Shown: piece after piece, positions 1 through 35,954 of the stretch | Position numbering within the stretch: position 1 is the stretch's first letter | How the letters are laid out: each line of letters starts with the position of its first letter | DNA from: Candidatus Methylacidithermus pantelleriae | Lineage (GTDB): Bacteria; Verrucomicrobiota; Verrucomicrobiia; Methylacidiphilales; Methylacidiphilaceae | NCBI RefSeq assembly: GCF_905250085.1 | Contig: NZ_CAJNOB010000014.1 | Span: forward strand, 1-35,954 | DNA length: 35,954 nt | Direction: 5' to 3' | Translations under genes and position numbers: made by a program | The notes under the pieces: model-generated | Database searches by the model: none | Seen by the model: only the letters and a program-made list of their open reading frames with translations | Told to the model about the DNA's origin: nothing

Positions 1-75
1 GTTCAAGCCCCGAACCGGAGGGCATGGAACTCTCGGGCGGTCAAGCCAAACCGCGGCAAGAAGGATCGCTTACGT
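1..75 (+). pseudogene. 5' fragment of IS200/IS605-type tnpB
   Basis: Bases 21-72 match, with only about four differences, the reverse complement of 35884-35935, which lies just ahead of the N-terminal region of the tnpB remnant at the right edge. The reading VKPNRGKKDR seen here corresponds to the start of that TnpB family. Similarity stops near base 75, so only the first few dozen codons remain and the rest is lost or unrecognisable. A partner tnpA, if present, would lie left of the window. No function is expected. The alternative, an unrelated shared repeat, is less likely because the same block precedes recognisable TnpB sequence in the other copy. Confidence 0.55.
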
Positions 76-1379
76 TTCTTTGGTGAAACGCGAGCCCGCA
101 TTTGGCAAAAAAACTCTCCTCAACCCCCCTGTACAGCGCCCCATCGCCGTCCGGACGCAAAACCTCTTCCGGTCTCGGCGTCAAACGTGCCTCAAATGGG
201 CACATGGGAAGCTCAGTCATGAATGGCTACAAGCGCCTTTTTGGAGCGGTTCTGTGCGGGTTTCTTCTCGGTAAAAGCCTGGCACACAATGAAACAATCT
301 CCTCAAAGGAGATCGCGCGACGATATCCTCGCTCACCTCATTGGGATGCACCACCAGGATCGATCGACTTTAGCCGGCCAATGCCGCTTTCCGGTACTCG
401 AAGCCCATCAGCCGGCGCAAGTACTCGGACCAGGATGAAGCCGGCCTTTGGATCACAGACCTGCCCAACAAGCCCTCTGCGATGGCCATGCATCGCAGAG
501 CCCAATCTCCCTGATGGCCGGGACGATCCGTAACGCTTTGCTTGAGAGCCAATGGGGAGAGCCCAAGCCGATTGCCTTTCCCAATTCACTGGTTCGCCGC
601 CGCTTGCACATCCGCGCCTAGAGGGCCACCCCATCGAGTTGTGAAGACTTTGCACCAACACCCACCGTTCCAGTTAGTAACGATTCTGCGGGAATAGGCA
701 CAGACCTCTCCCTCCACATCCGCTAACCCGTCTTGTGGCAAATACCCTGCCGCTTGGCCCACCTACGTAACTTCGTTCCGATGTACTTACTAAAGATAAA
801 GAACCTTATGTGTCCCTAGATTGTTTAGCTATGGGCAACTCTTTGGGACTTGCTAGCTCGCCTTATCCGCGTGGGCCAGCGAAAAGGAAAGGGGCAAGAC
901 TAAGCGAGCGATACCAGAGCTAGCTAACCTTTTCAACGTGGAGCATCCCGTCGCTGCGCGCCCCAGCGTTGTGGTCGCTCTAACCTGTCACCGAAAAGTA
1001 GAAGGTGCTTTTTGGAGCGTTCCAGGGCGACCGCCCCCCGCGCCTAAAGGATTCTGACATCCACCCAAACAAACGAAGTCGATACAAGCGCTTCTCTCTT
1101 TGATTCCGTTTGGATTCTTTGCTCTTCGGCTTGCCTAACCTGCAAGGTCGCCATGAGCTAGGTAACCCTACCAAGTCAGGTTTGCTTTTTTCTGTCCCGT
1201 CTAGGATAGGCATACCTGCATGGTGAGCTCGCGTGCCCTATGGAAGGATCCCAGGAGGTAAGCGGCGGGCGTATTCCTTGAGCGCTAAACCGCTCCAAGC
1301 CGGTCTAGAAGCCATAGGTCGTAGCAGGAGAACAATAGCCGGTTGTTCGTTTTTCGCCGCCAAAGATCCCAAGAACTGA
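76..1379. other. gene-poor stretch, nothing recognisable
   Basis: Both strands carry only short reading frames that overlap one another in several phases. The minus strand around 300-660 has a vaguely protein-like composition (for example WALRCMAIAEGLLG near 450) broken by stops and shifts, which could be an old pseudogene, but I cannot assign it. No RNA gene, clear terminator or repeat was seen apart from the tnpB scrap on the left. Confidence 0.5.
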
Positions 1380-2771
1380 CTACACCTTACGCAATGGAAG
1401 GAAATCACAGAGAGCCAAGAAAAGAGCATCTACCATCTGTTCTATTTCCTTGTCCGTAGCGCAATAGGGTGGCACCAAAATGAGGACATTCCCAATCCCC
1501 CGCGTCAATAGTCCATAGCGACGGGCCCTTTGACAAATTTTTGCGCCCAGTCTTAGCTCAGATGGCCACGGCTTCGCCGTGGCAAAATCTTCAACCAGTT
1601 CTACTGCGAGGACCGTTCCCTCCTGCCGGACATCTCCCACGTTAGGGTGCTCCCAAAATCTTCGGCTCAAGCGGGCAACCGCTGCCGAAACTTCTGCGAT
1701 TCGCTTTTTCCAGTAAACATCCTCTAAAAGGGAAAGGCTAGCCAAGGCACTCGCACAACCCGCCGGATAGGCTGTAAAACTGTGCCCATGGAGAAAGGCA
1801 CGAGATGGGCCGCCTCGGAAGGATGCAAAGATTTCCTGACGAACCAGCGTTGCTCCCAGCGGTAGAAGCCCCCCGGTAAGACCTTTTCCCAAGGCCACCA
1901 CATCCGCTATCACTCCCTCATGATGCGCTGCAAACATCCTACCTGTTCGACCAAAACCCGTAAAAACCTCGTCGAGGATGAGGGGAACTTCGAGACTTGC
2001 GCACAATGCAGCGGCCGCCCGGAGATACCCAGCCGGATGCATGCGCATGCCTGCCGCTGCTTGGACCTTGGGCTCCACGATCACCCCTGTACATCGGGAA
2101 GGATCCTTGGACAGCGTGCGTTCTAAGTCCCTTACACATTCCCATTGGCACTTCCGGTATAACCGCGCATCACGTTTTTCCGGCCGAGCCCGGTTATAAG
2201 GACAGCGATAGCAAGACGGGGAAGTCACCGGGCGGGAAGAGAAAAGAAGCTTACCAAACGGCGCATGAAAAACTGGGCTATTGCCGACGCTCATCGCGCC
2301 AACCGTGTCTCCATGGTAGCCTCCTTTGAGGCAGATGAAGTAGTCCCGCTCCCGGCCTTCTCGAATGCGGTGATACTGCCAAACAATCTTGATAGCCGCC
2401 TCCACCGCCGTAGATCCGTCGTCGGAAAAAAAGGCTCGGAACTCCACGGGAGAATCCTGGGCAAAGAGTTGGGACAACCTCTCTGCAAGAAGGATCGCAG
2501 AGGGATGGGTGAGCCCTAAAAAGGAAACGTGATCCAGCGTCCTCCATTGCGCACAAACCGCTTCGATTAACGCGGGGTTCCGATGACCGTAAAGATTGGT
2601 CCAAATGGAACTATTGCCGTCGAGATAGGCACGCCCTTCCTCGTCGTAGAGATAGCTCCCCTCACTTCCCACAATGACAGGAAAGGGATCTTCTGGATCA
2701 AACCACTCCTCGTAGAGCGTAAACGGATGCCAGACGAAGGTGCGATCTTTCCTTACCCAACTCACGGACAA
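1380..2771 (-). CDS. bioA: adenosylmethionine-8-amino-7-oxononanoate aminotransferase (BioA)
   Basis: PLP enzyme of biotin synthesis that transfers an amino group from S-adenosylmethionine to 7-keto-8-aminopelargonate, giving 7,8-diaminopelargonate in the cytoplasm. The 463-residue product is of usual family length. It shows WHPFT at 14-18, GGYHGDT at 150-156, the cofactor-binding Asp in LDEVFTGFGRTG (Asp267) and the Schiff-base Lys in LGKGLTGG (Lys296). An insert around 187-212 carries two Cys pairs (CYRC and CQWEC), a possible metal-binding loop; that is my inference. The start overlaps the end of bioF by 10 bases, so the two are probably one transcriptional unit with coupled translation. 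bioB and bioD are not in the window. Confidence 0.96.
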   Translation of the reverse strand: MSVSWVRKDRTFVWHPFTLYEEWFDPEDPFPVIVGSEGSYLYDEEGRAYLDGNSSIWTNLYGHRNPALIEAVCAQWRTLDHVSFLGLTHPSAILLAERLSQLFAQDSPVEFRAFFSDDGSTAVEAAIKIVWQYHRIREGRERDYFICLKGGYHGDTVGAMSVGNSPVFHAPFGKLLFSSRPVTSPSCYRCPYNRARPEKRDARLYRKCQWECVRDLERTLSKDPSRCTGVIVEPKVQAAAGMRMHPAGYLRAAAALCASLEVPLILDEVFTGFGRTGRMFAAHHEGVIADVVALGKGLTGGLLPLGATLVRQEIFASFRGGPSRAFLHGHSFTAYPAGCASALASLSLLEDVYWKKRIAEVSAAVARLSRRFWEHPNVGDVRQEGTVLAVELVEDFATAKPWPSELRLGAKICQRARRYGLLTRGIGNVLILVPPYCATDKEIEQMVDALFLALCDFLPLRKV

Positions 2772-3910
2772 ATCCCCATGTGTCGGAGAATCGCCAAAAG
2801 CCCGGCCATGTCGGCAGGCTTGTGCTCGCTTGTGACACTTATGCGCAACCGCGCCTTCCCTCTGGGAACGGTCGGATACCGGATCGCTGGGACATAGAAC
2901 CCTTCTTCCTGCAATCGAGAAGCCATCTCCATGGCTTTGCTCTCGGCTCCCACAACAATGGGAAGAATGGCGGAAGAACCATCCGGATTGATGAACCGGA
3001 TGTTATCCCACAGTTGATTCCTTCTCCTAGCTCCCTCTTCCGAGTGAAGAATCTTGAGCGCCTCCAAGGCAGCAGCGACCATGGCCGGAGACAAGGCGGT
3101 AGAATACATTAGCGACCGAGCTGAATGCAAAAGCCACTGGATGACTTCCCGAGAGGCAGCCACATAGGCCCCCATGCTCCCCAGCACTTTCCCTAGGGTC
3201 CCCAAGTGAAACTCGATTCTCGAAGCGACCCCTAGCTCCGAACCCAAGCCGGCTCCCGCTTTTCCGTAAATCCCTGTAGCATGGGCCTCATCGAGTAAAA
3301 GCCAGGCGCCGTACCGGTCCTTAAGTTCAACAAGGTCCTGCAAAGGAGCGACATCTCCGTCCATCGAATAGACGGATTCAGCGACAACGAGAATCCTGCG
3401 GTTTTTTTTTGAGTAGCGGGTCAACACCCGTTGAAGAGCGTCCAAATCGCTGTGAGAAAACACCCGGACCAAAGCCCGAGAGAGCCGCGCTCCGTCCCAA
3501 AGGGAAGCGTGGGAAAACTCATCCAGAACCACAAGATCCCCGGGGCCCACCAAAGCCCGGATCGTACCTAAAGCTGCTGCATACCCGCTGGAAAAAAGAC
3601 AGGCCGCTTCCGTTCCCTTCCAACGGGCGATCTCTTCTTCTAGCTGGGTGTGTAGGCCCAACTGGCCACAAACGAGAGGGGAAGCGCCCGCACCGGCACC
3701 AAACTTCTCAACCGCTTCGCAGCTTTTTTCCCGTACTCTCGGATGGCAGGAGAGCCCAAGATAATCGTTTGAGGCAAAGCTTACATAGAGCCGCCCCTCT
3801 TGCGAAAGATGTCTGGGGGTTCGCCCTTCAAAGGTGATCCGAAACCGTTCCAGCCCTCTCTGGCGAAAGCTGGCCAGTTTTTCCCGGAAGCTGGTTTCCC
3901 CACTACCCAT
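2762..3910 (-). CDS. bioF: 8-amino-7-oxononanoate synthase (BioF)
   Basis: PLP-dependent alpha-oxoamine synthase that condenses a pimeloyl thioester with L-alanine to give 8-amino-7-oxononanoate, the substrate for the product of the next gene. The 382 residues match the family. Visible are SFASNDYLGL near 44-53, SSGYAAALG near 107-115, SMDGD at 182-186, the cofactor Asp in LLLDEAH (Asp207) and the PLP Lys in HLGTLGKVLGS (Lys241). The family also contains 2-amino-3-ketobutyrate ligase and 5-aminolevulinate synthase, but the overlap with bioA makes the biotin role by far the best reading. The ATG at 3910 has no strong ribosome-binding site; a 65-base gap separates it from the amidohydrolase upstream. 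Confidence 0.95.
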   Translation of the reverse strand: MGSGETSFREKLASFRQRGLERFRITFEGRTPRHLSQEGRLYVSFASNDYLGLSCHPRVREKSCEAVEKFGAGAGASPLVCGQLGLHTQLEEEIARWKGTEAACLFSSGYAAALGTIRALVGPGDLVVLDEFSHASLWDGARLSRALVRVFSHSDLDALQRVLTRYSKKNRRILVVAESVYSMDGDVAPLQDLVELKDRYGAWLLLDEAHATGIYGKAGAGLGSELGVASRIEFHLGTLGKVLGSMGAYVAASREVIQWLLHSARSLMYSTALSPAMVAAALEALKILHSEEGARRRNQLWDNIRFINPDGSSAILPIVVGAESKAMEMASRLQEEGFYVPAIRYPTVPRGKARLRISVTSEHKPADMAGLLAILRHMGICP

Positions 3911-3975
3911 GATCTACAATGAAGCGCGGGCAAAAGATGAGCTTCTGTCCTCAAAATCTCGCATGCCATCCAAGG

Positions 3976-5253
3976 TTACGAGTCGGGAGCCACTAATACG
4001 TTTCCCCCGACCATAACCAATCGGGGTGGGGTTTTCCCCTCAATGACACATTCCCACGGATCCTCGCCCGGTTCCCAAGGAAAAGCCACAAGATCCGCTA
4101 CCGCTCCCGTCTCGATTGTCCCCAGGCTTGGCTTTTTCTGCAAAATTTTTCCTGCCTTTCCCGTCACCATCCACCACCATTGAGCTGGCGCTATACCCGG
4201 ATGGATCCTGCGAGCCAGGCGAATCTCTTCCCTTAGGTCCAGAGTGTCATTACTGGCCAGGCTGTCGGTTCCGAGAAGTACTGGAACCCCCAAGCTTGTC
4301 CATTCCGTTAATGGAAACGCGTCATGACCGAAAAAGGCGTGGCTTTTAGGACAGTGAACCAAGGTAGCGCCACTTTGAACTACGGTATCTTGATCCTCTT
4401 TCTGCAGGTAATTCGCGTGAACCAGAATCGCTCGAGGGCTAAGAATTCCCTGCTTCGCCAAAACGCCTAAGGGAGAAGTCTTGCCACAATCCCTGCAGTC
4501 TCTTCCCAGTCCCCTCATCAACTCATAAAGCGGCCCTTTGGCTTGGCGAAACATCTCATACTCCTCCTGCGATTCGGCTACATGAGTGGTCCACAGGAGA
4601 TTCAATTGATCGGCACATCGTGCCACCAAGCGATACAAATGTTCCGAAACCGTATACGGAGCATGGGGCGCCAAGCCTACCCTCTGCATGGGGGAGTGCT
4701 GGCACAAGAGACTTTTCCAGAAGCCTGCCAACCGTTCCTCGCTCCACGGAGAAACTCGGATATCGAGAAGCTCTAAAAAGTGGATCGTGCGTAGGAGAGG
4801 CTTTTCCTCAAGTAAAATCTCTGGGAACGCCTCAATGTTGGCAACCGTCGTTGTTCCAGAAGCAAGCAAAAGCTCATAGCCCCGACGGATGGCCGATACC
4901 AGCCCTTCTCGAGTAAGCTTCGATTTTTCTTCCACGATGCGCCGGATCCAATCCGAAAAGCTTTGGCGAGGTAACCTTCCCTGTAACCCGGTATAATCCA
5001 GGTGGCAATGAGCGTTAATGAAGCCCGGGGTCACAATCGCCCCGTCGAGCTCCCACAGCTTGCCTCTCCTTTTTCGTCGTCGCCGGCCCAAGGGACCTAC
5101 CTCTACGATCCGGTCTCCACGGACAAAGACAAAGCCCGGTTGGTACAACCGCTGTACTCCGATTAAGACGACAGAGGCCCGGATGGTGCACTCTTGCGTT
5201 TTTGGGTCCCTCAACCTGGAGAAAAGGCCCGAATTGTGGGGACACAAAGGCAT
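3976..5253 (-). CDS. amidohydrolase, aminohydrolase/chlorohydrolase (SsnA/MtaD-like) family
   Basis: Cytoplasmic TIM-barrel metal hydrolase of the superfamily that deaminates ring substrates such as S-adenosylhomocysteine, methylthioadenosine, aminofutalosine or guanine. The 425 residues contain NAHCHLD (His82 and His84), LAPHAPY (His197), TTHVAES (His224) and GTDSLASND (Asp330), the complete metal-binding and catalytic set. A small beta domain at about 25-75 precedes the barrel (GAIVTPGFINAH), as in the family. The substrate cannot be read from sequence; aminodeoxyfutalosine or S-adenosylhomocysteine are plausible. The first 20 residues are poorly typed and the true start may be slightly downstream. 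It lies head to tail with bioF and the PAP2 gene, all on the minus strand. Confidence 0.85.
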   Translation of the reverse strand: MPLCPHNSGLFSRLRDPKTQECTIRASVVLIGVQRLYQPGFVFVRGDRIVEVGPLGRRRRKRRGKLWELDGAIVTPGFINAHCHLDYTGLQGRLPRQSFSDWIRRIVEEKSKLTREGLVSAIRRGYELLLASGTTTVANIEAFPEILLEEKPLLRTIHFLELLDIRVSPWSEERLAGFWKSLLCQHSPMQRVGLAPHAPYTVSEHLYRLVARCADQLNLLWTTHVAESQEEYEMFRQAKGPLYELMRGLGRDCRDCGKTSPLGVLAKQGILSPRAILVHANYLQKEDQDTVVQSGATLVHCPKSHAFFGHDAFPLTEWTSLGVPVLLGTDSLASNDTLDLREEIRLARRIHPGIAPAQWWWMVTGKAGKILQKKPSLGTIETGAVADLVAFPWEPGEDPWECVIEGKTPPRLVMVGGNVLVAPDS

Positions 5254-5358
5254 TGCTTGCGCAGGTTGCGCCCGACACCTCTCCAGGCATTCTTAAACTT
5301 CCTTAGGGTCACAAGCAAGACCCAAGGAAAAAAACCTCCTACCTTTTCGAGTTTTGCT

Positions 5359-6000
5359 TCAGGAGTTGTTGCCGCGCGTTTTGGCTACCAGATCGGGATG
5401 ATCGATCAAGATTGTGGGAAAAAGACTGCGCCCAAGAACGACCCACAGGTGGCGAAAGATCCAGAGAAGCAAGCGCGCGTATGCCCATCCAAGCAGCCAG
5501 GATCCGATCACATCGGTCGGATAATGGTGGCCACCGTAGACCCGGGAATAACCCACTAGAAACGCCCAAATCCATAGGAGCCGTCCCCAAGGAAAGTAAA
5601 AGGCACTGGTTACGGTTGCTAGGGCGGCGGTGTTACAAGCATGTCCGGAAGGAAACGACCGAAAAGGGCCTTTCTGGGAGGATTGGGACCATCGCACGCC
5701 TAGCTTGTCCACTACCCGAACGCCTGCCAGGGCTTGGTAAGGCCGAGGACGCGCAAAGAAGCTTTTGAGGGGACCACTGATACCCAGGTCTCCAATGAGA
5801 AAAACGGAAAGCGCGACAGCGACAAAAGCTCGCTCACGAAATCGCCCCAAGCTGACAAGCACCAGTCCCACAACGATTAGACCCCAAAGGAAAAAGTGGA
5901 AATCCGAAAGGGTGACCATCCACGGATCAAGCTTTGGATGAGCCAAGGTCACATTAATCGTTCGAAGAAGCCAGAGATCCCACTGCCAAAGGGTTTGCAC
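5359..6000 (-). CDS. PAP2-family membrane phosphatase
   Basis: Integral membrane acid phosphatase of the PAP2 superfamily, acting on lipid phosphates such as undecaprenyl pyrophosphate or phosphatidic acid. All three active-site signatures are present in order: the first with Lys79 and ARPRP (83-87), PSGH at 117-120, and SRVYGGHHYPTD at 152-163. Hydrophobic stretches at about 38-52, 58-72, 125-150 and 165-185 fit a multi-pass protein with the active site facing the periplasm. The most upstream start is GTG at 6000, with only a weak ribosome-binding site. The 105-base gap to the amidohydrolase allows co-transcription. The exact substrate is not predictable. Confidence 0.88.
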   Translation of the reverse strand: MQTLWQWDLWLLRTINVTLAHPKLDPWMVTLSDFHFFLWGLIVVGLVLVSLGRFRERAFVAVALSVFLIGDLGISGPLKSFFARPRPYQALAGVRVVDKLGVRWSQSSQKGPFRSFPSGHACNTAALATVTSAFYFPWGRLLWIWAFLVGYSRVYGGHHYPTDVIGSWLLGWAYARLLLWIFRHLWVVLGRSLFPTILIDHPDLVAKTRGNNS

Positions 6001-6238
6001 GGAAGAATAGCGTTCTTGTTTTCGCTACCAAAAAGAAACAGCCTGCCGATCTAGAAGATTTTTCCCAAAGCCCCTACCTATGCCACGTTTGGCATTAAAA
6101 GAGAGGACCGACAACATCCTTCTATCGCCCACAAGCCCCAGCTACGTTCTAACGCTAGGGAAGACGATCCTCCGCAAAAAGAACTGCCTTGCCTAGGCCT
6201 GCCTCCTCTTTTCTGGAACCCATCTTTTGACTCGCCCT

Positions 6239-8365
6239 TTAAGAGGATCGACCCAGGCGGTATAGCCGCAGGGCGTTTCCCAGCACAAAGAGGTCCGAAA
6301 GCCCCATGGCCGCAGCACAAACCACGGGGGAAACCCATCCGACAACTGCGAGGGGAATCGCTGAAGCGTTATAGAAAAAAGCCCAGAAAAGGTTTTGTCG
6401 AATCGTGCGCAAGGTGGCCAAAGCAAGCTGCAGCACAAAGGGGATGTTTTCAATCTCTGCTCGAAGGAGCACCACATCCGATGATTCTTTCGCAAGATCC
6501 GTCGCTCCCAGTACAGCGATCCCTAAATCGGCTTGCGCTAAGGCCGGTGCGTCATTAATCCCATCCCCCACAAAAGCAACCCGTCTCCCCTGCTCTTGCC
6601 ATCGGGCAATCGCTTGCGCCTTTTCGTGAGGCCGGACTTCTGCTATCACCTCATCCGGATGTAAACCGACCTTCCGAGCAAAAGCCAAGGTGGCTTCCCG
6701 GGAATCACCCGACAGAAGGCCTACTCGGAAGCCTTGTTTTCGAAGCTCGGTGATTACGCGGGCAGCCTCCTCCTTGGGCTCGGAACCTATTCGAACCCAA
6801 GCGATAAGTGTACCCTCCACCGCAAGCCCGATCCTCGATCCATTCTCCCGGCTCCCTTCTGGAAGGCTAACTCCGCACGATGAAAGCCAATGAAAATTGC
6901 CCAATCGCACGCGCTTGCCATTCCAGATTCCCTCGACCCCTGAGCCGCGTTCTTCCCTCCAATGGGAAATTTCGACGAAGGGAAACTGGCTAAAATGGCG
7001 AGTAATGGCCTGGCTCACCGGATGGTGGCTCGACCACGCAAGCGAGCGGAAAAGGGAACCGGCCTCTTTCTCCTCGGCACTGCTCACCACCAGCTCTTCC
7101 ACAAAGAGGCCGGCACGGGAAAGCGTTCCCGTTTTATCGAAAATAACCGTGTCAATGTTTCCACACTTTTCCAAAGCAAGCGCGTCACGAATAAGAATCC
7201 CGCGGTGAGCCGCCACGTTCGCCGCCACCATGATTGCGGCCGGGGTAGCCAACCCCATGGCACAGGGACAAGCAACAATCAAAACCGAAACTGCCCGGAT
7301 CCAAGCACTCTCCCACCCAATCGGATGAATCTGACCCCAGAAAAGCGCGGTTGCCCCCGCAAGTAACACTACCACGACCACAAAAATGTTACTGACCTTG
7401 TCCACGAATCGCTGAACGGAAGCACGACTACTCTGTGCCCGCTCAACCACGCGGGCAATGTGGGCGAGAACCGTGTCCGATCCGGCTGCCTTCACCTCGA
7501 CAAGCACGCGACCATCCAAATTGGTCGTGCCAGCGAAAACCGGTTCTCCAGGACCCTTAGAAACGGGTTGGGCTTCGCCACTGAGCATGCTTTCATCAAG
7601 CGTGGTCGTCCCTTCTACAATGGTCCCATCCACCGGAACACGATCCCCCGGTCGCAAGACCACACGGTCGCCCGGGCGGACCCTCCATAACTCGCGGAGC
7701 TCTTCCTTCCCATCGGGCAAGAGCACCATCGCCCGATCGGGAGCCAGCGACAGCAGTCCCCGCAAGGCTCCGGTCGCCCTTTCGGTGGCCCGGTGCTCAA
7801 GCCAGTGTCCAATTCCGACAAGCGTGATAATGGCTGCAGCTTCATCAAAATACAGGTGATGAACTGCCGAAGGTCGTAAGAGCCCATAAAAACTAAGGAA
7901 AAAGGCCGCGCTACTTCCAAGAGCCACCAGAGTGTCCATGTTCAACCGGCCCTGCCGGGCTTGCCGCCAAGCTCCTTGATAAAAAGGGGCACCGGTGACA
8001 AACTGCACCGGCAAGGCCATCGCTAGCTGAACCCATCCTGGCCATCCCTCTTCCATCGGGCCAAACCACTCCCACAAAAAGAGAAGAGAAGTAAAAAATC
8101 CTCCAATGATAATTCTTTGCTTCCAACCAATGAGATCCTTACGACCCTCCGAAAGAGGGGTCGCCTCGTACCCAGCTTCCTGCACGGCTTGAAGAAGCTC
8201 TGGCAACGGGGGAGCGTCTCCCTTGCCCTCTACTGTGGCGCAGGCTGTTTCCAATTCCACCGAAACCCGCGCGACCCCATCGACCCGTTCTAAAGCCTCA
8301 CGGACATGCCGAGCACAGTTCGCACAACTCATGCCTTGCACGCGCAAAGTGGTGCGATATCCCAT
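6239..8365 (-). CDS. copA: copper-type P1B heavy-metal transporting ATPase
   Basis: Inner-membrane pump that exports heavy metal, most likely Cu(I), with ATP. The 708 residues show one N-terminal metal-binding domain with GMSCANC (Cys14 and Cys17), the actuator motif LSGEA at 261-265, the transmembrane metal site CPC at 366-368, the phosphorylated Asp410 in DKTGT, the HP motif (448-449) and GDGIND at 600-605. YN at 665-666, a P1B-1 copper hallmark, is present, but the last membrane helix reads MGLSD (687-691) where classical CopA has MxxSS, so specificity is not certain. No copper regulator or chaperone lies beside it; the nearest regulator is the MerR-like gene beyond asd. The ATG has only a weak AGG upstream. 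Confidence 0.93.
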   Translation of the reverse strand: MGYRTTLRVQGMSCANCARHVREALERVDGVARVSVELETACATVEGKGDAPPLPELLQAVQEAGYEATPLSEGRKDLIGWKQRIIIGGFFTSLLFLWEWFGPMEEGWPGWVQLAMALPVQFVTGAPFYQGAWRQARQGRLNMDTLVALGSSAAFFLSFYGLLRPSAVHHLYFDEAAAIITLVGIGHWLEHRATERATGALRGLLSLAPDRAMVLLPDGKEELRELWRVRPGDRVVLRPGDRVPVDGTIVEGTTTLDESMLSGEAQPVSKGPGEPVFAGTTNLDGRVLVEVKAAGSDTVLAHIARVVERAQSSRASVQRFVDKVSNIFVVVVVLLAGATALFWGQIHPIGWESAWIRAVSVLIVACPCAMGLATPAAIMVAANVAAHRGILIRDALALEKCGNIDTVIFDKTGTLSRAGLFVEELVVSSAEEKEAGSLFRSLAWSSHHPVSQAITRHFSQFPFVEISHWREERGSGVEGIWNGKRVRLGNFHWLSSCGVSLPEGSRENGSRIGLAVEGTLIAWVRIGSEPKEEAARVITELRKQGFRVGLLSGDSREATLAFARKVGLHPDEVIAEVRPHEKAQAIARWQEQGRRVAFVGDGINDAPALAQADLGIAVLGATDLAKESSDVVLLRAEIENIPFVLQLALATLRTIRQNLFWAFFYNASAIPLAVVGWVSPVVCAAAMGLSDLFVLGNALRLYRLGRSS

Positions 8366-8582
8366 TTTACCTAGGAGGATACGACTGTCGGTGGGTCCTG
8401 CCTATTGCCTCTTTTCCCATGGCCCCCGGGCCGGATGAGAGTAGCCCTTTGGAACAAGTCTTTCTTACAAATAGAATAGCGCTTTATCCCATCTCTCCCA
8501 AAAAGCTCATTCCTTCCCAGAATTCGCTCCGTTTTACCCACCCCACGCACCCCATCCGGAACCCCAAAACCCATAGAAAGTT

Positions 8583-9707
8583 CTATCCCTCGCAACGAGC
8601 CCCGGAGAGATGTTCCAAGATCTGGATCGCGTTCCACGCAGCTCCTTTTAGGAGCTGATCACCGGCAAGGAAAAAGGCAAGCCCATGGGGATGGGAAGGA
8701 TCTTCCCGGATTCGACCTACCAGAACCTCTAACCTCCCGGCAGCATCCACCGGCATAGGAAAGGTATTTGACTCCCGATCATCCACCACGCGAACGCCCG
8801 GAGCCTGGGACAGCAACTTCCGTGCCTCTTCCGCGGAGAGCTTCTCTTCTGTCTCCACCACAACGGCCTCACAATGAGCCCGGAAAACCGGCACCCGTAC
8901 ACAGGTAGCACACACCCCTAGATCTGGCTCGTGAAAAATCTTTCGCAGTTCCCTCGCTACCTTGTTCTCCTCTTCGTTGAAACCGTCAGGACCGATCGGG
9001 GAATCGTGGCTAAAAACATTAAACGCGATCGGATGACGAAATACCTGCCTGACTACTGGCAAACCTCGCACATAGGCACGGACTTGCCGGTGAAGCTCCT
9101 CAAGCCCTCGAGCTCCAGCTCCGCTTGCCGCTTGATAGGTCGCTACAATCACACGGCGAATCCGGGCCTGCAAGTGCAACGGCCAAAGCACAACGGAGAG
9201 TAGCGCCGTAGTGCAGTTAGGGTTTGCCACAATTGCTGGATGATGCGCCAAATCCCCCGGATTGACCTCTGGTACTACAAGGGGCACACTAGGGTCATAC
9301 CGGTACGCACTTGAGTTATCAATGACCACTGCCCCGCTGCGAATCGCCTCGGGAACATATAAAAGCGATCGTTCTCTCCCTGCGCTAAAAAGAGCAAAGT
9401 CAATCCCCTCGAAGGCTCCCGGTGAGACTGTCCGAACCTCCAACTCCTGAGAGCCAACGGAAATTCGTCGCCCTCGAGAGTTTTCCGAAGCAAATAGCCG
9501 TAATTCCTTAAGGGGAAAATGTCGCAGCTCAAGCAACCGGATCATTTCCCGGCCTACTGCCCCTGTGGCTCCGACAATGGCGACACGAAAGGATTGCACA
9601 AGCTTCAATGGTACGCCTTTTGCGACGCCACTCAATGAAAGTTTCAAAGCCAATTCCCCAATACCGGCAGGACCGCACCTTTGCCTGGAAATCTCCGGCA
9701 TGATCAT
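8583..9707 (-). CDS. asd: aspartate-semialdehyde dehydrogenase
   Basis: NADPH-dependent reduction of aspartyl-4-phosphate to aspartate semialdehyde, the branch step toward lysine, diaminopimelate, threonine and methionine, in the cytoplasm. The protein has the nucleotide-binding GATGAVG (46-52 from the far start) and the catalytic Cys in NPNCTT (Cys165), and ends with the family's GLAFFLAGDQLLKGAAWNA helix. The ATG at 9707 gives about 37 extra residues; an in-frame GTG at 9599 gives the usual start immediately before FRVAIVG. The ATG has GGAAAAGGA just upstream, so the longer form cannot be excluded. The gene is divergent from the MerR-like gene, with about 75 bases between them. Confidence 0.95.
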   Translation of the reverse strand: MIMPEISRQRCGPAGIGELALKLSLSGVAKGVPLKLVQSFRVAIVGATGAVGREMIRLLELRHFPLKELRLFASENSRGRRISVGSQELEVRTVSPGAFEGIDFALFSAGRERSLLYVPEAIRSGAVVIDNSSAYRYDPSVPLVVPEVNPGDLAHHPAIVANPNCTTALLSVVLWPLHLQARIRRVIVATYQAASGAGARGLEELHRQVRAYVRGLPVVRQVFRHPIAFNVFSHDSPIGPDGFNEEENKVARELRKIFHEPDLGVCATCVRVPVFRAHCEAVVVETEEKLSAEEARKLLSQAPGVRVVDDRESNTFPMPVDAAGRLEVLVGRIREDPSHPHGLAFFLAGDQLLKGAAWNAIQILEHLSGARCEG

Positions 9708-9782
9708 TCCTTTTCCAAAGGGGTCATTTTTTGTTTATGGTGGTAACCTCAAGTGGCTACAAGAGTTTCCTAGGAAAGCACG

Positions 9783-10109
9783 ATGATTGCTTCTCCCTTC
9801 CCACCTTCTGACCCAGCACCGGATCCCGCGCCACCACCCTCGCTCTACACCGTTAAATCCGTTGCCCAGGCGCTCGGAATCCATCCGAAACGTGTCTGGT
9901 TTTACTATCGGGCAGGCCTGGTGAGCCACGTGCGTACAACCGAGACGGGCGAACCCCTCTTTGATGACGAGGCCCTCTACTGGTTGAGCCAAATCCATTC
10001 CCTACAAAAAAGTTACCGCGTGAAAAGAGAGGTCCTCCAACTCATTCTCCATCTCCTTCATGAAATCGAGCGCTTAAAGCGGCTGCTTAACCATCGACCT
10101 ATCGAGTAG
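9783..10109 (+). CDS. small MerR-type HTH regulator
   Basis: A 108-residue protein with one winged-helix segment of MerR type: YTVKSVAQALGIHPKRVWFY (about 22-41) followed by RAGLV, then FDDEALYWLSQI and a helical, Leu-rich C-terminus (LQLILHLLHEIERLKRLL) that probably dimerises. The Pro-rich first 20 residues are not conserved-looking. The size is close to short MerR proteins and CbpM-like chaperone modulators, and no Cys-containing metal loop is seen, so it need not control the nearby copper pump. The start is supported by AGGAAAG a few bases ahead of ATG. It is divergent from asd and shares the short intergenic region with it. Confidence 0.75.
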   Translation: MIASPFPPSDPAPDPAPPPSLYTVKSVAQALGIHPKRVWFYYRAGLVSHVRTTETGEPLFDDEALYWLSQIHSLQKSYRVKREVLQLILHLLHEIERLKRLLNHRPIE

Positions 10110-10358
10110 TCAATCTTTCACGGGCCCATCTCTTCTCCTTAGCCCGTTCTCAGCGGCTTTTCACCCGTGCTCGTCGAGGTCCATGACCGGTTCACCAGTC
10201 ACTACCCTCAACCGGCCGCCGCTAGGAGACCGGTCAACGGAAAAACTTTCCGCCAGTCGTATTGAAAAACGGGGAAGCTCAACAACGCTCGAATCTCCGT
10301 CGATTCATCGGCCGCATACACGGCCCGCCTCGCAAGTCTCGTCTTTCCCTTCTGTGAA

Positions 10359-10385
10359 GAACCCGGGGCTAAAGTCGCAGGCTTT
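10359..10385 (-). ncRNA. tnpB terminal hairpin, candidate omega-RNA 3' end and IS right end (copy 1)
   Basis: Read on the minus strand this is AAAGCCTGCGACTTTAGCCC followed by CGGGTTC. It folds into a hairpin of up to about 11 pairs with a few mismatches and aligns with hairpins at 34961-34986 and 28884-28911. It sits just beyond the end of the tnpB remnant, where IS200/IS605 elements carry the right-end hairpin and the 3' end of the TnpB guide RNA. The next bases, TTCAC, resemble the usual right cleavage motif; the guide would start after them. Identity of position and fold is seen; the RNA function is inferred. Confidence 0.55.
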
Positions 10386-11415
10386 ATAATAGCGTGCAGA
10401 GATGGCTGTCCCCCCTGCTCCTACCATAAGGCGTGTCCCGCGCTGTCGGTAACGAAAGCGGCGTCTCGCCAATGCTAGCAAAATTCCGACGTGCGTTCGC
10501 GCCACTCTTCGCCCGGAGACCATAGTGGGGACGCACCGAAACGATGTCCGGAGCGTTTCCCTCGAACTCCACAACACAAATAGCTCCGGCTGGTGGAGGC
10601 TGGATCGACGTGGTCGACGCAGGACGGCAGCTGCCACCATGCTCACCGGTGCCGACGGGGCACACCTGCTTGCGGGCCTTCCTCTGGTTGCGGACGTGCG
10701 TGATGTCTTCCATTCCGATCCTATGGCCTCCGCCTCGATAGCAGCCTGGACGATGACTCTACTCGTTTCGGGATGGATGTGCCGAACGCGGCCGCATTTT
10801 TTTTGGGAGTCCTACGGGAGCTTTTGTCTAGCGCTTTGGCTGCCGTTGGACGGAAGACAACGACACAGGGCAAGGGAGCGATCGCGCTTGCCGCACAACT
10901 TTCCCGCTGCCAAAGACTTTGCCTCTGCTTATCGCGGCGACGTTCTTTTGCCCGACATCTACACCCAGCATGGGGCCGGAGGCCACAGCTTGCCAATCTT
11001 TCGTTTCGACGACGAGGTTTAGATACCACGTCCTGTAGCAAAAGACCCCTTCATGGCGTATGTGCGCTTGTCGAAGCGCACACTGACATCGGCGGAGCGG
11101 ATAGCCGGAACGGGCGCCTCGTTCCTGATGCATCCCCATGTTTTTTCCCCTGTAGGTGCCGCACACCGTAAGAAACAGCATGCAGCACATCTGGGCGCCC
11201 AAAGGCGTTGCCCAGTGCAGCAGGGTGTACGCGCGCTGCTCGTGCAGGGCTACCCTCTTCCAGACGCAATGCTTGCGCATGACCGGATTGACCCGGTTGC
11301 AAGCGTCGCCGTAGGCCGAAGAGAGTGGGGTAAGCGATCTTACTTCTTCCGCCATAACGTCCCGTTGGATCGACACCGTGCCCATCATAACTCATCGCCT
11401 TCGTCGGGTAACATG
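10386..11415 (-). pseudogene. tnpB remnant of IS200/IS605 family (copy 1)
   Basis: RNA-guided nuclease accessory gene, now dead. In pieces and different frames on the minus strand one reads the N-terminal segment CNRVNPVMRKHCVWKRVALH, the RuvC-I segment GVDVGQKNVAAIS near 10960, the RuvC-II-like MEDITHVRNQRKARKQ near 10690, and a terminal PHYGLRAKSGANARRN near 10500 where DxNAA should stand, so the third catalytic Asp is gone. Compared with copy 3, about 110 bases are missing between the Lys-Arg-Thr-Tyr block and the TWYLNLVVET block, with GGGT at both ends, suggesting a microhomology deletion. Several frameshifts separate the pieces. It lies directly downstream of a tnpA remnant in the same orientation. 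Confidence 0.8.
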
Positions 11416-11439
11416 GTAAGAACTCTCGAGCGACCGGCA

Positions 11440-11840
11440 GATACTCTCGGCGCTCCCATTGCCCGCCGTCCCGACGGACTACGAGGGCGACCGAAAGCTC
11501 GTCGCCCCACAGCTGCTTCTTCCGCTCAAAAAAACGGTGGAACCGCCGCCTGGCCGTGACGCCCTTGAGCAGCTTGACGGCATCGGCCACGGCGATGACA
11601 GGCCGAATGGCGACAAAAAGATTCATCCGGCTGGATCTCCTGGGAGATCACAGGCAGGCCACGTTCGGCGCAGATCGCATCTACCATCGTTCCGCTTCCC
11701 CCAGCCACCGCTCCGGTCAACACGTCGGACCAATCCTCCGGACACTGGATCCTTTGGTCGGCCATTGGATCGACGCCATTGCGCTTGGTAATTATATCTC
11801 AACCATCCAGCAGATTGCGCACCCCATAGTGCGCTCCGCC
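11440..11840 (-). pseudogene. tnpA remnant, Y1 (HUH) transposase of IS200/IS605 family (copy 1)
   Basis: Single-stranded DNA transposase remnant. Minus-strand pieces read VDAICAERGLPVISQEIQPD (about 11633-11692), then in another frame LFVAIRPVIAVADAVKLLKG and VTARRRFHRFFERKKQLWGD (about 11500-11620), the typical HUH-to-helix region of TnpA. The HxH metal motif that should join the two pieces (QPDHVHLF) is destroyed: the sequence passes from QPD to a shifted frame with no His pair. The catalytic Tyr region after QLWGD is not readable. The N-terminal part near 11700-11830 is only faintly visible. It heads in the same direction as the tnpB remnant, giving the standard tnpA-tnpB order. Confidence 0.72.
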
Positions 11841-12061
11841 ATTGCTCCCGCGATTTCAATCGCGAGGTTCTTGCTGAAGGTCTATGAATTAAGTGGTCCC
11901 CAAGTAGTTGGGGGTGGGATCGGCAGCGGGATCGCGGGTATGAGGTGCTTGCTTCAGAGGTGATGCTCGATCGCATCCCCATTTACTTCTCCCCGCGGCC
12001 AACGGTTAGCCCGGCCATCGTCGCGTAAGACTCTCTCAAGGGCACGACTGCAAGAGGGTTC

Positions 12062-13453
12062 TTTACAAGGTTTCCGCATCTAAACGAGATTAAACTCGTG
12101 GATTTCACATTCACCGATTTACCCGGCACGTGGCAACATTTCACGACCACGCTCAGCGATGACAACGAGGATATCTTTACCGAAGGCCTGGGCTTCGACC
12201 GCTCGAACATTCGCGGCTGGAAAGCATCAATGCCTCGGACATGTTCGTCATTCCAGATCCCGCCACCGCGTGGATCGACATCTTCAATGCGGAGAAAACT
12301 CTCTCTCATCTGCACCATCGTGGATCCGATCGCCCGCGAGCCTTACGATAGCGATCTCCGCGGCGTGGCAGAAAAAAGCCGAAGCATATCTGAAAAGCAC
12401 AGGCATCGCCGACACCGCGTACTTCGGGCCCGAGGCGGAGTTCTTCATCTTCGACGAGGTGTGATTCAGTTACAATGGTAATGCGTCGTTCCACCACATC
12501 GATAGCGTCGAAGGACATGAGAACAGCGCGCGTGAAGAGTTCCCTAACCTGAGCTACGAAATCCGCCCAAAGGAAGGTTACTTTCCAGCGCCTCCGATGG
12601 ATACGCTACAAGATATCCGCAACGAAATGGCCCTGGAATTGGAAAAGGCCGGCATTGCGGTGGACAAACAACATCACGAAGTCGCCACGGCAGGCCAAGT
12701 CGAGATCGATATCTGGTTCGCTCCGCTAAAACAAATGGCCGACTCGATGCAGTATTATAAATACATCGTTCGCAATGTGGCGCGACGACATAACAAAACC
12801 GTCACGTTCATGCCCAAACCCCTCTTTGCCGATAACGGTTCCGGCATGCATACCCACATTTCGCTCTGGAAAGATGGCAAACCGCTTTTCGCCGGAAACG
12901 GGTACGCGGGGCTGAGCGAAACAGCGCTTTTCTTTATCGACGGAATCTTAAAGCACGCACCACGCCCACTTGTTTTACAAACCCAACCACCCACAGTTTC
13001 AAGCGTCTGGTGCCGGGGTTCGAAGCCCCTGTGAATCTGGCATACTCGGCGCGCAATCGCTCCGCCGCCATTCGGATTCCCACGCATTCTGCCAGCCCGA
13101 AAGCTAAACGAATCGAATTTCGCACGCCGGACGCCTCGGCGAACCCGTACATCGCCTTTTCCATAATGCTTCTCGCCGGATTGGACAGCATTCAAAACCG
13201 CATCGATCCCGGCGATCCGCTAGACAAAAATCTGTGCGAACTGCTGCCTGAAGAACTGGCCCGAATCGCCAGCGTTCCGGATTCATTGCGCAGCGCCATC
13301 GAAGCCCTTCAGGCCGATCACGCGTTCCTGTTGCGCGGCGATGTGTTCAACGAAGACTTCATCGCCAACTGGATCGATATGAAACAAAAAGAATACGACG
13401 CGCTGCGTCTCCGTCCCCACCCCTACGAGTTTGCAATGTATTACGACGTCTGA
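12062..13453 (+). pseudogene. glnA: glutamine synthetase type I, broken
   Basis: ATP-dependent synthesis of glutamine from glutamate and ammonia in intact relatives. Almost the whole GS-I sequence is readable but scattered over frames: [15 protein letters not shown] near the start, [95 protein letters not shown], then [20 protein letters not shown] and the C-terminal [15 protein letters not shown]. Damage: loss of a G near 12219, a CT-repeat contraction near 12300-12307, an extra A in the run at 12372-12377, a TGA at 12462-12464 where CGA (Arg) is expected, and loss of a T near 12973-12976. The first 15 or so residues are also missing. No functional enzyme is expected from this copy. Confidence 0.9.
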
Positions 13454-13589
13454 TGAAAGACCTTTCGCCAGCGCGCGGCCGCGACCCGCCAGCGGCTCGA
13501 ACGGGATAAGTTTTCCCTCTGGCGGACTGCTGTTACTCAAAACGTTTCCAGCTTTCGAAGCGGGCCGAGCGTTTATAAAATTCTTCCGT

Positions 13590-14630
13590 TCACGGGAGGC
13601 GCACAAGTGTCGGGTGAACCCTGGCTCCCTCCACACGGAAAATCAGATAATGATGGAAACCGCCCTTCTCGGGCGGGCCTTCCAGGGGAGCGCCCGCGCC
13701 GCCTGAGACGAGATAGATGGGCGGTTGCTGGGACGGATCGATTCGGTCTGGCGGCGGTGTGGTATCACCGGTCTGCGGGTTATAGTAAAGGTGCTCGTGC
13801 GAGGCGATCACGTAAGAGATGTTGGAGTAATGACTGAACAGCTCCATCAGCTCCTCGGCATTCCTGTGGTTCAACCTCATGTGAGATTCCCTCGGCTTAA
13901 TCGGATGATGCATGAAAACAAAGGTGTGCAACGCTTTGTTGGCATCCAGTTCCCGTCTGAGCCACTGGAATTGCTCTTCACGAATAAAGCCCGGGTCCAA
14001 ATCCAGTTCCCCACCCGCTCCCACTTTCGCATGCGGTGAGCGCTCCGTACCCGGCGGCGGAATCTCTTCCGAATTAAGAAGAATGAACCGGGAATTACCG
14101 TAGCTGAAGGCGCCGTAGATGGGGGCGCGCTGCGGCAGGCCCATGTTCTTTCGGAACAGCACTTCCATCTGCGGGCTGCCGATTTCTCTCCTGTGCTTTT
14201 GGCCTTCGGCAGGAATTCTGACGTCCATCTCGTGATTGCCAGGGGCAAGGAACACCGGAGCTGCCGCCTTGCGCGCCACTTGGAAAAATGCCGCATACTG
14301 TCTCGCGATAACGTTCGGGTCAGCGCTGCTTAGCCCATAGATGGCATCCCCCGTCCAGATGATAAACGCCGGCTTCAAAGCACGCGCGGCGGTAAAAATT
14401 TGCTCCGCTGTGGACGGCAACGGGAGCTCCGGTTTATGCGGCCGGCTGTCGCCCGCAACGATGAAGGAAAAACTTTCCGTCTTGGCCGGTCGCAGAGGGC
14501 CGGTGCCGGGAACCAGCGGCGGCTGCGCCTGCTCAGCTTTTTGACCAGGCGCGCTGGAACAGAAAACCGCCGGCAGCAGTGCCGCTACCGCTTGAACCAG
14601 CCAGCCGAAGCGCAGCTTTTCAGAACGCAA
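13590..14630 (-). CDS. secreted metallophosphoesterase
   Basis: Calcineurin-like phosphoesterase, probably periplasmic, cleaving phosphate esters with a two-metal centre. From the TTG at 14630 the product is 346 residues and begins with a signal peptide (FGWLVQAVAALLPAVFCSSA). Metal-binding motifs appear in order: AGDSR, WTGDAIYG, PGNHEMD, MHHPI and ASHEH. An upstream ATG at 14726 would add 32 residues that destroy the signal peptide; the TTG is preferred because GGAGG lies 8 bases ahead and because translation would then be coupled to the outer-membrane gene, which it overlaps by 11 bases. Purple-acid-phosphatase-like relatives are the nearest by motif. The intact frame contrasts with the broken genes around it. 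Confidence 0.85.
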   Translation of the reverse strand: MRSEKLRFGWLVQAVAALLPAVFCSSAPGQKAEQAQPPLVPGTGPLRPAKTESFSFIVAGDSRPHKPELPLPSTAEQIFTAARALKPAFIIWTGDAIYGLSSADPNVIARQYAAFFQVARKAAAPVFLAPGNHEMDVRIPAEGQKHRREIGSPQMEVLFRKNMGLPQRAPIYGAFSYGNSRFILLNSEEIPPPGTERSPHAKVGAGGELDLDPGFIREEQFQWLRRELDANKALHTFVFMHHPIKPRESHMRLNHRNAEELMELFSHYSNISYVIASHEHLYYNPQTGDTTPPPDRIDPSQQPPIYLVSGGAGAPLEGPPEKGGFHHYLIFRVEGARVHPTLVRLP

Positions 14631-15537
14631 AACCGATTCCTCCCACGCCCATGTGCTCGAACATGTCACCGTAATGAACTGACCAGGGCGAGGTGGGCGC
14701 GTGAGTGGGATAGACGGTCGAACCAAACGTGTAATCGGTGGTGCCGATCGTCAGGAATTTGTACTCCACAAAAAAGTACAAATGGCGAGTGATATCAAAA
14801 CGCAGACCCGCCCGGGCTGTCGCCGCGAATCCCCAATCCGACGCGTTCGGGTTCGAATTAAAATGATTGATCCCTGGCTCGGGCGGAGCCAGCTGAAATG
14901 AGGTGGCTCCCACATTGGAAACAATGGCCGCTCCGACGCCCCCGCCAATGTAAGGATGAACCCGGTAGGGCGTATGTAGCGTTAGAACTAGATTAGGCAT
15001 CAACACCCCAATGTCCATTGGCGCGCGAAAATCAAAGAGGTGCTCCGGAAGGCGCGGCGTAGGGTTATTCAAGAAACCGGTTTGATCTGCGCTCAGGTAA
15101 TAACCCTCAAACTCCAAAGCCGGGAGCAAAGCCCAGCGCGGATCGCCGCCCAGGCGCCATCCCGGCCATTCATACCCGACGTTCAGACCTACCATGAACC
15201 CTGTATTACTTTTTGCGGCTCCGGTCGCCCGCACATCCAGCGGCGGGATAAGAAACGCTGTGCCGCTCTGCACGATCTCATCGTTATCCGATACTGCGCC
15301 ACCGGCAAAAACGCCGGCGTAAAAGCCGCGATTGTTTGTGTAGACTTCCTCCGGTGCCTTTGTTTCCTTGAAATTGCCAGTCGTGTCACCCCCCCATGCA
15401 ACTGAAACCAGAGAGCCGACGCCCAAAAAAGTAGCCAAATACCTTAGGACAACCCTGCCTGCTGCCCACTTTTGAAGTGTTAGAGAGCTGAAAGTGTTCA
15501 TGGTGGGCGTTGTGAGCGGGAAGCGACAGCGTGTCAA
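14620..15537 (-). CDS. outer-membrane beta-barrel protein
   Basis: A 305-residue protein with an N-terminal export signal (about 25-50, ending SVAWGG) and a body of alternating hydrophobic strands: GFYAGVFAGGAVS, TGFMVGLNVGYEWPG, PYIGGGVGAAIV, GFAATARAGLRFDITRHLYF, and a final strand ending GVGGIGFAF with the C-terminal Phe typical of barrel proteins. It resembles small OmpA/OmpW-like porin domains; no peptidoglycan-binding domain is present. The TTG start at 15537 is chosen because AAGGAG lies nine bases ahead; an ATG 12 codons in has no ribosome-binding site. Divergent from the carbonic anhydrase gene with 50 bases between starts, and coupled downstream to the phosphoesterase. Confidence 0.8.
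   Translation of the reverse strand: MTRCRFPLTTPTMNTFSSLTLQKWAAGRVVLRYLATFLGVGSLVSVAWGGDTTGNFKETKAPEEVYTNNRGFYAGVFAGGAVSDNDEIVQSGTAFLIPPLDVRATGAAKSNTGFMVGLNVGYEWPGWRLGGDPRWALLPALEFEGYYLSADQTGFLNNPTPRLPEHLFDFRAPMDIGVLMPNLVLTLHTPYRVHPYIGGGVGAAIVSNVGATSFQLAPPEPGINHFNSNPNASDWGFAATARAGLRFDITRHLYFFVEYKFLTIGTTDYTFGSTVYPTHAPTSPWSVHYGDMFEHMGVGGIGFAF
14639..14643 (-). promoter_or_regulatory. ribosome-binding site fixing the TTG start of the metallophosphoesterase
   Basis: GGAGG on the minus strand, inside the last codons of the outer-membrane gene and eight bases before TTG at 14630-14628. With the 11-base gene overlap it points to coupled translation of the pair. Confidence 0.7.
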
Positions 15538-15546
15538 GCAAAATAT

Positions 15547-15552
15547 CTCCTT
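15547..15552 (-). promoter_or_regulatory. ribosome-binding site fixing the TTG start of the outer-membrane gene
   Basis: AAGGAG on the minus strand, nine bases before TTG at 15537-15535. It is the reason for preferring TTG over the ATG at 15501, which lacks a comparable site. Confidence 0.7.
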
Positions 15553-15587
15553 GACTCAAGTCGCCACAATTCGTTGAGCATGCTACC

Positions 15588-16280
15588 ATGAAAAGGATCG
15601 AGCCAACGTGTTATGTCGTGTTAGCAAGCGTTATCGCTTTGTTTACAGGGCAGTTTGTAAAGGCTGGCGAACCCGGACATTCGCAGCAACCAGGTGTGGC
15701 CCCGGCGGAAGCGATTTCCAAGCTCACAGAGGGCAACTTCCGCTACGCAAGCGGCAACCTTCAACATCCGGGGCAGACTCCGGAGCGCCGGACGGAATTG
15801 GCGAATAGCCAGCATCCTTTCGCCATTATCGTCAGCTGCTCAGATTCGCGGGTGCCGCCCGAGATCGTATTTGATCAGGGTCTGGGGGATTTGTTCGTGC
15901 TTCGGGTGGCAGGCAACGTAATTAACGACGAAAGCCTGGGCAGCATCGAGTATGCCGTCGATCACCTGGGTACGCGACTGATTGTCGTTTTGGGCCATCA
16001 GCGTTGCGGCGCTGTGGAAGCGGCCAAGAAGACGATCGCCGCCAAGCGGAAAGCACCCGGACACATGCAGTCGTTAGTCAAGGCGATCCAACCTGCGGTC
16101 GAAGCCACTGCGAAAGATGACTTGGAGACGACCATCAAGGCAAACGTCAAGCACGTGGTGCAGAGTCTGCGCTCCTCAACACCGGTTCTCAAAGCCAGAG
16201 TAGATTCAGGCGATCTGAAGGTAGCAGGGGCTTATTATAATCTGGATACTGGCGCTGTTACCTTTTTGGACGGAAACTAG
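15588..16280 (+). CDS. beta-class carbonic anhydrase with export signal
   Basis: Zinc enzyme interconverting CO2 and bicarbonate. The 230 residues start with a hydrophobic export segment (YVVLASVIALFTGQFVKA, about 9-26), so a periplasmic location is likely. The zinc ligands and active-site dyad are present: CSDSR (Cys84, Asp86, Arg88) and GHQRC (His137, Cys140), followed by GAVEAA. The frame is open from ATG to TAG, unlike the neighbours on the right. Its start lies 50 bases from that of the divergent outer-membrane gene, so the two promoters must overlap. A periplasmic carbonic anhydrase would suit an organism that fixes or concentrates CO2; that role is inference. Confidence 0.93.
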   Translation: MKRIEPTCYVVLASVIALFTGQFVKAGEPGHSQQPGVAPAEAISKLTEGNFRYASGNLQHPGQTPERRTELANSQHPFAIIVSCSDSRVPPEIVFDQGLGDLFVLRVAGNVINDESLGSIEYAVDHLGTRLIVVLGHQRCGAVEAAKKTIAAKRKAPGHMQSLVKAIQPAVEATAKDDLETTIKANVKHVVQSLRSSTPVLKARVDSGDLKVAGAYYNLDTGAVTFLDGN

Positions 16281-16539
16281 GCAACTCTACACCGTGTGAC
16301 CATTTCCTCTCTTGAAAGTCATCCACCCCAAACTTCGCGAGCTGGCTAGAAGGAATTTTTACGCGACGCAATTTTTTGGACGGACTCCGCGCAAGGCTCT
16401 GCGACCTTGCGCACCCGGGGTAGCGACCCTTTTCTCAACCCCGGCTTGATCGTTCCGCCGCAAAGGCCCACAACACCGGTTTCCCGATCGTGACCGGAAA
16501 TACCGTTTCCGAAAACGACGGAATGGATGAAGATTAAGC

Positions 16540-18651
16540 CTTTCCATAGCGGAGATCGGTTCAGCCGTACGGTTTGAAATTGCGCACGTCTTATTCATGG
16601 ACGTGGTGGGTCATTGGAAGCTTTTGCTGGATGAGCAGCGTGATGCGCAGCGGCGCCTGAGCAAGATCGTGCGCGACACGAAACCGGCGCGCGCAGCAGA
16701 AGCTGCCGGTAATTTGATCTCCATTCCCACAGGTGACAGAATGGCCTTGGTTTTCTTCCACAGTCTGGAAGCGCCCGTTCAATGCGCTCTGGAGATCGCC
16801 CGCGGATTAAAGAAGGAGCCAAACATGCAATTGCGAATGGAGATCCACAGGGGTTCGGTTCATCAGGTTCGCGATGTGAATGACCGGCCGAACGTGGCGG
16901 GCGCGGGCATCAACACCGCGCAGCGTGTCACGGATTGTGGCAATCCGGGACATATTCTTCTCTCCAAGCGCGTCGCCCTGGATCTGGCGCAATCGCGCCG
17001 ATGGCGGGGCCATCTGCACGAGCTGGGGGAATGCCCTGTCAAGCATGGAGTTCCCTTGTCGGTCGTGAATTTTTATTCCCATCAAATCGGCAATCCGCAC
17101 GTGCCGACAAAAATCAGGCTGGCGCAGGCGAAACAGGCGCGTGCGAAGCGGTTGCCGACCACGTGCCGTTTCGTTTAAGCGGCGACCGGGATCAGCGGCC
17201 TTGTCCTCCTCGCTTTTACAGTCACGGCGATCACTTTCGCGCCGTGCCTCTTGAAGCGCACGCTCCAGAAACGACCAACCACCGCCTCCAACGTTCCCGT
17301 CACGGTTACCTCAAGCCCGGCTCCGGAAAAAGTCTTGCGGTTTTGCCATTTGGAAATCTTAGCCGCAATTCGGACAATGCCTTTTTTGCAGATGGCATTT
17401 AGGACGACATCCTGACCAGCCTGGCCAAGATCAAAGGCCTCAAGGTAATCAACCGGTCTTCAATGATGCGGTTTCGTGGCTTTTCCGGGCAAAATTTGCG
17501 CGATATCGGCAAAGCCCTTGGGGTGGCCAACCTGCTGGAAGATAGCGTGCGAAGAGAAGGCGACCGGGTAGTGGTCAACGTTGCAATTGATCGGCACGGC
17601 AACTGATCGCAACTTGCGGGCGAATCGCTACGATCGCACGCTCATCCGATTCGCTCGGGCTGCAAGGCGAATTAGCTGGTGAGATCGCTGACGTTCTACG
17701 GGCAAATCTGACGACCGAGGAAAAGTTCGGGTAACCACCAAGCCGACGCACAGCACGGAAGCATACGTGCTTTACCTGCAGGCAAATCAAATCTCTGAAA
17801 ATCCCGATAGTCTCCTGCAGGATTACAAGACCGCGCGGGAACGCTACTCCCAAGCGATCGCGCTGGACCCAGTTTTCGCCCTTGCGCACGCCCGGCTGGC
17901 GTCCCTGTGCGCGGCGGTATTCCATTTGTACGAGCCCACGGAAGAATGGCGAGACACAGCGCGTTCGGGGGCTGAAACGGCGTTGCATTTTCAACCCAAT
18001 CTGGCGGAGGCGCACCTCGCGCTCGGACAGTGCATCTACTGGATTCATCAGGATCATGGGCGTGCGCTGGAGCGATTCGAGATCGCCTCCTATTTTCGCC
18101 CAACGATAGCGACAGTCTTCGCCTGATTGCAGCCATCAAACGCCGGCAGGGCAAATGGCGCGAAGCACAAGCGGACTATGAAAAGGGGATGGCGATCGAG
18201 CCGGAAAATCCGAACGCCGTTCGCGAGCTTATTTATATCAACACGGGAATGTGCCGCTGGCCAGAGGCGGGACAATGGGCGGGGCATCTGCGCGAAATGG
18301 CCCGGCATTTATCGTGGCCAAAATTCAGAGCGGCTACGTCGATTTCTGGTGAAAAAAACACCAGTTTGTTGGAGTCTTTGCTTTCTCAGGTGTCACCAGC
18401 GTACGATCTTGACGGGGGGTGACCTCGGTGCGCTCGGAAGTAGCGATGCTTAATTGCGATTTCGCTGCAGCCCGCGAGGGCATCGAGGCTTCGTCTGCCA
18501 GCGAACTATCACACACCAATGAGGGCATGACACCGCGCAGTTTCTTCGAGGGCTGCATCGCTCTGGCCCAGGGACTGTGGCAGAAGCCCAAAAGCATTGC
18601 CAATAAGCCCAGCCATCCTTTGAAAACGCGGTACGGGGAGCTCCTCTAAGC
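16540..18651 (+). pseudogene. adenylate/guanylate cyclase-TolB-like-TPR regulator, broken
   Basis: Remains of a large signalling protein: a class III cyclase domain (FMDVVGHWKLLL near 16600, IPTGDRMALVFF, RPNVAGAGINTAQRV), a probable membrane segment near 17200, a TolB-like N-terminal domain (KSLAVLPFGNLSR, FFADGI, LGVANLLEDSVRREGDRV) and TPR repeats (AIALDPVFALAHARLASLCA, NLAEAHLALGQCIYW, KGMAIEPENPNAV). This architecture is common in Verrucomicrobiota and Rhizobiales. Damage: frame change near 17140-17200, TAG at 17400-17402 where CAG (Gln) is expected, further shifts near 17600-17740 and 18100-18420, and a lost 3' end where it meets the truncated ABC ATPase. Upstream, 16281-16539 holds no recognisable gene and the start codon is unclear. 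Confidence 0.85.
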
Positions 18652-18654
18652 GCC

Positions 18655-19184
18655 ATGCGCCACGCCAATCTGTTGGGCGCGAGAGCGCGCGCCAGCGCGA
18701 CACGCTGCTTCACCCCACCAGAAAGCTCGTGGATATTCGCATGTTGAAATCGGCTCATCCCGACCAGTGCGAGGTAGTACCTGGCCACCTCGTGGCGCTC
18801 CCGTCTGCTCAGATTGGGCTTGAACTTGAGTCCAACAAGAACATTTCCCAACACGCTCAACCACGGGAAAAGCGCCGGCTCTTGAAACATGACCAGCCGT
18901 TCGCGACCGGGTCCCGTCACGCGTTTACCATCGGCGAGCAGTCTGCCGTCGTCGGGTTTCTCCAGGCCGGCAGTGATATTGAGCAAGGTTGTTTTCCCGC
19001 AACCGCTCGCGCCGACAAGACGCACAAATTCACCCTCGGCAACGTTGAGGCTTACCCGGTCCAACGCCAAAATATGGCCCGAAGTGCCTCCTAAATTTTT
19101 CGAAACGTTTTCAATCGAAAGTTTCGAGGGCGGAACAAGCTCCAGTTCCTCTTTGGCCGAGGAGCGGTGAGCCATCCCCCGCAT
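18655..19184 (-). pseudogene. ABC importer ATPase, nitrate/sulfonate/taurine type, 3'-truncated
   Basis: ATP-binding subunit of an SsuB/TauB/NrtD-like importer. From ATG at 19184 the sequence is good: Walker A GASGCGKTT, Q-loop region FQEPALFPWLSVLGNV, and the signature LSGGVKQRVALARALAP. Immediately after it the homology ends: there is no Walker B, D-loop or switch His, and the frame runs into DNA that belongs to the 3' end of the cyclase/TPR pseudogene on the other strand. A deletion has joined the two genes near 18650-18660 and has probably also removed the permease gene. The start overlaps the stop of the binding-protein gene as TAATG, so the original operon order was binding protein then ATPase. 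Confidence 0.85.
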
Positions 19185-20192
19185 TACGGAATCTCCATCA
19201 GCCTGGAAGTGTCTGTCGAGCCTTTTAAGAAGCCGGCTTCACTGGCGTCTCGGACAGACTTGGCGATGAGGTCCCGCGATATTTCGTTGGTCAATTGTGT
19301 CCGTTTCCAGGCCCGGGCCACAGCCTCGGGCGCGAAGTCTGTCCGGGTTTCGGCTTTCAACTCCTGGATCAATAGCCGCTGCGCTCCTGCTTCATTTTGG
19401 TGAATCCACCTGGTTAGTTGCACATTCGCCTCTGCGATTTGCTGCGCCCACTCGTGATGAGTTTATAAAAACTTCACACTGGAGACCAGCCAGGTCGTGA
19501 TGGTCTCCTTGTCTTCCAGAAAACGCGCCGTAGCGTCGCGTTCCAAGCGTGTCACCCACGGTTCCACGGTCCAGACGGCTTCCACCGCGCCCCTTCGCAA
19601 AAGGCGGAGCTGGTCAGGATTTGCCGTGGGAATTACCATTACGTCGCCGCCCGTTAGCGTGACCTTGAATCCTTGGGCTTTTAACCATGCACGGCAGGAA
19701 ATATCCTGCGTGTTGCCCAGCTGTGGCGTGGCGATTTCTTGCTGCGAAAATCGGCAGGCGTTTTGATGGCTGAATCGGCTCTCACTACTAAGGCGACCCC
19801 GCCGTTGGCTGAACCCGAAAGGACGCGCATTTCTTCGCCATTTGATTTTAAGTGGGCGTTAAGTGTGGGGCCGGGACCCACGTACGTGACGTCGAGCGAT
19901 CCGGCGAAAATTGCTTCCATGGCTGAGGGTCCCGCATTGTAACATTGTAAGTGTGCCATTGAACCTCAGCGTTCGGCCCGAGCCGCTGTTCAAACCAGCC
20001 CTCGCCCTGTCGCGACAAAGCGTGTGCGATTACCCCTTGAGGATGGGTGATATTCGGGAAATGGCCGAACCGAACCACCGTTCTCCCAGAATCAAAGGAC
20101 TTCTGTGCACCAGGCTGATGGATCTGACCGATTGCCAGCAATAGGGCTGCGGTAATACTGGCTTGCTGTAAACGGGATCTCATGAGAGCCAC
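19184..20192 (-). pseudogene. ABC substrate-binding protein, sulfonate/nitrate type (SsuA-like), broken
   Basis: Periplasmic binding protein with a signal peptide (ASITAALLLAIGQIHQPGA) followed by VVRFGHFPNITHPQGVIAHA, then AMEAIFAGSLDVTYVGPGPT, ALVVRADSAIKTPADFRSK, a domain-two region and a helical C-terminus. It would have delivered aliphatic sulfonates or a similar anion to the ATPase encoded next to it. Damage: an 8-base tandem duplication at 19935-19950 shifts the frame, a second shift lies near 19735, and TAA at 19464-19466 interrupts the C-terminal part. The ligand cannot be fixed from the fragments; sulfonate is favoured by the neighbouring sulfotransferase pseudogene. Confidence 0.85.
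19935..19950. repeat. 8-base tandem duplication causing a frameshift
   Basis: CATTGTAA occurs twice without a gap. Removing one unit restores the coding sequence (WHTYNAGPSAMEA on the minus strand) of the substrate-binding protein, so this is a replication-slippage type duplication that inactivated the gene. Confidence 0.85.
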
Positions 20193-20258
20193 AATCGTTC
20201 CCCTGGAGCCTCACAACATGTTTTGCGCTATCGCTGTTTGAAACTCCGCTGCAGTCAA

Positions 20259-21298
20259 TTAGACCGCTGTGGTCTCGCGCGAATTGTAACCGAACCGCGG
20301 ATCGAGGTCTCGCAATGCCTCCGTGGCGTATCGCTGATCTTTGGCAGAAAGGTAGTCCCGATAACCGCCAACCTTTCCCCGGTGTACTTCGAACGATTCC
20401 GGATCCCGCACGTTCCCTGGTTGAAGAATTTCGGAATCGAAAGCACCCGCAGCCTCCAGCTTCTGCGTGTTCTCAAATCGAGCGAAATCGAGCGCCTCTT
20501 GAAAAACCCAAGCGTCTGCCGCCGTTTCACCCAGCACGGCAAGAAGCTAAGGAAATATTCTGCCGGCGATGCGCGAAGCGCCTCGTAGCGGACAACGATG
20601 AAATCACTTCGGCCGCCAAATTCATCCAGCCGGTGGTTCATCACCCGGACCAAACCCCGGATTCCAGATCGTTCGTCGCGGAGAAGCTCGCTGACGGATC
20701 GCTCCGTGAGCGCAGCGTCTGGATCACGTCGGGTCATTTAAATGTAAAGCGAAACGAAGCAGTCTCGAGGATCGCGTACAAGTAGAACGATTTTCGCCCG
20801 TCGCAAATCCTTCCGGGGCACCAGATATTTGCACCCTAGCCTGCACTATAAATTACCCTTGGTCCGGTGTTCAAATCGATCGTGGGAGAATATGACACGC
20901 GGGAATCCCGACAGATCATAACACCCCGGCTGCAGAGTAAATTCAACCCCCTAGCATTTGCACAGGTACGCGCAGAGAAACGTCCGAATCCATGTACGCC
21001 CGCTTTTTGGCGCCGACAACACAATAACATCCCCGCCCAAGAGCAGTTTGGGCCGGCTACTGAAATTCCGGCACGTCCAATGCAGATAACGCCGCAGCCA
21101 CCAGGACGACCGCGCCGCCTTTTCCGGCGAAGAAAAGCCGGTCACTTTCCCAAGTGCGATTGTTTCGCCTGGCGCAATTACCGCCTGCTGCGAGTCGGCT
21201 AGGCGTTGAGCTGTCAGGTCCGCCGCCATTCTCCAATCGATCACGGAATCAACGATGCTTCCAGAGAGCAAGCGTGCGACGAACACCGCTGGTTGCAT
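20259..21298 (-). pseudogene. sulfotransferase, broken by three in-frame stops and a frameshift
   Basis: PAPS-dependent sulfotransferase-domain protein. Readable in one frame are the 5'-phosphosulfate loop VIVLSAPKSGRTWIRTF, the region LSGFPRVIFSHDRFEH, the 3'-phosphate motif VLLVRDPRDCFVSLY, and IVVRYEALRASPAEYF; after a shift near 20530 follows the C-terminal FARFENTQKLEAAGAF and HRGKVGGYRDYLS. Stops TAG (20951-20953), TAG (20846-20848) and TAA (20738-20740) lie inside this continuous homology; at least the last fits CAA (Gln) to TAA. The acceptor substrate is unknown. Position upstream of the sulfonate-type importer remnant suggests a former sulfur-metabolism cluster. Confidence 0.85.
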
Positions 21299-21321
21299 AA
21301 GAGCTTAAAAGAGATTAATTT
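21294..21321 (+). promoter_or_regulatory. candidate promoter of the tmRNA gene
   Basis: TTGCAT, a 17-base spacer and TAATTT lie upstream of the mature 5' end at 21337. The distance is somewhat long for a direct start, but tmRNA 5' ends are made by RNase P, so a short leader is acceptable. It overlaps the start region of the divergent sulfotransferase pseudogene. Confidence 0.35.
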
Positions 21322-21336
21322 TTCAGGCCCAAAAAT

Positions 21337-21691
21337 GGGGGCGTACCGGCTTCTACTGATCGTTGGAAGCGCGGGCGGCATGTCGAGGATGGTTCGTTGG
21401 CCTCGTTAAAAATCGAACCAAACAAATAAACGCAGACTACGAAGGTCTCGCTCTCGCGGCTTAATTGACCGCCACGTTTTCGCTGTGACGCCTGCTGGCT
21501 GCGAAAACGAGGATAGGAGGCTGGCGAATCGGCGGAGCGACCGCGCCGGTTCGTGAATCGATTTCGTGGACGCCCGGGAGCCGGCAGTGCGCCGGAGCAT
21601 GGCGCGGTTCCTCAGAACCAATCGCCGGATAAACATGTAGAGGCTTGCGTGGAGAACGATGAGGACAGGGGTTCGATTCCCCTCGCCTCCA
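21337..21691 (+). ncRNA. ssrA: transfer-messenger RNA (tmRNA)
   Basis: Ribosome-rescue RNA of about 355 bases. The acceptor stem pairs GGGGGCG (21337-21343) with CGCCTCC (21684-21690); the T-arm is AGGGG-TTCGATT-CCCCT (about 21667-21683). Pseudoknot PK1 is intact: CGAGG (21384-21388) with CCTCG (21401-21405), and GGTTCG (21391-21396) with CGAACC (21414-21419). After ATAAAC, the resume codon GCA at 21432 opens a tag reading frame ADYEGLALAA that ends in TAA at 21462-21464; the LAA ending is the normal degradation signal. The 3' segment AACATGTAGA is also conserved. CCA is not encoded. One oddity: the D-arm region has TTCTAC where TTCGAC is usual. No frame-type damage can be judged, but the key helices are preserved. 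Confidence 0.92.
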
Positions 21692-21929
21692 AGCCTTCGC
21701 TTGCAAGCACTAAAAGCACACGGGGCCAGCCGGAACAGCACGCAGGCGGAACATTACTTTTACGGGATCACTCTGCCTCAAAGCCAATGGCTTGGCCAAC
21801 CAGCCACAGCTTTTTGAATGTTGTCTGAGGACCGAATCCGGACGTGAATCTCCTCGTCGCCATTACTGAAGCGTGTCCCTCGCTCGCGATGCAGCGAGAG
21901 CAAAGGTTGCGCGCCGGATAGCATTCCCC

Positions 21930-22934
21930 TCACTGCCCTCCAGTTTTGAGCCATTCGCTCCAGAGTCGCGGTCGGCCATTGGGATTGGCGCGGGCATAAT
22001 CGTAAAAGGCGCGGACGAACGCGATCCGGTCAGCGATATAAGGCGCCTTCCAGTTTCCGGGCGCTACCGGAGCCAGCACGTCATAGCCGTCGCCCAGCAA
22101 TTTTTGACGCCGCACAATGGCTTCCAAGGAAATGCGCGCCGCGTTTCGCAGCATATCGTAAAGCACCATGAAAGTCGTAGTTCGGCCACGCCCAGCTTCG
22201 CAGTGGAAATAGGCCCAGCCGTCCGGCGGCATCTCCCGCGCAGCCAGAATAAACCGATCCACTTCTTCATCCATGGGACGCACGTGATCGGTCACGGGAA
22301 TGCGCACGTACCGCGCACCGGCGGTTTCCACCAGATCGCGCTCGGTATTCACGTAATGGATCGTCACGCGCTGCGGCACCGCGGCGTCGCGACGCCCTTT
22401 CTTCACCGGCTCGCCAAATCGAATCGAAACCTCGCTGCCGGGCTTGAGCAATTGCACTTGTGCCGTTTCCTCGGTTTCGATTGCAGCCCGACTTCTGCCC
22501 ACGTTAGCCCAGTCGTGCGTGGCAAACCAGCTCGCAGGCAGACCGTTGATGAAGATGTGCGTTTCCTGTCTTAAATCGAAAACGGTGACCGGCCCGCGAG
22601 TGCGGGCCAGCACAAGCTTGAGATTGTCGGCCGTAAATTGTCCACTGCCGGAGGCGCGAAGCTCCTTTAATCCAGCGTTCTCAAATGATTCGTCTGTTTC
22701 ATTCTTCGGCAAGTCCTCAGTAGTGCGAAAGTTCCGCGGGAGAGCGCTGGCCTTCGCGGGGTCAATGTCCCAGATAAGTACCGGCGATGCAGCATCGGCC
22801 GGACGCACCGGCGGATGTTCCGGAGAGAGCGCCGCCACACAAAGTGCTCTGGCGAAATTGTAAAGAAGCGCCAGAAGACCACAGCGCCAGAACAAAAAAA
22901 TGCCTCTCGTCATGGAAGCGTTTCTTTTTTCCAT
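21930..22934 (-). CDS. PTP-like phytase / cysteine phosphatase, exported
   Basis: Protein-tyrosine-phosphatase-fold enzyme that probably removes phosphate from inositol phosphates. The P-loop HCEAGRGRTTTF holds the nucleophilic Cys and Arg and is the form seen in bacterial PTP-like phytases (HCEAGxGRTT); the general-acid loop TDHVRP also fits. From the ATG at 22934 the product is 334 residues and begins with MEKRN and a hydrophobic export segment (GIFLFWRCGLLALLYNFA). An upstream ATG at 23057 would add 41 residues and bury the signal, so the start with AGGAG nine bases ahead is preferred. The frame is intact from start to stop in this otherwise decayed block. Confidence 0.85.
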   Translation of the reverse strand: MEKRNASMTRGIFLFWRCGLLALLYNFARALCVAALSPEHPPVRPADAASPVLIWDIDPAKASALPRNFRTTEDLPKNETDESFENAGLKELRASGSGQFTADNLKLVLARTRGPVTVFDLRQETHIFINGLPASWFATHDWANVGRSRAAIETEETAQVQLLKPGSEVSIRFGEPVKKGRRDAAVPQRVTIHYVNTERDLVETAGARYVRIPVTDHVRPMDEEVDRFILAAREMPPDGWAYFHCEAGRGRTTTFMVLYDMLRNAARISLEAIVRRQKLLGDGYDVLAPVAPGNWKAPYIADRIAFVRAFYDYARANPNGRPRLWSEWLKTGGQ

Positions 22935-22943
22935 TGAACATAA

Positions 22944-22948
22944 CTCCT
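22944..22948 (-). promoter_or_regulatory. ribosome-binding site fixing the phytase-like start
   Basis: AGGAG on the minus strand, nine bases ahead of ATG at 22934-22932. It supports the shorter, signal-bearing start over the ATG at 23057. Confidence 0.65.
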
Positions 22949-23056
22949 GCCCCTTGGGCAAGAGCTCCCGCTGGTAATCGCTTTCCCACACATCGCGCTG
23001 AAAGTCTACAAAAGGCGCGGCATTGGTCTGCGCCGCGCTCCGAACAGAGACTGCCA

Positions 23057-23383
23057 TTAAGCCTCAATGGGAATCGTCTTCTTGTGGGATCGCACCTCTT
23101 CAGTCTTCGGAAGCGTGATTTTCAGGACTCCCTTCTTGAAAGAAGCCTTTGCCTTGTCCGTGTTGACGTCTTCGGGCAGCGCTATGGCGCGCTCAAACGC
23201 TCCAAACTGCCGCTCGGAGTGATAATAATCAACGGGGATTTGCTCGCGTTTTTCGCGTTTATCGCCCTTGATGGTTAGCCCGTCGTCGGAATAGCTCACT
23301 TCGATATCCTTTTCCTCCATTGCGGGCAACTCGGCCGTCACACAGAATTCCTTGTCGGTTTCGGTGACGTCGACCGTTGGCAT
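23057..23383 (-). CDS. Hsp20 / alpha-crystallin small heat-shock protein, short N-terminus
   Basis: ATP-independent holdase chaperone of the cytoplasm. The 108 residues are nearly pure alpha-crystallin domain: MPTVDVTETDKEFCVTAELP, YSDDGLTIKGDKREK, YYHSERQFGAFERAIALP, KASFKKGVLKITLPK and a C-terminal KKTIPIEA with the I-x-I-type tail. Usual relatives have about 35-45 more N-terminal residues; codons just upstream (ADPQFSPF) still look in frame, but a TAA lies in frame near 23435 and no start codon precedes. The N-terminus therefore appears cut off at the edge of the decayed block, about where the deacetylase region begins. It may be a functional short form or a 5'-truncated gene. Confidence 0.85.
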   Translation of the reverse strand: MPTVDVTETDKEFCVTAELPAMEEKDIEVSYSDDGLTIKGDKREKREQIPVDYYHSERQFGAFERAIALPEDVNTDKAKASFKKGVLKITLPKTEEVRSHKKTIPIEA

Positions 23384-23454
23384 GAATGGGGAGAACTGCG
23401 GATCAGCCCGGAGGCTGCCTTCCGGATGCTGGTGACCACGGGATTAATCCTTCT

Positions 23455-24345
23455 ATGGCTGCACCAGCCCGAAACCTAAAGGAAAAAGATTCGCTTCCCC
23501 CACGCCAAGGCTTTTGCCAAAAAAATACCGTGTCATTCCCGCTCTTTTATACCAGCCTGCGAGAATACCAGTATTACGCGGGAGAAACGCCCGTAGCTCT
23601 CATGTATCACCACCTCGAGCGATGCCCTGTAACTTGCGGCCCCGCTCGGGCACTTTTCGTTTCTCCAAAGCGGTTTGAGCGTCAACTCGCAGAACTCCAA
23701 AAGGCTCGCTGGTCGGTGCTCCTTCCCGGTGATACTCCGCAAAGCCGGTCCCTTCTTCTCACCTTCGATGACGGCTACCAGAGTGTGTTTACGCAAGCGT
23801 TTCCGATACTGGAACGATACAGGATGCGGGCTATCGTCTTTCTGGTTGCCGGACACCTGGGTAACCGGAACCTTTGGGATGCGCGGCTCGGCTACCCCGA
23901 GCGGCGCCTTATGAGCAAAGAGGAAGTGCTTGGCTGGATCGGTGCTGGGCATGCGATTGGGGCTCATACGATCTCCCACCCAGATCTTTGCCAGCTTTCC
24001 CGTAAGCAAGCGCGGGAAGAAATTTGCGGTAGTAAAAAAGCCCTCGAGGATCGTTTTGGGGTTCCCGTGCGCTATTTTGCTTACCCCTACGGTCGGTGGA
24101 ACCCTTGGGTCGTGGAATTAGTTGCAGAAGCAGGCTTCGAGGGCGCCTTCACCGTACATCCAGGACCTTACCAACCTGCTAGCCACCCGCTCCTCATTAA
24201 CCGGTTAGCGGCTCGACCCCGTCCCAGGAATGTTCCTTCGTACTGGAAGGGGTTGCGAGCCTTTCTCGGTGCGCATCTTAGGAAAAACTCGCCAGGAAAC
24301 GAGCCAATGGGAGGTGGAAGGCATGAAATACCGGTTATTAGGTAA
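23455..24345 (+). CDS. polysaccharide deacetylase (NodB domain)
   Basis: Carbohydrate esterase family 4 enzyme removing acetyl groups from cell-wall or exopolysaccharide sugars. From ATG at 23455 the product is 296 residues. The NodB motifs are clear: TFDDGY (103-108, with the catalytic and metal-binding Asp pair), HTISH (171-175, metal-binding His residues) and RYFAYPYGR (206-214). An early segment ALMYHHL (48-54) is common in the family. No strong signal peptide is visible, so the compartment is uncertain. The end overlaps the start of the aldo/keto reductase by 23 bases. An in-frame upstream ATG at 23386 exists but would overlap the Hsp20 upstream region and is less likely. Confidence 0.88.
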   Translation: MAAPARNLKEKDSLPPRQGFCQKNTVSFPLFYTSLREYQYYAGETPVALMYHHLERCPVTCGPARALFVSPKRFERQLAELQKARWSVLLPGDTPQSRSLLLTFDDGYQSVFTQAFPILERYRMRAIVFLVAGHLGNRNLWDARLGYPERRLMSKEEVLGWIGAGHAIGAHTISHPDLCQLSRKQAREEICGSKKALEDRFGVPVRYFAYPYGRWNPWVVELVAEAGFEGAFTVHPGPYQPASHPLLINRLAARPRPRNVPSYWKGLRAFLGAHLRKNSPGNEPMGGGRHEIPVIR

Positions 24346-25375
24346 AAGTGGTCTCCGTGTGTCGGAAATCTGCCTTGGGACCATGACCTTTGGCCAAGTG
24401 TGGGGTCATGGATCCGACAAAGAGGAAAGTAAAAGGATCTTTGACGCTTTCCTTCAAGCTGGTGGAAACTTTTTCGATAGTGCCAACCGGTATACGGAAG
24501 GAACCAGCGAGCGCTGGCTAGGAGAGTGGATCTCTTCGGAGCGAGCCAACCTGGTCATTGGCACCAAATACACCCTGTACGAAGAGTACGGCAAGGTCAA
24601 CCGGGCAGGGAATCATCGCAAGAACATGGTTCAGTCATTAGAAGCGAGTTTGAAACGACTCCGTACCGATTATGTGGACGTGTTCTGGGTGCATGCATGG
24701 GACTTTTTAACTCCTGTGGAAGAAGTGATGCGGGGATTGGACGATTTGGTTCGACTCGGAAAAGTGCTCTACGTAGGGATCTCGGACACTCCTGCATGGG
24801 TCGTCGCCCAGGCGAATACTCTGGCCAGTTTGCGCGGATGGACTCCCTTTGTGGCCTTGCAAATCGAATATAGCCTTCTGGAACGCACGCCTGAAAGAGA
24901 GCTATTGCCCATGGCGGAGGCTTTGGAACTGGCTGTCCTTCCTTGGTCACCCCTGGGTGGAGGAGTTTTAACGGGAAAATACCTCGACCCACAGAATCCA
25001 GCTGGAGGAAGGTTCGCAGGAAACCGGCCAAGCCGGCTTCAAAACCACTTTTTGAACGAGCGAACTCTAGCCATCGCCCGGGAAGTGTGCAGCGTAGCGC
25101 AGGAGCTAGGGTGTAGCCCAAGCCAGGTGGCCTTGGCCTGGTTGCGCCAAAAAAAACCCGATCCCATTCCGATTATTGGGGCGCGCACGGTCGATCAGCT
25201 TCGAGACAACCTGGGATGCCTCCAAGTGCATCTTCCGCCCAAGATGATGGAACGCCTGGACGCCGTCAGTGAGGTGAGCCTGGGCTTTCCCGGCGACTTT
25301 TTGCGAGACCCTCAAGTCCAGGACCTAATTTTTGGGGGAACGCAAGACCAAATCCTTTCGTTTCGATCCCGGTGA
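24323..25375 (+). CDS. aldo/keto reductase
   Basis: NADPH-dependent oxidoreductase with a TIM-barrel fold, cytoplasmic. From ATG at 24323 (GGGAGG about eight bases ahead) the product is 350 residues. The catalytic tetrad is visible: Asp52 and Tyr57 in FFDSANRYTEGTSE, Lys82 in IGTKYTLY and His124 in FWVHAWD. The cofactor-binding region near the C-terminus (PIPIIGARTVDQLRDN) is typical of the AKR family related to YghZ and voltage-gated channel beta subunits. The substrate cannot be predicted. The start overlaps the deacetylase end, suggesting coupled translation of the two genes. Confidence 0.92.
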   Translation: MKYRLLGKSGLRVSEICLGTMTFGQVWGHGSDKEESKRIFDAFLQAGGNFFDSANRYTEGTSERWLGEWISSERANLVIGTKYTLYEEYGKVNRAGNHRKNMVQSLEASLKRLRTDYVDVFWVHAWDFLTPVEEVMRGLDDLVRLGKVLYVGISDTPAWVVAQANTLASLRGWTPFVALQIEYSLLERTPERELLPMAEALELAVLPWSPLGGGVLTGKYLDPQNPAGGRFAGNRPSRLQNHFLNERTLAIAREVCSVAQELGCSPSQVALAWLRQKKPDPIPIIGARTVDQLRDNLGCLQVHLPPKMMERLDAVSEVSLGFPGDFLRDPQVQDLIFGGTQDQILSFRSR

Positions 25376-26443
25376 CCGCTCCCGAAGCAAACGTGCAGGT
25401 AAGGCAAAAAATGGGAAAATCCCTTTCCCTAAGCCTCAAAGATCCAAGCCGGTCTGGCTCCCTGTAGGATCCACCGAGAGTTTCCGTAAGAACCGCCCTC
25501 CCGTTTCCCATACGCTGCGGCGATGTGCCCGAGGGTTAAAGGGACCCCTTTCCTGGTGTCTGCCCTCCCTATCCCCTATCGTTCCAACAACCGCGCTCTC
25601 GCTTCACCAAAAGGTTCCCTTGAGGTGTCCTAGGCCATAAAAGGTTAGAAGACAGTACCGTGTCCCCCGAAACCTCGAGAACTCAATCGAGCAAGAGGCG
25701 TTTCGAATGGGGAGGATAAGCTCCAACTCCAACTAGGGGATGAAGCACGATCCTAGGAGGAGCGAGGCCCAGGCCGAGGTGCCTCCGCGAAAGACTCAAC
25801 GTGTCATGGCAATAACCAGAGAAACGTGCGATAGGTGATGGGCGCCCACAAGGAATGGGAGATACCGTGCAAGATCCGTAAGCCGATGCGGACGCGGAAC
25901 CCTGCTCTTCCACCCATTGAGCTTAACGTGCTGGCCAAGCGAAAGCACCAGGAGAAACGCTACGACTAAGCTGCATCAGGATAGTGATATTCCAGGGTCC
26001 CCGAGAGAGGTTGGATAGATGCCCAGGCGAAAAAGAAGCCTCCTTAGCAGCCGGTGGGCTCCAGAGCTACTTCCCGAGGGCCATCCCACAATTCGGTTGG
26101 AAAAAGGCGTGACGAAAGAAAGGAAACTCTAGCTAGAGTTGTTACGCAGCTCCTAAGAAAAAAAAAGAAGCAACCATCTTATCAGACTCTGGTAGAAAAC
26201 TCTATAGAAACCATTTTTTTGGAGCGATCGATCCAAATTGACAAAAATTTCTTTTTTCCCTAGGATACTTGGCGCCTTTCCTGGAAGTTTTCTGGGACCG
26301 CTTACCAAAGACCGGTGCTTGGGTGAGCGGTGGTTACCAGTTCAGTGGCGGGAGATCGAGAAAGTAATCAAACGGCCGGTTGGTGCGCTTGGAGGGAGAA
26401 AGGCAGCCGTTAAGCAACGACCGCTAGAAGGGAAGAGGATTAG
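25376..26443. other. gene-poor stretch, nothing recognisable
   Basis: About 1.07 kb with only short, overlapping frames on both strands. A-rich and T-rich runs around 26150-26260 could hold a promoter for the transpeptidase gene, but I cannot point to clear -35 and -10 boxes. No hairpin with a T tract was found after the aldo/keto reductase. Confidence 0.5.
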
Positions 26444-27115
26444 ATGGATAAAGTGGTGGAAAGGAAAGGATACTGGTTTTTTGTCCTGACGCTGCTACTG
26501 GCCGGATGTGCCTCAAGAGGGCCTGTTTCGGGTTCTTACTTCTTCTATCAGCCCCCGACGGGACAGGGGAACCGGGTCGTGAAAGTTTCGCTCCTGAACC
26601 AGGCTGTTTACGTCATGGAAGGGAGTCGTCCCCTGCTCGTGGCCCCGGTAGGCGTCGGCACAGCCGCCCATCCAACCCCGACAGGACACTTTCGGGTGTT
26701 TCGAAAGATTGCAGAAAAACGTTCCGGAAGCTATGGCTTTTGGGTTCGAGGTGATCAAATCGTCAAGGGAGAGTCGCCGCACAAGCCGTCCGGAAGTGGC
26801 TGGCACTATGTCGGTTACCCCATGCCCTATTGGGTGGAATTTCTTCCGGGTTACGGATTTCATCAGGGCTACGTGTGGCCCGTACCGCGAACCCACGGTT
26901 GCTTGCGGCTGGAGCAAGATGCCGCTCGCAAGTTTTTTGAACTGGTTAGTGTGGGCACGCCCGTATGGATTGCCCAACGGCAACCAGAAGACGACACACT
27001 AGGCAAGAACTTGGTTCGCCCCCAGACGTGGAAGGAACCCGATCCCCCCGCAAGTTTTCTGATTTCTCCCCTGGCGTTTCGTGAGCCATGGCGTCCAGCG
27101 CCTTCTGGCGGCTAA
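26444..27115 (+). CDS. L,D-transpeptidase (YkuD domain) lipoprotein
   Basis: Periplasmic enzyme of the YkuD family, which makes 3-3 cross-links in peptidoglycan or attaches proteins to it. The 223 residues start with a lipoprotein signal: GYWFFVLTLLLAGC, lipobox LAGC with Cys22. The catalytic region GFHQGYVWPVPRTHGCLRL has His140 and the nucleophile Cys153; many family members have SHGC, here THGC. VKVSLLNQAVYVMEG and HPTPTGHFRV are the usual strands of the domain. The last 50 residues are Pro-rich and poorly conserved-looking. The gene stands alone between a gene-poor stretch and an IS remnant. Confidence 0.88.
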   Translation: MDKVVERKGYWFFVLTLLLAGCASRGPVSGSYFFYQPPTGQGNRVVKVSLLNQAVYVMEGSRPLLVAPVGVGTAAHPTPTGHFRVFRKIAEKRSGSYGFWVRGDQIVKGESPHKPSGSGWHYVGYPMPYWVEFLPGYGFHQGYVWPVPRTHGCLRLEQDAARKFFELVSVGTPVWIAQRQPEDDTLGKNLVRPQTWKEPDPPASFLISPLAFREPWRPAPSGG

Positions 27116-27439
27116 AAGAAAGCCTGGGCGGGAGGCGTCGGGTCGACAAATGCTAGATGTGCGTTCCCAGGTTACAACTTTTACGCCAAGGGGTTAAACC
27201 TCTGGTTTTGGAGGCTTTTCAAAGCTTTTTGCGAGCGAAAGATCGACCCGAAAAGGCTGGCTCGCCGAGATTGTTTCCAGCGCCTGTGCCGGCGATTGTG
27301 GTTGCATGTAGCCCATCAGGCGAGCGTGCGTTAGTGCATGGTCATGTTGGTACCAACCGCAATTGCGTTGATCCAACGGCCATTCATGGGGTGTTGTTCC
27401 TCCAGGATCGACGGGGCGCACTGAGAGGAAGAGTGGCCT

Positions 27440-27760
27440 TGAAGCAACCGGTGATGGACCTCACGCGATGTGCCGAGAACAAGGCTCTGGCCCGCGCTTT
27501 CCAAAGAGGTGGGATCTCGCCCGATCTACCTTTTTTCTTGATATCCCGCCCGTCGTCGCCGCGGCCGCTGCCGTCGGTTGTTCAAGGGTGTGAAGGTGCG
27601 CCGGCGTGTTTTAGCTCTTTCCAGGACTCAACTAGCGTCACTGAGACGGCCAGCTTGGGTCGGCTTTGTTGTCCCGTGGGACGACGGGTCATGTCAGTGC
27701 CGAGACCATCTGCGGCTCCATCGAGCGCACCGAGCCCGGCACCCGGAGGCGATAGGTGAG
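27440..27760 (+). pseudogene. tnpA remnant, Y1 transposase (copy 2)
   Basis: Bases 27510-27720 align along their length with the minus-strand tnpA remnant at 11440-11640. Pieces include ISPDL and FFLISRP (the altered HxH region), GCSRV, LFPGL, and RGTTGHVSAETICGSIERTE, which corresponds to the conserved region after the catalytic Tyr of IS200-type TnpA. Stops and frame changes interrupt it at least four times. It lies immediately ahead of tnpB remnant copy 2 in the same orientation. The stretch 27116-27440 to its left has no recognisable content. Confidence 0.6.
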
Positions 27761-27789
27761 GGTGCACACGTTCTCGATCCCGTTGGATA

Positions 27790-28883
27790 TCAGTACGGAC
27801 CAAGCGAACCGGCTCGCTGTGCTTCAAGCCGCCTAGGCCAGTGCGCGCCACGAGCTCGTTCCCATCGGACGCGAGCACCGTGTTTGGAAGCGCGTGGCCT
27901 CAAATCCATGCGCCTGCTCGAGGCTTTGCGAAATCCCGCTCTTCGGGCAGTCATTGTGTTAGAATCCCCTCTTTACCGTGTGCGAGGCGTACAAGGGGAA
28001 AAGCCGCTTGAGCGCATCCGGAAAGAGACACGGGTACCTACGCTCCCTTTTGTAAGCGTGCGGGCGTTCCCTTGGACAAGCGCGCTTACAAGGGAAAAGT
28101 CGTCTTGCTTCCGCTCGGGCCGAATGCTCCTCCTTCCGATCCATCTTGGGAAATACCACTGGCGCATCCCCCAATCCGGTCAACCGAAAAAGAGCAAACG
28201 GGTCTTTCGCAAGAGGAATTGGTATCCCCATCTTCTCGTCGAATGCGGCGGCACGAAGCATCTTGCCTTCGGCCCGCCCATGGGTGTGGATGCCAGAGAA
28301 CACAAGCTTGGCGCGACCTGCACGGGCAAGGTCTTCGGTGGCAAGCCTGTGGGTGACGAGCGCGCCCATTCCCTTGCCCTGTGCCGCCCTCTTCCTGCCA
28401 ACCGCAGCCCGAACGCAAAAGAGAACCTCCGGCAGGTCTCCGGCAAAAAAAGCGGCGTGTTCAGCCCGTCAACCACCAAACAAGCCCGGCCATCGTCACC
28501 GAAGCCGTCAAAGCCGCCCTTTCCACAATTGTCATGGGACAGCTGGGACACACACGTACCCGGATCCAGGCTAGAAAACGCGCGCCAGGCTTGATCCCTA
28601 GGCTTGGCACGAGCTTCCCGACCTTGATCCCGTACAAAACCAGGGTAGCAGACATCCCGATTCCATACCCCCATCTCGGCCTATACTAGCCGAATTTCTT
28701 CCTCGTGCGGCCGTCCGGGGAAACACAGTCAAGATCATTTCGTGTGCTAGCCCTGTGGTCCCCGCACGCACACCAACGGAAACGCAAGCCAGAATCTTGT
28801 TCGGATTGGCGGGACCTTGGCCTCGCCAAAGGTTCTTGCCCATCCCCCTGATGCCGGAGATGGGCATGAGCCTGCCCTACGAT
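27790..28883 (+). pseudogene. tnpB remnant of IS200/IS605 family (copy 2)
   Basis: Aligned with copies 1 and 3, readable pieces are VPIGREHRVWKRVA near 27870, YRVRGVQGEKPLERIRKE near 27975-28025, VPLDKRAYKGKVV near 28068, the RuvC-I segment GVDAREHKLGATCTGKVFGG near 28285, ENLRQVSGKKSG, then in another frame AIVTEAVKAALSTIVMGQLG near 28500, where the catalytic Glu of the second RuvC motif is replaced by Gly (GGA). A weak zinc-ribbon pattern (SSCGRP near 28705, then FVC-stop-PCG) and a degenerate DxNA region follow to about 28800. It is inactive through frameshifts and loss of catalytic residues, but ends in the same hairpin as the other copies. Confidence 0.75.
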
Positions 28884-28911
28884 AAAGCTCGCGACTCCCA
28901 GTCACAGGTTG
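28884..28911 (+). ncRNA. tnpB terminal hairpin, candidate omega-RNA 3' end and IS right end (copy 2)
   Basis: Bases AAAGCTCGCGACTCCCAGTC then ACAGGTTG form an imperfect hairpin with the same outline as those at 10359-10385 and 34961-34986, on the strand of the tnpB remnant and right after it. The next bases are CTTCC, a degraded form of the TTCAC/TTTAC seen in the other two copies. Transcription and function are inferred from position only. Confidence 0.45.
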
Positions 28912-29139
28912 CTTCCAGTTTAAGATCGCAAGCCAAACGCGGTTCTCCAAGTGCCCTCCATCCCTGAGCGAGGGCCATCTGCCTTTCTTGTGGACGCCAT
29001 CGCCGTAGATGCTCCCAGGTGGAACGGCCATACGGTCTTTTCGAATCGAAGCAGAGGACATCGCTGCACAAAAAGCCTTTCTTTTGCTCAAGACGAACAC
29101 ACGTGCGTTTCAAATCCAACTGTGCTAATTTCTATCGTA
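28912..29139. other. spacer ahead of the small Cys/His-rich gene
   Basis: No gene is recognisable between the IS right end and the leader hairpin. TGTGCTAAT near 29121-29129 could be an extended -10 element for the downstream gene, but no convincing -35 box is seen. Confidence 0.35.
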
Positions 29140-29160
29140 GGGTCTCTCAAAGAGAGGCCC
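29140..29160 (+). promoter_or_regulatory. leader hairpin upstream of the Cys/His-rich gene
   Basis: A nine-pair stem (GGGTCTCTC with GAGAGGCCC, one T-G pair) closed by an AAA loop, about 54 bases before the start codon. No T tract follows, so it is not a plain terminator. It could stabilise the mRNA or bind a regulator; this is inference. Confidence 0.4.
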
Positions 29161-29197
29161 GAACGTTACGAAAAACGAAACAAACCGAAAGCCTTAA

Positions 29198-29205
29198 AAG
29201 GAGGG
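29198..29205 (+). promoter_or_regulatory. strong ribosome-binding site of the Cys/His-rich gene
   Basis: AAGGAGGG, nine bases before ATG at 29215. An earlier ATG at 29206 directly touches this site and cannot be used efficiently, so 29215 is the preferred start. Confidence 0.75.
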
Positions 29206-29214
29206 ATGGATTCT

Positions 29215-29460
29215 ATGACGTACCGCAGCAAAGGGAGTCTTCTTGCGTTAGCCGCAATCATGAGTGTGGGAACCTGGACGCTCCTAAGTCCCATTGCATG
29301 GGCGGAGCATCGTTCTCCGCAATCCGAGTGTTGCAGTTCCAAGGCCACCCACTGCGTCCACAAGAATCGCCGCTGCTACCACGAGGGTAGTAAGCGGGCT
29401 TGTTACCACAAAAAAGGCTACTGTTACCACGGTAGCTCATCGGCTTGTTGTCATCGCTAG
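29215..29460 (+). CDS. small secreted Cys/His-rich protein
   Basis: An 81-residue protein that I cannot place in a known family. It begins with a clear Sec signal peptide (MTYRSKGSLLALAAIMSVGT, then WTLLSPIAWA) with likely cleavage after AWA. The mature part is about 51 residues with eight Cys, seven His and many Lys, Arg, Ser and Tyr. It contains a repeated unit: CYHEGSKRACYHKKG and CYHGSSSACCHR. Paired CC and CYH steps suggest metal binding or disulfide cross-linking in the periplasm or outside the cell. Strong support that it is a real gene comes from the perfect ribosome-binding site and the terminator 28 bases after its stop. No partner gene adjoins it; metal storage, detoxification or a surface peptide are all possible. 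Confidence 0.8.
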   Translation: MTYRSKGSLLALAAIMSVGTWTLLSPIAWAEHRSPQSECCSSKATHCVHKNRRCYHEGSKRACYHKKGYCYHGSSSACCHR

Positions 29461-29487
29461 GAAGACAGGATCACGATAACATTCTCG

Positions 29488-29522
29488 CTGCCAGCAGGTC
29501 AGTGCCTGCTGGCAGTTTTTTA
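29488..29522 (+). terminator. rho-independent terminator
   Basis: A perfect 11-pair stem, CTGCCAGCAGG with CCTGCTGGCAG, a six-base loop TCAGTG and a run of seven T. It ends the transcript of the Cys/His-rich gene and is by far the clearest terminator in the window. Confidence 0.95.
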
Positions 29523-32500
29523 TATTGGTTCTGCGAGACAAGTCGAAAAGACACGGTTTTCGGATGCACGTTTTTGCCAGGAATTTCCAGAGCTTTCATC
29601 CGGCAAGCAATGGCTTCTGCTTTTCCTTTTTATCCAAAAACGACTAGGGAAGACCCGTCCTCTTGAGCGCCTTGAGATGAGCCAGCGCCCTTCAAACAAT
29701 AGGCCCTTTACCCGGGCCATTCCTGGATGAGCCACAGGCAGATGAGGTCTGTCGAGACCCCACCTCAGTCGCTTTCCCATCGTAAGCATAGCTCGCAACG
29801 AGTCTGCGGCCGCAGGTCCGCTTTGAGCATTAAAAAACGTTCTCGCAGATGAGGCGTCCTCTATCTCTCAAGCAGTCCGACCTCCCCATAGGTAGTGAAA
29901 ATCCCCCCGTTTGCCGATGGTTCCAGAAGTGCGAAACGAAAGGTACAGAAAGTCTCCGCAGCACATTGAAAGAGCTATTCTGTCCCAATACGCGCTCTTT
30001 ATTCTTCAAAGCTTGGCAATAAAATAAGAGTGTTAGAAAAGATTTTTCCGCGCTTGGCTGCTAACGGAAAGACACAGAAGTCAAAGGTGGATAGAAGCAT
30101 GCGCTATATCTTTTCTACACTTGGCCTCCACCACTGAAGCCCTCGCCAACGTGGCCGATCTTCGTACAGTTGAGGAGCAACGCGCTGCGATTCGGGAGAG
30201 TTATAGCCGGATGTGTGCCTTTCGATCTGGCCCTACCTCCAGGTTCTCTCTGGGTGGTCCGTTCTCACTCGCCCCCGCTCGATTCAACGCCACGCGCGGA
30301 TTTCCCGTATTGGGGCTTTCGGACGAAATTGTGGCAGGATTATCTCCCGCAGCAAGCTTCTAACCCGCCTTCGCTCTTTGCTCCAACGTGCACCGGAGCC
30401 GCCAAGCCTGCCGGAGGTTCTAGACTGTCCGTCACTCTTTGATACCTTTCGCTCTTTCCCCAGGTTCCATCTGGAACTCCGTGCCATTTCCCTCCCAAGT
30501 CCCTTTCTCCCTGCTTTTTGGTTCTTATGGACCTATTTCCGAGTCTTGCCTGATCTTGCCTTCGCCTCCATTGGACAACAGTCGGTCCGTTTGGTGCTCA
30601 CCCAAACCCCCGCCAAAATGGTCTTCCCCTCCTTGTGCCTCGTCCTTCGCATGCCGACCCTCGCCCGCTATCCCGGAAGCCCCCCCAATCCTTCCCATGG
30701 CTTTTTCCTTCCCAGCAAGACTTTCGCCCTCGCTTCTCCAGCACAAAATACGGCTCCCGCATTGCCGGTTTCGATGCTTTGGTAGAGCCTTCCCTAGCCG
30801 TTAGCTTACCTTTCTCAGGTTTTTAGCCTTTGTAGTTGCAAGTCAAGGATTTATGGAAAGATATGTAGGATCTATGCGTCAATAGGTTGCGAATCAGTCT
30901 TTTTTTCGAAGAAAATCGTAGGTGTTCTCCATTGTAGGCATCTACGTCCGCGAAGGTTCGTACCGATCGCAACGGAAAGGTGGACCGGCAGGTAGGGCGT
31001 TCGGGAGTCCTGCGGGGTGCGGAAAAAGGTGAAGAGAAGGAATTGGGCCAATGGGAGCCGGCTCCCGCTCGAAAGCCAAAAGCTTCTTCGCTCAAGCTTG
31101 AAAGGGGAGAAGCTTGTCCCCCTGCAGGGCCTACACTTGGGGATGGGTGAGGCATTAGGCGATGGGGCGTTCGGACTACGGGAAGAGGTGTCACGAAGAT
31201 GGGGTCTAGAGGAAAATGCTTGCAGGGGTGAGATCGGAGCCGAAGCCGCGGTTGATGAAAGCGATCGCCTTTGGGGCCGATTTTATTGCCTCTGCGCAGT
31301 GTGCCTTGCGAAAGAAAGTAAGAGGGACGCTTTTGGAGAAACTATGCGGGTTGCAGGAAAAAGGATTTCGAGCAAAAGAAGCTATACCGGGCGAGAGATG
31401 GGTGAAACGGGGTTTGAAGCTAGGCGGAAAAGAAGTTCTATCACAAGCATTTCCCTGCGGGGAACGAATCCTGTGCTTTAGGATCTCTCCTATCTCCCCT
31501 GTGAGGCGGGCAGGGCCGGAAGGACTGGTCCGTTATGGAGAGAGCTGGGATAAGCGAGGGGATCGACGGCAAGTTTTTGTTGTGGATTGCGACCCGTGCA
31601 CAAGGAGTTTCGATTTCTCATAAAGGTTTTGTGGGAGAAATCGCGCGGATTCGAAAACTCTTGTGGGGTTGCTCGTGACATTCCAACGACGCTTGGGGAT
31701 CCGAGAGACAGCCTCTGGTTTTGAAGGAGGAAGGAAAAAGCCGGTGGAACTTGGAAGCGCTCAAAGCGGAGGGGATTCCCTATGCCGGTTGAGCTAAGAG
31801 AGGCCAAGCTCCAAGAGCGATTATCAAAGTCTTCCCAAAAAACCGCGAGCTTTGGCCTCTCGACCGGAGTTAACTGATGGAGGTGAAAGGCAATGGTATT
31901 CGACAGGTGATTGCCGGAAAAATGGCCTCGGCCTTGAGCGATCGGGTCCAGCGGGAAAGCCCAGTGGCTTCTGGCAACGAGAGATTGGCCGACACACCCA
32001 AAACCCTCCCGCGAAGAGCCCGATCCCTTCACACTGGGGAACCCGGTCGGTTTGGGCGCCTTTTGCCTCCAAGCCCATAAATCCTTTGGAGTATGGGGTC
32101 GACCCTGAGGGCCACTTCTTGTACAAACGTAAAGAGAGGCGCGGATCTTAGAAGAGAAAGCAATCGATGGATGGTATCTTGTGCAGCCCCCATCTCTCCT
32201 CGCTCATCATAAGCGACTCGCCGAGGGTTGAAGCCGGCTTTCCCCAGCCCAAAAAGCTCCCTCCCTGCAGGTCCGTCCCGTGTATCACTGGGGCCGGCGA
32301 GCTGAGCTCGCAATTCTATCCGGGTCTTTTTCCTAGCCTGGTGGCTCAGCGCCGGACCCCAAGCCCAATGGATCTCGAAAACCTTCCCCAAAGAAGTGCC
32401 CAAACGCTTGGTCGCCTTTAAGCGATCCACGTAGCGCGGTTCCTGCCCGAAGGCAAATTTTCGAGCGCCGAATCCCTCCGAAATACCCAAAGAAAGGAAA

Positions 32501-32895
32501 CGAGCTGCTCCAAAAACTACGCCCGCTTCGTCTTTTTTCTTACGGGTCCAAACCGATCAACTAGGCAGGACGAAACCAGTCAATCGTTTCGCTACAGTGA
32601 CGCACCTTCAAATAGTGTGAAAGTTAAGTTAGGGCCTGCCTGCTGGATGACTCTCTCCCGCTTCGCAGGCCTTTTCCATGAGAGCGGTCCAACAGCATCG
32701 GCCGATCCGAATGCTTCGAACTAGAATAACAGCTGCCGTCTGGGGTTATTTTCCTCTTCACTGGACGATCCATCCTTTGTAAGACCCGCGCCCGGCGGGG
32801 GATCGACCGGAAAGGTTCCAATCTCCTCGAGCCTTTGCTGGGCCTCTTAAAAGCCTTTTCGCTTGGGGTTCGCTGGGGAAGCTCCCTAAAAGGGA
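29523..32895. other. 3.4-kb gene-poor region
   Basis: Several frames of 100-190 codons exist on both strands (for example around 30213-30785 and 31490-32032), but they overlap in phase, are rich in Pro, Ser, Arg and Gly and show no motif I recognise. Plus-strand stretches at 31200-31480 (KAIAFGADFIASAQCALRKK) and 31880-32100 read more like protein but are interrupted by stops; they could be the remains of one unidentified gene. No tRNA, repeat array or clear terminator was found after 29522. Confidence 0.5.
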
Positions 32896-33753
32896 CTAGG
32901 CAGTTTCGATGGAACCGGGAGAATGGGCGGACCTACCTGCCGGTTTTTCATAAGGGAACGGGAGATATTCGACACCGCTGTGTCGCCTCACTGGTTGGGG
33001 ATACAACGCCATGAGTTGTAAAACTTCGTTGGGCATTTCGTTACTGACACGCAACCCGAGTTCCTTTGCTTTTTGGTAGGTAATAGGATAGTCGTGCGTC
33101 CAATATCCCTCGGTGAGCCGATCCGCAATTTCTTTAACCGTGTCTTCCGGATAGTGAGAATGTAGGATCTCTCGCACGAGTTCTTTTACTTGGGAAATCG
33201 CTTTGGAAGCTTGATCTGCCAAAATCCAAGTCCGATCTTCTATCTCGGAAGCAGGCTTTCGCTCCAAAACCTTAAGCACGGAGGCCGCTGGCCATTCCCC
33301 AAGCTGGGGATCCACAGGACCCAATACGGAATGCTCGCACATGACGATCTGGTCGGCAGCCAAAGCAATCAACGTTCCCCCCGACATCGCGTAGTGTGGA
33401 ACAAATACTGTGACCGGTGATTTTCGACTTCGAATCGCTCGAGCAATCTGAGCTGCGGCCAATGCAAGACCTCCAGGCGTGTGAAGGACAAGGTCCAGAG
33501 GGATGGATGGACCGGTGAGATGGATCGCCCGGATGATCTCCTCAGAATCCTCCAGATCAATGTACCGCATCACAGGAAAACCAAACCAGCTCATCGTCTC
33601 TTGCCGGTGAACCAAGAGAATCACACGGCTTTGGCGCTTGGCTTCTAGCGCTGCGATCAACCGCTGCCTGGCGGCTTCCAACAGCTTCTGGCTGATCGCC
33701 GGTTGCAAGGCGCCAAAGATAAGAAAAAGCCAAAAAAGATCCCCAACGTTCAT
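32896..33753 (-). CDS. membrane-anchored ClpP-fold serine protease (SDH family)
   Basis: Serine-dehydrogenase-proteinase (SDH) family member of the ClpP/crotonase fold. The 285 residues begin with one hydrophobic segment (DLFWLFLIFGALQPAI, 5-20) that anchors it in the inner membrane. Then come VILLVHRQET, the strand and oxyanion region LVLHTPGG (88-95), the probable nucleophile Ser124 in YAMSGGT, and VLGPVDPQLG, which is characteristic of the family. The domain should face the cytoplasm. It lies 53 bases downstream of a rhomboid protease gene on the same strand, so the two are likely co-transcribed and may act on the same membrane substrates; that link is inference. Confidence 0.9.
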   Translation of the reverse strand: MNVGDLFWLFLIFGALQPAISQKLLEAARQRLIAALEAKRQSRVILLVHRQETMSWFGFPVMRYIDLEDSEEIIRAIHLTGPSIPLDLVLHTPGGLALAAAQIARAIRSRKSPVTVFVPHYAMSGGTLIALAADQIVMCEHSVLGPVDPQLGEWPAASVLKVLERKPASEIEDRTWILADQASKAISQVKELVREILHSHYPEDTVKEIADRLTEGYWTHDYPITYQKAKELGLRVSNEMPNEVLQLMALYPQPVRRHSGVEYLPFPYEKPAGRSAHSPGSIETA

Positions 33754-33806
33754 AAGGTCCGTCCTTTCCCTCCGTCTGAATCTTCCCCCCGTGGTCCTTA
33801 GAGCTT

Positions 33807-34553
33807 CTAACGTCGGCTATGCCAAGCCCATAAATGGGCCATCTCATCAGGCTGCAAGGGTCTTGTCTTTGGTTTCCCAATGCGGAATACCCAGCAGGCA
33901 GTAGCGCCAGCTATAAAGCCCCCTACATGAGCCCACCATGCAATTCCCCCGACCTCCGTAGGACTCGCAAGCGCTAAACTCCCGCTGAACCACTGGGAAA
34001 GGGCCCAAAACCCCAGGTAGAAGAAAGCCGGGACTTCAAAGAAGAAGGGAAAAAAGAAAATCGGGACCAGGAGAATAATACGAGCACGTGGGAACCAGAC
34101 AAAGTACGCCCCCATGACTCCGGCGATCGCTCCCGAGGCCCCGACCGTCGGAAGGGTTGAATCGGGATTGGTCTCCATGTGCACAAGCGCCGCACAGAGT
34201 CCACAAAACAAATAAAAAAAAACAAACCGGAGGGAACCGAGCCGCGCTTCCACATTATCCCCAAAGATCCACAGGGTCCACATATTCCCTAGGATATGGA
34301 TCCACCCCCCATGGAGGAACATGTAGGTAAGAAAAGGCCAATAGGTATCCACCGGAAACCCCACCCACTCTGCCCACCGGGGGTGAGTGAAACGGGCAGG
34401 GACAATTCCAAAGAGATAGAAAAACTCTTCTCGCACTTCTTCCGGCAGAGCTAGTTCCAAAAGAAAAACGAGCGCATTGGCCAAAATCAAAAGTCGAGTA
34501 GCTAAAGCCCCCGTCGGAGCAGGGGCAGTGTCCGCCACGGGGAACATGGCCAA
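33807..34553 (-). CDS. rhomboid intramembrane serine protease
   Basis: Multi-pass inner-membrane protease that cuts transmembrane helices. The 248 residues show the rhomboid signatures: FLHGGWIHILGNMWTLWIFG (79-98, with the HxxxN that stabilises the oxyanion, His86 and Asn90), GASG with the nucleophile Ser140, and AWWAHVGGF with the catalytic His209. Six or more hydrophobic segments are present. The C-terminal tail (PLQPDEMAHLWAWHSRR) is cytoplasmic or periplasmic and of unknown role. It is upstream of the SDH protease gene on the same strand; no substrate gene is recognisable nearby. Confidence 0.94.
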   Translation of the reverse strand: MAMFPVADTAPAPTGALATRLLILANALVFLLELALPEEVREEFFYLFGIVPARFTHPRWAEWVGFPVDTYWPFLTYMFLHGGWIHILGNMWTLWIFGDNVEARLGSLRFVFFYLFCGLCAALVHMETNPDSTLPTVGASGAIAGVMGAYFVWFPRARIILLVPIFFFPFFFEVPAFFYLGFWALSQWFSGSLALASPTEVGGIAWWAHVGGFIAGATACWVFRIGKPKTRPLQPDEMAHLWAWHSRR

Positions 34554-34960
34554 AGCCTATCACGCACTCCACCCAGCGTACAAGGAAGGATTTGCGAGTA
34601 TAGGTCCACATGGGTCTTGAGTCATGCGGCGTTGGGCAGGGCGCTCTTTCCCTATGGGTTTATCATTCGTGGTTAAATCGGTAGGGTTTTCCTTTACCCG
34701 GTTTGTTACCGCACTCTCGGAATGGCCCCCGCGAAAACCCTTGCTCTCAACTCAATCGTGTCGAAGTGTCAACGCGCGTTTGACCGAAGAAAAAAGGGGA
34801 CAAGCTCTCAGCTGCGGCCCTTTCCCTTTTGGCTTGCGGCTGGCTGGACGCTTCGTCCGCCCGAAGCAAACCGACCAACGGCTCGCCATCGAAGCCTTCG
34901 CTGATCCTGCTTAGGGAGAAGATTTGCGTGAGCGTCACCAACCTGCGATTCTGCCGTAAA
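34554..34960. other. gene-poor stretch between rhomboid gene and IS remnant
   Basis: Only short overlapping frames; the promoter of the rhomboid/SDH pair should lie at its left end but I cannot define boxes. On the minus strand, the bases next to the hairpin at 34961 (TTTAC and the 20 bases following) would be the cleavage motif and guide of the candidate omega-RNA. Confidence 0.4.
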
Positions 34961-34986
34961 CAACCCGTGACTGAAGTTGCAGGCTT
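34961..34986 (-). ncRNA. tnpB terminal hairpin, candidate omega-RNA 3' end and IS right end (copy 3)
   Basis: Read on the minus strand: AAGCCTGCAACTTCAGTCAC then GGGTTG. Of 11 paired positions nine pair (with two G-T). The shape and the following TTTAC match right ends of IS200/IS605 elements. It is the best preserved of the three hairpins and lies at the 3' end of tnpB remnant copy 3. Confidence 0.6.
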
Positions 34987-35954
34987 TCTTGTAGAGCGCA
35001 GAGATGGTCCACCGTTCCCCATGCTCGCAACATCAGGCGTATCTACGGCCGCTCTTGCCAAAGCCGGGACCTGGTCAATTCTGGCAATCTTTCGACTTGC
35101 ATCGACGTCGCTGGGTGGCCGGAGACCACAGCGAGGAGACTAGAAACCTTCCACCACGATCCTGTCGACCCCCGCGTCGATACTAGCCTGGACGATGGCT
35201 CTACTTGTTTCGGGGTTGATGTGCCAAACGCGCCGCATCTTTTTCCGAAAACCTGCTGGAGCTTTTGTCTAGCGCCCTGGGTGCCGTTGGACGGAAGACG
35301 ACGACCCTGGGCAAGGGACTAGTCGCGCTTGTCGCGCAACTTCTCCGCCGCCAACCATTTGCCTGTGCTTGTGGCGGCGAGCTTCTTTTCCCCCAACATC
35401 CACGCCTAGCACGGCGCCGGACGCCACAGCTTGGCTATCTATTTGTCTCAACGACAAGGTTCAGATACCACGTCCTTTCGCAAAAGACCCATTCCGTTTC
35501 CTTCAGCCAATTGGAAGCACGGACGCGCTTTGGCTACCCGGCCAGCCGCAGCGGGACGCTCATGCGTCCCTCGATCGTGTAGAGCCAAACGCTCTCACCC
35601 TTCGTAGTGTACGTGCGCTTGTCGAAGCGCATGCTGGCCTGGTCAGAGTGCAAGTCCGGAACCGGCGCTTCCTCCCTGATGTGTCTCCATGTCTTTTTTC
35701 TACCCTGTAGATCTTGCACACCGTGAAGATAGCATTGCTATACATCTGGGCGCCCAAGGGCGTTGCCTAGTGCAGCAGGGTGTAGGTGCCCCGCTGCAGG
35801 GCTACCCTCTTCCAGACGCAATGTTCGCGCACCACGGAAACGAGCCGGTTGGAAGCCTCGGCGTATGCCGAGCAGAGTGCAGCAAGCGATCCTTCTTGCC
35901 GCGGTTTCGCTTGACCCCCCGAGAGTTCCATGCCTTCTAGGTCCGAGCTCGGAG
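34987..35954 (-). pseudogene. tnpB remnant of IS200/IS605 family, runs off the right edge (copy 3)
   Basis: Minus-strand pieces in order: VKRNRGKKDR near 35910, YAEASNRLVSVVREHCVWKR near 35830, NAIFTVCKIYRVEK near 35725, IREEAPVPDL, RFDKRTYTTKGESVWLYTIE near 35610, AVLGVDVGGK (RuvC-I) near 35400 and HINPETSRAIVQAS followed by DRIVVEGF (RuvC-II Glu region) near 35200. Frameshifts and stops separate them, and the zinc-ribbon and last RuvC part before the hairpin is unreadable. It is the most complete N-terminal half of the family here and the key to recognising the other copies. A tnpA, if present, lies right of the window. Confidence 0.8.

Follow-up and report, generated by a model that had tools for sequence, protein, structure and literature searches.

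Hairpins shared beside dead tnpB genes are most probably worn right ends of extinct IS200/IS605 elements in Candidatus Methylacidithermus pantelleriae

We find that three similar hairpins, located at the ends of broken tnpB genes in a 35,954-nt stretch of the Candidatus Methylacidithermus pantelleriae genome (hereafter the window), are in all probability the worn right ends of extinct IS200/IS605 elements, which would have spread with TnpA acting in trans and now appear to drift without function. The host is a methane-eating bacterium of volcanic soil. Its genome is represented by a fragmented MAG (71 contigs, 2.46 Mb), of which the window is contig C14.

Decayed elements in the window

A sequence-only reading of the window had placed related hairpins at 10359-10385 (-), 34961-34986 (-) and 28884-28911 (+), and direct reading combined with a fuzzy search returned the same coordinates and strands. 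The bases that follow were also read correctly, being TTCAC at 10358-10354 (-), TTTAC at 34960-34956 (-) and CTTCC at 28912-28916 (+); across copies, TTTAC is the commonest of the five-base sequences found 3' of the right-end hairpin. The frame at the three sites can be written AAGCCYGCGACT-N(2-4)-AGTCRCRGGTT, and a pattern scan of the host's own genome bore it out as non-chance, with matches in the true reading only and 0 in the reversed control. Each hairpin does lie directly 3' of a tnpB remnant, as had been proposed, on the evidence of a PF07282 match at the 28884 site and of homology at the DNA level to tnpB copies elsewhere in the genome at the 10359 and 34961 sites. The features of the three elements, designated copies a, b and c, are as follows.

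10354..11883 (-): copy a, a full-length decayed IS200/IS605 element; homology of ~1,560 bp to C34, C35 and C6, with ends aligned across copies
10354-10358 and 11884-11888 (-): boundaries of copy a, the right one after TTCAC (10354-10358) and the left one beside TTCAT (11884-11888)
10359..10385 (-): right-end hairpin of copy a, with 2 mispairs and shuffle-level stability; covariance match E 2.2e-17 (a training-set member)
10386..11385, limits approximate (-): tnpB remnant of copy a with stops and frameshifts; homologous at the DNA level to dead tnpB copies elsewhere
11430..11800, limits approximate (-): tnpA (Y1 transposase) remnant of copy a; PF01797 match at 11498-11620
11844..11869 (-): left-end hairpin of copy a, CTCGCGATTGAAATCGCGGG, pairing still good
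11884..11888 (-): TTCAT target, or transposon-associated motif, beside the left end of copy a; similarity between copies starts at TTCAT
27800..28916, left limit approximate (+): copy c, a tnpB remnant and right end of the second subfamily; 32% divergence from the first subfamily's consensus
28679-28798 (+): PF07282 match in copy c, with an internal TAG
28884..28911 (+): right-end hairpin of copy c, with 2 mispairs, then CTTCC
34956..35883 (-): copy b, a further element of copy a's subfamily represented by its 3' part; across 653 bp it is 79% identical to copy a
34961..34986 (-): right-end hairpin of copy b, with 2 mispairs, then TTTAC

Read from its left end, copy a thus comprises TTCAT, the left-end hairpin, dead tnpA, dead tnpB, the right-end hairpin and TTCAC. 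Copy b is cut at about 35884, where the repeat family changes to a different dispersed repeat, and copy c may retain a tnpA tail around 27700.

With respect to family membership, remnants matching PF01797 (Y1 HUH transposase) were found at 10 places, and the read-through tnpA consensus matches this profile at E 2e-19. A read-through tnpB consensus, employed only as a search query and for fixing the frame, matches PF07282 (E 3.5e-11) and PF01385 (E 4.3e-7), as expected of a RuvC core and zinc-ribbon C terminus, as well as solved TnpB/Cas12f-type chains; because of these profile and structure matches, the tnpB identity is not in doubt. Subterminal hairpins are present at the left and right ends across copies, without terminal inverted repeats, with those at the window's right ends being decayed. 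Insertion 3' of a fixed pentanucleotide is likewise seen, in that TTCAT is kept while the sequence upstream of it differs, and similarity stops at the right-end boundary. As judged from the sequences, such boundaries and differing flanks are as expected for IS200/IS605 insertion (PMC8612924, PMC7290912). The proposal that dead IS200/IS605 elements have their right ends at these hairpins is supported, and was extended by identification of a left end, a TTCAT target, a tnpA remnant and many further copies.

Other features of the window were also recorded. A broken frame piece resembling glutamine synthetase lies at 12098-12481 (+) beside the left end of copy a, with a PF00120 match (E 2.1e-4) below the cut-off. 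A tmRNA gene occupies 21337-21692 (+) (Rfam RF00023, 147 bits), and an Rfam search of the window gave nothing besides it. Both contig ends fall inside the second decayed dispersed repeat family, the one that cuts copy b at about 35884. This repeat is about 2.3 kb long and occurs at roughly 25 places in the genome, including window positions 1-830 (-) and 35884-35954, C23:72215, C25:12344 and C56:113640; three compared copies are 69-76% identical, and none of five ORFs tested gave a Pfam match.

Copies across the genome and their shared lesions

A covariance model was trained on 13 right ends anchored on tnpA and tnpB matches. When the genome was searched with this model, a check of the kind that the sequence-only reading had suggested, 20 right ends were recovered at E <= 2.4e-9, so that further copies do exist; 7 of these 20 were new to the model (C23, C25, C27:1358, C45:39765, C71:4941, C45:59650 and C56). 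DNA comparison divides the copies into two subfamilies. The main subfamily includes copies a and b of the window, with most members about 9-12% from the consensus, and the second, consisting of copy c, C1, C71:26230 and C56, is about 27-34% from the main one. Most copies are long (about 1.5-1.7 kb), dead, and composed of old, diverged sequence. Similarity between copies has sharp limits, TTCAT marking the left one and TTTAC the right one, and the flanks differ.

A second suggested check, a search for an intact tnpB of this family, came up empty among the assembled contigs. Specifically, PF07282, PF01385 and PF01797 searches of the host's own genome returned fragments or stop-bearing matches only, with no intact tnpA or tnpB. 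Among 12 sampled relatives from the same bacterial family, none of them of the host's genus, PF07282 matches were found in all 12, and tnpB frames of over 400 aa in most.

The lesions themselves are largely held in common. In copy a, tnpA carries a deletion in the HUH region, the SPSYY motif reads S-stop-S, and Ser stands in place of the catalytic Tyr. The same tnpA codon (the G-Tyr/Phe position) is a stop, TAG or TAA, in 10 of 12 scorable copies; the first HUH histidine has become Asp and the catalytic Tyr has become Ser in most copies; and one tnpB stop is common to 9 copies. Two copies with different flanks, C27:1358 and C71:4941, have in common one internal tnpB deletion of ~720 nt, and they resemble each other precisely as far as the right end. 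Lesions of tnpA and an internal deletion common to differently flanked copies indicate that copies without a working transposase nevertheless moved, as PATEs and other non-autonomous IS605 derivatives do. Because stops, lost catalytic residues and an internal deletion recur in copies at differently flanked sites, we conclude that the family moved after its own transposase had died. Read most simply, these sequences come from elements whose transposase was dead, which spread by help in trans and then drifted.

An alternative is that each copy was active when it inserted and decayed later, with the shared stops being coincidental or reflecting hot spots. Each copy does carry private stops and frameshifts in addition to the shared lesions. 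Nonetheless, independent death is most improbable given the identity of the tnpA stop, the tnpB stop and the Tyr-to-Ser change across so many copies, together with the one internal deletion common to two of them. Divergence by codon position also speaks against it: pairwise comparisons of main-subfamily copies are near-flat (0.27/0.27/0.31 in tnpB segment 1), whereas live TnpBs of sister genera at comparable total divergence give about 0.2/0.18/0.44.

There is next to no chance that some of these genes are alive through in-frame TAG being read as an amino acid. TAG accounts for 34 of 47 stops at consensus-sense sites and is present at the shared tnpA and tnpB positions, but the observed mutation spectrum already predicts a TAG majority (55%), and the excess is marginal over sites that are non-independent. 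TAA and TGA are also present, frameshifts are many (most of the longer copies contain 9-18 indels), and divergence over codon positions is flat, and TAG as a sense codon was accordingly rejected. The spectrum of the dead copies relative to the consensus is in itself unusual. C<->G transversions reach about 0.74-0.82 for each base of that type, which approaches the frequency of transitions, whereas A<->T and G/C->T/A transversions stand at 0.23-0.28, all with shared lineages counted repeatedly.

Returning to spread in trans followed by drift, the ancestral elements would have carried tnpA and then a co-oriented tnpB between ends that each bore a subterminal hairpin, and would have spread by single-strand transposition beside TTCAT. 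TnpA was presumably provided in trans by an autonomous relative, since lost or missing from the assembly, and after this burst the copies, hairpins included, would have drifted without selection. Mobilisation in trans is deduced from shared lesions, and gene conversion between copies could have spread some of these; the copies are about 20-27% apart, which argues against much gene conversion. The earlier suggestion that the sites might be recognised by a TnpA from elsewhere in the genome is supported for the past, in view of the lesions common to differently flanked copies, and unsupported for the present. A helper element was not found in the assembly. An intact copy could lie outside the 71 contigs and be missed, as this is a fragmented MAG and such assemblies lose identical multi-copy elements.

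As a separate observation, C27:1358-1464 and C71:4941-5048 (L086 and L084) also have the same badly paired right-end hairpin despite their different flanks. Either mobilisation of an already mispaired end or parallel change of the two ends could account for this.

State of the right ends

The term hairpin is generous for the three window sites, because each 11-pair stem contains 2 mispairs and folding energies are at the level of shuffled sequences (z -0.03, -0.69 and -0.15). The genome's best copy is the C6 right end, which pairs perfectly (z about -4.4 to -5); C34, C45:109938 and C23 likewise fold well, and the remaining copies are intermediate. No covariation beyond shuffles was detected over the 11 pairs in 13 right-end sequences, and no compensatory change was seen in the window hairpins. 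Divergence over the hairpin and cleavage site is 0.21; of the tnpB segments, two neighbouring ones give 0.20-0.23 and the last one 0.27-0.31. The copies were found partly by means of the hairpin itself, which biases the hairpins toward appearing more conserved, not less, and for this reason the true loss is if anything larger. Given shuffle-level folding, no covariation and divergence like that of dead tnpB, selection on the hairpins was rejected.

These measurements bear directly on whether the orphan right ends are still live, as had been raised, either transcribed into guide-RNA (omega/reRNA) scaffolds that serve a TnpB from another locus or acting as TnpA substrates in trans. The TnpB guide RNA consists of the tnpB 3' end, the right end and about 16 nt of flank (PMC8612924); some right ends, such as that of C6, fold well; recognition in trans did occur, in that copies were mobilised after their own TnpA had died; and live TnpBs are kept in sister genera. 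We nevertheless regard live ends as very unlikely. The assembly is without an intact TnpB or TnpA, the mispaired window hairpins show neither stability above shuffles nor covariation, and divergence of the ends is close to that of the dead frame beside them. Continued use as guide-RNA scaffolds is therefore unsupported, given hairpins that are mispaired, at shuffle level, without compensatory change and as diverged as tnpB. A functional TnpB-omegaRNA (OMEGA) system is not indicated either, with intact TnpB at 0 in the assembly.

The flanks were also considered as guides. For each window copy, TTCAT joined to the initial 12 bases of its flank gave no other match above chance in the genome, and flank guides aimed elsewhere in the genome were rejected because TTCAT-adjacent matches are at chance level except at the elements' own flanks. 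The C60 guide has one 2-mismatch match, equal to the level of the reversed control. Of 12 sister genomes, 11 gave no match to the right-end model; the single match came from a different genus, and no long tnpB frame lies around it. A TnpB search of 388 phylum genomes, with few candidates scored per genome, found no TnpB of the subfamily at E <= 1e-10 apart from one remote match at 29% identity. With those few candidates per genome, and with the right-end match lacking a tnpB frame, a live close relative of the family was rejected.

There is similarly little prospect that a handful of the better-preserved right ends (e.g., C6:2100-2208) are still transcribed and processed to guide RNAs by a TnpB missing from the draft assembly. 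If this were true, orphan guides would still be at work in a genome for which no TnpB has been assembled. We favor loss of function, and the sites probably have none at present.

Relation to known systems and meaning of the fossils

In ISDra2 of Deinococcus radiodurans, tnpA and tnpB lie between palindromic ends, insertion occurs at TTGAT, and the 3' end of tnpB runs into the right end (PMC8612924). The family described here shares this organization of both genes between palindrome-bearing ends, with a pentanucleotide target (TTCAT in place of TTGAT) and continuation of the tnpB 3' end into the right end. It differs in that both genes are dead in every copy and the window's right ends have lost pairing.

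A closer parallel to the proposed history is the IS605 of Halanaerobium hydrogeniformans, for which 22 copies with broken tnpA and kept ends, mobilisation by TnpA in trans as inferred by its authors, and an internally deleted PATE-like copy have been described (PMC7290912). Many broken-tnpA copies, a case for mobilisation in trans and an internally deleted form are common to both genomes. However, one intact IS605 tnpA is present in H. hydrogeniformans and the ends are described as intact, whereas the present assembly contains no intact tnpA and many of the ends have decayed. Haloquadratum walsbyi provides a further example, with strain-specific IS605-type insertions even though the IS200-type transposases of one strain are all pseudogenes, and with PATEs that are core-deleted derivatives with ends kept (PMC3119063). 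Movement without a functional transposase of their own and the generation of core-deleted derivatives are shared with the elements studied here; the Haloquadratum PATEs are short, unlike the majority of the present copies. Movement of IS605 elements in trans is thus already documented, and the present case is older, with no surviving helper as far as assembled.

In terms of biological meaning, a hairpin shared beside dead tnpB genes in this genome is an insertion-sequence fossil and not evidence for a surviving RNA-guided system. What the genome retains is an old and well-preserved trace of a transposon family whose spread came after its transposase broke and which then became extinct, while sister genera retain live TnpBs. 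This fossil record could serve for timing such extinctions and for measuring neutral mutation in the lineage.
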